Shown one piece after another: positions 1 to 39,357 of a stretch of 39,357 bases of DNA (positions are counted from its first letter, which is position 1; each line of letters starts with the position of its first letter). The position numbers and the translations under genes are program-made. The notes beneath the pieces are model-generated. The model searched no databases and was not told where the DNA came from. It saw only the letters and a list, made by a program, of their open reading frames with translations. This DNA is from a virus. Where the stretch lies: the IMG/VR virus record IMGVR_UViG_3300042561_000996, positions 1 to 39,357 of that record; one strand, 5' to 3'.

Positions 1-127
1 CCTCGACAGTCAACAACGTCAGCCGTAGCCGTCGCGTTGTCCGTGATCGCCGTCGGCTTAACCGCCGAGACAAATTTGCAGTGTTGCAAGTCGTTCAAAA
101 TGTCACCTGTGCTTTCTTTGTTGGTTG
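1..127. repeat. Direct terminal repeat, left copy
   Basis: Bases 1-127 are identical to 39231-39357. The copy carries the first 98 bases (minus strand) of the gene annotated in full at 38870-39328. An overlap of exactly 127 bases equals a k-mer length commonly used in metagenome assembly, so I read it as an assembly overlap of a circular or permuted molecule rather than a biological terminal repeat. The unique genome is then 39,230 bp. Confidence 0.95.
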
Positions 128-131
128 TAAA

Positions 132-1457
132 TTAGGCTGCTGCTTGAACCGTCAAGATCGGTCCGGCTTCGCTAGCCGTTCCGCGTTCGTGACAATTGAA
201 GTCATATCGCATGGTCGAACGGTAAGCGATTTGGTCGAGTTCGAAGTACCGCGAAGCATCCGCAGCAATCGCAAGCCGCCGCCTCATTCCGAGCGTTGCC
301 GACATTCCCAAGTCTCCGAAGTGTGCGAACTTGGTCGAGCCCGAAATCGTCTTTGGCATCACATTGACGAACACAACCGGATAGCCGAGGAAAGAAACAA
401 CCGGACCATTGCCAAGGTCGTCTTTGTTGTTGCCACCGGAGGCTAGCTGCAAACGCCCAAGCACGTTTGACCAAACCGCCTTAGAGCAAAACCAAGCCGG
501 GTTGATACCAGGGAAGTCAGGAAGCTTTCCGACTGCCTCTTGGAACACCGCAATCGTTTGGGTTGCCATCGTGTTTCCGACCGATGCCGTCACAACGGAT
601 CCAGCATTGAGGACATTGGCTAGCCCCTGGATGCCGTGGTTGGCCGCTTCGCCATTGCCAAGGAATCCGGCAGTATCAGCCCGCAAGGCTTGGGCCCGAG
701 CGATCGAAGCAGCGAGCATTTCAGCGATCGAAATAACCGCGTCCTCGTTCAATTCGCTTGGTACTCGGGTAAGAGTACCAAACTTGCGAGCGACTAAGTT
801 GACCGGGCCTGTCGTTGGGTCGCTTGCCGTGATTTCGTCAGATTCCCCGACAGCGTAGGCGATAACGTCGGACAACTGCCGAGGTACGGACAGAGTGTCT
901 GATCCCATTGGGTAGTTTCGGGCTAGCCTTGGAATCACGCCGTAGGATTCAAACAACGCGATAACCGCGTTCTCGAATTCAGGTGGAACGAGCGTACCGC
1001 CTCGAAGGTCGTCGCTGCCGCTCATTACCGCCTGAACGCCGTGATCCTTGCACCACTGTTCGGATTTCGGGTCTTTGTAGAGCGTTGCGAGAATGAACCG
1101 ACCGGATCGATAGGCATCCATTTCGGCATCTTCGCCACGAAAAGCCACAAGAGGCTTGGTGGCCCTGGCTCGCGCCGGAATCTTGAACGGCTTGTACGTT
1201 GGCTCGGAATCGGCTTGGGTCTCTCGGACCTGTCGCACCGAATTCGAGACCGCGGATTCGATCCGGATCGCTCGTTCGCGTTGCGTTGCCAAATTGGTGA
1301 TTTGGCCAGGGTTCTTATCGTCCCCGACGATGGAATCAATCTCGGTTTGCTCTTCGGTCGAAAGCTCCCGATTGTCTTCCTTGGCGATCGCTTGAATCGC
1401 TCCTACTTTGGCCTGTAGAGCCTCGATCTCTTTGTTTAGCTGCGTTGAACTCTTCAC
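132..1457 (-). CDS. Major capsid protein, HK97 fold
   Basis: This 441-residue protein forms the icosahedral head. Residues 1-100 are charged and helical, like the delta scaffolding domain of HK97-type capsids, followed by a linker rich in R, A and P. The shell domain then runs to the end and includes a GSDDLRGGTLVPPEF segment typical of the N-arm and E-loop region. The start is GTG (1457-1455), with a modest AAAGGG Shine-Dalgarno stretch upstream. It follows the ClpP-type protease, as is usual in HK97-like modules, and it has its own 149-base leader. The next gene downstream is the one that crosses the artificial ends. The family call is confident; the cleavage site of the delta domain is not determined. 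Confidence 0.93.
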   Translation of the reverse strand: MKSSTQLNKEIEALQAKVGAIQAIAKEDNRELSTEEQTEIDSIVGDDKNPGQITNLATQRERAIRIESAVSNSVRQVRETQADSEPTYKPFKIPARARATKPLVAFRGEDAEMDAYRSGRFILATLYKDPKSEQWCKDHGVQAVMSGSDDLRGGTLVPPEFENAVIALFESYGVIPRLARNYPMGSDTLSVPRQLSDVIAYAVGESDEITASDPTTGPVNLVARKFGTLTRVPSELNEDAVISIAEMLAASIARAQALRADTAGFLGNGEAANHGIQGLANVLNAGSVVTASVGNTMATQTIAVFQEAVGKLPDFPGINPAWFCSKAVWSNVLGRLQLASGGNNKDDLGNGPVVSFLGYPVVFVNVMPKTISGSTKFAHFGDLGMSATLGMRRRLAIAADASRYFELDQIAYRSTMRYDFNCHERGTASEAGPILTVQAAA

Positions 1458-1606
1458 TTGGACTGCCCTTTGTGGGTTGTGTGGCAGTCGTTAAACCAAG
1501 ATAGCGGCATGACTGCCACGGGAAACTAAATCGTTTTTACCGTGTGTCACTGCCGCTAATAAGTTGCAGAGTTGTCGGCACTTCTGGCCGACGCAATAAA
1601 TCTAGG
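1458..1606 (-). promoter_or_regulatory. Leader of the capsid gene with inverted repeats
   Basis: These 149 bases between the protease and capsid genes hold no gene. A perfect 9-base inverted repeat, GTGGCAGTC at 1481-1489 and GACTGCCAC at 1511-1519, is separated by 21 bases. The core GGCAGT also occurs at 1462-1467 and 1550-1555 in inverted orientation. A separate hairpin (GTCGGC/GCCGAC, 1574-1592) lies just after the protease stop but lacks a U tract. I see no convincing -35/-10 pair. The structure may set capsid mRNA stability or translation, or be a protein binding site. Confidence 0.5.
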
Positions 1607-2242
1607 CTACTGGCCTGGGCTTGTCAAGTGTTTTGAAAACTGAGCCATTTGGGCCCGAAGTAAATTCGCTTTACTTTGGTCGAATTGCGACGCCATTTTC
1701 TTTTTCTTTCGGTCGTCTTTGTCTTTGCCGTAGCGAGCGGTTGCAAGGCCCGAGGCTATCGCCTCATCGACGTTGTACCATGTCTCGGAATCCATCAAGG
1801 CCAGGATTTCGACCGGATCTTTCCCGAGAAAATCGGCGTAGATTTCGACCAAGGATTGATCGTAGCTCTCTAGAGCCGCTAACGTCTTCCTGATTTCGGT
1901 CGCGTTGCCAAAAGCCATCCCCATCGCTCGATGAATCATTACCCGCGATCCATCGCCCATAAGCCTCTTGGACCCCCCAAGGAAAATCACACTAGCCGCC
2001 GAAGCCGCTAGGCTGTCGTTGACGGTTGTGACTTCTCCGCCGTAGTCTTTCAGGAGGTTATGGATCGCGATTCCTTCGTCGGCCGCGCCGCCCGGACTGT
2101 TGATCCGGATAGTCACCGCTTGCGACCCGAAGGCCTTGAGGGCCTTTAGAACGCCGTCTTTGGTAATCGGATCCTCTGCCCATCCATCGCCTACGATGCC
2201 CGATAGGTGGATTTCGTTGGTTTCGTTGTGTATCTCGATCAT
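1607..2242 (-). CDS. Prohead maturation protease, ClpP/S14 type
   Basis: This is a 211-residue serine peptidase that trims the capsid delta domain during head maturation. The INSPGGAADEG motif (residues 48-57), the nucleophile Ser81 within LAASAAS, and His104 in VMIHRAMG match the ClpP-like phage protease family. The C-terminal tail is lysine-rich (RKKKK). I chose the ATG at 2242 because AAAGGA lies nine bases upstream; a longer in-frame reading to 2287 would run into the preceding zinc-ribbon gene and has no ribosome site. It lies between the portal-proximal small gene and the capsid gene, the standard order for this module. Confidence 0.92.
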   Translation of the reverse strand: MIEIHNETNEIHLSGIVGDGWAEDPITKDGVLKALKAFGSQAVTIRINSPGGAADEGIAIHNLLKDYGGEVTTVNDSLAASAASVIFLGGSKRLMGDGSRVMIHRAMGMAFGNATEIRKTLAALESYDQSLVEIYADFLGKDPVEILALMDSETWYNVDEAIASGLATARYGKDKDDRKKKKMASQFDQSKANLLRAQMAQFSKHLTSPGQ

Positions 2243-2261
2243 TCTGGCAATTCCTTTGTTT

Positions 2262-2519
2262 TTAGCTTCGCTTGTTCCATCGCGCACGCGACTCAGCTTG
2301 CGCTAAGTCGTTCGTTTCCATTGTCTCTAACCATCCACTAGCGTTCTTGTAGCCTCCTGGCCCGCAAACTCCAGTTCCTGGCCTGACTCTGCATTCGTAG
2401 TTTTCGCACTTCACCAAAAAATACTTGTTGGAGTCGCCGCCATGTGAAATATAGTGGCTAATTTCAGTCGGTTTTCCGCCGCAAAACGGACACGGCAATA
2501 GTTCATTCTGATTGCTCAT
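2262..2519 (-). CDS. Lar-like zinc-ribbon protein
   Basis: This 85-residue protein opens with LLPCPFCGGKP, the signature of the Lar (restriction alleviation) family, and has a second cysteine pair (C38, C43) and a terminal RWNKR. C10, C13, C38 and C43 would bind one zinc ion. In known phages and in Rac prophage, Lar modulates type I restriction. It overlaps the portal stop by four bases (ATGA), so it is co-translated in the head operon rather than expressed early, where an anti-restriction factor would be expected. Function beyond the zinc ribbon is inferred. Confidence 0.75.
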   Translation of the reverse strand: MSNQNELLPCPFCGGKPTEISHYISHGGDSNKYFLVKCENYECRVRPGTGVCGPGGYKNASGWLETMETNDLAQAESRARWNKRS

Positions 2520-4075
2520 TCTTGCAAGCCTTTCAAGCTAAATAGTCTGTTTTCCCACGTTTTAACCTCAGTTTCGACGGCTTTTTGAAGCGATTCGCCA
2601 GCGTATTTAGCCGCCAAGCCTGCTAGGATTCGCGTTGATTCCTGGCAGTGAATCCTTGCTAAGTCACGGTCGAGCCCGATCGCTTCGATCTTGTCGGCTA
2701 GCTTATTTTCCCATTGAGGGTACTTTTTGCCAATCCAAGCGACAAACTGAGCCTTTTTCGATGCGTTGATAGCGTTATTGCCTTCCGTTTTGATGAGCCC
2801 TCGAAGCATTTGCTCCACGGCTCGATCGTTTCTGGCTTGCTCTTGCGTGTCCTCTTGGTCGTCCTCTGGCGTGTCTTCGGGTTCGGGTTCGGGATCGTCA
2901 CCCGATCGCTGAATGTTCGGGTTGATGAATTCTTCGCCGCCATCGTAGGGGTTTAGGTCGAGCTTGGATCGGCATTCGTTCGGGTTCATGATCCGCGACG
3001 ATACCGCCACGGAAAACGCATCGATGGTTTCCTTGAGTGCGGTTCGCAAAATCGCCCCTGTGTTGAATTTAAAGTAGGCTTTGTTCAGCCGAATCTCCGT
3101 TGGCGTCAAGAGCTTCATGTCGCATTGCTCCTCAAACTGGACTAGCCATCGATCCAAGCATTGCAAGTACGCTATCTGCGTTTGCTCCCTGGAATTGTAC
3201 GAATCCGTTTCGCCATCGCCGGGCATTCCCTCGAGACCAAAGAGCATCCCGATATCCGCCCGATTGAACTTTTGAAGGTCGACGAATTGAGCGTCCGAGT
3301 TGCTCATCGATACCGCGTTAGCCTTGATGCCTTCGCGTAGCAACCCAGCCTTGCCAGCATTGTCCGAACCAGCCTCGGCCGCATTAAACGCATCGATAAA
3401 CTTTTTTGCGTCTGTGTCGTTGCGGAACATCGCAGGAGGGGCTTCAAGAAATAACTTGGCCCGAAAGCCCTTGGCGATTTGCTGGTTTTGAAACTTTATT
3501 GCCTCTTTTGATGTACTGAAAACAATGTTCGCCAAGTCCAGCAAGCCTAGCCCATCAACGCCGTTCCATGAAAACCCACTGATATGCAAAACGTCCGAGT
3601 CTCTGAAAACGATGTAGCCGTTGTCGTCGGTATCGTAGGTGTCAAATAACTCGGTTTTGCTTTGGTCTTCGGGCTTGTAAGCGTGATACTTCAAGCCCTC
3701 GTGAATAACCGTCCAGGTCCGTTCGGGCATCATGGGAATCAATTCCTCGACGCCAGTGCCATTGCGGATAATAGCCGCCCGGCCATTGCCCCGCATGATT
3801 GCATGGCTCAATAGCTGCTGCTTAAAAACCGTTGGGCTTTGGATCTTGTTCGGCTGTTTCCTCAGTAGCCTGTAGCCATCGTGCTTGAGGTCGTTTTCGG
3901 CCCCCTTGCCGACAACCTTCTTAACGTCGATCGGTAGCCTAGCGAAGTCCCCGGTAAGCTTGTTGTGAGCAAAGAATGCCGGAGGAATGCCCATTGCATC
4001 TTTGATGCCGACCCTAGCCGGGTTAACATCCCAGCCGAATCCGGCCCATTGAACCAATCGAGAAAGCATATCCAT
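2516..4075 (-). CDS. Portal protein, HK97-type
   Basis: This 519-residue protein would form the dodecameric portal through which DNA enters and leaves the head. The N-terminal part up to about residue 350 resembles the phage portal family (KLTGDFARLPIDV, DVLHISGFSWNGVDGLGLL, GMLFGLEGMPGDG). An acidic linker near residue 395 (PEPEPEDTPEDD) separates a helical C-terminal extension of about 110 residues. The ATG at 4075 has AAGGA seven bases upstream. It lies directly after the large terminase and before the Lar-like gene and protease. Confidence 0.93.
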   Translation of the reverse strand: MDMLSRLVQWAGFGWDVNPARVGIKDAMGIPPAFFAHNKLTGDFARLPIDVKKVVGKGAENDLKHDGYRLLRKQPNKIQSPTVFKQQLLSHAIMRGNGRAAIIRNGTGVEELIPMMPERTWTVIHEGLKYHAYKPEDQSKTELFDTYDTDDNGYIVFRDSDVLHISGFSWNGVDGLGLLDLANIVFSTSKEAIKFQNQQIAKGFRAKLFLEAPPAMFRNDTDAKKFIDAFNAAEAGSDNAGKAGLLREGIKANAVSMSNSDAQFVDLQKFNRADIGMLFGLEGMPGDGETDSYNSREQTQIAYLQCLDRWLVQFEEQCDMKLLTPTEIRLNKAYFKFNTGAILRTALKETIDAFSVAVSSRIMNPNECRSKLDLNPYDGGEEFINPNIQRSGDDPEPEPEDTPEDDQEDTQEQARNDRAVEQMLRGLIKTEGNNAINASKKAQFVAWIGKKYPQWENKLADKIEAIGLDRDLARIHCQESTRILAGLAAKYAGESLQKAVETEVKTWENRLFSLKGLQE

Positions 4076-4085
4076 AAGCCATTCC

Positions 4086-5807
4086 TTAGATTACGTAAAG
4101 TTTCCCGGTTGATCGCTCAGGCTGCAAGCTTGCGATTCGATAGGCCATAACCGCCGCCACAATCGGGTCGATTTTGTCCTTCGATTTCGCCTTGTCGAAC
4201 ATCCACCTGTCTTGCCGATCCTTAGCAATTATAGCGTTGTTCGCGCACCAGCGTAGTAGCTTCGAGTCGGCAAATACAAGCCGCCCGTTTTTCATTAGGT
4301 CGATGAAGTCGCGGATGGCTTCGTTAAAGTTCGCTTGGTTCTGCGCCATTCGAGCCGCGACGACGCCCGCTTTAGTAAGCTTCTCTCCAAGTTGCTGCCC
4401 GTTGTATGGATCGTATGCCGCTGTTCCTATGTCGTTGGCCTCAAGGTCTGCCAATAGCGATTCGGTAAGCTCTTCGATTGGGTAAGTAGCCTTGATGATT
4501 TCCTCATCGAAAATGAATTGCGAAAATGGCATCGCCGTCAGGTCGCGGTTGCAATTCGCCGCTATGTAAGCCTTGGTGCGGATTTCGTATCGATAAATCG
4601 TCTTGCCATCGTCCGTAACATCGATCGGGAATCGAGCACAAAGAGCATACGCCGCTAAGTCGTCGCGTGCTCCAAGGTCCACTCCGGCCCCGTAGCCGTC
4701 AGCCTGCGACCAATCTGAGTAGGGCTTCACGCATCGCTCAAAGTCCTCTAGGTTGAAAGCTTTTTCTGTCGACGATACGATCCGATTTCCGTGGAAGCGA
4801 TCGAGCAAATTCCGTCCGATTGCCGTGTGGCGAAACTTGTTGACTTGTTCGCGAAGGTATTCCCGCTTGACCGAAATACCGAGGTTTGGATTTGCCTTAA
4901 TCCACGTAGACTCATCCTCGAAATCATCATTCTTGTCTAGCTCGTAGATTAGAGCAAATAGCGTCTCATCCTTGCTAACGCCCGATACCACGTTGGTAGC
5001 GTAGTTGTATTCCTGTAGCCACAAATCGGATTTGTCATCCCCTGCGGTTGTGATAATTACATGTAAAGGCTGGGAGCGTGAGCCGGACCCCGTAACCATC
5101 GTGTCGTAGAATTTCCGATGGTGCTGGCCCCATGCGTGTACCTCGTCCATTACTACGCAATGCGGGTTTAATCCGTCGAAAGGCTTATCGGAAGAGACCT
5201 TGCGAATGTAGCTTCCGTTGTGCGTGTACGTAATCGTTTCATTGCGAATATCCGTTCGCGATTGCATAGTCTTCGATTGCTGTACCATGCGTTCACATTC
5301 GCCGTATGCGATGTTCGCCTGCTCTTTCTTGGTGGCCGTCAAGAGGATCTGCCCGATAGCTTCCGGCTTGCCTGTCCTGGGGTCGATGTCGGCCATCGCT
5401 AGGTAGTGAGACAATCCCGCGACGAATGTAGTCTTGCCATTCTTCCGGGCCATCGACCAATAGACTTTTCGGAATCGCCGGGTCCGGTCCTCATCGCGCC
5501 GCCATCCGAAAATATTCCATAGCCCGAAAATCTGCCAATCCTCGAGGGTCAACGGCTTGCCCGCATACTCACCAATCGAATGCCGAAGGATGAGCGGGAA
5601 GAATTCGCAGACGCTAGCCGCCTTAACCGCGTCAAAGTAGTAAGGGAAGTCCGGCGTAGATTGTCGCTGCATGTCTATCCGATAGCGGAGGACCGCATCC
5701 TTGACGCGATCGCAAGCGACTACCGAACCGTCCTCGACGGCTTGGCAGTAGTCCTCGACGCGTAAGGGGATGCCACCTGCGATCAACTTGTTGACCTCGC
5801 TAGCCAC
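4086..5807 (-). CDS. Terminase large subunit
   Basis: This 573-residue packaging motor has an ATPase and a nuclease domain. The Walker A-like RKNGKT is at 121-126, the Walker B CVVMDE at 217-222, the coupling motif IITTAG at 251-256, and the nuclease domain begins with GYGAGVDLGARDD, where D377 is a likely metal ligand. This matches the Terminase_1 type of HK97-like phages. The start is GTG at 5807, overlapping the small subunit by 25 bases, and has no clear ribosome site, which suggests translational coupling. The small terminase and HNH genes lie immediately upstream. Confidence 0.95.
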   Translation of the reverse strand: MASEVNKLIAGGIPLRVEDYCQAVEDGSVVACDRVKDAVLRYRIDMQRQSTPDFPYYFDAVKAASVCEFFPLILRHSIGEYAGKPLTLEDWQIFGLWNIFGWRRDEDRTRRFRKVYWSMARKNGKTTFVAGLSHYLAMADIDPRTGKPEAIGQILLTATKKEQANIAYGECERMVQQSKTMQSRTDIRNETITYTHNGSYIRKVSSDKPFDGLNPHCVVMDEVHAWGQHHRKFYDTMVTGSGSRSQPLHVIITTAGDDKSDLWLQEYNYATNVVSGVSKDETLFALIYELDKNDDFEDESTWIKANPNLGISVKREYLREQVNKFRHTAIGRNLLDRFHGNRIVSSTEKAFNLEDFERCVKPYSDWSQADGYGAGVDLGARDDLAAYALCARFPIDVTDDGKTIYRYEIRTKAYIAANCNRDLTAMPFSQFIFDEEIIKATYPIEELTESLLADLEANDIGTAAYDPYNGQQLGEKLTKAGVVAARMAQNQANFNEAIRDFIDLMKNGRLVFADSKLLRWCANNAIIAKDRQDRWMFDKAKSKDKIDPIVAAVMAYRIASLQPERSTGKLYVI

Positions 5808-6262
5808 TGGGCAAATTCGTCTTCCTCTTCTGTCTGTGGGGCCTTGAGTCTCGACCGGCTTGAAGGGGTCAGGCCTAGTTCGGCTTCGCGTTTTAGAATC
5901 CGGTCTGCGAACTTGTGGAACTGATTCGCTTCGGGTCTGGTAATCGCGCCTCCGTTGCCGTTCATGTCTGCCACGTTGCCGCCCTTAATGACTTCCCATA
6001 GCGAAAGCATCATCGAGTAATCAAGGCAATACCCAGCGATTAGTCCCTGATCGGTCTCGGCTAGTAGATTCATGGACGCCAATTGATCGCAAACCCAATG
6101 CCAGCGAGATCTGGCAGTCGGATCAGCCTCGACAGCATCGGGAATCCTTGGCCTCCCTAGCTTCGGTTTTGGCTCGGCTGCGTTGCGTCGCTCAGGATGC
6201 TTGGTAAATGCACCCGAAGCCTCTTTGATCGCGCTAGAAAGTGGTTTACGGCCCTTTACCAT
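5783..6262 (-). CDS. Terminase small subunit, P27-like
   Basis: This 159-residue protein would recognise the packaging site and recruit the large subunit. The order KLGRPRIPDAVEADPTARSRW, a helical core and a C-terminal SRSRLKAP stretch are typical of the P27/Terminase_4 family. The start at ATG 6262 has AAAGG ten bases upstream. A TTG nine bases further upstream is possible. Position between HNH and the large terminase supports the call. Confidence 0.85.
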   Translation of the reverse strand: MVKGRKPLSSAIKEASGAFTKHPERRNAAEPKPKLGRPRIPDAVEADPTARSRWHWVCDQLASMNLLAETDQGLIAGYCLDYSMMLSLWEVIKGGNVADMNGNGGAITRPEANQFHKFADRILKREAELGLTPSSRSRLKAPQTEEEDEFAQWLARSTS

Positions 6263-6288
6263 GAAATCCAAGCCTTTCTAGTCTGAGT

Positions 6289-6750
6289 TTACAGAAACGG
6301 AGATACTCGCGAAAGCGATATCGACAGATCGACGCCGTATGGTATAAGCTTTTCGAATACCCCCGGGTTTAGCCCGCTGGATGCCTCCATTGCTTCGTTA
6401 TACGAGCGCACCGACCACGCTTTGATCTTCATACCCTCTAGCTCCTGGCCCTCTACAGCCTCATGGCAAAGCCCACAAACGGCAAGCCAATTGCTTGGGT
6501 CCATCCTAAGGTGAGGCGCGTTCCGAATACTGTGAATGTGGTGCATATCCTTGGACGGCTTCGCATCGACCGCCCCATAAAGCATAACGCACCGTTCGCA
6601 CAGAGGATGCTCCAGCCTGTACCGCTCAGACGCCCGCCTGTGATCCGTACCATGCCCTTCGGCGGTTGTGTCTCGACGTTGCGTACTCGAACCGCCTTGG
6701 CACTCGCATCGATCGGCAACAATCTTTCCGCACCGGCACAACCTAGGCAC
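6289..6750 (-). CDS. HNH endonuclease beside terminase
   Basis: This 153-residue protein carries a C-terminal HNH nuclease: C51-x2-C54, MHHIHSI (H70, H71), N87 in DPSNWLAV, and C92-x2-C95-H96. An N-terminal cysteine-rich segment (CRCGK, CEC) adds a second probable zinc site. In cos-packaging phages such HNH proteins act with the terminase to cut at the packaging site. The GTG at 6750 has a strong GGAGG six bases upstream and overlaps the end of the fibre gene by eight bases. The association with terminase is known for the family; the cos site itself was not located. Confidence 0.87.
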   Translation of the reverse strand: MPRLCRCGKIVADRCECQGGSSTQRRDTTAEGHGTDHRRASERYRLEHPLCERCVMLYGAVDAKPSKDMHHIHSIRNAPHLRMDPSNWLAVCGLCHEAVEGQELEGMKIKAWSVRSYNEAMEASSGLNPGVFEKLIPYGVDLSISLSRVSPFL

Positions 6751-8065
6751 TTGCTGCCTCCTGGACGCTAAAGACGCCCCTTGCTATGACGCTGTTGGTC
6801 CCGCCTGTAATGTCACGCAATGCCCACCGCTTATTGCCTGTCGATGAGGTAGCCGCCGTACCAATCGATACGGTAAAAGTCTGGCTTGATCGAGTGATCG
6901 AAGCGTTAGCAATCGTCAATAGGTCGGTCCCTTCGGCGTCCTCAATGGTAAAGCTCAACGTCAGGCTGGTCAGCGTGAAGTCAGTAACCACCGATACCGA
7001 TCGGATTTCGTTTCGGTAGTACGTAATAGTCGTTCCGGCAACTCTCTCAGGGGTCGACGCCGAGACCGGATAGACGTTGATGGTTTGGTTGCCTGTAATC
7101 GTGTCCGTCTTGGCCTTCACTTCATTCAGAATGTTCCCCGCCTGCGTCCCGCTGTAGCCCGTCGCAAGATCCGTAGACCACGGATTACCCGCTGCCCCTG
7201 AGTCGATAAGAGCCTTGCCGGTTGTGCCTGCCGTTGTGTGTCCGCTGGTCGCCTCATCCCAAACGCCATCGGCAATTTCGCCAACCGCATCCACTGCCAA
7301 CGCCCTGGCCGACAACGCACCCGAAACAAAAGCGTCCTCAGGAATCGAATTCGGTTCGGCATCGTGAAGAACTGCGAAGATATGATTGCTGCCGCCGCCG
7401 GTTATCTGGACTGTGTTATTCGAGTTGGCCGACCGTACGATCCGAGCCCCGAAGGTGTTAGCCGTTGTGTAGCTGGCAAGCAATGCGTTCCAAACTGCCG
7501 TTGGGATTGCGTCTACTGCACTGTTAGCCGTTAGTGCATTAACCCCAAGTTCATCGACCTTTGTCACCAGTGCCACCGATCCGTTTTGAGCCCCAAGGCC
7601 AGTTCCAGCCAATAGGCTGAACCCTGTTTTGTCTGAGACCGCTGCCGTGTATCCAGTCTTATCGCCAACCACCTGGGCGTTTGCCGCGATCCGACCATCA
7701 ACCAACGCCGCTGGAATCCTCGATTGAATATTCTGAGTGTCGGTTTCGATGTCTGCAAACTTACTCAGACCGAACGCCGCACCGTCGCTAGGATTCGCTG
7801 CCGTAAACACAACAGTCTTTTCAACCGGCGAAGCACCCGACGCAATGAATAGATACGAGCCCTCGTCTGCATTGGTATCTGCTTGCGACAGGTTGAACCT
7901 GTACTGACCATTACCAAGTTCGCTTGTCGTTCCTGTAGCTGTCGCCTGCGCACCATTGTCTAGGGCTAGATAAGCAGTGACGCTGGCACCCGTTAAGCCT
8001 GTGCCTGTCGAAGTGCTGACCAAAGCGAAGTAAATGTATTGATTCGCGACGTTCTTACGGTACAT
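6743..8065 (-). CDS. Tail fibre or receptor-binding protein
   Basis: This 440-residue protein is rich in T, S, A and G with little Cys or Trp, as in fibrous virion proteins. The N-terminal domain (to about residue 110) looks like a beta-sandwich attachment domain. The middle holds two copies of a repeat, AVWNALLASYTTANTFG and GVWDEATSGHTTAGTTG, a unit seen in phage tail and baseplate proteins. The C-terminal domain is beta-rich. The ATG at 8065 overlaps the stop of the LamG gene (TGATG). Host recognition is inferred from composition and place in the operon. Confidence 0.75.
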   Translation of the reverse strand: MYRKNVANQYIYFALVSTSTGTGLTGASVTAYLALDNGAQATATGTTSELGNGQYRFNLSQADTNADEGSYLFIASGASPVEKTVVFTAANPSDGAAFGLSKFADIETDTQNIQSRIPAALVDGRIAANAQVVGDKTGYTAAVSDKTGFSLLAGTGLGAQNGSVALVTKVDELGVNALTANSAVDAIPTAVWNALLASYTTANTFGARIVRSANSNNTVQITGGGSNHIFAVLHDAEPNSIPEDAFVSGALSARALAVDAVGEIADGVWDEATSGHTTAGTTGKALIDSGAAGNPWSTDLATGYSGTQAGNILNEVKAKTDTITGNQTINVYPVSASTPERVAGTTITYYRNEIRSVSVVTDFTLTSLTLSFTIEDAEGTDLLTIANASITRSSQTFTVSIGTAATSSTGNKRWALRDITGGTNSVIARGVFSVQEAASA

Positions 8066-8820
8066 CAATAAACTCCGCTTCCGATTAAGTGTTGACGCCT
8101 AGCCCAATATGCCTTGAAACCTGCCGCTGCAAAGCCTTCATCGAAATCGGGCTCTGGAAATACGCCGTAGCCACGGCCAAGACGATAGATTTCGCGTACC
8201 TCGTTAGCGGTTGTCGATGCGTTGAAAACAATAAAATCGTCGAGTAGGCAATTTGGGCCACCTGTTCCGCCGTAATTTCCGCCAATATTGAATTTCGCCG
8301 TAGACGATTGGTTTCCACCTGAAGTAGCTGAATTGCCGTCCAGCACGCCGTTGATATAAACTCGCAAGCCGCCCGAAACACTCGTTTTTGTGCAGACGAT
8401 ATGATGCCACGTCGCCGCCGTCAGGCTTCCCGCGCTAGTTGTGACGCGATTAGACGAAATAGGCTGCTGAAACGCGATCTGCGATCCGTTCCTGAAGCAA
8501 AAGAATCCTCTGTCAACCACGGCAGTTGACCAGTTGTTAAAAATCGTTGCTAACCCTGTGATCGAAAACGGATAATACCAAAAAGAAAATGAAACATCCC
8601 CAGCATCAATCGCCGTAAGTACGCCCATTTCTACATAATCGTTCGTCGCATCGAAATCCAACGCGCCCCGACCGCCACTTACCACCCAATCGTTAGCCGC
8701 GTCCATATTGGTCAGCGTGCCATGATTCGAGCGAACGCGATCAACCAAACGAAAGCCCGTAGCACCCGCTGAGGGAACCCATCTGCCAACGATGTTATGC
8801 GATCGCGGTAGGCTTGGCAT
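8065..8820 (-). CDS. LamG/concanavalin-like virion protein
   Basis: This 251-residue protein has a LamG-type jelly-roll domain: AMDAANDWV-like N-terminus, GALDFDATNDYVEMG, then FSFWYYPF, then ATWHHIVCTKT and LRVYINGVLDG, and LLDDFIVFNASTTANEV. These are the usual LamG_3 landmarks in order. Such domains bind carbohydrate and often occur in tail spikes and adhesins. The gene starts with TAATG on the stop of its upstream neighbour and overlaps the fibre gene downstream, so the two are likely made together and both may sit at the tail tip. Confidence 0.85.
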   Translation of the reverse strand: MPSLPRSHNIVGRWVPSAGATGFRLVDRVRSNHGTLTNMDAANDWVVSGGRGALDFDATNDYVEMGVLTAIDAGDVSFSFWYYPFSITGLATIFNNWSTAVVDRGFFCFRNGSQIAFQQPISSNRVTTSAGSLTAATWHHIVCTKTSVSGGLRVYINGVLDGNSATSGGNQSSTAKFNIGGNYGGTGGPNCLLDDFIVFNASTTANEVREIYRLGRGYGVFPEPDFDEGFAAAGFKAYWARRQHLIGSGVY

Positions 8821-9317
8821 TAGACCGTTCTGTAGACTGGCTGGACTCGGATAACGTGATTGCCCGCAGTTGCGTTAAGTGCTGCGCCGGTGTTATGCGT
8901 AACAAACAAAACAAATTTAGGAGGCACTGACCCGAACAATCGAGCAATCGAAACGCCTGCAAAGTAGTAATCTTCGTCGTTCGTCGCCACTGTCGAAAGC
9001 TCGTCGACCAACCGGCAAACCGAACTATTTTTGATGCTTGGCAGGCTGATCGTTTCATCCGAATTTGTGCCGTCAAAAACATCGGGCCACGATGTTCCAT
9101 CAAAGGAAGCAACCGCCCAAATCTGAATTGAACGCGATGCGGTTGGGCTTGTCCCTGTTGTGATCTTGCCACTAATGAGGTAGTCAAGCATCTTATCGGT
9201 CGTGTTGTCGATCGCTGCCGATTCTCGACCGGCCAGCAGGTTTGTGTCGCTGGCAAGCGATGCAAGGGTGATCGTTAAATCGAAGGCTGAACCGTAGGCA
9301 ATTTTGATATCGGGCAT
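8820..9317 (-). CDS. Putative tail-tip structural protein
   Basis: This 165-residue protein is beta-rich with a SIQIWAVASFDGTSWPDVFDG segment and a closing HVIRVQPVYRTV. I know similar unnamed virion proteins upstream of phage LamG or fibre genes, but not a defined family. It abuts the preceding gene (TAAATG) and overlaps the LamG gene by TAATG. A structural role is inferred from the neighbourhood. Confidence 0.6.
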   Translation of the reverse strand: MPDIKIAYGSAFDLTITLASLASDTNLLAGRESAAIDNTTDKMLDYLISGKITTGTSPTASRSIQIWAVASFDGTSWPDVFDGTNSDETISLPSIKNSSVCRLVDELSTVATNDEDYYFAGVSIARLFGSVPPKFVLFVTHNTGAALNATAGNHVIRVQPVYRTV

Positions 9318-9761
9318 TTACTGAACCCCCATTTTCCTTCGAGCGTTTTGGACCAAGCCGACGCCAATTTCGGGCAAGCCTACCGATTCAGTCCACCTGA
9401 TTGTCTGATCTGCCAAAGCTAGCAGTTCATCGGCCATCGCTTGCGTAGCGAATTGACACTGGACCAAGGCTTGCACCATTCCGCGCGTAGCGGGTAAATC
9501 CATGTCGACCGTCTGGAGTCTTGGCGAATTGATATACTCCAGGATGTTAATTGCTGTTTCCTGGCATGGATGATTCCCGTTCGTTCTCGCTAGCTCCAAC
9601 TTGGCCCTGTAGCCGTTCCTCGATGAATGCTCTACCACCATCCAAAGGTCAACAGGCTTTCGAATTGTCACCGTCTTGGCATTGATAGCATCCGCTGCCG
9701 ATTGGTCGCTTAGGCTTGCGTATTCGGGCCTTAAAAGCTCGTCGATTAGTGCTTGGCTCAT
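9318..9761 (-). CDS. Hypothetical protein of the fibre cluster
   Basis: This 147-residue protein is soluble and mostly helical, opening with IDELLRPEYASLSDQSAADA, a pattern I associate with small phage proteins encoded beside tail fibres. No catalytic motif is visible. It overlaps the upstream membrane protein gene by four bases (ATGA). It may be a structural or assembly factor; the role is unknown. Confidence 0.6.
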   Translation of the reverse strand: MSQALIDELLRPEYASLSDQSAADAINAKTVTIRKPVDLWMVVEHSSRNGYRAKLELARTNGNHPCQETAINILEYINSPRLQTVDMDLPATRGMVQALVQCQFATQAMADELLALADQTIRWTESVGLPEIGVGLVQNARRKMGVQ

Positions 9762-10006
9762 TTTTGCTCCTTGCTAATAGCCGTCAGATTGCCTTTTAGC
9801 TCGTAGTACATTTTCCAAATCTCGTCACGGTCTTTTTTGCATTCCATGAATTCCTTGGAAACCATATCGACAAGCTCTTTGCCTTTGGTGGCATCGCGGT
9901 AATAGAGGTGGACGATCGCGCCTGCCATCGCACCGCCTGCCGTGGTAATTATCCCAAGCAGAAGGTTGTCGTTGGACGTTATCTGAGCCAAGAAAAACCA
10001 ACTCAT
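9758..10006 (-). CDS. One-helix membrane protein, lysis region
   Basis: This 82-residue protein has one hydrophobic segment at about residues 14-36 (LLLGIITTAGGAMAGAIVHLYY) followed by a charged, probably coiled-coil tail. The shape fits a small holin, a pinholin regulator or a virion membrane anchor. Its ATG overlaps the upstream thioredoxin-like gene (ATGA). Membership in the lysis block is inferred from several similar neighbours. Confidence 0.6.
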   Translation of the reverse strand: MSWFFLAQITSNDNLLLGIITTAGGAMAGAIVHLYYRDATKGKELVDMVSKEFMECKKDRDEIWKMYYELKGNLTAISKEQK

Positions 10007-10503
10007 CTCAACGCCTCCGCTGCTTGCTCAAGGGTTGTGTAACCTGTCAACGTCGCTTTTTTGTCGCCTGATTCGATTTCAAAAGTCGGCGTTAGCCCGT
10101 AGCTGTGCACTTCGACAATGCCAACCGCCCAGCCCGCATCCATAAAGCGTTGCATTTCGCACCGCTTCCATTTCTCGCAAGGGGGGCAGTTCTTCGACAC
10201 GAAAATCAGTATTTCGCGTTTGGTCTTTTCGTGGGGCTTGTCCGAGGGGCTTGGCATGGGGTCAACCTTTTTGTTGGCGTCGGCAATATGGTTTTCTGCC
10301 AGAGACCTAGCGAGCGATATCGAAACCGCCGCGTCCTTTGCTGCGTCAAGAATCATTGAGTCTTTAGCCTTTGCGACCTCCTCAATCAACGCCGACGAAT
10401 CGGGCAAATCGCATTGAGTAGGATCCTTAGCCGGTTCGCTACAAAACCAAAACAACCCAAGCAACAAAACGACCATAATTACCGGCCCTCCTTTTTCGTT
10501 CAT
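10003..10503 (-). CDS. Membrane-anchored thioredoxin-like protein (CPPC)
   Basis: This 166-residue protein has an N-terminal hydrophobic anchor (residues 8-21), a helical spacer and a thioredoxin-like domain from about residue 96. The active-site motif is C106-P-P-C109 in FVSKNCPPCEKW, with a cis-proline equivalent at T138-P139 in GLTPTFEI. The topology places the redox domain outside the cytoplasm if the anchor is a signal anchor. Thioredoxin-fold proteins reduce or rearrange disulfides. A membrane-anchored one in a phage late operon is unusual, and the same phage encodes a tail protein with 39 cysteines. Confidence 0.8.
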   Translation of the reverse strand: MNEKGGPVIMVVLLLGLFWFCSEPAKDPTQCDLPDSSALIEEVAKAKDSMILDAAKDAAVSISLARSLAENHIADANKKVDPMPSPSDKPHEKTKREILIFVSKNCPPCEKWKRCEMQRFMDAGWAVGIVEVHSYGLTPTFEIESGDKKATLTGYTTLEQAAEALR

Positions 10504-10504
10504 C

Positions 10505-10795
10505 CTAAGACCCCGCCTGCAAGGAATCGGGCCTCGTTTTTCTTACGCAATTCGCCCAAGCTTTTTCGGCCAAGTCTTTGAATTTAGCCTCTTCGCTTGG
10601 GTGGACATAAACGGTTGTTCTGTGGATGTTTGATAAGAACGATCCTAGCGAAACTCCTTCGCATTTTTCGATCTTCAAAACCCCGAAACGAGCGTAGGTT
10701 TTCAGTTGCTCTAAGCTTGCGTTGGCCGTGCTAGTTTCGCCCGGCTTGGGGCAATTGCCGCCAGTGGACCATTGATGGGAATTGATGTGGTTCAT
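10505..10795 (-). CDS. Hypothetical protein
   Basis: This 96-residue protein has no recognisable domain. A central stretch, FLSNIHRTTVYVHPSEEAKFKDLAEKAW, suggests a mixed alpha/beta fold. Its ATG overlaps the stop of the peptidase gene (ATGA), and it lies one base before the thioredoxin-like gene, so the three are probably co-translated. Function is unknown. Confidence 0.55.
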   Translation of the reverse strand: MNHINSHQWSTGGNCPKPGETSTANASLEQLKTYARFGVLKIEKCEGVSLGSFLSNIHRTTVYVHPSEEAKFKDLAEKAWANCVRKTRPDSLQAGS

Positions 10796-11610
10796 CCTAG
10801 CGGCCTGTCTTTCATCCAAGATACCGCCCTTGGTCCTGGCGTCGACAAGTCCGATACGCCGACGATAGAAGTGTATTCGTGTCTACAAAGTTGGTCGATT
10901 ACCGAAGGGGCAATTTCAGTCCCAAAGTCTCCGTGGCTGTTGATTCGCCAAATGTAGTTCCGGCCCTTGGTGTCTTTGCGTTTGGAGTAGCCGAGCCACG
11001 CGGTAGCATGTCCACCGCCACCGCGAAGGCTGATCGACCTGAGTACGCCATCGCTGGCGTAGAACGAATCATTCCAGAGCGTCCCGGTATGAACCGCGCC
11101 AACGCCGCTAGCTAGATACTGGAAGATTGCATCATACGAATCTAGCCAAGTGTGCGAACGGATCTTGAACTGCCCCGCCTTGGTCCGCATCGCATCGGTA
11201 ACGATCGTTCGAGCGTTGTTTGGATAGGGTGTCCTATAGGGCAAATCCGACTCAGGCAGCATCCCGATCGTAGAGGCCGCCTTAAGCCCACCGCTGATCG
11301 TCGAGCCTGTATCGCGACCTAACAAGCCATCAAGCCGCTGAGTCTCCAGGTAAGCAAATAGCGTTGATAGCTGCCGCTCTGCCGAGAAGCCACCTTGGGC
11401 CAATGCCCAAACGTACTCGCAAGCATTGGCAAGGCTGAAACCTTGGCAGGATCCCATGTTGCCCTGCTTATCGTGCCGCATCATTGGTCGAGGGTCGATT
11501 TCCTCGGGTGCGTTGAAATCCCCAACGCGAAACCCAAGCTCGGTCGATGTCGCTCGGATTTTGTCGCGGTCCTCGATTGCTGGGTTGTAGCCTGTGAAAA
11601 ATTCACTCAT
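10792..11610 (-). CDS. Papain-like (C1-type) cysteine peptidase
   Basis: This 272-residue protein has the papain triad in order: Q49 and C55 in KQGNMGSCQGFSLANA, H201 in GGGGHATAWLGY, and N224 in YIWRINSHGDFGTE. No signal peptide is obvious. The gene sits in the envelope and lysis block, where an endolysin would be expected, and I find no lysozyme, amidase or transglycosylase elsewhere in the genome. It could act as the endolysin, degrade a proteinaceous cell surface or process virion proteins. ATG at 11610 overlaps the upstream stop (ATGAGTGA). Confidence 0.85.
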   Translation of the reverse strand: MSEFFTGYNPAIEDRDKIRATSTELGFRVGDFNAPEEIDPRPMMRHDKQGNMGSCQGFSLANACEYVWALAQGGFSAERQLSTLFAYLETQRLDGLLGRDTGSTISGGLKAASTIGMLPESDLPYRTPYPNNARTIVTDAMRTKAGQFKIRSHTWLDSYDAIFQYLASGVGAVHTGTLWNDSFYASDGVLRSISLRGGGGHATAWLGYSKRKDTKGRNYIWRINSHGDFGTEIAPSVIDQLCRHEYTSIVGVSDLSTPGPRAVSWMKDRPLG

Positions 11611-11758
11611 CGTCTGCAACCGCCTCTAAAAAATCGAGTTGGTCGATACAGAACTCGAAAAATGAATCGAGAAGAATTTTGACGATCGCCAGGGGGGCTA
11701 GCGCAACAAAAAGCACTGCGTAAACCGTCCAAGCCGCGTACCGCCTTGCCCGCTTCAT
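11603..11758 (-). CDS. Small membrane protein (51 aa)
   Basis: This 51-residue protein starts MKRARRYAAW, has one membrane segment (about residues 11-32) and an acidic C-terminus (LEAVADDE). Its ATG (11758) overlaps the stop of the gene before it (ATGA) and has GGAGG seven bases upstream, so it is well supported despite its size. The positive-in, one-helix design fits a holin or antiholin of the lysis set. Confidence 0.7.
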   Translation of the reverse strand: MKRARRYAAWTVYAVLFVALAPLAIVKILLDSFFEFCIDQLDFLEAVADDE

Positions 11759-11997
11759 TCGCCATCCTCCAGCCCTCTTGGGTCGCCTGGGCCAAGCGTG
11801 CCATCGGTCAGTATATCGTATTTGATATGGTCAAGCTTTGCGGCCCCCATCGGCTTATCGCTTCTCTTGGGTCGCATTGAGTAGCCTGCGTAGGCACTGC
11901 CTGCCGCGATCGCCGCGAGAAACGCCCCCACACCGAAAGGCCCGGCCCATAGGACCAATTGAACGATGTACCAAGTGATTAACCCGATTTCAGTCAT
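11755..11997 (-). CDS. Membrane protein, possible holin
   Basis: This 80-residue protein has a long hydrophobic N-terminal half (residues 5-40), which could form one or two membrane helices (LITWYIVQLVLWAGPFGVGAF, then AAIAAGSAYAGY), followed by a soluble tail rich in D and G. Size and topology suit a holin. It overlaps both neighbours (TAATG upstream, ATGA downstream). No sequence family is recognised. Confidence 0.6.
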   Translation of the reverse strand: MTEIGLITWYIVQLVLWAGPFGVGAFLAAIAAGSAYAGYSMRPKRSDKPMGAAKLDHIKYDILTDGTLGPGDPRGLEDGE

Positions 11998-12206
11998 TAC
12001 TTCCGCCTCCCGATTTCATCCATGCCGACAATCTTTTCGAGTCGCAACAGTCGCTCGTTGGTCTTTTCAGTGTAGTAGCAAACGTAGCCAAACGTGAAAA
12101 CTGTAATTGCCGCAAGAAAAAGCAGGATCGGCGTGAGGTTATCTTCGACGCCAGCAATGCTTTCGGCCTGTGCTGGTTTAGTAACTGGGGCTTTTGCGTC
12201 GCTCAT
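11997..12206 (-). CDS. One-helix membrane protein
   Basis: This 69-residue protein has one membrane segment (LTPILLFLAAITVFTFGYVC, about residues 24-43) and a C-terminal coiled-coil-like tail (TNERLLRLEKIV). It starts immediately after the stop of the gene before it and overlaps the next by TAATG. It belongs to the series of small membrane proteins that begins the late operon; a lysis or envelope role is inferred. Confidence 0.6.
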   Translation of the reverse strand: MSDAKAPVTKPAQAESIAGVEDNLTPILLFLAAITVFTFGYVCYYTEKTNERLLRLEKIVGMDEIGRRK

Positions 12207-12587
12207 CTACCACGCACCCGCTATTTCTCTGTTGATTTTTGCTATCTCAGATTCCTTACCCGCAAACGTCACGGGCAATTTTAACTCATCGATCGCCGTG
12301 TAGACTTTGTTCATTGCTTCGATTCGCTTGGCTCCGGCATTCTCCTCAATGAACTTGGTCCATTGCTCTTGGTTGGCGATTTCGCCCGCTTCGATCTTCG
12401 CTGCCGCATCGAGGAAGGCTTGCTTGTACGCCGCGCGAATGCTTGGAATCGTCGACCGGACAACCGCAGTTACCGCCGCCGTAGATGGATCACCCCCTCC
12501 CTTTGGTTGTTGGTTGACCACGTAGAGGACAAGCCCCGCGACGATCACCCAAGGAATCCAGTTGTCTTTTTTCGCTGCCATCGTCAC
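12207..12587 (-). CDS. Membrane-anchored helical protein
   Basis: This 126-residue protein has an N-terminal anchor (IPWVIVAGLVLYVVNQ) and a long helical domain with repeated charged heptads (AAAKIEAGEIANQEQW). It resembles in shape an inner-membrane spanin, but no paired outer lipoprotein lies beside it. The start is GTG (12587) in TAGTG, or the ATG six bases later. Function is unknown. Confidence 0.55.
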   Translation of the reverse strand: MTMAAKKDNWIPWVIVAGLVLYVVNQQPKGGGDPSTAAVTAVVRSTIPSIRAAYKQAFLDAAAKIEAGEIANQEQWTKFIEENAGAKRIEAMNKVYTAIDELKLPVTFAGKESEIAKINREIAGAW

Positions 12588-12754
12588 TAGTAGACCTTGT
12601 GCTTTTGCGTGGGGTCGAAATCCGCTAGGATTTCATGCAGTTGCCGAGAGTCAATCTTGCCGTCGCTGTAGGCCCTGCAAATCAGCCTAGATATCTGCCG
12701 ATTCCACAATCGATGCGTTAACCGCAGTATCAATTTTTCTAGCTTCGCTTTCAT
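12587..12754 (-). CDS. Small basic hypothetical protein
   Basis: This 55-residue basic protein has a long N-terminal helix (KLEKLILRLTHRLWNRQI) and ends TQKHKVY. I chose ATG 12754 because GGAG lies six bases upstream; upstream in-frame ATG (12766) and TTG (12781) starts are possible. It joins the next gene through TAGTG. No family is recognised. Confidence 0.5.
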   Translation of the reverse strand: MKAKLEKLILRLTHRLWNRQISRLICRAYSDGKIDSRQLHEILADFDPTQKHKVY

Positions 12755-12827
12755 CCGTCTCTCCATTTTGCCCCCTGCCAACTCACCGAGCCCCTATTTG
12801 CTTGGTAAAGTTCGGGTTGGCTAGGGG

Positions 12828-13199
12828 TTATTCGTCGTCGTCGTCGAACATCTCAACCAGCAAAGGGACCTCAACGGTTTCTTTAAATTCGCCTGCGTTA
12901 TAGGCTGCCAGTAGCATGGTTTGCATCGGGACCAACTGATAAGCGTATGCCGTCAAATAGCCGTTGTCTTTGGCCCATTTCCAGGCCTTTATCGCCAACT
13001 GCACAAGCGCGAAAATCAGTGCTAATGTGGCCGGATCCATGAACTTCATAGTTGGCTTGCCGTTGCGATACTCAACAAAAAGCTTTCGTCTTAGCGACCG
13101 CTTGGCTTTTAGTTCGTTGCCGTCCGCGTCGGCGTAGCACTCGGCGAAAGTCGCTTCGTGGTTCTTGGTGGCCTCCTGGAGCCGTTCTAAGAAATTCAC
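12828..13199 (-). CDS. Membrane-associated hypothetical protein
   Basis: This 123-residue protein has a charged N-terminal half, a central hydrophobic helix (PATLALIFALVQLAIKAW, about residues 56-73) and an unusually acidic end (FDDDDE). It overlaps the preceding small membrane gene by four bases. A role in lysis or at the envelope is suggested only by position. Confidence 0.55.
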   Translation of the reverse strand: MNFLERLQEATKNHEATFAECYADADGNELKAKRSLRRKLFVEYRNGKPTMKFMDPATLALIFALVQLAIKAWKWAKDNGYLTAYAYQLVPMQTMLLAAYNAGEFKETVEVPLLVEMFDDDDE

Positions 13200-13384
13200 T
13201 TTGCCACCTCATCGGGTTTGGGCACGGGTCGAACCGAATCGCCAACAATCCAAGCCGCGACAACCCAAACAAGTTCTTGAATCTGATCTTCGGACAGTGG
13301 TAGGCGATCCTTCAATACGACAACGGCAACCGTAGCCGCTGCCGCCCAAAATCGCTTGCTTTTGAAAAGCTCTGAAAGGTTCAT
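13196..13384 (-). CDS. Holin-like membrane protein, first gene of the late operon
   Basis: This 62-residue protein has two short hydrophobic segments (RFWAAAATVAVVVLK and IQELVWVVAAWIVGDS) joined by a polar turn with PLSEDQ. Small phage proteins of this shape, ending WIVGDSVR, are common near lysis genes. The ATG at 13384 has AAGGAG seven bases upstream, and a promoter candidate lies 20 bases further up, so this is likely the first gene transcribed late. Confidence 0.65.
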   Translation of the reverse strand: MNLSELFKSKRFWAAAATVAVVVLKDRLPLSEDQIQELVWVVAAWIVGDSVRPVPKPDEVAK

Positions 13385-13403
13385 GGTTTTTCTCCTTTCC
13401 AAC

Positions 13404-13432
13404 ATCTTATCCCCAGTCAAGGGGCTTGACAA
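13404..13432 (-). promoter_or_regulatory. Candidate late promoter
   Basis: On the minus strand TTGTCA (13432-13427) is followed after 17 bases by TAAGAT (13409-13404). The -35 matches the sigma-70 consensus at five of six positions and the -10 at four of six. The spacer contains CCCCTTGACTGGGG, a short palindrome that could be an operator. The site lies in the only gap between the resolvase and the lysis genes, at the expected switch from replication to late genes. Confidence 0.6.
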
Positions 13433-13462
13433 TCACCGGGGCCCTAAATTTCGCTTTTGCCG

Positions 13463-13969
13463 CTATTTGCCTGCCTTATTCCTCAAGTCCTCGATCCAAA
13501 ACTGCCCAAGGTCAAAAACATCCGCCGAGTACACCGCCACGCCAAGAGCCGCCCAGTAGTGGGTTGCGACGCCGTAGAGTTTGCCCGGTTGTTTCTTGGT
13601 GCCGACCGGCCCGAAGCGATCGATAAGGGCCTGCCGGACGTTGGCATCCTTGGCCTTCATTGAATTACACAGGTGCAGCTTAACCGCTCGCCGCGGGACA
13701 AGTCGAAGGGGTCTTTCGAAGTCCGAAAGCAACGATGCAAACCAGCCGATGCCCGCTACAGTCCGAAATGTCTCTTGGCCGACCGCCATGCCGAAGCATT
13801 CTATCCATTCGATAGAAACATGGTCGACTTCGCGAAGCAAGCCTTTGAGCCCGTATGTAGTGATCCGAAAAGCCGGAATCGATTCAAGCCTGATAACCTT
13901 TTCCGCTTCGGCATCCCACCAAACAAACGCGCTCTCGACCGGTCCGGGGTCAATGCCTAGATAGATCAT
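13463..13969 (-). CDS. RuvC-like Holliday junction resolvase
   Basis: This 168-residue protein has an RNase H-type fold: D7 in YLGIDPGP, E54 and E57 in SIEWIECFG, and D108 in AKDANVRQALIDRFG, followed by YGVATHYWAALGVA at the place of the last metal-binding helix. Small phage RuvC-like enzymes resolve branched replication intermediates before packaging. It overlaps the preceding small basic gene by four bases and closes the replication block. Confidence 0.82.
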   Translation of the reverse strand: MIYLGIDPGPVESAFVWWDAEAEKVIRLESIPAFRITTYGLKGLLREVDHVSIEWIECFGMAVGQETFRTVAGIGWFASLLSDFERPLRLVPRRAVKLHLCNSMKAKDANVRQALIDRFGPVGTKKQPGKLYGVATHYWAALGVAVYSADVFDLGQFWIEDLRNKAGK

Positions 13970-14142
13970 TCGCCCACCTCCTTTCGTCGCTTGCGGTTGG
14001 CTCTAATCGCCGCCCGAACAATTTGATAGCCGCGATCAAGGGCCTTGGCGTAGGTCGATCGCTTTATGCGGTTGCGATAATCATCCGCTTTCCGACCCCA
14101 CATAGCACGCCTACCGATTTTTCTTGCTTGCCTGAGTTTCAT
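13966..14142 (-). CDS. Small basic phage protein (MKLRQARKI type)
   Basis: This 58-residue, strongly basic protein begins MKLRQARKIGRRAMWGRK. I recognise the layout from many small phage proteins of unknown role that start with KLRQAKKI and are rich in R, K and Y. The ATG at 14142 has GAGG seven bases upstream; ATGs at 14163 and 14172 are in frame but have weaker sites. Nucleic-acid binding is likely from charge alone. Confidence 0.6.
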   Translation of the reverse strand: MKLRQARKIGRRAMWGRKADDYRNRIKRSTYAKALDRGYQIVRAAIRANRKRRKEVGE

Positions 14143-14162
14143 TCGCCTGCCTCGATTCGGCA

Positions 14163-14555
14163 TTAGTCCCATTGTCCACTCAGCTCTTGATGCTCATTGA
14201 TGCAAAGAAAAGGGAATCGCTCCAGTTCTTCGATCGTGCAATAGCGATGGAATTGGCCGCAATTGGATCCAAAATGATATTCGCGGTTTGGCCCTTTGAC
14301 GATCGAAAGGATAGCCCCTTCCGTTCCGTGTCGATCATGCCCAGGAGAAACAAATCGCACCGCATCGCCGACCTTGATGGGCTCGCTCGAACTATGCGGG
14401 ATTTCCGGACAGCTGGACGGCTCGACGGGTCGGCACTGCCCCCTGCCAGCCCAAAACCAGTTTTCATCGCCTCCCCCTGTCACTTTGATTAGGTTTTCGC
14501 ATGGTTCAATCACCTTGCACAATACCCAAACCCAGTCGCCTTTTTTGTAGTTCAC
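14163..14555 (-). CDS. Protein with two SH3-like (KOW-type) segments
   Basis: This 130-residue protein has two similar beta-barrel-like segments, YKKGDWVWVLCKVIE near the N-terminus and IKVGDAVRFVSPGHDRHGTEG in the middle, each resembling small SH3/KOW modules. I chose GTG 14555 because GGAGG lies eight bases upstream and the junction is GTGA. An ATG at 14606 with AAGGA nine bases upstream would add 17 residues and extend the overlap with the gene before it. Function is unknown. Confidence 0.6.
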   Translation of the reverse strand: MNYKKGDWVWVLCKVIEPCENLIKVTGGGDENWFWAGRGQCRPVEPSSCPEIPHSSSEPIKVGDAVRFVSPGHDRHGTEGAILSIVKGPNREYHFGSNCGQFHRYCTIEELERFPFLCINEHQELSGQWD

Positions 14556-14734
14556 TTTCCCGCCCTCCGTGCTGGATGGTTTTTGTTTGTTAGTTTGTTG
14601 ATCCATTGCTTTTGTTCCTTATTTCGCTTTTGTAAATACTTCACCTGCAATTTAAGCCGGTACACTTTGTCCCGGAGGTTGCGGGTCTTTTCGTCGTCGT
14701 CAGTCTTACTTGCCTTCATGCTTGATTCAATCAT
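14552..14734 (-). CDS. Small coiled-coil protein
   Basis: This 60-residue protein is dominated by a basic coiled coil (DKVYRLKLQVKYLQKRNKEQ). The ATG at 14734 overlaps the stop of the gene before it (ATGATTGA); another ATG at 14719 is possible. Neither has a strong ribosome site, so translation probably depends on coupling. Function is unknown. Confidence 0.5.
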   Translation of the reverse strand: MIESSMKASKTDDDEKTRNLRDKVYRLKLQVKYLQKRNKEQKQWINKLTNKNHPARRAGK

Positions 14735-14939
14735 CGTCGACGATAGCCGAAAGGGCCTTAAGTTGATACTGATCAAACTCTTGGTTTTCTCTAAGCATCA
14801 TCGAGGTTGCAATCTCAAAAGATCTGCGGGCCATGTAGTGATCGCCCTCAAAATCTTTTCGATCACTAATCAATCCAGACAACGCCGCCTCTGCGTACCG
14901 CCTGAATTGTTCCCTGTCTTCCATTTGCTGTTTGTTCAT
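14727..14939 (-). CDS. Hypothetical protein after the helicase
   Basis: This 70-residue acidic helical protein ends AIVDDD. It starts at TAATG on the helicase stop, so it is co-translated with the helicase. A helicase partner is conceivable because of this position, but there is no motif to support it. Confidence 0.5.
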   Translation of the reverse strand: MNKQQMEDREQFRRYAEAALSGLISDRKDFEGDHYMARRSFEIATSMMLRENQEFDQYQLKALSAIVDDD

Positions 14940-16255
14940 TAAAATGCCCCATTGTAATTAGTCAACTCCGATCCAACCTTAAACTCCCGGTCCCCGGTCG
15001 AGTACACAGCACCGCGCCGCATGCTCAATTCGGTCTTGCTCATTTCGCCATCGCGAAATTTGGCTATGTAAACATCCATCTTTTCCGCCGCTCGATCCTC
15101 CCGATGTAAAAGCATTACGATATCCGAATCCTCTTCGATCGAACCAGATTCCTTTAAGTGCGATAGCGTTGGGGCCTCACCCTCTGCCGCCCTGCCGACC
15201 TGAGCCAATACAACAATCGGGATGTTAAGCTGCTTGCTCATTCTGCAAATCTCGTTGGACACGTGCGAGACTTGTAGCCGCCGGTCGCTGATTTCCCTTG
15301 GGGCCTTTATTAACTGGATGTAGTCGATAACAACCAACTTGCACCCCCTTCGGGCAATGTCAGTTCTGATTCTGGATTCAATAGCCGCAATGGTAGCCCC
15401 TGGCTTATGCCAAAACTCCATCGGGCATAAATGGTGGTCCGCTGCCACCGCAAGCATTTCGTTTAGCTGGGCATCCGTGTAGGTCGATTGGTTTATGTCG
15501 CTAGCCTTGAGGCTTGTCCCTCTGAGCATAAAACGCAATGCGAACTGCCGGAAGCTCATTTCAAGACTGACGAATAGCGTCGGCTCGTTTCGGTCCCTTG
15601 CTGGCCTCAATGCAATTTCCGCCCCTACTGCCGATTTGCCGATCGACGGCCGCGCCCCGATGGTGATGTACCCCGCTGGCAATCCACCGAATAGCGATTC
15701 ATCGAGCCTTTCAATCCCAGTCGCAAAAACCGAAGTTGTTTTAGACTGCCGGTTTTCTTCGCACTGCTCCAAGAATTCATCAAGCACCAAGCCTAGCCGC
15801 TTTTGCTCGACGCCTGCCCCGTCAATGATAGTCGACGCTGCCGACATTTCGCCAGCGAACTCGACCGGGTCGAATTCATCGCCCTCGCACTGCTTCGCTA
15901 GATCGTCAATAACGCGCCGAAGCTTTCGCCTCTGAGACGCCTTAGCGACTTGCTCGGCGTAGTACTGAACGTGGTGAGGCATCCCTTCGGCCATAAGCTC
16001 AACAAGCCTAGAAACGCCACCTACGAGGTCTAGCACCTTAATCCGGTCTAGTTCCGCTGCAATGTTCGTTGCGTTAAGCGGGACTGCTTTTTTGAGCAAA
16101 GCTTGAATCGCGAAGAACACTTGAGAAAAACCGATCGAAACAAAGTCGGTAGCTGCTACGTACTCTTGGGCGATGTAGATCGCCTCAGGCTTGACAATCA
16201 GAGCCCCGATTAGGTTTTCTTCGTCCTTGATGCATCGGGCGGTTTTTTCGGTCAT
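14939..16255 (-). CDS. Replicative DNA helicase, DnaB-like
   Basis: This 438-residue protein has the DnaB N-terminal helical domain (DEENLIGALI at 11-20) and the RecA-type motor. Walker A is GARPSIGKS (200-208), followed by SLEM (230-233), Walker B LVVIDYIQL (307-315), the H3/H4 region QVGRAAEGEAPTLSHLKESG and the arginine-finger region MRRGAVYS. It unwinds DNA at the phage fork. It overlaps the initiator-like gene by TAATG. No primase or DNA polymerase gene is recognisable, so the phage presumably uses the host replisome. Confidence 0.93.
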   Translation of the reverse strand: MTEKTARCIKDEENLIGALIVKPEAIYIAQEYVAATDFVSIGFSQVFFAIQALLKKAVPLNATNIAAELDRIKVLDLVGGVSRLVELMAEGMPHHVQYYAEQVAKASQRRKLRRVIDDLAKQCEGDEFDPVEFAGEMSAASTIIDGAGVEQKRLGLVLDEFLEQCEENRQSKTTSVFATGIERLDESLFGGLPAGYITIGARPSIGKSAVGAEIALRPARDRNEPTLFVSLEMSFRQFALRFMLRGTSLKASDINQSTYTDAQLNEMLAVAADHHLCPMEFWHKPGATIAAIESRIRTDIARRGCKLVVIDYIQLIKAPREISDRRLQVSHVSNEICRMSKQLNIPIVVLAQVGRAAEGEAPTLSHLKESGSIEEDSDIVMLLHREDRAAEKMDVYIAKFRDGEMSKTELSMRRGAVYSTGDREFKVGSELTNYNGAF

Positions 16256-17091
16256 TAGTATTTCCTCAGGTTCGCGTAGGGGTCGACCTTCGGTTTATCC
16301 GGCTTGGCCCTTGGGTCTACGTGGCTCGGCTTAATTCCCTGCCATTCGTTCGCCGTTGTGAGGTTGATACATGCCAGCAAGTGATCCCGATCGCGGTAGG
16401 CTTGATCCCAACCCCGGCAGACGTTGCCCCTGTCGCGGATTGGGTGTCCGATGTTGCGCCGCATCCGCTCCCAGGCTTCAAGAGCTTCACGCACCTCGGG
16501 ACAGTCTAGCCTCGGGGGGATGTCGAATTGGCCGATCGTCTCTTTGGGCTTGCGAGGTTCCTTTGGCAGCTTGGCTGTCTCCCCCTTGGGGGATAAAGGG
16601 GGTTTTTCTCCAATATTCTTCTCTTCTGTACTCTTCTGTTCTGTAGTCACGGTTTTGTCACGGTCTGACAGTGACAAGCCGGTGACAGAATCGTGACGCT
16701 CTTTAGCCGCTTTTGCCGCCTCTAATTCCTTCAATTCCCTTGCGTTTCGTTGGTTCATCGAGTTCTGTAGCCTAGCTTTGGCCGACTTGGAAAGCCAGTT
16801 TTCCCACTTCGGAAAAGAGATAAACGGCCTTCCGTCCTCACCTTTGCCCTCAGTCAACCAGCCTACTTTTGCCATCGCTGCGACCGCTGTCGGAAGTTTG
16901 ACGGCTCGCGACAGTGACAAAATCGTGACACCTGTCACGGTCCCATCGTGACAATTTCGTGACGCCCAAGACCAAACCTTGTGCAGGCACCCCACTACGT
17001 ACTCATCGGGTTGGTCAATTATGTCGGCCATTTCGAGTACCGCTGGATCGTCGCATAGATCCAGACGCATTGGAATCCAATCACCGGCCAT
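16255..17091 (-). CDS. Replication initiator / replisome organiser-like protein
   Basis: This 278-residue protein has an N-terminal winged-helix-like domain (residues 1-100, with WIPMRLDLCDDPAVLEMADI and CLHKVWSWAS). A charged low-complexity linker follows (about 110-195, with KELEAAKAAKERHD). A C-terminal domain ends in ANEWQGIKP, as in phage initiators and DnaD-like loaders. It lies directly before the DnaB-like helicase. Two clusters of GTGAC repeats lie inside the gene, as in lambda O, where the origin is within the initiator gene. ATG 17091 has GGAAGGG about ten bases upstream; a TTG at 17115 is an alternative. Confidence 0.75.
   Translation of the reverse strand: MAGDWIPMRLDLCDDPAVLEMADIIDQPDEYVVGCLHKVWSWASRNCHDGTVTGVTILSLSRAVKLPTAVAAMAKVGWLTEGKGEDGRPFISFPKWENWLSKSAKARLQNSMNQRNARELKELEAAKAAKERHDSVTGLSLSDRDKTVTTEQKSTEEKNIGEKPPLSPKGETAKLPKEPRKPKETIGQFDIPPRLDCPEVREALEAWERMRRNIGHPIRDRGNVCRGWDQAYRDRDHLLACINLTTANEWQGIKPSHVDPRAKPDKPKVDPYANLRKY
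16646..16697. repeat. Iteron-like cluster 1 (five GTGAC motifs)
   Basis: Within the initiator gene, GTCAC (reverse of GTGAC) occurs at 16646 and 16657, and GTGAC at 16671, 16682 and 16693. Spacings are 11, 14, 11 and 11 bases, close to one helical turn, and the orientation switches in the middle. Flanks agree with a CCGTGACAR consensus. This looks like an initiator-binding array and is a candidate replication origin. Confidence 0.7.
16914..16963. repeat. Iteron-like cluster 2 (five GTGAC motifs)
   Basis: GTGAC occurs at 16914, 16925, 16948 and 16959, with GTCAC at 16934. Spacings are 11, 9, 14 and 11 bases. Two copies read ATCGTGACA exactly. The array repeats the design of cluster 1 about 265 bases away, so the two could be looped together by a bound initiator. 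Confidence 0.7.
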
Positions 17092-17115
17092 AGCAGCTTG
17101 ACCCTTCCGTGGCAA

Positions 17116-17207
17116 AATCCCAGCCGGTATTCAGGTTGCTACCCCTGGCGCAGATGCGCCGACAGAAACCGGCTGGGATTGTTTGTGTTTTGTGTTGGGT
17201 AGCAACC
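17116..17207 (-). promoter_or_regulatory. Interlocked inverted repeats (possible pseudoknot or origin)
   Basis: Two perfect inverted repeats are interleaved. AATCCCAGCCGGT (17116-17128) pairs with ACCGGCTGGGATT (17168-17180), 13 bases. GGTTGCTACCC (17134-17144) pairs with GGGTAGCAACC (17197-17207), 11 bases. A third palindrome, GGCGCAGATGCGCC (17147-17160), sits between them. The order A-B-C-C'-A'-B' is that of an H-type pseudoknot carrying an extra hairpin. The minus-strand loop between the first two arms is free of G and T (AACACAAAACACAAAC). The element ends eight bases before the initiator gene's Shine-Dalgarno sequence. Confidence 0.8.
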
Positions 17208-17216
17208 AACGCAATC

Positions 17217-17222
17217 ATTATA
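17217..17222 (-). promoter_or_regulatory. Candidate -10 box of a replication-operon promoter
   Basis: The minus strand has a perfect TATAAT at 17222-17217. No good -35 box is found at the usual distance (ATTCCC at 17 bases). Transcription from here would start near 17210, two or three bases before the first arm of the interlocked repeats, so the structure would be at the very 5' end of the replication mRNA. The weak -35 makes this tentative. Confidence 0.4.
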
Positions 17223-17252
17223 GCCATTGTTGAATCCTTGGGAATACCTTGC

Positions 17253-17504
17253 CTACGGAAGACTAGGAGGCATCTTTTCGCTGTCCGCGCTCGACTCCCT
17301 CCACTCGGTAAGGTCGTTGTTCAGGTAGTCAAGCATATCGCCGATGGTCATGCCTTTTTCCGCTGCGTCAATCGCCATCGAAAAGCCGTGCATAAAACCC
17401 CTTCGGTAGCTGCGTTCCGATGCCTCGGCAGCATCGCCCCATTTAGGTAAATCCTTAAACGGAATTGGCTCTATCTCTTTGCTGTCTGTTTTTTCTGTGC
17501 TCAT
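17253..17504 (-). CDS. Hypothetical acidic protein
   Basis: This 83-residue protein has a central FMHGFSMAIDAAEKGMTIGDM segment and an acidic, Ser/Pro-rich end. The ATG at 17504 has GAGGG upstream; a GTG at 17528 is in frame. The leader contains a 17-base sequence that is nearly repeated before the gene at 18024. No family is recognised. It is the last gene before the replication leader. Confidence 0.55.
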   Translation of the reverse strand: MSTEKTDSKEIEPIPFKDLPKWGDAAEASERSYRRGFMHGFSMAIDAAEKGMTIGDMLDYLNNDLTEWRESSADSEKMPPSLP

Positions 17505-17518
17505 AATTTCACCCTCAG

Positions 17519-17535
17519 TTAAAACCACCGAACAA
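17519..17535. repeat. Short leader repeat, copy 1
   Basis: TTAAAACCACCGAACAA at 17519-17535 recurs with one base deleted at 18039-18054. On the coding strand it reads TTGTTCGGTGGTTTTAA and lies a few bases before the Shine-Dalgarno site in both places. It may be a shared translational leader or a small regulator's binding site. Confidence 0.55.
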
Positions 17536-17536
17536 T

Positions 17537-17833
17537 TCAGCCGCCGTGTTTTTCGAGTATTTCATTGGCCTGCGTGAAGGCCTGTTCCGCTTCGTCGATA
17601 TGCTGCCAACCTAGAAGGGGCTCCGAGCAGGTGAGCACCTTCCGCAGCACCTCCAGCATCCTTGGAGCGTCGGCCATTAGTTCGGCGTTGGCCGCGATCT
17701 CCTTGGGGTCCATGCCGAAGTTTAGGACCACACCAAGGTAGGTATCGCCCGCAAACACCATGCAAGACCCGCGTGGTTCTTCGCATGGACCTATTACGCC
17801 CCACGGCCCCGGAGTGAATTTTGATTCTGCCAT
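17537..17833 (-). CDS. Phage protein of the FTPGPW...ADAPRMLEVL type
   Basis: This 98-residue protein starts with KFTPGPWGVIG and ends its core with ANAELMADAPRMLEVLRKV. That arrangement (HTPGPW near the N-terminus and ANARLIAAAPDLLEAL-like at the C-terminus) is frequent in phage early regions of many hosts, with no assigned function. The ATG at 17833 has AAAGG nine bases upstream. Confidence 0.75.
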   Translation of the reverse strand: MAESKFTPGPWGVIGPCEEPRGSCMVFAGDTYLGVVLNFGMDPKEIAANAELMADAPRMLEVLRKVLTCSEPLLGWQHIDEAEQAFTQANEILEKHGG

Positions 17834-17835
17834 CG

Positions 17836-18024
17836 TTAAATGCCTTTCGCTTCTTCTGCCTTAATAATTCTTTGGGCCATGCCAAGACCAACCATAACCC
17901 CGGTATTAAAAAACAGGATGTCCCAGTCTACTGAATCCGCAGCGATGTCTAGGTCTTTGTTTGCCTTTTCCTTTGCCTCTTTGCGTTCCGCTTCGATTTC
18001 GCTTAGGATTTTTTGAGTATCCAT
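17836..18024 (-). CDS. Small hypothetical protein
   Basis: This 62-residue protein has a charged N-terminal helix (KILSEIEAERKEAKEKANKD) and a more hydrophobic C-terminal half (FFNTGVMVGLGMAQRI) that may be a short amphipathic or membrane helix. GGAG lies eight bases before the ATG at 18024. The leader carries copy 2 of the short repeat. Function is unknown. Confidence 0.55.
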   Translation of the reverse strand: MDTQKILSEIEAERKEAKEKANKDLDIAADSVDWDILFFNTGVMVGLGMAQRIIKAEEAKGI

Positions 18025-18256
18025 TTTACGCACTCCAATTAAACCACCGAACAACCGCCCCACACGGAGCGTAAAAGAGCCGCCCGCCCGTTAGAACGGA
18101 CGACCCTGGGGCAAGCGGTTGGAGGTTAGTCCCCACTTGCCAGCGGTAGATTGGGTCGATGAAACCCGGCTAACACACCGCGCACCAGTCCGTTTAGCGG
18201 GATTCTTGCCAGTAGACAGCAAGCACCTTTGCCGAGGTGGACCAGCCTCTTTGGGG
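18025..18256 (-). ncRNA. Non-coding stretch with RNA-like folding potential
   Basis: No convincing gene lies in these 232 bases. On the minus strand CCCGCTAAACGGAC (from 18200) can pair with GTCCGTTCTAACGGG (18102-18088), with one mismatch and one bulge, closing a domain of about 85 bases. Inside it are GGCAAG/CTTGCC (18110-18115, 18136-18141) and GGGT/ACCC hairpins. Upstream are CTTGC/GCAAG and CACCT/AGGTG hairpins. CTGGCAAG occurs twice. It may be a structured RNA or a leader; no known class is recognised. Confidence 0.4.
18039..18054. repeat. Short leader repeat, copy 2
   Basis: TTAAACCACCGAACAA repeats 17519-17535 with one A missing. It lies just upstream of the GGAG ribosome site of the gene starting at 18024. 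Confidence 0.55.
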
Positions 18257-18424
18257 TTAAAACCTCCATCTAGCCGAAACGATTTCGACCAAGACGAAAA
18301 TCGACGCCGTAAAAAGTGCCGCAAAAACAATTGTGGCCAAGTACGATCCGTCGAGCCTATCTAGCTTCCGCTCGATCCGGTCGAGTTGGCTTTCGTCGGC
18401 GTCAGGGGGCTGGTAGGGGTTCAT
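18257..18424 (-). CDS. One-helix membrane protein
   Basis: This 55-residue protein opens MNPYQPPDADESQLDRIERKL and has a single membrane segment (YLATIVFAALFTASIFVLVE) ending near the C-terminus. Its ATG overlaps the previous stop (ATGA). Tail-anchored proteins of this size are common in phage early regions, sometimes as exclusion factors; no family can be named. Confidence 0.6.
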   Translation of the reverse strand: MNPYQPPDADESQLDRIERKLDRLDGSYLATIVFAALFTASIFVLVEIVSARWRF

Positions 18425-18642
18425 GAGCCCTCCCCCTTCTCGACATAAGCAACGCCGCGACTCGGAATAAGGCTGATCGTCGCCTTGCCAGTCTCGGAAT
18501 CCCACGAATTGAACCGGAGCAAAAAAATCCGATTCGTCTCTTTAGCGATGACCCAAAAATCATCGAGGGGCATCGTCGCCTCAATCTCAAGCTGACGCGA
18601 TCCGATATCGTTTATTTCAACGACTTGCTTAATGTTGCTCAT
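18421..18642 (-). CDS. Hypothetical beta-rich protein
   Basis: This 73-residue protein has alternating hydrophobic residues (RQLEIEATMPLDDFWVIAKE, RIFLLRFNSWD), suggesting a small beta-barrel. The start at 18642 is TAATG on the stop of the nuclease gene. Loose similarity in layout to the WxxxTxGG proteins upstream is possible but not convincing. Confidence 0.55.
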   Translation of the reverse strand: MSNIKQVVEINDIGSRQLEIEATMPLDDFWVIAKETNRIFLLRFNSWDSETGKATISLIPSRGVAYVEKGEGS

Positions 18643-19016
18643 TACCAGTACCTTTCCTTTGCGTGACCTTCGGTAATCATCTTGGCATTGATAGACGCTG
18701 TGTTTATCGTCTCTCTCGCAGCTGCTGCAAGCATTGGCAGTTCGTCATAAAGCACCGCCAGAAACCTCCCGTACTTATCCCGCTTGGCCTTGGTCTCTAG
18801 CTGGATCGTCTGGACGTAGATCGCCTCGAGGGGCTGTAGTGCCTCCCAAAGCCACGCTTTGGACGCCTTTCCGGCCAGAGTATTCATTTCAGGTGCATCA
18901 ATGCCGTAGAGCCTAAATCGCTCTTTGCGTGACGTATCAAATCCCAGGTCGATGATCAGATCAACCGTATCGCCATCGACTACGCGGATTAATTCGGCTT
19001 TGTAAATGTAGATCAA
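18642..19016 (-). CDS. Thermonuclease (staphylococcal nuclease-like)
   Basis: This 124-residue protein has the SNase/OB fold signature. VVDGDTVDL (12-20) holds metal-binding aspartates, RLYGIDAPE (35-43) holds the catalytic R35 and E43, and DKYGRFLA (80-87) holds the second catalytic arginine, R84. It cleaves DNA and RNA with calcium. No signal peptide is seen, so it probably acts inside the cell, for example on host nucleic acids. It starts with TTG in a TTGA overlap with the upstream stop. Confidence 0.88.
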   Translation of the reverse strand: MIYIYKAELIRVVDGDTVDLIIDLGFDTSRKERFRLYGIDAPEMNTLAGKASKAWLWEALQPLEAIYVQTIQLETKAKRDKYGRFLAVLYDELPMLAAAARETINTASINAKMITEGHAKERYW

Positions 19017-19198
19017 AATGCCACCTCTTCTGTTCGCTTCTCAATCAATGCCCTAGCAAACTTGAGCCCGTTAATGAAACCAATATGCCCGAATAGGGAC
19101 TGCGCGTAGCCCGGAGTGCCACGCTCAAGCCTATCGCACACTGCTTGCGCCTCTGCGATTTCCGCATCGATCCGGTTTAGGATTTCTTGGTCTGTCAC
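19013..19198 (-). CDS. Small helical hypothetical protein
   Basis: This 61-residue protein is helical, with a RIDAEIAEAQAVCDRLERG segment and then SLFGHIGFINGLKFARALIE. It starts with GTG in a GTGA overlap. I do not recognise it. Its size and layout resemble small phage proteins that bind host enzymes, but that is only analogy. Confidence 0.5.
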   Translation of the reverse strand: MTDQEILNRIDAEIAEAQAVCDRLERGTPGYAQSLFGHIGFINGLKFARALIEKRTEEVAF

Positions 19199-19560
19199 GA
19201 TAGCCCCTCCCCTTCCGTGACTTCGCGATCGATTTCGATAAGGGCAAACCGAGCGTGCTCGCCGCCTGCCAGAGCCGATTCTTCCGTTCGATGTACGGCG
19301 TGTTCGCCGTCCAGGTAAACATTAATCCACAACTTCACCCGAACCGTTTTCTTCGGCGGTGGGGCTAGGTTAAGCCCGTGATCGGTATGCGCGTACATGT
19401 ATCGCCCGTTAAGGTGCCATGCCGCAGCAACCCATTGATTGTTTTCGACGCTTCTTACCCGCCCTGTGTATCGCCAGTCCTCTTGCCCCTCATTGATCGC
19501 GTCAATAAACGCCTCTCCACCGTTGGCCAGCTTGACCGGCCCTTTTTCCCATTTACTCAT
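19195..19560 (-). CDS. WxxxTxGG-like early protein, divergent copy
   Basis: This 121-residue protein shares with its upstream neighbours a start with W and a GG (MSKWEKGPVKLANGGEAF), a DWRYTGRV strand and a W...NGRYMYA strand. It then has an added C-terminal beta-rich domain (VRVKLWINVYLDGEHAVHR). ATGA overlap with the preceding copy. It is the most divergent member of a tandem family; function is unknown. Confidence 0.6.
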   Translation of the reverse strand: MSKWEKGPVKLANGGEAFIDAINEGQEDWRYTGRVRSVENNQWVAAAWHLNGRYMYAHTDHGLNLAPPPKKTVRVKLWINVYLDGEHAVHRTEESALAGGEHARFALIEIDREVTEGEGLS

Positions 19561-19781
19561 TCTTGCACCTCAATTAAATCCATAGAGCTTTCCCTACAGA
19601 AAATATACCGCCCATCGCTCCGCCAAGTCTCCCAAGCCCAGTCAGCCGGATCTTCGCTCGGCGGTTCGCTGCTGTGATTGCCGACTTCCCCGCGTAGATC
19701 GTAGCCGTAGCCGTCTCCGTTAATCGGCTCGATGCCTCGCACCCAATAGCCGCCGCGTGTCGTTGGTTCCCATTGCCTCAT
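19557..19781 (-). CDS. WxxxTxGG early protein
   Basis: This 74-residue protein begins MRQWEPTTRGGYWVRGIEP, continues with a DLRGEV strand and ends W...DGRYIFC...MDLIEVQE. The same order is seen in the genes at 20209 and, in part, 19781 and 19195. The pattern suggests a small all-beta domain. Junctions are TAATG upstream and ATGA downstream. Confidence 0.65.
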   Translation of the reverse strand: MRQWEPTTRGGYWVRGIEPINGDGYGYDLRGEVGNHSSEPPSEDPADWAWETWRSDGRYIFCRESSMDLIEVQE

Positions 19782-20212
19782 TAAAGCACCTCGATTTTGC
19801 GAAAACGGGCCGTCAATTCACTGGCAAAAAAATGGTAGTAATCGCCGTCGATTTTTACCACTACGTCAAGCATCCCAGCCGCCGCGAAAGCCTCGAACAT
19901 GGCTTTTCCCGCCTTGTCTTTTGCGTCCTCTGCCCGCTGGTATTCGAGGACTGCCGCCCGCAACGAATGAGCCGCCAAGGCTAGATCGACTCGCGCCTTC
20001 GCGGGACTAGGGGCCTGTGCTTCGATGGGGAGTAGGTCGTCCTTCCTGGGTCGCTCATCTGCTCCGTGGTAGCCGCGTTCTGTCCAGGTGAGAGTGGTTC
20101 TACCGCCGTCCGGGCCGACGACTTCGCCCGCCCATTTCCACATGCTACAGTTGTTTGGCCGAATATTCTCGACCGGATCGCCGCCCCTAGTTTTGTCTTG
20201 CCATTGTGTCAT
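19781..20212 (-). CDS. WxxxTxGG early protein with added helical domain
   Basis: This 143-residue protein starts like its neighbours (MTQWQDKTRGGDPVENIRP, then WAGEV). After about residue 65 it carries an inserted helical segment (KARVDLALAAHSLRAAVLEY, then DAKDKAGKAMFEAFAAAG) before a beta ending VVVKIDGDYYHFFA...RKIEVL. It therefore looks like a family copy extended by another domain. The start is ATGA-coupled through the GAGGTGACGCAATGA junction. Confidence 0.62.
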   Translation of the reverse strand: MTQWQDKTRGGDPVENIRPNNCSMWKWAGEVVGPDGGRTTLTWTERGYHGADERPRKDDLLPIEAQAPSPAKARVDLALAAHSLRAAVLEYQRAEDAKDKAGKAMFEAFAAAGMLDVVVKIDGDYYHFFASELTARFRKIEVL

Positions 20213-20433
20213 TGCGTCACCTCCACTAAATCTAGCGATCGATCATTTAAGGAAACGGCCAGCCCTGCGTATTGTCCGTCGCGGTAAAAAACTGCGTTTC
20301 TCCATTGCCCCAGCCTTAATATTTCCGCTTCGATCACCGCATGGCCGTAAATAACGCCGTCACGAATGTTGCGCACCTCAAGCCCTTCGGTCGACGGTCC
20401 TCCAAGCGTCCTGTCTGCCCATTGCTTGCTCAT
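20209..20433 (-). CDS. WxxxTxGG early protein
   Basis: This 74-residue protein begins MSKQWADRTLGGPSTEGLEV and has NIRDGVIYGHAVIE and a W...DGQYAGLA...LDLVEVTQ ending. It matches the 19557 gene in length and order, so the two are probable duplicates. The ATG overlaps the stop before it, and its own end forms the GAGGTGACGCAATGA junction with the next gene. Confidence 0.65.
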   Translation of the reverse strand: MSKQWADRTLGGPSTEGLEVRNIRDGVIYGHAVIEAEILRLGQWRNAVFYRDGQYAGLAVSLNDRSLDLVEVTQ

Positions 20434-20732
20434 TGTTCTACCTCATAAAAACTGCCATGAAATTCAATACGTTTGCCCGCTTTGGTTTTGTAACTGCGGA
20501 TTTCGTCATTCCAGCCAAGTCGCGTCAGGTCCTGGTAGTCGATGCCGTCAAAGTGAACTGTGTAGCGTTTGGGGTCGCTGGGTTCGTAGCCTTGCTCTAC
20601 CGAAACTGCTACCCAGAGCGTGACGGCGAACGCAACAGCGATAACCAAAAACGCAATCGCGACCTCCGAAAAGAACGGCTTCCAGTGCCTCGCGAAAAAG
20701 TGCCTTAGAAGAAACCACTTTGGGTTAGTCAC
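20430..20732 (-). CDS. Membrane protein with small C-terminal domain
   Basis: This 100-residue protein has a basic N-terminus, one membrane segment (VAIAFLVIAVAFAVTLWVAV, about 24-43) and a soluble domain of about 50 residues (YTVHFDGIDYQDLTRLGW, then RIEFHGSFYEVEQ). It starts with GTG in a GTGA overlap. An envelope function, such as superinfection exclusion, is conceivable; there is no direct evidence. Confidence 0.58.
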   Translation of the reverse strand: MTNPKWFLLRHFFARHWKPFFSEVAIAFLVIAVAFAVTLWVAVSVEQGYEPSDPKRYTVHFDGIDYQDLTRLGWNDEIRSYKTKAGKRIEFHGSFYEVEQ

Positions 20733-20989
20733 TGCGTCACCTCCGCGCTAATTGACTCCTGAATCACCCCCTGTATATCCGAAACACCTACGCCGCCGTT
20801 CTTGCACGCATGCAAACACGTTCTGCGTATTGCGCCGCAGCCTGGTGTCTGATGTGACCCGTTGATTCTAATATCAACCATAATTTCAATAACCTCGAAT
20901 CTATCGGCAAACAAAAAGGGATTGCGTTCCGTTTCGCCGCAAAGACGGCACTTGTAGACGAAAGCCCAGTCTTCTTTAGTTTCGCTCAC
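20729..20989 (-). CDS. Zinc-ribbon-like hypothetical protein
   Basis: This 86-residue protein has C14-x2-C17 (YKCRLCGE) and a second group C51, C58, H60 and C62 (GCGAIRRTCLHAC), enough to bind zinc. GTG start at 20989 in a GTGA overlap. The GAGGTGACGCAGTGA junction is found at both its start and its end. Function is unknown. Confidence 0.58.
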   Translation of the reverse strand: MSETKEDWAFVYKCRLCGETERNPFLFADRFEVIEIMVDIRINGSHQTPGCGAIRRTCLHACKNGGVGVSDIQGVIQESISAEVTQ

Positions 20990-21573
20990 TGCGTCACCTC
21001 AAAGCCTTTTTCAGTGATCGTGATCGTCTGGCCGTTGGGGAGCGCCACCCTGTTGCCCGGCATGAGTGCGTATACTTCTTGTGTTTCGGTCCTTGAAATG
21101 ACTTTGATTTTACGTCCGGTAGGCGTCTCGATCGAATCGCCGACCCGTAAAATGTAGTGCTGAGGCTCAGGCTCAACCGGCTCGATGCGTCGGCGATACC
21201 AAGTCTCTGCAAGCTGCTGCTTTTGCGTCTTGGCGTGGCCTGATAAATGCCATTTTCCCGTGGGATTGTCGAAATACTCATCCCCCGGCTTCAGCTCCTC
21301 ACTGGGCATCTTCCCCAGCAACACCCACCCCGGCCCCGGATCGGGCTTGTTGGCGTGCCAGGAGGGCTCGCGGTAGACTTGGCAGAAAGTCCAGTACGCG
21401 CCTCTTGCTGCCCAGTTGCCGTTAATCCACCCCTGCAAAAACGTATCGTCTCGCCATGAATCAACGTCTTCATTTCGGACCCTAGCCGGAATCGGCTTGC
21501 CAGTCTTCATAATTTCCGCAACATCGTCAGCCGTTGCGTTGACCCAAAAATCTTCGATTCTTTCATTGCTCAT
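20986..21573 (-). CDS. Early protein with GWxLL-type module
   Basis: This 195-residue protein has an N-terminal helical part, then PGPGWVLLGKMPSEELKPGD and a closing YRRRIEP, a module that I also see in the gene at 26117 (EGWELVRIGKPEIGEWF). The C-terminal 60 residues form a beta domain (DSIETPTGRKIKVISRTET, then ALPNGQTITITEKGFEV). AAAGGG lies eight bases before the ATG at 21573. Role unknown; such GW-type modules recur in environmental phages in my recollection. Confidence 0.6.
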   Translation of the reverse strand: MSNERIEDFWVNATADDVAEIMKTGKPIPARVRNEDVDSWRDDTFLQGWINGNWAARGAYWTFCQVYREPSWHANKPDPGPGWVLLGKMPSEELKPGDEYFDNPTGKWHLSGHAKTQKQQLAETWYRRRIEPVEPEPQHYILRVGDSIETPTGRKIKVISRTETQEVYALMPGNRVALPNGQTITITEKGFEVTQ

Positions 21574-21574
21574 C

Positions 21575-21835
21575 TTAAAACCCTTTCGGCTTACAAACTG
21601 GACATACCGGAGTACTCGTGGGCACGCTGCACCGTGAGCACCAAAAACGCTTAATGTTTTGCAAGTATTCAATTCGATCTAAATACCGTTGCCGTCGACT
21701 CGGGATTCGCGCGGCGTGCATCTTGAGGATTGCAATCCGATCGTGCCCAAGCTCTGTAAGGGCGATGCGCTTCGGGCATTTGTCCACCTTGGCCGTAACA
21801 AATTGATCGGTGCATAGAGAGCACTTCCGAGCCAT
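21575..21835 (-). CDS. Double zinc-ribbon protein
   Basis: This 86-residue basic protein has C5-x2-C8 with C20 at the N-terminus and C66-x2-C69 plus C78-x2-C81 at the C-terminus (FWCSRCS, CPVCK). The middle is a basic helix (HAARIPSRRQRYLDRIEYL). Nucleic-acid binding is likely. I chose ATG 21835, six bases after GAGG, over an ATG seven codons earlier with no ribosome site. Its first 167 bases overlap the lipoprotein-like gene in another frame. Confidence 0.62.
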   Translation of the reverse strand: MARKCSLCTDQFVTAKVDKCPKRIALTELGHDRIAILKMHAARIPSRRQRYLDRIEYLQNIKRFWCSRCSVPTSTPVCPVCKPKGF

Positions 21836-21914
21836 TTGAAACCTCGATGATTTCATACGTTGCGGGTTGCGATTTGCACCCTAGGAAAAACAAGCAAAGG
21901 AATAGGATTCGCAT
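21669..21914 (-). CDS. Putative lipoprotein (81 aa)
   Basis: This 81-residue protein begins MRILFLCLFFLGCKSQ, a short signal peptide with a lipobox-like LFFLGC, so Cys13 would be lipidated. GGAGG lies seven bases before the ATG at 21914. The C-terminal two thirds overlap the zinc-ribbon gene by 167 bases in another frame. Its mature part is small and polar. Phage lipoproteins of this kind act in exclusion or, paired with a spanin, in lysis; neither is shown here. Confidence 0.55.
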   Translation of the reverse strand: MRILFLCLFFLGCKSQPATYEIIEVSNGSEVLSMHRSICYGQGGQMPEAHRPYRAWARSDCNPQDARRANPESTATVFRSN

Positions 21915-21952
21915 TACAACCTCCATACGCCGCCCCGAAGTGGGTTGGCAAA

Positions 21953-22023
21953 AGCCCCGAGCAGGATTCGAACCTGCGCTTCCTGGATTGCTCCAGGCGT
22001 TCCGCCGCAATAACTTCCGGGGC
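21953..22023 (-). tRNA. tRNA-Cys-like gene, anticodon GCA, lacking U33
   Basis: The minus strand folds as a cloverleaf. The acceptor is GCCCCGG/TCGGGGC with discriminator U at 21953, the T arm GCAGG-TTCGAAT-CCTGC (21961-21977) is perfect, and the D stem GTT/AAC has three pairs. The anticodon stem is CCTGG/CCAGG (21982-21997). Its loop is only six bases (AGCAAT), so if the anticodon is GCA (Cys) the universal U33 is missing. U73 fits tRNA-Cys identity. No CCA is encoded. It could be a decayed tRNA, a tRNA-like RNA or hold a one-base error. Confidence 0.6.
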
Positions 22024-22027
22024 TTAA

Positions 22028-22110
22028 AGGATCTCGCGGGACTCCCACCCGCTACGGTCGTCTTACCAATCGCGACCCGCTTTCGCGGCTTTCGCCGCCG
22101 AGCCGATCCT
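22028..22110 (-). ncRNA. Cloverleaf-like structured RNA candidate
   Basis: On the minus strand AGGATC (22110-22105) can pair with GATCCT (22033-22028), closing 83 bases that hold three hairpins: GCGGC-GAAA-GCCGC with a GNRA loop, GGTCG/CGACC with a 12-base loop, and GCGGG/CCCGC with a 7-base loop. A second GNRA hairpin, CCGC-GAAA-GCGG, competes with the first for the same CCGC. It is not a standard tRNA, but its size and four-way shape are tRNA-like. Confidence 0.45.
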
Positions 22111-22118
22111 GGCAGTTT

Positions 22119-22157
22119 CGACGGCGTGGGATACTCGATGTTTTCCCCACGCCGCCG
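22119..22157 (-). ncRNA. Strong hairpin after the 22182 gene
   Basis: CGACGGCGTGGG (22119-22130) and CCCACGCCGCCG (22146-22157) form a 12-pair stem with one G-U pair and a 15-base loop on the minus-strand RNA. No U tract follows, so it is not a clear terminator. It begins 25 bases after the stop codon of the upstream gene and could protect or process the mRNA before the tRNA-like elements. Confidence 0.55.
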
Positions 22158-22181
22158 ATCCTGGTTCGCTATTCCGTTGGC

Positions 22182-22538
22182 CTATCTCCTGGCCTCAACG
22201 ATTGGAATGTTTGCCTCGGTGGGGACGTAGATAATCTGCTCGATCTTGTCTGACTTCACCGCCTCGGCAAACGCACCGATAAATTCTTGAGTGCGATACT
22301 CAGGGTATTCTTTCGATGCCTTGCCAACGATCGAAATCGCATCGGCTCGAAGCTTCGCAGATTCAAGCTCTGCTTTCGCTTGCTCGATCTGGATTTTTCG
22401 CTCTTGCTCGGCTTGCATTAACGACGCCTTGCCTGTCATTCCAGCCGACCAAACTTTATAGTAAGGGTAGCCGAACAGAGCTGCAACAAAAGCCAATAGC
22501 ACAAATACCGCCGTACCGATCATTAACTTGATTTCCAC
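22182..22538 (-). CDS. Membrane-anchored coiled-coil protein, SPFH C-terminus-like
   Basis: This 118-residue protein has one N-terminal membrane segment (MIGTAVFVLLAFVAALFGY), then a coiled coil (QAEQERKIQIEQAKAELESA) and an end KIEQIIYVPTEANIPIVEA. The coiled coil and ending resemble the C-terminal part of SPFH/band-7 (prohibitin-like) proteins, but the SPFH domain itself is absent. GTG 22538 follows GAAAGG; it lies after recT. A membrane role is likely, and the resemblance may be only in layout. Confidence 0.55.
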   Translation of the reverse strand: MEIKLMIGTAVFVLLAFVAALFGYPYYKVWSAGMTGKASLMQAEQERKIQIEQAKAELESAKLRADAISIVGKASKEYPEYRTQEFIGAFAEAVKSDKIEQIIYVPTEANIPIVEARR

Positions 22539-22572
22539 AATAAAAACCCTTTCTTTGAGTAAAAAACAAAAC

Positions 22573-23484
22573 CTATTCCGTCGGCCCCTCAATCGCTGGT
22601 AGTTCGTTGCGTCCGAGCGCGACGCGATTCAGGGGCCTGGATTCTACGTCGATGATATCGCTCTCGACATCGGCAGATAGAGCCCGTTGAGCGTCTGTGT
22701 CGTCGATGACGCACCAGCCTCGGGCAATTGCGTAGTGCATCGCCGTTTTCATCGCTTGCGGGGTGTACCATGCGTGCCAAGGGCTTGAGCCTTTAGACCA
22801 ATCCCCCTTCGGGCTTTCGGCGTACTTGTACGAATCCGAAACGTCTCGGCGTTCGTGAATAAGTTTCTTCGGAACCCATCCCGCATAAACAAGCGTCCCG
22901 GTATCGAGTCGCTTTACCAAAACCACAACGCCACGCAATTCCGCTTCGGTCGTCGGTGGGTTGTCCAGGTCCATCGACCGGATAATAACGTCCCCGGTCT
23001 CAGTCACCTCGATCTGATCGCTGTGGCTGATCGGAATCGCGACCATGTGCGCCCCCGCCCGATTCGCAAGCGCGTTAAGCCCTCGATGGCTTAACTGGTA
23101 GGTTAGCTGCGGGTCTTCGCCTTGTCGCGGTCTCCTTGGAATCGCATAGGCCAAAGCGGTTGCCCCGGTCCCAGGATAGATTCCCGTAAGAGCCGAGACT
23201 GCGACTACCCGGCCAATGCTCTCGACCGTGCACAAGTCAAAATCCTTCGGGTCTCTAGCTGCCGCCCTGGATGCCGCCAATGCCGCTGCAACTCGCCCGG
23301 ATGCTTCTTTGGCCCTTTCTTCGCCTACCATGCTTTTGAGCATCGGGAAGCTAATTTCGTAGCATCGCTCTCGAAATGTAAGAACCTTCCTAGCCGCCTG
23401 AACCACCGCAACGGCCCCCGCTGTCTGTTTGCCTGTAGGTATATCTACCGCCACCGCTGGTTGATCTGTCGTTGTTTTCGTCAT
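22573..23484 (-). CDS. recT: RecT-like single-strand annealing protein
   Basis: This 303-residue protein matches the RecT family: an alanine-rich helical N-terminal half, SIGRVVAVSALTGIYPGTG, AYAIPRR, LTYQLSHRGLNALANRAG, and later PWHAWYTPQAMKTAMHYAIARG. It anneals complementary single strands and, with the adjacent nuclease, drives homologous recombination. AAAGGAG lies seven bases before the ATG at 23484. The 26-base gap to the upstream nuclease gene holds only this ribosome site. Confidence 0.9.
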   Translation of the reverse strand: MTKTTTDQPAVAVDIPTGKQTAGAVAVVQAARKVLTFRERCYEISFPMLKSMVGEERAKEASGRVAAALAASRAAARDPKDFDLCTVESIGRVVAVSALTGIYPGTGATALAYAIPRRPRQGEDPQLTYQLSHRGLNALANRAGAHMVAIPISHSDQIEVTETGDVIIRSMDLDNPPTTEAELRGVVVLVKRLDTGTLVYAGWVPKKLIHERRDVSDSYKYAESPKGDWSKGSSPWHAWYTPQAMKTAMHYAIARGWCVIDDTDAQRALSADVESDIIDVESRPLNRVALGRNELPAIEGPTE

Positions 23485-23510
23485 TGCTATTCTCCTTTGT
23501 AAACCCTTCG

Positions 23511-24308
23511 TTAATCACAAACACAAACTTCCGTTCGCCAATCGCCCGGAATGTTTTCTCCCCTGCCCCACTGCTCAAGCGATTCAATCAGACGCTCCGA
23601 TTGCTCCCTGAGTCTTTTATGCCCTTGATCCATCATCGCCTCGGGCAATTCAATCAGCGATGCCTTTTTATCGCCCTTCGATACCACCGCAAAAAGGAAT
23701 CGAAACGGTTCGCCGTAAAGGTATTCAGCAAGCGCCGTGTAGGTCGCTGCTTGCATGTGGTAGTCCCGCTGGTACGCCGTTCGTCTGAACTCCCCTGGCA
23801 GTTCAGATACCGACGTTTTAACATCGAGAATAATCCGCTCCGATGGGATAATCAAATCGCATCGCCCCTTGAGCGAATGACGATCGCCATAGGGGGCAAG
23901 CAACGTCTTCTCGACCTCCCGCCCGCTATGCTCAAGCATCGCGTTTATCTTGCTGTGATTGCGTAGTGCTTGCATCCACAAAACCGCTTCATCATGCTCT
24001 GCGGTTGTGTGCCATCGCTGATCCGGTCGCCTGATCATTTCGCTGGCCCAAGCGTCGTAAGCCTTGCCGCTCTTGACCGGCCCGGAATCCTTCGCCTTGC
24101 CCGCTGGAGGGTCTTCGCAAGTCCACTCGGCGGTAAACTTCTCAGGCTCCAAGACCATCGTGTGAAGCATCGACCCAAGCCGGAATGCGTCGGATTGATG
24201 CCCATCCCAGGTCTTCGCGATGTGCCTGTAGTAGTATTGGGCTTTGGATTCGTGGTACTCCTTGATGCCGCTACAGTTGATTGCTTTGATCGCGTAATAG
24301 TCACTCAT
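23511..24308 (-). CDS. RecE-like/PD-(D/E)XK exonuclease
   Basis: This 265-residue protein has the PD-(D/E)XK core of the RecE C-terminal and DUF3799 type: RLGSMLHTMVLEPEKF (43-58, with H49), E131/E133, D151 in LKGRCDLI, D162-V-K164 in ILDVKTS and Q186 in MQAATYTALAEY. It would resect double-stranded DNA from ends and hand single strands to RecT, encoded next. ATGA overlap with the preceding gene. Confidence 0.88.
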   Translation of the reverse strand: MSDYYAIKAINCSGIKEYHESKAQYYYRHIAKTWDGHQSDAFRLGSMLHTMVLEPEKFTAEWTCEDPPAGKAKDSGPVKSGKAYDAWASEMIRRPDQRWHTTAEHDEAVLWMQALRNHSKINAMLEHSGREVEKTLLAPYGDRHSLKGRCDLIIPSERIILDVKTSVSELPGEFRRTAYQRDYHMQAATYTALAEYLYGEPFRFLFAVVSKGDKKASLIELPEAMMDQGHKRLREQSERLIESLEQWGRGENIPGDWRTEVCVCD

Positions 24309-24604
24309 CGGCTTACCCCCCTGTCCGGCTCATCTGTCAGCTCCTCATCCAATTCGCGGGAATGCATCGGCAACAGATTGACGCCCTCGGCCACCGGATC
24401 GGCGGACAGTCGCTCGATGAGTGCATCGGTGTGATCAACCGCCCAATCAGCAATTGTTTTAGGGTGCTCGTATTCGCCCGGTGTAGCCAATAGCCCCTGC
24501 ATTGCCATTGCCGCGATTAACTCGCGTTTGGTAAGGCCATCGGAGTAAACCATACCCTGCACGTATTCGTAAGCAAACGGATACGCCTTGTCATTCCCCT
24601 TCAT
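24305..24604 (-). CDS. Phage protein of the GLTKRELIAAMAMQG type
   Basis: This 99-residue protein has GLTKRELIAAMAMQGLLA (about 23-40) followed by IADWAVDHTDALIERL. This pair of motifs marks a small, widespread phage family of unknown function (GMTLRDYFAAKAMQG in many members). It lies just before the recombination genes. A D/E-rich tail (RELDEELTDEPDRG) ends it. Confidence 0.75.
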   Translation of the reverse strand: MKGNDKAYPFAYEYVQGMVYSDGLTKRELIAAMAMQGLLATPGEYEHPKTIADWAVDHTDALIERLSADPVAEGVNLLPMHSRELDEELTDEPDRGVSR

Positions 24605-24689
24605 AAATCACCTCTGAAAAAATAGCCAAAAGAATCGCAACAACTCCACCGGCAAACAATGCTCGGCAGATTTCGACTGTATCAATCAC
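24591..24689 (-). CDS. Very small membrane protein (32 aa)
   Basis: This 32-residue protein (MIDTVEICRALFAGG, then VVAILLAIFSEVIYEGE) is almost entirely one hydrophobic helix. GTG 24689 has AAGGGG six bases upstream. It overlaps the preceding gene by 8 bases and the following one by 14, which supports real translation. Function is unknown. Confidence 0.5.
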   Translation of the reverse strand: MIDTVEICRALFAGGVVAILLAIFSEVIYEGE

Positions 24690-24840
24690 GGTAAGCCCCT
24701 TGCATCGTTGCCGACAACTCAGGGGAGGCTTTGCGGGCTCTGTTGTCGCGTCCCATCGCCGCCCATAAGGTGACGCCGCAACCGAATGAAGAGCCGAGGA
24801 TAAAGCCGCCGACGAAAAAGCAGAGTAGTAGGGTTTGCAT
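24682..24840 (-). CDS. One-helix membrane protein (52 aa)
   Basis: This 52-residue protein starts MQTLLLCFFVGGFILGSSFG and has a single N-terminal membrane segment followed by a basic tail (GRDNRARKASPEL). TAATG joins it to the gene before. Several such proteins occur in the early region; roles are unknown. Confidence 0.55.
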   Translation of the reverse strand: MQTLLLCFFVGGFILGSSFGCGVTLWAAMGRDNRARKASPELSATMQGAYRD

Positions 24841-25247
24841 TATTTGAACTCCACATCTACGGCCCGGTCCATCATCGCTACAAAACCCATGCTCCTGATC
24901 CTGTCCGCCAACTGCTTCCATGCGTGTTTAGTTCGCTGGTTTGGATGTTTTCTATCCATAATCTTTGCAGTTTCGTAGCAGCTCCTGCCTTCCGACAGGT
25001 GAGAATCGACCTCGCTTACCTCATCGCGACTATACCTCATGCCGTCCCTCGCTGGCCTTTTCGCCGCCTTCGCCGCCTTCGCCGCTTTAGGTTGATAGTT
25101 AGGCCTTGGAATTGGATCGTCGTACCTAGGCAATTCAACCGCTGGCCGGTCCTCCCCCTCGCTCGTCTCAATCCAGTATTCCGCACAAAGCCGCTGCCAA
25201 TCAGGAGGCCAGCCCTGGAACATTTTTAACGCCTCGAATTTATTCAC
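24840..25247 (-). CDS. Putative DNA-binding protein, Myb/HTH-like
   Basis: This 135-residue protein has a Pro-rich first half, a basic AKAAKAAK repeat (about 57-64), and a C-terminal three-helix pattern (YSRDEVSEVDSHLSEGRSCY, then KHPNQRTKHAWKQLADRI) like a Myb/SANT or HTH unit. ATGA overlap upstream. It could regulate early genes, but the DNA-binding call rests on pattern and charge only. Confidence 0.5.
   Translation of the reverse strand: MNKFEALKMFQGWPPDWQRLCAEYWIETSEGEDRPAVELPRYDDPIPRPNYQPKAAKAAKAAKRPARDGMRYSRDEVSEVDSHLSEGRSCYETAKIMDRKHPNQRTKHAWKQLADRIRSMGFVAMMDRAVDVEFK
25061..25087. repeat. Nine-base tandem repeat inside a gene
   Basis: TCGCCGCCT is repeated three times in 25061-25087, the last copy with one change. 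On the coding strand it encodes the KAAKAAKAA stretch of the putative DNA-binding protein. Copy number may vary between isolates. Confidence 0.7.
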
Positions 25248-25462
25248 GATGCGCCCTCCAGTTCGCTGATCTTGTCATCGATCGCCGTTCGGATCGCCTT
25301 GACTTCGCTAATAGCTTCCTCGATGTGATCAAAGATACCCCTGAGCCCCGTGCCGAGATCGTCGCGGTCCTCGATCGCATTTCGGTTATGCTCCAAGTTC
25401 TCGATCGCCCGAAACAGGCTCGCGTGTCGACGCCTCAAGAAACTAATGATCTTGTCTTCCAT
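25244..25462 (-). CDS. Small coiled-coil protein
   Basis: This 72-residue protein is a charged helix throughout (RRRHASLFRAIENLEHNRNA, then FDHIEEAISEVKAIRTAIDD) and should form a helical hairpin or coiled coil. The ATG at 25462 has GGAG ten bases upstream. Function unknown. Confidence 0.55.
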   Translation of the reverse strand: MEDKIISFLRRRHASLFRAIENLEHNRNAIEDRDDLGTGLRGIFDHIEEAISEVKAIRTAIDDKISELEGAS

Positions 25463-25484
25463 CGTTTCAATCTCCAAAAAAAGG

Positions 25485-25871
25485 TTAAACAACTTCCAAT
25501 TCAATCCGCAATAACGCCGCATCTTCGGCATCGATGGGGCCGCATTGAGCCTCCCATTTCACGGGGCTGGCAAGGCTCAAGCCCGATATCATCCGCTCGG
25601 CCAACGCTTCCGCTGCCCTTACGCCAGGGTCGACTTTCGGGCCAACAAACACTAAATCCAGCATCAAAGTGATCGGATTGCCGAATACTTCGATCGACCA
25701 CCACTGGCCAGGATTCCGGGTATCGTAGGGGTCACCAATGCATTTGCATTTCGCTACCCGCGTTATCCGCGTCCGGTCTTTAGGCTTTTGTTTCAGCCAT
25801 CGCCCGTTAGGTGCCTTGGTCCGCTTTCGCTGCTTACGCCGAGCCGTCACCAGCAGGTAGAACTCATCCAT
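25485..25871 (-). CDS. Hypothetical protein with basic N-terminus
   Basis: This 128-residue protein has a strongly basic start (ARRKQRKRTKAPNGRWLKQK) and a mixed beta/alpha remainder (WWSIEVFGNPITLMLDLVFV). Two cysteines (CKC) lie in the first third. The ATG overlaps the preceding AT-hook-like gene by eight bases. No family recognised. Confidence 0.55.
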   Translation of the reverse strand: MDEFYLLVTARRKQRKRTKAPNGRWLKQKPKDRTRITRVAKCKCIGDPYDTRNPGQWWSIEVFGNPITLMLDLVFVGPKVDPGVRAAEALAERMISGLSLASPVKWEAQCGPIDAEDAALLRIELEVV

Positions 25872-26124
25872 TTGGCCTACCTCGCTTTCGCTTCGCTACT
25901 GGAGCTTTCGCAGGGTCGTATCGAACTGGCCTGCCTCTACCGCGCCGTGGCAACGATGCAAGCGTTTCCTTGCGGTTAAGCCCGAGGATCTTGATCGCTC
26001 GATCTACTATCGCCGCCCCTACGAATGGCGATTTCTCGACTCCCTCAGCCTCCGCCGCTTTGCTCAGCAGCTCTGCGATGCGTAGGGGCTGCGTTGTGTT
26101 GACGTTGACGGTTGGGTTATCCAT
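25864..26124 (-). CDS. Small protein with two AT-hook-like motifs
   Basis: This 86-residue protein has a helical N-terminal two thirds (RIAELLSKAAEAEGVEK) and a basic tail with RRGRGRPVR and KRKRGRPNG, each centred on RGRP, the core of AT-hooks that bind the minor groove of AT-rich DNA. The ATG at 26124 overlaps the preceding gene by eight bases. It may bind host or phage DNA; the AT-hook reading is by motif. Confidence 0.6.
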   Translation of the reverse strand: MDNPTVNVNTTQPLRIAELLSKAAEAEGVEKSPFVGAAIVDRAIKILGLNRKETLASLPRRGRGRPVRYDPAKAPVAKRKRGRPNG

Positions 26125-26503
26125 CGATTTGCACTCCAAAGGGGGTTCCGTCGGCAAAGGTAAGCTTCGCAAAAGCCTCTCCCATCGAGTACCAGACGGT
26201 CTTGATGCCGCTCGCAACGTATACGCCCAGATCGCTAGTGCTAGCTACGCTGTCGTAGCCTGTGCAGTCCCTCAAGCGAATCGGCTTGCCCCAATGAGGC
26301 AGGTACTCTTCCGCATTCGCAAAATGTCGATACGCTGCGGGCTTTTCGATCTTGCGAAGAATTACGCATCCATAAAAGTGCTTGTCGTCGATCGCTCGAA
26401 CAAGATCGTCTAGCCCGTTGATAAACCATTCGCCGATCTCAGGCTTGCCGATTCTCACCAACTCCCACCCCTCCGGTACGCCCGGTATTTTATCGCTACT
26501 CAT
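26117..26503 (-). CDS. Early protein with GWxLL-type module
   Basis: This 128-residue protein carries IPGVPEGWELVRIGKPEIGE near its start and GCVILRKIEKPAAYRHF after it, an arrangement shared with the middle of the gene at 20986. The remainder (RDCTGYDSVASTSDLGVYV) has no recognisable motif. The ATG overlaps the stop of the gene before it by eight bases. Function unknown. Confidence 0.58.
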   Translation of the reverse strand: MSSDKIPGVPEGWELVRIGKPEIGEWFINGLDDLVRAIDDKHFYGCVILRKIEKPAAYRHFANAEEYLPHWGKPIRLRDCTGYDSVASTSDLGVYVASGIKTVWYSMGEAFAKLTFADGTPFGVQIDG

Positions 26504-26708
26504 TTTCCTTGGTCTCCTGTGTTGTCGGTACGTATCGCCAAACTCCATCGCTAATTTGCAGCTCGCCTGCTTTGGGGTTGCCCTCTCCGTCTGAGACATG
26601 AAGGCTTCCGGCCAAAGTCAAGGGGTGCGAATGGTCGGATTCAAATTTTGTCATCGCGTCCAAAAGTTCCGCGATTGCCCTAAGTTCGTTCGCTGTGTGC
26701 AATGCCAT
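26496..26708 (-). CDS. Small hypothetical protein
   Basis: This 70-residue protein begins with a helix (NELRAIAELLDAMTKFE) and has a beta-rich end (AGELQISDGVWRYVP). It resembles other small phage early proteins in size only. ATG start at 26708 directly after the upstream stop. Function unknown. Confidence 0.52.
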   Translation of the reverse strand: MALHTANELRAIAELLDAMTKFESDHSHPLTLAGSLHVSDGEGNPKAGELQISDGVWRYVPTTQETKENE

Positions 26709-26709
26709 A

Positions 26710-26952
26710 CTATTCGCCCTCCGTTAAATTCGATCTAACAATCTTGTCGAGTGCCGCCTCTATCTCATCGGGGCAGTAATCGTCTCGACAATTCATCCAG
26801 TGGATGCCGCTCAAAAACGCCTGACGTACCTCTCGATTTTGCGATGGTGGTAATTCCTTTCCCCTGTAGCAAGCCTCGCGGTATTCTACGTAAGCCTGCT
26901 CGAGGGTCGCTGCGTAGTCCTCTTCGTCCCAATCGTGCGTGATCGAAACCAT
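26710..26952 (-). CDS. Small hypothetical protein
   Basis: This 80-residue protein is acidic and helical (HDWDEEDYAATLEQAYVEYR, then DEIEAALDKIVRSN) and ends LTEGE. It starts at TAATG and has the same length and a similar end (xxEGE) as the gene before it, but I see no clear homology between the two. Function unknown. Confidence 0.52.
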   Translation of the reverse strand: MVSITHDWDEEDYAATLEQAYVEYREACYRGKELPPSQNREVRQAFLSGIHWMNCRDDYCPDEIEAALDKIVRSNLTEGE

Positions 26953-27194
26953 TATTCGCCCTCCGCTAGTGTTTTGCGTAAGTGCTGAATTGCCGGGTCT
27001 TGTGCTTCGAGCCGCTGCCGAAGTAGCTTGCAATAAATATGCAGTGCGTTGGCGTTGCTCTCAAGATATCGCAGCGACTCCAAATCGATGGGACCGGCTA
27101 ACGGCATGGCTTTGAGCCAGTGTGCGTCAATCCCGTTGCCGGTCATTCTGATATCGCTTCGTAGCTCGTCGATCGTCTTTGGTTGCTTTGCCAT
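26952..27194 (-). CDS. Small hypothetical protein
   Basis: This 80-residue protein starts MAKQPKTIDELRSDIRMTGN and is helical, ending LRKTLAEGE. The ATG overlaps the zinc-ribbon stop (TAATG). An upstream in-frame extension exists but lies inside the zinc-ribbon gene and has no ribosome site. Function unknown. Confidence 0.52.
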   Translation of the reverse strand: MAKQPKTIDELRSDIRMTGNGIDAHWLKAMPLAGPIDLESLRYLESNANALHIYCKLLRQRLEAQDPAIQHLRKTLAEGE

Positions 27195-27403
27195 TACGAA
27201 TAATCCCTCTCGGTTAGGTGCAATTTCGCCATCGTCCCGCGCGCCCAATTGGCCCGCGTCGATGGGTTGTTTCGTGCCTCTGCCGTCTTGGCTTTTTCGC
27301 GTCGGCAGGATCGGCATTGTGTGTCTAGCCCGTCGCGGGTCCGGTTGGATTTGCGGAACTCGCAGAGGGGCTTAGTAAGGGTGCATTTGGTGCAGGGTTT
27401 CAT
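27194..27403 (-). CDS. Small zinc-ribbon protein
   Basis: This 69-residue basic protein has C4-x2-C7 (KPCTKCTLTKPL) and C30-x2-C33 (TQCRSCRRE), a pattern also seen in the N-terminal zinc part of some HNH proteins and in stand-alone phage zinc ribbons. No HNH motif follows. Nucleic-acid binding is likely. Confidence 0.62.
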   Translation of the reverse strand: MKPCTKCTLTKPLCEFRKSNRTRDGLDTQCRSCRREKAKTAEARNNPSTRANWARGTMAKLHLTERDYS

Positions 27404-27407
27404 GGGG

Positions 27408-27611
27408 CTAGGCTTGCTCTTGCATCATCGATCGAAGTCGCTCGACTGCTTGGTAGATGGTCTCTTGCTTGCGGCTCCAGACTTTGACGTATTCGCCGTC
27501 TTCGTCTCGGATCACAATTTCGATCCTGCCGGATGTTGCATGGTGAATCTGCCAAAACTTGTAACGGAGCATAAAACTAATGACCTGATCGCCGTTAGTT
27601 ATCTTTTCCAT
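27408..27611 (-). CDS. Small early protein
   Basis: This 67-residue protein is alpha/beta (KFWQIHHATSGRIEIVIRDE, then QETIYQAVERLRSMM). The ATG at 27611 follows GGAGACGATGAACG, part of a 79-base sequence duplicated upstream of the next gene as well. Function unknown. Confidence 0.55.
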   Translation of the reverse strand: MEKITNGDQVISFMLRYKFWQIHHATSGRIEIVIRDEDGEYVKVWSRKQETIYQAVERLRSMMQEQA

Positions 27612-27687
27612 CGTTCATCGTCTCCAAAAAAGTGTGAGTAAAAAGACCCCGAAGGGTTTTGCCGTTGTCGGCTGGTTAGTGGGCTAG
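27609..27687 (-). repeat. Duplicated intergenic cassette, copy 1
   Basis: The 79 bases between the TAG stop of the 27684 gene and the ATG of the 27408 gene match 27930-28006 closely, with a few substitutions and indels. In transcription order each copy contains the end TAG, CCCACTAACCAGCC, a UUCG hairpin followed by U5, and GGAGACGATRAACG before the next ATG. The gene between the two copies may have been inserted or duplicated by recombination across them. Confidence 0.85.
27640..27660 (-). terminator. Weak terminator or attenuator, UUCG hairpin (copy 1)
   Basis: The minus strand reads AAAACCC-UUCG-GGGTCTTTTT: a four-pair stem capped by the very stable C(UUCG)G loop and followed by a U tract (27644-27640). 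The stem is short, so partial termination is more likely than a full stop. It sits between two early genes. Confidence 0.5.
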
Positions 27688-27932
27688 AATCCTGCGTGTC
27701 CGGTCGTCAACTGGCCCGCTGCGTCCATTCGATGATAGACGAGGTTTGCCGCGTAGTTCGCCTGCGTGTCCTCGGTCGCCAATCGTTGCAACAGGTGCAA
27801 ATCTGCGAGCGTTACTTGATCGTCCTTGGCTGCCGCCAGGAAGTCGCACCAATCGCAGACCGTTGGGGCGGATCGCTCGTACTTGGTTGCTACGTCTTGG
27901 ATGGCTCGGTCGAATTGCTTGCGGTTGAACAT
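27684..27932 (-). CDS. Small early protein
   Basis: This 82-residue protein is helical (FNRKQFDRAIQDVATKYE, then DDQVTLADLHLLQRLATED) with an isolated CDWC motif in the first half. GGAGACGATAAACG precedes its ATG at 27932. Function unknown. It is the second gene after the early promoter, flanked on both sides by copies of the cassette. Confidence 0.57.
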   Translation of the reverse strand: MFNRKQFDRAIQDVATKYERSAPTVCDWCDFLAAAKDDQVTLADLHLLQRLATEDTQANYAANLVYHRMDAAGQLTTGHAGF

Positions 27933-28006
27933 CGTTTATCGTCTCCAAAAAGTGTGAGTAAAAAGACCCCGAAGGGTTTCGCCGTTGAGGCTGGTTAGTG
28001 GGCTAG
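27930..28006 (-). repeat. Duplicated intergenic cassette, copy 2
   Basis: This 77-base copy runs from the ATG of the 27684 gene to the TAG of the 28003 gene and matches 27609-27687. The GGAGACGATAAA ribosome-site segment is also found before the first early gene (28170). Confidence 0.85.
27960..27979 (-). terminator. Weak terminator or attenuator, UUCG hairpin (copy 2)
   Basis: Same ACCC-UUCG-GGGT hairpin with a following U tract, 24 bases after the stop of the first early gene. With copy 1 it would give stepwise lower expression along the early operon, unless antitermination acts. Confidence 0.5.
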
Positions 28007-28170
28007 CGTGCGGTTCGAGCTCCGAGCCACTTTTGAGCACCCTTGAGGGTCTTAAAATCTTTGCTCTGGGTGAAGGTCATCGCGGTGTAAGTTCCGTCGG
28101 CGTTTTTGAATACGCCTCGGGTTTGCGTTTCGTTGTTCGCGTCTTCGATCCGAATCGTCGTTTGCATCAT
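28003..28170 (-). CDS. First early gene, 55-aa protein
   Basis: This 55-residue protein (MMQTTIRIEDANNETQTRGV, later AQKWLGARTAR) looks like a small beta-hairpin plus helix, as in many short phage early proteins. GGAG lies seven bases before ATG 28170; the next codon is also ATG. It is the first gene after the early promoter, where host-takeover proteins are often encoded. No family recognised. Confidence 0.6.
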   Translation of the reverse strand: MMQTTIRIEDANNETQTRGVFKNADGTYTAMTFTQSKDFKTLKGAQKWLGARTAR

Positions 28171-28194
28171 TTATCGTCTCCGGTTAGTAGTTTG

Positions 28195-28214
28195 CGTCAG
28201 CGTTGTTGCTGACG
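28195..28214 (-). promoter_or_regulatory. Palindrome at the early transcription start
   Basis: CGTCAGC-GTTGTT-GCTGACG is a perfect 7-base inverted repeat with a 6-base centre, placed at about +1 to +20 of the early promoter. It could be an operator for a host or phage repressor, or a 5' stem-loop stabilising the early mRNA. Confidence 0.65.
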
Positions 28215-28219
28215 TGTGT

Positions 28220-28248
28220 ATATTATCGCCACCCCAAACAAAGATCAA
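28220..28248 (-). promoter_or_regulatory. Candidate main early promoter
   Basis: On the minus strand TTGATC (28248-28243) is followed after exactly 17 bases by TAATAT (28225-28220). The site lies in the 160-base gap 28171-28330, the clearest gap on the map, between the end of the late operon and the first early gene. It is the best sigma-70-like promoter I find by eye. Confidence 0.72.
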
Positions 28249-28288
28249 CACCTTTATCGAAAAGATATCGAAGTTTTTCCCGGAACAA

Positions 28289-28309
28289 GCGTTTCGCCAA
28301 CGAAAACGC
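28289..28309 (-). terminator. Possible terminator of the late operon
   Basis: GCGTTTTCG-TTGG-CGAAACGC on the minus strand forms an eight-pair stem with one bulged T, 22 bases after the last late gene stops (28331). Only TTGTT follows, so the U tract is poor. The rest of the gap holds the early promoter and its palindrome. Confidence 0.35.
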
Positions 28310-28330
28310 AAGGAAAAAAGATTGTGGTTT

Positions 28331-28486
28331 TTATTCTTTTGGGGCTACCGGTGGCCTTGGCTCGTCGTTTTTTGGGCCCATAAGGTACTCTAGCCGCCCT
28401 TTTTTCCAGTCAGGAAGGGCCTCGTAAAGCTCGGCTAGTTGCTCGATTTTTTCGCGGATTTCCTTGGGGATTGATACGGTTGTCAC
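28331..28486 (-). CDS. Small hypothetical protein, end of late operon
   Basis: This 51-residue protein (MTTVSIPKEIREKIEQLAEL, ending DEPRPPVAPKE) is a short helical unit with a Pro-rich tail. GTG 28486 overlaps the HExxH stop (GTGA). The start resembles small ribbon-helix-helix proteins but is too short to be sure. It is the last gene before the early promoter. Confidence 0.52.
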   Translation of the reverse strand: MTTVSIPKEIREKIEQLAELYEALPDWKKGRLEYLMGPKNDEPRPPVAPKE

Positions 28487-28746
28487 TGCTTGCCAAATCC
28501 CCTGGCCAAAAGCACCCTGGCTAGGTCGGTTGCGATCTCCGTCACCGCCTCTTCGGACAGGTCTGGCATTGCTGCGTGAAGGCATTCGTGGAGCGTCGTA
28601 TCAAGGTCTTGCCCCTCATCGAGCCCTGATCGGATGCCGATCGTTCTGGGTTGGCCTCGATCGCCCTCCAAGTCACAGTACCCGAATTCATCCGGCCTTG
28701 TGTCGTTGCGGATGGTCCAGGTTTGTTTGCGAATTATGGCTTTCAT
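28483..28746 (-). CDS. Small HExxH zinc-metallopeptidase-like protein
   Basis: This 87-residue protein has H53-E-C-L-H57 in TTLHECLHAAMP and a downstream acidic helix (EEAVTEIATDLARVL) that could supply the third ligand. This minimal zincin layout recurs in phage genomes, often beside phosphoesterase genes, in my recollection. TAATG start on the upstream stop. Peptidase activity is plausible but untested at this size. Confidence 0.72.
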   Translation of the reverse strand: MKAIIRKQTWTIRNDTRPDEFGYCDLEGDRGQPRTIGIRSGLDEGQDLDTTLHECLHAAMPDLSEEAVTEIATDLARVLLARGFGKQ

Positions 28747-29747
28747 TACGCGCTCCACACTTCCCCGCGTCGATTGATGCGGTAGTTGCTCACGTTGAAA
28801 TTGCCATCGCCGGAAACATCAACCATCGCGAAACCGTGATTCCATCGGTTTACCCTTGCGTACTTCGGCGTCATATCGCAAAGGCAACCCATCGACCAAG
28901 TAGGGGTCATCGAATGGAACATATCGGTATCCGTGTGGTTCGATGTTTGATGGCTATGACTAACCAAGACCCTATGATGGGTCCGAAGAAACGCCCCTCT
29001 AGCTGGATTGACTGGACTGAAAATCGACTTGCCTAACTCGTGCCCGTGAAGAACCGGAAGCTTGCCGAGCATAATCGGATTGTCTCCAACCATTTCAATT
29101 TTGAGCCGTTTGAGTTGCAATAGCTCATCGAGTCTAACATTCGCTAGATCGTAAATCTCAGGGGCTCGATTCCAGATGAAATGGTCCCATCGCTCCTCGT
29201 GATTGCCCATTTTGAACACGATTTTTTGTTTTGGGAATTCCGACCGAAGCCACTCAAGACCCTCAACTACAAGCCTTAACTCAACCGATAGCTTTCGATG
29301 GTTGGGGTCTCGCTGGTGCCTGGAGACTTGGTAAAAATCCGCAAAGTCCCCGTTGATTAGTAGCGTGTCAATCTTGGATTTCTTCAGGGACTTAACCGCC
29401 GCCTCGAAAGCCACTTCGCTATGATACGGAATATGAACGTCTGAGATTATCCCGCATCGCTTGCAGTCTAGTTCAATCGGAACCCACGGTTCTGCCAACG
29501 ACGGGGGCATCTTTGGGGCTTGGCCCGCTTTACCCTTTGGCCTTGGCTGGGTCGCTTGATTGCGATTCTTTTTTCCCATAGCTCCGCGAATGTTGCGAAT
29601 CATGCTCCTTGCGGTGTCGACCGTCGCAAACGCCTCTGGCCTTTCCTGCTTGGCCCGCTTAGCTAGCCCAATGTTCGGCGCATCAGGGAACTTTTTGCAA
29701 AGCTCCTCAAGGTACAATCGTCCCGCTGTTTTCGGTGGTGCCGGCAT
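28746..29747 (-). CDS. Calcineurin-like metallophosphoesterase
   Basis: This 333-residue protein has an N-terminal basic helical part (about 1-70) and a metallophosphoesterase domain: D103-x-H105 (ISDVHIPY), G133-D134 (INGDFADF), GNHE (181-184), HGHE (234-237) and SHSH (263-266). These are all the family's metal ligands. Likely substrates are phosphoesters such as nucleotides or nucleic-acid ends. GGAG is eight bases before the ATG. It overlaps the ERV-like gene by 41 bases. Confidence 0.88.
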   Translation of the reverse strand: MPAPPKTAGRLYLEELCKKFPDAPNIGLAKRAKQERPEAFATVDTARSMIRNIRGAMGKKNRNQATQPRPKGKAGQAPKMPPSLAEPWVPIELDCKRCGIISDVHIPYHSEVAFEAAVKSLKKSKIDTLLINGDFADFYQVSRHQRDPNHRKLSVELRLVVEGLEWLRSEFPKQKIVFKMGNHEERWDHFIWNRAPEIYDLANVRLDELLQLKRLKIEMVGDNPIMLGKLPVLHGHELGKSIFSPVNPARGAFLRTHHRVLVSHSHQTSNHTDTDMFHSMTPTWSMGCLCDMTPKYARVNRWNHGFAMVDVSGDGNFNVSNYRINRRGEVWSA

Positions 29748-30096
29748 CTGATTTTCTCCAAATAGATAAGGCTTCTTCGATCGTGATCTGTTGCCTGCCA
29801 AGCTTCGCGTTGACGGCGTTGTGGAGCCGAACACCCCATGCGAAGAACGCTTCGGGGGATGAGAAGTCGGGAGGGTTGGCCGATTTCCATTCGGCATAAA
29901 ATCGCTTGCAAGAGCAACCGTATTGAGGGATCCTGATTTCCCAGTTAGCTAGGTCTCTTGGCGTTAGTATGCTGCCATCGTGTAGCGACTTCCACGGGTT
30001 GCCGATCGGCATGATATTGATCGATGCGTATGTCATCCGGTATTCGCGGCCTGTGCTCGAATCGGCGTAATACGTCGGTATTATTCGTTCGCTCAT
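29707..30096 (-). CDS. ERV/ALR sulfhydryl-oxidase-like small protein
   Basis: This 129-residue protein has, in order, W35-K-S-L-H39 (PWKSLHD), Y59-G-C61-S-C63 (QYGCSCKRF), PPDFSSPEAFFAWG and H92-N-A-V-N-A-K-L-G100. This sequence of landmarks is that of the ERV/ALR FAD-linked sulfhydryl oxidases (WxxxH, CxxC, HNxVNxKL), but the redox motif here is CxC. ERV enzymes form disulfides using oxygen. Its neighbour is the Cys-rich tail protein (overlap four bases). FAD binding and activity are inferred. Confidence 0.62.
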   Translation of the reverse strand: MSERIIPTYYADSSTGREYRMTYASINIMPIGNPWKSLHDGSILTPRDLANWEIRIPQYGCSCKRFYAEWKSANPPDFSSPEAFFAWGVRLHNAVNAKLGRQQITIEEALSIWRKSDAGTTENSGTIVP

Positions 30097-31484
30097 ATCA
30101 ATTGGATTGTGACGGTTGGCAAGTTAAAACAAAACGCGCCGCCTGTAAAATACTGGACTTCTCCGACCGTGCAATCTAGGTCTGAAATGACGGTAGCGCA
30201 AAGGCCCTCGTAGAATTCCTGGCAAACAAACTGCGGGGAGTTTACTAGCTCATTTTGGCAACATTCGCCCGTCAGGCAGAGCGTAGCACCGGGGGCGCAT
30301 AGGTCCGATAGAATTGGCCCGACGTTAGCCCAATTCGTCTGCCCGTCCTCGACGCAATACCCGCAGCTTAGCGTCGTGCTCGTGATTAGGTTGCCGCTGC
30401 CAGCACCTTGGCCACCTACAAGAACAAAACAGTCTATAGATTCGTTGTAGACGAAGTAGTTAACGCATCGATCGTCTACATCTTCAGGAATTGGTATTTC
30501 TCGAATCACCGGACAGCCCACAACAATCTCGCAACCTTCGGCGTATGGTGGCTCTCCTGCTGCGTCGAATCTTTGGCAAAATACCGCTAGGGTCTCGGCG
30601 TATTGAGGCAGATTCGGCATGCAATTATCGATGATCGACAATCCGCAAGGACTTCCGGTTATTGTGCAACCAGTCGAGCCGCCGCAACAACTGACCGGAG
30701 GGTAATCCGCATCCGTGATTGATATCTGGCCAGTTGGCAGGGTGTCGAATAGCTTGATCCGGCTTATGATCTTTTGTTGCGACTCGCTACAGTATTGAGC
30801 CGGAAACGCTGCCATCAAATCATTGCAATCGTTGATCGTGCTTGTATTCTCGAATTGATTGCTAAAACTACAAGTCCCGTCTCTATAGACCCCAGTGCAA
30901 TCGTAGGTATTCGTAAACTCAGGATAGAACGTCACGCCGCTTGCGTCCCACCCAAGCACAAACTCGCAATGTTCAAAAATGTAGCTGACAGCAACATAGA
31001 ATTTGCAAGCCGATTCGCCGCCCTCGCATTGGACGCGAATTTTGCCAACGTGAACCCGCAAGCCAACTAGCTTATGCCTTTCGAGCCACCAAGCTTTATG
31101 TATCGTCTGCTCGCTGACTAGGTTTGATTGAATCAGTTCGCAGGGACATGAAACCGGATCGTTTCCATCGGCAAGGTAGGGTATTCGCCTGCGGTAATAC
31201 TCAAATTTCGCGCTAATGTCGGTTTGGAGCGTCGCAAGAACCGCACAATTCTTTGTGTACTCTTGACAAGCTAAATTGAAATCGGCAATGAAACAGCAAT
31301 TGACCGGAACGAAACTTGCTGATGGGTAAATCAGCCCGCCAATACTTCCGATACCGATACCCGCAATAGGCCCGCCTAGCCCGCCTTCGCAATCGTCAAT
31401 CGGAGCGATAAGCGAAACGCTCGTAAATGGCATGTCCTCGGCATCAAGGCAACAATCGCAACAGCAGCTCCCCATCGTTCCCAT
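30093..31484 (-). CDS. Cysteine-rich tail protein (39 Cys)
   Basis: This 463-residue protein contains 39 cysteines (8.4%), starting MGTMGSCCCDCCLDAEDMPF, and is otherwise rich in beta-forming residues and glycine. Cys pairs occur throughout (VNCCF, SCPCE, SCCGG, GECCQ). No family is recognised. Its place after the tape measure suggests a tail-tip or fibre protein stabilised by disulfides or metal. GGAG lies nine bases before the start at 31484. Confidence 0.68.
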   Translation of the reverse strand: MGTMGSCCCDCCLDAEDMPFTSVSLIAPIDDCEGGLGGPIAGIGIGSIGGLIYPSASFVPVNCCFIADFNLACQEYTKNCAVLATLQTDISAKFEYYRRRIPYLADGNDPVSCPCELIQSNLVSEQTIHKAWWLERHKLVGLRVHVGKIRVQCEGGESACKFYVAVSYIFEHCEFVLGWDASGVTFYPEFTNTYDCTGVYRDGTCSFSNQFENTSTINDCNDLMAAFPAQYCSESQQKIISRIKLFDTLPTGQISITDADYPPVSCCGGSTGCTITGSPCGLSIIDNCMPNLPQYAETLAVFCQRFDAAGEPPYAEGCEIVVGCPVIREIPIPEDVDDRCVNYFVYNESIDCFVLVGGQGAGSGNLITSTTLSCGYCVEDGQTNWANVGPILSDLCAPGATLCLTGECCQNELVNSPQFVCQEFYEGLCATVISDLDCTVGEVQYFTGGAFCFNLPTVTIQLI

Positions 31485-31820
31485 TTAGCAAATCTCCACG
31501 GCGATCCAACGATTGCCAACCCGAAAGCAAATCAGACTAGCCCCGTTGGCGATCGCTGAACCAGGGTTTAGAACCTCGATGTCCGACCCGAACAAATTCG
31601 ACAATACCCTAGCATCCGAAATCTGCTTGGCCGACGCCGTCCCTACGCCCAAGGTGGTTCCTGCCCTGGCCGTAATTGTCGACGTAGCAACCGCCAGGAT
31701 AGTATCCGCAGTCGATACCAAATCTGAACTAATAGAGCCGCTTGGCTTCGTCGCTCCGATCATGCCAAGCAAGGCTTGGCTATCCGCATTGTTAAAAGCG
31801 TAGAGCGTTGTATCGGCCAT
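31485..31820 (-). CDS. Hypothetical tail-region protein
   Basis: This 111-residue protein has an A/T/S-rich, beta-like sequence (TADTILAVATSTITARAG) and ends with GNRWIAVEIC, a pattern of small phage structural proteins. It abuts the Cys-rich gene, ending with its own Cys. The ATG at 31820 follows AGGA; longer forms to 31853 overlap the previous gene. Confidence 0.58.
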   Translation of the reverse strand: MADTTLYAFNNADSQALLGMIGATKPSGSISSDLVSTADTILAVATSTITARAGTTLGVGTASAKQISDARVLSNLFGSDIEVLNPGSAIANGASLICFRVGNRWIAVEIC

Positions 31821-31821
31821 T

Positions 31822-32694
31822 CTAGGAAGTCCTGATAATTGTGGAGAATTCAACTTCCTTTTTACACCGGAAAGACAACTCGGCTGGGTCAGTCGCTTTA
31901 GCCCCTGATCCGTTCAGCGGACCTACCATCGGGAAAGTGTTGGTCGAGTCCATGTATCGAAGCGTCTGCCCGCCAGATTTGTAAAACGGCCCAATGTCGG
32001 CCCGCTTCTCATCGTGCGTGTCCGGATCGTAAGTTACCTTGTATTTGGCTCTCCACGCCGCATAGCCTGCATACGAGCCTAATTCAGCCTCTTGAACCTC
32101 CAAGAGCATCGTTCTAGCTGCAAACGTCTGGCCCAAAGCCGTGAACGCCGTTTTGTTTACGATGTCGTTTCTGCCGAGGAAGTCCGTGAGCTTTAGCCCT
32201 GGGTCGTCGAACTGCACGAAAGAGAATTGGCAAAAACTCGATGTATCTGTCAGCGGTTGATCGAATGGCGTTCCCGCTGAATTGACTGGGTATTTGGCTG
32301 GCGTCGATCGATCCTTAGCAAGAACCTTTTCTTTCGTCACAAACGAATCGATTTTGAATATCGGTATCCACGTTGCCGGGTCTGGATTGTTTTCCGAATT
32401 CTGCTTTTGCTCTTCCGTACCGGTTTGGAATCGAGCCGTAACATTCCAAAAAAGAGCGTGCTTCTCTTCGCGTTCGCAGCTTACCTCATCGCAAATCAAT
32501 CCCAATGGCCCGTAAAGCAATCCGGCCCGAGGGAGTCCAGGCGTATCATAGAGGATGCTTTGGCGGTTGCTCGTGACTTGATCGGTCTTTACCCGATAGT
32601 TCCAGGTTTCCCCGAGGATGAGTTGAAATCCTTGCCCTTTTCGGGCGAATCCGGATCCCTTGCGAAGTTCCGCGCCGACCAATTCGTTAGCCAT
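31822..32694 (-). CDS. Putative tail-tip/distal tail protein
   Basis: This 290-residue protein has mixed beta/alpha composition with no recognised motif (FARKGQGFQLILGETWNYR, later AAWRAKYKVTYDPDTHDEKR). It follows the tape measure by one overlapping base (TAATG), the usual place of distal tail or hub proteins, so a tail-tip role is inferred. Confidence 0.58.
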   Translation of the reverse strand: MANELVGAELRKGSGFARKGQGFQLILGETWNYRVKTDQVTSNRQSILYDTPGLPRAGLLYGPLGLICDEVSCEREEKHALFWNVTARFQTGTEEQKQNSENNPDPATWIPIFKIDSFVTKEKVLAKDRSTPAKYPVNSAGTPFDQPLTDTSSFCQFSFVQFDDPGLKLTDFLGRNDIVNKTAFTALGQTFAARTMLLEVQEAELGSYAGYAAWRAKYKVTYDPDTHDEKRADIGPFYKSGGQTLRYMDSTNTFPMVGPLNGSGAKATDPAELSFRCKKEVEFSTIIRTS

Positions 32695-34946
32695 TACCTT
32701 GCCCCCGCTAATCTTGGTGCTGTCAACGCAAGTTCGTTAGCCTTTCGAGCCTCAACGAGCATTTGATCCTGGTATTTTTTCCGCTCTGCTTTTTCTGCCG
32801 CGTCGGTTCGCTGGTTCAACAGGAATGCAAAGGCCTCTTTCGATCCGGCCTTGAGTGCGGGGGCGATGTTCTTCACCACGTCTGCCGATGGGTCGAATCG
32901 CTTTGATGCGTCTTTGTTTTGCTGCATCGTTGCAAAGTCCGATCGTGCGAAAATCGATTGCTCTGCCAATGCCGCCCGCTTGCGGATGCCCTCTTTTTGC
33001 TTCTCGTTGTCACCCGCTTCGGCCAATTGCCGCCGGAACATTTCATCTAGTTCGGCGTATTCTTTTCGCAATGAATCCGAGGCTAAAAAGTTCTTGTCCT
33101 TCATTGCCGCGACCTGCTTCTGAATCGCTAGCTCTTTATTGGCCGCTTCGATGCTAGCTTGAGCCGCATTCAATTCATTAAGCCGCCGAGTTTCGTCCAT
33201 GTCCATCAATGCCGCTTCGGCTTGACGCTTTTCGCCTGCCGTCATCCCGAAAGTGTCATCTATGAGCTTCGATTTCTTGTAGCCTTCGGTATCGGACCCG
33301 AACGCCGCTTTGCGTCGATCTTCCGTCGCTTGCTTAATCATATTTTGAAACGCCGACCGCTCCGAGTCGATTCGTTTATTGTCCGCGTCTATCCGGTCTT
33401 GCTGAGCCTTTACCGCCCGCTGTTCTTCGTCGGCTCGTTGCTTGGCTAGCTTGGCCTTGGTCTCTTCTGCTGCGACTGCTTTTTTGTCTAGTTCCTCAGC
33501 ATCTTTTTTGGCTTTGTTGGCCGCTTCAATCTGTCGGTAGTATTCGTTTGCGTTGCCCGTCAATGTCATCCACCAACCCGCCATCGCCTCCCCGCGTTTC
33601 GGCGTGCCCTCAATCGTCTTATTGACTAGGTCCAGTGCGTTGTTAACGCCGGGGGCAACTTCACGCCCGATCGAAGCAAGGAAGTTTTGATAGTGCGTAT
33701 CGAGCTTTGCAAGCTTTACCGCCGTCGTGTCGGCCATCTTATCATTCATGCCGGCAAACCGACCGCCCGCACTTGTCGCGGTGTCCATTGCCTTCGCGAC
33801 TTCCTCGAAGGATACTTTCCCGGCCTCCATTCGAGCCTTGAGGGATGCCATCGATTCGCCCGTGGTCCGGCTGATTTCTTGCAAGGGATTAAATCCCGCG
33901 TTGACCATCTGCAATACTTCTTGGCCCATAAGCCGACCGTTGGCCCGCACCTGCCCGAATGCAAGCGTAAGCGATTGCATTTTCTCATTGTTGCCCATCG
34001 AGATCTCGGAAAGCTTATTGAGCGACGGGATAACCTCCGAGATGCTAAGCCCGTAGCCCAAGAGCACCTTCGATGAGTCTTGAAACTGAGTAGCCGATAG
34101 AGCCGATTTCGCATCTAGCTCGATCGTCGCATCGATAAGCTTTCGAGCCGCCTTTTCGGATCCCGTTAGCACTTCCAATTGAGCCTGAACTTGCTCCCTT
34201 GCCATCGCAACTTTTAGCCCCGCCTGCCCGAGGTCCGCGATAGCCTTAACGGCCCCGATAGCAAGACCGGCCGCGCCGACCCTAGCAAGAGCCCCAGCAA
34301 GCCCATTGACGCCCTGGGTCTTTGTATCGACATTGCCCCACCCGCGAAACGGGTCCGGTATCTCGGATGCCATTTGGCCGCGCTGCATTGCCGCTAGGCT
34401 CTCGGCTTTTGCCCTGGCTAGCTTTGCCTCTGCCGCCGCCGCCCGCTCTGCGTAGATCGCCGCTACGCCATGTTTTTTGCCCAGCGTGTCGATAGCTGCA
34501 TTGTAGCCCGCTGCGTCGATATTACCCGCTTTAAATTGATCGTCGAGGAACTTAACGTCCTTCGCCATTCGCTGAACCGGGCTTAGCGATGCGTTTGTAA
34601 TCGTCGCAAGCCGAGCCGCGTTTTCAGCCAAGCCCCTGTTTGCCTCTGCCGTCCTGATTGCTTGGTCTGCTAGCTTCTTTTCGGCTTGTAGCTGCTCTTC
34701 CATTTTGTAGGTAAGAACGCCGAATTTTTTAGCTAGAAACTCTTCGCTTTGGGCGAACTGCTCGGCGCTAATCGCACCCTCTTTGAAAGCCCTGTCCATA
34801 AGCTTCATCTGCTCATGGAACTTATCGAGAGGCGTTTCAGATTGCTTGAGAATCGACGTAATGCTACGCAATTCGCCTCGCATGAACTCGCCGCCGTCGG
34901 CATTCATCCCGATTCGGATATTCGCTACGTTGATCGTTTGCGCCAT
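32694..34946 (-). CDS. Tape measure protein
   Basis: This 750-residue protein fixes tail length and is the longest gene here. Helical coiled coils dominate (EEQLQAEKKLADQAIRTAEA; KRADEEQRAVKAQQDRIDA), and the segment FGQVRANGRLMGQEVLQMVN with NAGFNPL and SMASLKARMEAGKVSFEEV is a hallmark of the phage tail tape measure domain. A short hydrophobic stretch (GAVKAIADLGQAGLKVA) lies near residue 235. Its length fits a flexible tail of roughly 110 nm. GGAGG lies nine bases before ATG. Confidence 0.92.
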   Translation of the reverse strand: MAQTINVANIRIGMNADGGEFMRGELRSITSILKQSETPLDKFHEQMKLMDRAFKEGAISAEQFAQSEEFLAKKFGVLTYKMEEQLQAEKKLADQAIRTAEANRGLAENAARLATITNASLSPVQRMAKDVKFLDDQFKAGNIDAAGYNAAIDTLGKKHGVAAIYAERAAAAEAKLARAKAESLAAMQRGQMASEIPDPFRGWGNVDTKTQGVNGLAGALARVGAAGLAIGAVKAIADLGQAGLKVAMAREQVQAQLEVLTGSEKAARKLIDATIELDAKSALSATQFQDSSKVLLGYGLSISEVIPSLNKLSEISMGNNEKMQSLTLAFGQVRANGRLMGQEVLQMVNAGFNPLQEISRTTGESMASLKARMEAGKVSFEEVAKAMDTATSAGGRFAGMNDKMADTTAVKLAKLDTHYQNFLASIGREVAPGVNNALDLVNKTIEGTPKRGEAMAGWWMTLTGNANEYYRQIEAANKAKKDAEELDKKAVAAEETKAKLAKQRADEEQRAVKAQQDRIDADNKRIDSERSAFQNMIKQATEDRRKAAFGSDTEGYKKSKLIDDTFGMTAGEKRQAEAALMDMDETRRLNELNAAQASIEAANKELAIQKQVAAMKDKNFLASDSLRKEYAELDEMFRRQLAEAGDNEKQKEGIRKRAALAEQSIFARSDFATMQQNKDASKRFDPSADVVKNIAPALKAGSKEAFAFLLNQRTDAAEKAERKKYQDQMLVEARKANELALTAPRLAGAR

Positions 34947-34948
34947 AG

Positions 34949-35302
34949 CTACTTGCCTCCGAATCCGAACATCGATTTAACTTGGTTCGCCATCGCCTTG
35001 CAGGATTCCGCCGACTGCTTGAGGATCGACGCTGCGCTCACCTTTGGCCTGTAGAATCGATCCGGCATAAAATCCGATGCATCGGGCGGTTCTTCGTCGG
35101 CGCGTGCGTAGAGGGGCAGATAGAGGGCTTCCAAGAGCTTGGCAGTTTGCATCCAGCGTTCCCCCATCGGTTCTACCATGTCCCACGCTAGCCACTGATT
35201 TAAGGCTCCAGCGGGTAGACTTTGCATCCACGCCGCCGGATCCTGGATTCCCCATTTCAGGCAGAGCCGGTACGCCACTTTTAGGCGTCGGCTCTTTCTG
35301 AT
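34949..35302 (-). CDS. Tail assembly chaperone, frameshift extension
   Basis: This 117-codon open frame has no convincing start. It begins in the -1 frame right at the A7 slippery run of the chaperone gene, continues IRKSRRLKVAYRLCLKWGIQ and ends GFGGK before the tape measure. As in lambda gpG/gpGT, -1 slippage would fuse it to residues 1-111 of the upstream protein, giving 228 residues. The T-like half binds the tape measure in known phages. Confidence 0.78.
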   Translation of the reverse strand: MRKSRRLKVAYRLCLKWGIQDPAAWMQSLPAGALNQWLAWDMVEPMGERWMQTAKLLEALYLPLYARADEEPPDASDFMPDRFYRPKVSAASILKQSAESCKAMANQVKSMFGFGGK

Positions 35303-35634
35303 TTTTTTGCAAGGGCCTCGATTTCGCCCTGGTCGTACTTGTTGATCTCTAGGCACTGATCGTAAAGGGGCCCAACAACCGACCTGGGAAGGTCTCCAAG
35401 TACGTTAGGATCCATTACCACCCGCTGCCCTGATTCGTCTCGCAGGCAATAAGCAACCATTACCCGACGATGTGCCGTCCAGTCATAGCCCTTCTTAGTC
35501 TGCAGTTCCACTTCCATGTTGGCCGCATCCGATTCGGATAGCTCATGGATGTAGTATTGCTTGCCCTTGACCGTGACCGGCTCGACGGCCAAATCACGCT
35601 TTGCAAGTGCAAGGAAATCGTCCTGGTTACTCAT
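35281..35634 (-). CDS. Tail assembly chaperone (G-like)
   Basis: This 117-residue protein (KRDLAVEPVTVKGKQYYIHE) has the layout of the phage tail assembly chaperone that precedes the tape measure. Its C-terminal GCA AAA AAA TCA is a slippery site leading into the 34949 frame. ATG overlaps the previous stop (ATGAGTAA). Confidence 0.78.
   Translation of the reverse strand: MSNQDDFLALAKRDLAVEPVTVKGKQYYIHELSESDAANMEVELQTKKGYDWTAHRRVMVAYCLRDESGQRVVMDPNVLGDLPRSVVGPLYDQCLEINKYDQGEIEALAKKSERADA
35302..35308 (-). other. Slippery heptamer for -1 frameshift
   Basis: The minus strand has seven A in a row in the reading GCA AAA AAA TCA, seven codons before the zero-frame stop. Slipping one base back moves the ribosome into the 34949 frame. 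Confidence 0.75.
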
Positions 35635-35944
35635 CGTCCTCTTCATCCTTTGCTTGTGCGATTGCTTCGAGTGCTGCCTTAACGAATGTACGCGAAACCT
35701 GTTCGGGTGGCTGCACTTTGGCAGGGTAGCCCTGAATGGCTTCAAGTTGCTTTTCAAGCGATGTGATTTCCTCGGCCGTCAAGGCATCATGCGGGAATTC
35801 AAATATCGCTAGAATTTGCGGCGTTTCGCCAAAGTGCAAATAGCCGACAAGCTTACCGCTAACGCGGATCTGGCATTGGTTCAAGTCCCGCTCGATCCCG
35901 GTAGCCAACGAAATACCACGCTGGCGATTTAATTGAAAAACCAT
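35627..35944 (-). CDS. Small tail-region protein
   Basis: This 105-residue protein begins MVFQLNRQRGISLATG with strands (CQIRVSGKLVGYLHF) and a helical second half (TAEEITSLEKQLEAIQ) ending KDEEDDE. It lies between the tail tube and chaperone. Function is unknown; a tail assembly role is inferred. Confidence 0.6.
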   Translation of the reverse strand: MVFQLNRQRGISLATGIERDLNQCQIRVSGKLVGYLHFGETPQILAIFEFPHDALTAEEITSLEKQLEAIQGYPAKVQPPEQVSRTFVKAALEAIAQAKDEEDDE

Positions 35945-35957
35945 GCTCGATCATTCC

Positions 35958-36380
35958 TTATGCTGGGGTAAAAGTGATATCGGTCGCGCCGTCAAACTGT
36001 AGTGTGTAAGAGCCCCTCATAACTTCGCCCTTGGCAAGCTTTGGCGTCTTTGCTTGCTTGACGAAAGCAGTCCCCTGTAGGCTTCCTGCCCCTGGGAAAG
36101 TGATAACAGAAGCGATACCGGCGTAGGGTTCCGAAGTAGGGATCATTTGCGTAGTGATTGGAATCGCCGCCCCAAGCCAGTTGTAAACAATTTCGCAATC
36201 CGGATTCTTGCGAAGGTCGCCGGGTCGCTCCAATTCAAAACCGACTGTCGACAAATCGGAGATGTTCAGGGCATCAACACTGATCGTCATTTCTCCAATC
36301 GAAACCACTTGGGTAGTAATCAATCCGGTCCCGGAGATTGAGGCTCCGAGTCCGGTATCTGCAACTGTCAACGCTGCCAT
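35958..36380 (-). CDS. Major tail tube protein (likely)
   Basis: This 140-residue protein is beta-rich (QVVSIGEMTISVDALNIS; GAGSLQGTAFVKQAKTPKLA; GSYTLQFDGATDITFTPA), matching small siphovirus tail tube proteins in size and in position between the DUF3168-like tail completion protein and the chaperone. ATG at 36380. The chaperone and tape measure follow. Confidence 0.72.
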   Translation of the reverse strand: MAALTVADTGLGASISGTGLITTQVVSIGEMTISVDALNISDLSTVGFELERPGDLRKNPDCEIVYNWLGAAIPITTQMIPTSEPYAGIASVITFPGAGSLQGTAFVKQAKTPKLAKGEVMRGSYTLQFDGATDITFTPA

Positions 36381-36382
36381 GT

Positions 36383-36796
36383 TTAAGGCTCCTTGTAGTG
36401 GACAAGCATATCAAACGAAACTATGTACCTGTGCTCTTGATTGCCGTCTGTTGGCGGCTCCTGCATGTATTGATCGGCGTCGAATTTGATTCCGCAAAAA
36501 GTGTGCGAACTGACGACACCCCGAAAGGCATCGATTCCAGTGTCCCTAATCGCTCGGCTGATTGCACTTGCTGTTGTTCGCGTCAGTGCGTAGCACTCAA
36601 CGGTAAATCGCGCTTCGGCTAGCTTGCTCATTCCCTGCAAGTGATCGTCGCGATCGGTCGAAGTGACGTAGTAAACCACGGCTGGAAGCGTTGCGTTTTG
36701 AACCAAGGCATCGGGATACATACGCTGGCCGATGAGCGTAGATACCGCCGAGTAACTTAGGAGCTTGGTTCGTAATGCTTCGCCGATCGCCGACAT
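36383..36796 (-). CDS. Tail completion protein, DUF3168-like
   Basis: This 137-residue protein starts IGEALRTKLLSYSAVSTLIG and continues RMYPDALVQNATLPAVVYYV, the classical features of DUF3168 phage proteins that cap the head-proximal tail end. A TAATG-like overlap joins the gene before it. Order (gp10-like, this, tail tube) supports it. Confidence 0.85.
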   Translation of the reverse strand: MSAIGEALRTKLLSYSAVSTLIGQRMYPDALVQNATLPAVVYYVTSTDRDDHLQGMSKLAEARFTVECYALTRTTASAISRAIRDTGIDAFRGVVSSHTFCGIKFDADQYMQEPPTDGNQEHRYIVSFDMLVHYKEP

Positions 36797-37128
36797 TACA
36801 GTTCCCCGCTTATGACGCTGATCGTTCTCAATGCCGCTTCGCTCGACCCGCTGACAACCTTAAGGAATCGCACCCCAGCCATCACTTCGGTATTGAGCGA
36901 AACGTACCGCGACGCTGCAACAGTCACCGCGTATTCGGTCGATCCGTTGTACAGCGCGAAAAAGTTATCGCCGTCGGTCGAGGCCTGGAACTTGAATTCA
37001 GTTCCGGTTAGCGTTGCTGGCGTGCGAAGTGCAAGCACTGTCCGACCGCCCTCGATCGTAATGGATGTCGATACGGTCCCGCTCGATGCAATCGTGACGG
37101 TCCCGGTCAATGAAAGATTTCTAGCCAA
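36796..37128 (-). CDS. Beta-rich virion-like protein
   Basis: This 110-residue protein consists of short strands rich in T, S and V (NLSLTGTVTIASSGTVST; GTEFKFQASTDGDNFFALY; RFLKVVSGSSEAALRTI), and resembles the capsid-adjacent gene at 38870 in its general style. It could be a decoration or neck protein. No family is recognised. Confidence 0.6.
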   Translation of the reverse strand: MARNLSLTGTVTIASSGTVSTSITIEGGRTVLALRTPATLTGTEFKFQASTDGDNFFALYNGSTEYAVTVAASRYVSLNTEVMAGVRFLKVVSGSSEAALRTISVISGEL

Positions 37129-37669
37129 TTCGTAGCTCCTTTACTTCCTTTTGAAGTTTATTGACGAAAGCCGCTTCGGCAGTCCCGGAGGTTTGGCGAT
37201 AAGCCCGCATGGGTGCGCGTTGCTCTTTGGGAAATGTCGCGACGGTCGCTTTCGATCGATTGATTCGAGTGTATTGCCGACCGGATCGGCCCGTATAAAT
37301 CACAGGCGATCCAGGCTTGCCCCAGTGGTAGCGAGTGTAGCTTTCACCTTTTTTGTAGGGCATTACGAATTGTTGTTTATTACCTTTGGGGTAGGTCGCT
37401 CCAATGACAACGCCGACGCCGCCCTTAAAAACCTTGTGCGAAAAATGCTGCCTCGAATCGTTTTGGAACGCCGCGTTATTCTTGAATTTCTTGGACCACT
37501 TTAGCCGCGATCCTGTGGACCTAGACGATTGAGCATGCCCCTCGCAAGCCGCCGCAACGGGTTTGGCAAAAGCTCCAAGGCATCGACCGAATGGAGCATT
37601 CCTGAGCATCAAGGGGATTTGGCCGATTTGCTTGATAAGATCCTCGTTGATTTCGATTGTGGTACTCAA
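37121..37669 (-). CDS. HK97 gp10-like neck protein
   Basis: This 182-residue basic protein (STTIEINEDLIKQIGQIPLM; PVAAACEGHAQSSRSTGSR; GGVGVVIGATYPKGNKQQFV) has the layout of HK97-gp10-like head-tail joining proteins. Start is TTG at 37669 in a TTGA overlap; a TTG at 37687 would lengthen it by six residues. Confidence 0.78.
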   Translation of the reverse strand: MSTTIEINEDLIKQIGQIPLMLRNAPFGRCLGAFAKPVAAACEGHAQSSRSTGSRLKWSKKFKNNAAFQNDSRQHFSHKVFKGGVGVVIGATYPKGNKQQFVMPYKKGESYTRYHWGKPGSPVIYTGRSGRQYTRINRSKATVATFPKEQRAPMRAYRQTSGTAEAAFVNKLQKEVKELRIG

Positions 37670-38004
37670 GGCAACACCGCCGCGCAAATTATATCGATGT
37701 AGTTTCGCAAGCCGTCGACCATGTTTACTGCCGTTATTCCGTAGGTTTCGCCCTGGTAAACAACTCGCATTTGAACCGTGTAGCCCGATCGGTATCGGAC
37801 TCGAAAAACTGCCCTTGTCCCTGCCTCAAGCTGTCGGCCTCGCATCGATTCGATTCCAGCCGTCGGCGTAAATTGACAAGGCTCATCAACTACGTAAGCC
37901 GTCCATGAAACGATAGGCTGCCCGCTTGCGTCTTGCGTCTCTGTCGTCTGTTGAATTGTGCATCGATGCCGTAAGGCCCCGGTGCGTTGGTTCTTGGGCC
38001 TCAC
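37666..38004 (-). CDS. Head-tail joining (head closure) protein
   Basis: This 112-residue protein (TGALRHRCTIQQTTETQDAS, then GQPIVSWTAYV, RGRQLEAGTRAVFRVRYRSG) matches phage head-tail joining proteins of the SPP1 gp16/HK97 type, which seal the filled head. ATGA-type overlap upstream and TTGA downstream. Confidence 0.88.
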   Translation of the reverse strand: MRPKNQRTGALRHRCTIQQTTETQDASGQPIVSWTAYVVDEPCQFTPTAGIESMRGRQLEAGTRAVFRVRYRSGYTVQMRVVYQGETYGITAVNMVDGLRNYIDIICAAVLP

Positions 38005-38198
38005 TGCGCGTACTCCCCATCGGGCATCTGGACAATGACTTCGATTTTAATCGTTACCAACTTTCCAACAGAAACCACAGGCTCCCACGAGCGAACGCGA
38101 AACACTCTGCCATCTTCACAGGTCAAGCCTACCCTAGGAATTTTGATTGCTGCGTTGGTTTGGTCGAGCGTATCGGTTTTTTCTTGTAGTTTGCTCAT
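38001..38198 (-). CDS. Small hypothetical neck-region protein
   Basis: This 65-residue protein has a short helix (SKLQEKTDTLDQTNAAIKI) and a beta-rich end (GRVFRVRSWEPVVSVG; TIKIEVIVQMPDGEYAQ). It overlaps both neighbours by four bases and lies between the gp6-like connector and head closure protein. Function unknown. Confidence 0.57.
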   Translation of the reverse strand: MSKLQEKTDTLDQTNAAIKIPRVGLTCEDGRVFRVRSWEPVVSVGKLVTIKIEVIVQMPDGEYAQ

Positions 38199-38764
38199 GG
38201 GTAGCTACTCCGCATATACCTAAGAACCAAAGCCTCGTAAGGCTGCATCGTTTGCATTGATTCGGCCATGAGCATATCCCGATTTTCGAAGTAATGAGCG
38301 ACCAGCATCAGCATGGCGTTTTTGGCGATCGCTGGCACTTTCGAACCGTCTTCGGAATAGCCGACTTTATATGTTATGGTCCAGGCGTCCCACCTTGCCA
38401 CCGTCCCGGGTAAGACTTGCAAATACGCAAGCCTAACCGAGTCAACGTGTAACTGGTACTGATTCGCCGGATAGGTCTGGAGCGTGTTGGCCCCATCGTA
38501 GTACTGGATTGATGTAATCGAATGGATCGGGCTTTTAGGTAACTCGACTCCATCGGTCCATTGTGCAATCCGGATCCTGTACGTAGCGAAACAGGTAGCC
38601 GAATCGGTATCGTGTTCCCACTGCTCCCTAGCCGCCTGAATCAAGCCTGCCAAGTGCGTATCGTGGGTGGTGTCACTTATGCCGATTTCTAGCTGCTTTT
38701 TCGCTTCGCTTAGTGTGATCGGGTCCGCTGTCGGCCCTGTCACTAGCTCCGGTATCAATCGCAC
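38195..38764 (-). CDS. Head-tail connector (gp6-like)
   Basis: This 189-residue protein begins RLIPELVTGPTADPITLSEA, has AGLIQAAREQWEHDT and FATYRIRIAQW, and a VPAIAKNAMLMLVAHYFENR end. This is the typical gp6-like connector that binds the portal ring. GTG at 38764 with GGGG eight bases upstream. It overlaps the gene at 38673 by 92 bases in another frame. Confidence 0.87.
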   Translation of the reverse strand: MRLIPELVTGPTADPITLSEAKKQLEIGISDTTHDTHLAGLIQAAREQWEHDTDSATCFATYRIRIAQWTDGVELPKSPIHSITSIQYYDGANTLQTYPANQYQLHVDSVRLAYLQVLPGTVARWDAWTITYKVGYSEDGSKVPAIAKNAMLMLVAHYFENRDMLMAESMQTMQPYEALVLRYMRSSYP

Positions 38765-38870
38765 TGGCGATGCCCCTTTCGATCAACAACAACGCTACGC
38801 CGTCCTGCAGGTCTTCCATCCTATGGCCGACTGGAAAACCTTGCCAAATTTTAAGTAGCTCAACTCGCAT
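38673..38870 (-). CDS. Small head-region protein overlapping the connector gene
   Basis: This 65-residue protein starts MRVELLKIWQGFPVGHRMED and LQDGVALLLIERGIAS, like short proteins encoded between capsid and connector genes in many phages. The last 30 or so codons overlap the connector gene in another frame and are polar (DRADSGPDHTKRSEKAAR). TAATG start on the preceding stop. Confidence 0.6.
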   Translation of the reverse strand: MRVELLKIWQGFPVGHRMEDLQDGVALLLIERGIASAIDTGASDRADSGPDHTKRSEKAARNRHK

Positions 38871-39328
38871 TAGACCACGATGCAAACGTCACCGTCTGCC
38901 ATTCCGGTCGATGTAATTGGAGGAAACTTTGCTCGGCTCAAGATCGCAACCGCCGCGGAAAAACCGCCCGTCGACCCATCGCCAAAAGTTGCAACCAATT
39001 TCAGAAACGGATCGAGCCCGCGAAGGTCGATGTGGAAAACGCAAGTCTGGCCGTCGTCGGTTGCACTTGGCAAGGCAAGCGTAGCCCCGCCGAGGCCAGT
39101 ACCGCCCGCAAAGGTGGCCCCGGTAATGTCGGCATAGCTGCCGCCGCTCGTCGCCGAGTTTTGGACTTTCAATGCCGTCAATGCGATGTCAGTGGCCCCT
39201 AGCTGGACCACAAACGTAACGAAGTCAAAGCCTCGACAGTCAACAACGTCAGCCGTAGCCGTCGCGTTGTCCGTGATCGCCGTCGGCTTAACCGCCGAGA
39301 CAAATTTGCAGTGTTGCAAGTCGTTCAA
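38870..39328 (-). CDS. Beta-rich head protein after the capsid gene
   Basis: This 152-residue protein (DVVDCRGFDFVTFVVQLGAT; LTALKVQNSATSGGSYADI; TCVFHIDLRGLDPFLKLVAT) has the composition of small decoration or connector-associated phage proteins that follow the major capsid gene. TTG start (39328) with AGGTG upstream. On the circle it begins 33 bases after the capsid stop. Its first 98 bases are duplicated at 1-98. Confidence 0.68.
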   Translation of the reverse strand: MNDLQHCKFVSAVKPTAITDNATATADVVDCRGFDFVTFVVQLGATDIALTALKVQNSATSGGSYADITGATFAGGTGLGGATLALPSATDDGQTCVFHIDLRGLDPFLKLVATFGDGSTGGFSAAVAILSRAKFPPITSTGMADGDVCIVV

Positions 39329-39357
39329 AATGTCACCTGTGCTTTCTTTGTTGGTTG
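39231..39357. repeat. Direct terminal repeat, right copy
   Basis: Identical to 1-127. It contains the start of the 38870-39328 gene and its ribosome site; joining the copies restores a continuous late operon from the capsid gene into the connector genes. Confidence 0.95.

Follow-up and report, generated by a model that had tools for sequence, protein, structure and literature searches.

A conserved leader RNA of two interlocked stems heads phage replication operons and may act as a transcription attenuator

To our knowledge, the timing of replication-gene expression is understood in detail for only a few phage systems, mostly lambda-like ones. The locus described here raises the question of what two interlocked inverted repeats do immediately in front of a replication initiator gene. 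The window analysed, 39,357 nt long, is a complete virus record, and the element lies on its minus strand. A preliminary description had reported a 13-base and an 11-base perfect repeat, interleaved within 17116–17207, and both were recovered exactly, at 17116–17128/17168–17180 (13 nt, 100%) and 17134–17144/17197–17207 (11 nt, 100%). The whole window contains no other perfect inverted repeats of at least 10 nt within 120 nt, and a relaxed scan of it for interlocked stems returned this one site. When Markov-shuffled windows were searched, interlocked pairs of 9/9 or longer appeared at 5 per 100, which places the 13/11 pair far beyond chance.

Read 5′ to 3′ on the minus strand, the locus begins with a putative −35-like hexamer, TTCCCA (17239–17244), which is a weak match and is separated by 16 nt from the −10 box TATAAT (17217–17222) that had been pointed out earlier. 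The promoter predicts a transcription start at the G at 17210, 7 nt after the −10 box, and GTT separates the −10 box region from arm A of the first stem, P1 (GGTTGCTACCC, 17197–17207). Arm A is followed by the unstructured, A/C-rich, 16-nt spacer L1 (AACACAAAACACAAAC, 17181–17196), by arm B of the second stem, P2 (AATCCCAGCCGGT, 17168–17180), and by the 23-nt stretch L2. The third palindrome of the preliminary description lies in L2 and is the P3 hairpin GGCGC-ATCT-GCGCC (17147–17160), indicated by both sequence and folding. Arm A′ of P1 (GGGTAGCAACC, 17134–17144), L3 (TGAAT, 17129–17133) and arm B′ of P2 (ACCGGCTGGGATT, 17116–17128) complete the element. A U-run, TTTT (17114–17117), stands directly past the G-rich end of P2′. 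As had been stated, P2′ ends (17116) 8 bases before the start (17108) of a Shine-Dalgarno-like sequence, GGAAGGG (17102–17108), which presumably serves the replication initiator gene (16255–17091; PHROG 2509 by PHROG match). The natural start of this gene is the ATG at 17091 (MAGDWIPM..., kept in relatives) and not the TTG of the longest open reading frame. A DnaB-like replicative helicase, recognized by homology, follows at 14939–16255.

Relatives were collected from viral metagenome contigs using the initiator, a stem fragment, the helicase, other initiators and the L077 helicase as queries. These are contigs of uncultured phages. Their elements form about seven classes by arm sequence (the window with L002, L007 and L054; L056/L052; L006+L018/L019/L023; L010/L036; L062/L065; L163/L166; and L077), beyond which a stand-alone look-alike exists (L151/L155). 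The layout is common to the classes: −10 box, arm A, A/C-rich spacer, arm B, hairpin, A′, 2–5 nt, B′ and T-run. The −10 box is TAWAAT or TAGAAT in all classes, and its distance to arm A is fixed at 8–13 nt, so that the structure starts within a few nucleotides of +1. In the replication-operon classes P1 has 10–14 bp, with one bulge in L010 and L036, P2 has 13–17 bp, L1 has 13–17 nt, L2 has 19–23 nt and L3 has 2–5 nt (TGAAT, TT, TTT, CGT, TA, GT or AA). Over the relatives as a whole L1 measures 10–17 nt, and a hairpin occupies the place of P3 in every replication-operon class.

The letters of the arms are almost completely different between classes, while the pairing is kept. Since MAFFT misaligns such divergent arms, pairs were counted in Python on hand-anchored arms, over an 11-bp core in nine sequences. 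Cognate arms gave 99% paired cells for P1 and 100% for P2. When the 3′ arms were swapped between sequences, the means fell to 62% and 60%, and the observed pairing was reached in none of 2000 swaps. Double changes were seen in 10 of the 11 columns of P1 and in all 11 of P2; from the window to L056, for example, a C-G pair becomes G-C in P1 and three adjacent double changes occur in P2, and from L062 to L163 an A-U pair of P2 becomes G-C. It had been suggested that the element is a pseudoknotted 5′ leader whose relatives should carry compensatory changes, and such changes were indeed found for both stem pairs, together with the conserved spacing between the −10 box and arm A.

Within the 11-bp cores, wobbles read on the coding strand were G.U in 12 cases and A.C in one, which points to the minus-strand RNA as the selected molecule. 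This strand test is mildly biased by a scanner that accepted G.U and not A.C, but several members came from homology and not from the scanner. Where both strands of a locus gave a score, that of the coding strand was the higher. A scan for a −10 box, interlocked stems and a T-run recovers these members, and it gave no match when all loci were shuffled and rescanned, about 2 Mb over both strands. The single new match to a gapped DNA pattern (−10, ACACAA, GGRATTTT), L040, was rejected as it had no P1; L092 and GC-rich matches within coding regions were dismissed as chance.

Taken on comparative grounds, a conserved RNA structure of two interlocked stems, P1 (A:A′) and P2 (B:B′), with P3, is well supported: two crossing stems each carry compensatory double changes, and arms exchanged between sequences do not pair comparably. 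Simple geometry indicates that P1 and P2 could form together in one molecule, L1 being long enough for a complete coaxial P1–P2 pseudoknot in every class, though tight in L065 and L151. A concern that the TGAAT loop was too short for a full pseudoknot falls away, as L2 is long and spares L3 the crossing of a groove, and an L3 of 2 nt suffices in relatives.

No known RNA family corresponds to this structure in the searches made. Rfam 15 gave no match over the whole window at the gathering score, and at a relaxed threshold it gave only a chance miRNA match (E 3.3). A DNA similarity search of 50,697 named phages found no match for the leader or for the L151 type. The initiator and the terminase have only distant relatives among named phages, so no named phage or host is tied to the element; profile searches of genome contigs with the DnaB and initiator alignments found no relative, and hence no prophage and no host. 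A literature search found no paper on such a leader. We regard the element as a real, previously uncatalogued RNA and have filed it as a new RNA family that appears to work like an attenuator. Because its arms change freely while the pairing is kept, an element of this kind escapes sequence searches and has no entry in Rfam, and more such leaders may exist.

What, then, might the leader do? Folding of the 5′ end predicts a further hairpin, P0, which in the window is GTTGG-TTGCTAC-CCAAC (17194–17210). P0 spans +1 to about +19 and takes up arm A, so that it is mutually exclusive with P1. Among folds of the 5′ end, P0 has the lowest energy in 14 of 14 members, in nearly all of which it starts at +1, and the lowest-energy predicted fold of all replication-operon members, the window included, is the nested P0+P2+P3. 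Between L018 and L019 two letters of arm A change; the change is compensating in P0 and is tolerated in P1 as wobble. Taken individually, P0 is weak against shuffles (fractions 0.01–0.62), and its outer GUC/GAC letters are common to classes by descent.

The second feature bearing on function is the U-run. In every class the G-rich foot of P2′ runs into TTTT to TTTTTT, giving a GC-rich stem and then a U-run of 4–6 T between the promoter and the first gene. In the window the U-run is short (4 nt, nT 3.1), which is weak for an intrinsic terminator, and P2 with its U-run is not called there by a simple terminator scan, the loop being too long for that scan. The earlier proposal of a two-state switch between mutually exclusive hairpins can be retained in part only. 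The arms of P1 and P2 do not overlap and the two stems need not exclude each other, so that P1 could exclude P2 only through topology or kinetics; P0, however, does compete with P1, and the U-run follows P2 in all classes.

We therefore favor, from the U-run after P2′ in every class, the structure near +1 and the sequestering of arm A by P0, a reading in which the element would be a promoter-proximal, pseudoknotted attenuator of transcription that adopts two conformers: a terminator form, P0+P2, and a pseudoknot form, P1 alone or together with P2. We put its probability at about one half, and the attenuation step itself stands at similarly even odds. The leader RNA of the replication operon, about 95 nt long, would start at 17210, and P2 with the U-run would be its intrinsic terminator. 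P0, made of the first nucleotides and arm A, would hold A off A′ and leave P2 free to terminate. Pairing of A with A′ would instead enclose arm B in a closed loop, so that P2 would form late or as a pseudoknot, and RNA polymerase would read through into the initiator and helicase genes. Candidates for setting the balance are the speed of the polymerase, an antiterminator, and an RNA-binding protein of phage or host. The expected outcome would be a timed or metered expression of initiator and helicase, and the leader probably controls when the phage starts to copy its DNA.

In its action the leader would resemble known switches. The HMP-PP/thiS riboswitch (PMC6478431) and the fluoride riboswitch (PMC11077080) are switches with terminator-embedded pseudoknots. 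Like them, the present leader has alternative pairing or a pseudoknot, a strong stem followed by a U-run, and possibly ON and OFF folds that exclude each other, as comparative data suggest. It differs from them in the separate arms of P1 and P2, in having no conserved ligand-binding core and no ligand suggested, and in the genes it precedes, which are phage replication genes. A putative terminator placed at once after a promoter and before a phage operon, as a timing device, also recalls pR′-tR′ and tR1 of lambda. The lambda sites need Q or N, and we know of no pseudoknot in them.

A somewhat unlikely alternative is that P1, P2 and P3 form a constitutive pseudoknot acting after transcription, either by shielding the 5′ end from decay or at ribosome loading on the initiator Shine-Dalgarno sequence, possibly as a protein operator, with the T-run as an unstructured standby site. 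It would suit a structure whose first nucleotide falls between +1 and +6 and which stops 8 nt short of the Shine-Dalgarno sequence, and an L1 that permits the complete coaxial pseudoknot in every class. There is a plasmid precedent: in IncIα/IncB, a leader pseudoknot upstream of the ribosome-binding site of the initiator gene repZ controls its translation (PMC8383071). The two leaders share a pseudoknot upstream of an initiator gene as the point of control. The repZ leader, however, acts on translation with a counter-transcribed RNA, and the arms here form stems of 10–17 bp and not loop–loop contacts. For such an antisense RNA, a simple consensus scan of 16900–17600 found no promoter-like site on the opposite strand. 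A pseudoknot of this kind would, moreover, leave unexplained the T-run of at least 4 nt after P2′ in every class and the G-rich foot of P2, and the distance from element to start codon varies (about 20 to 60 nt), which is unlike a tight translational operator.

We consider it unlikely that the element is mainly a small-RNA gene, with a promoter, a stable pseudoknotted RNA of about 95–105 nt and its own terminator, the initiator being expressed by leakage or from elsewhere. RydC is a precedent for a pseudoknotted small RNA (PMC8383071), and the look-alike in L151, L168, L172 and L177 stands alone, the differing genes downstream of it appearing to have −10 boxes of their own; it is identical from promoter to T-run where the neighbouring gene differs by about 10–15%. 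A stand-alone transcript with a 3′ terminator, as in RydC, is suggested for the L151 type but not for the replication leaders. The latter stand 17–60 nt ahead of a start codon, no second promoter intervenes, the element tracks the start of the operon even where the first gene changes (L077), and its freely changing arms would ill suit a conserved antisense seed.

Still less can be said for a put-like RNA, in which the nascent leader would bind RNA polymerase and make it resistant to downstream terminators; this we hold to be very improbable. As in HK022 putL, the phage RNA element comes immediately after an early promoter and opens with a 5′-terminal hairpin from the first nucleotides, with a second structure following within 70–100 nt. 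The put RNAs, in contrast, are conserved in sequence, consist of two stem-loops with no pseudoknot described, act on RNA polymerase and have no terminator of their own (PMC9378689). The second structure here runs into a U-run, the stems are interlocked and the arms are nearly unrelated in sequence, so HK022 put RNA was rejected as a model. HDV-like ribozymes have the same strand order, A-B-C-C′-A′-B′, with a nested P3 and crossing P1 and P2, but these need a P1 of 7 bp at the site of cleavage and, ahead of P2′, a conserved catalytic C, whereas here P1 has 10–14 bp and L3 lacks a common C; such a ribozyme is disfavoured, as is chance.

The suggestion that the element is part of the origin as DNA, a cruciform or protein site merely resembling RNA, is disfavoured and of very low probability. 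Although it lies beside the initiator gene, near iterons at 16645–16964, and 17109–17119 resembles an iteron half, the G.U wobbles fall on one strand and the element keeps a fixed distance from the −10 box. Protein sites would be conserved in sequence, which the arms are not. The place is also kept in front of initiators whose N-terminal domains are unrelated, and the iterons belong to the initiator gene and not to the element.

The genomic setting was compared among the relatives. In most cases a replication initiator follows closely behind the leader, which is present in single copy in the longer records examined (G001, G002, where it is the L038/L071 element, G007 and the window); G004, G008 and the part of G010 that was scanned lack it. 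Four N-terminal types of initiator occur behind it, namely MAGDWIP (PHROG 2509), MPRARNIKPSFF (PHROG 16167), FWFFTGDWLKDPE (PHROG 678/13246) and DUF1376. In L077 the leader heads the operon before a different first gene, and the initiator lies 2.5 kb downstream. The leader thus appears as a module of the operon transcript that is not tied to any single initiator. In L079, L077 and L065 a terminator-like hairpin closely precedes the promoter, which marks the operon as its own transcription unit. Similar initiators without the element were found in L011–L017, L024–L030 and L058–L064, so the element is not obligatory.

If the attenuator reading holds, replication operons would begin with a compact RNA cassette that does not depend on its sequence, a novel means of metering an initiator, and the element would let one ask cleanly, in a natural system, whether an intrinsic terminator can be gated by a pseudoknot whose arms are separate. 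A more specific idea, which we put forward tentatively and with the odds against it, is that this is a new class of RNA switch in phages, where two long stems that do not overlap make up a pseudoknot gating a terminator by topology, P0 letting P2 terminate and A:A′ enclosing arm B so that the polymerase passes. The cassette of promoter, pseudoknot and terminator would then be a mobile module, exchanged among replication operons whose initiators are unrelated and possibly also passed to late operons (L151 type).

The look-alike of the L151 type was found at L151:1190–1340 (minus strand), L168:1748–1885, L172:321–460 and L177:676–815, where a promoter, interlocked stems and a T-run stand upstream of late genes. 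Its stems are of 12 and 12 bp, and P2 can be extended by 9 bp. The elements of L168, L172 and L177 are identical from promoter to T-run, where the identity stops, and their flanks differ. A phage small RNA or a late-operon leader is possible for this type, and its homology to the replication leaders is uncertain.

Several observations concern the initiator genes. Those at L018/L037:3905–4801, L163:2697–3584, L052:2161–2994 and window 16255–17091 have unrelated N-terminal domains and shared C-terminal segments (e.g. NVCRGWD...HLLACI), and a common DnaB helicase accompanies all four. As judged from these proteins, this is a case of initiator domain shuffling behind one leader. A recurrent terminator, GGGTCGCTCG...GGGCGGGCGGCTCTTTT, was seen at L011:2700–2775, L052:1950–2010 and L079:2765–2784; it closely precedes either the initiator or the promoter of the leader, and occurs also in relatives without the pseudoknot.

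It may be noted that iteron-like repeats, GTGACA(N)4TCGTGACR, occur at 16645–16964, inside the initiator gene, as three exact and two imperfect copies in two clusters, an arrangement that resembles the origin inside gene O of lambda. At 17109–17119, the T-run and the bases next to it read GTGGCAAAATC on the plus strand, and 10 of these 11 positions agree with half of an iteron. The matching stretch of L002 is GTGACAAAAT, and the likeness to an iteron half was not seen in the other classes.
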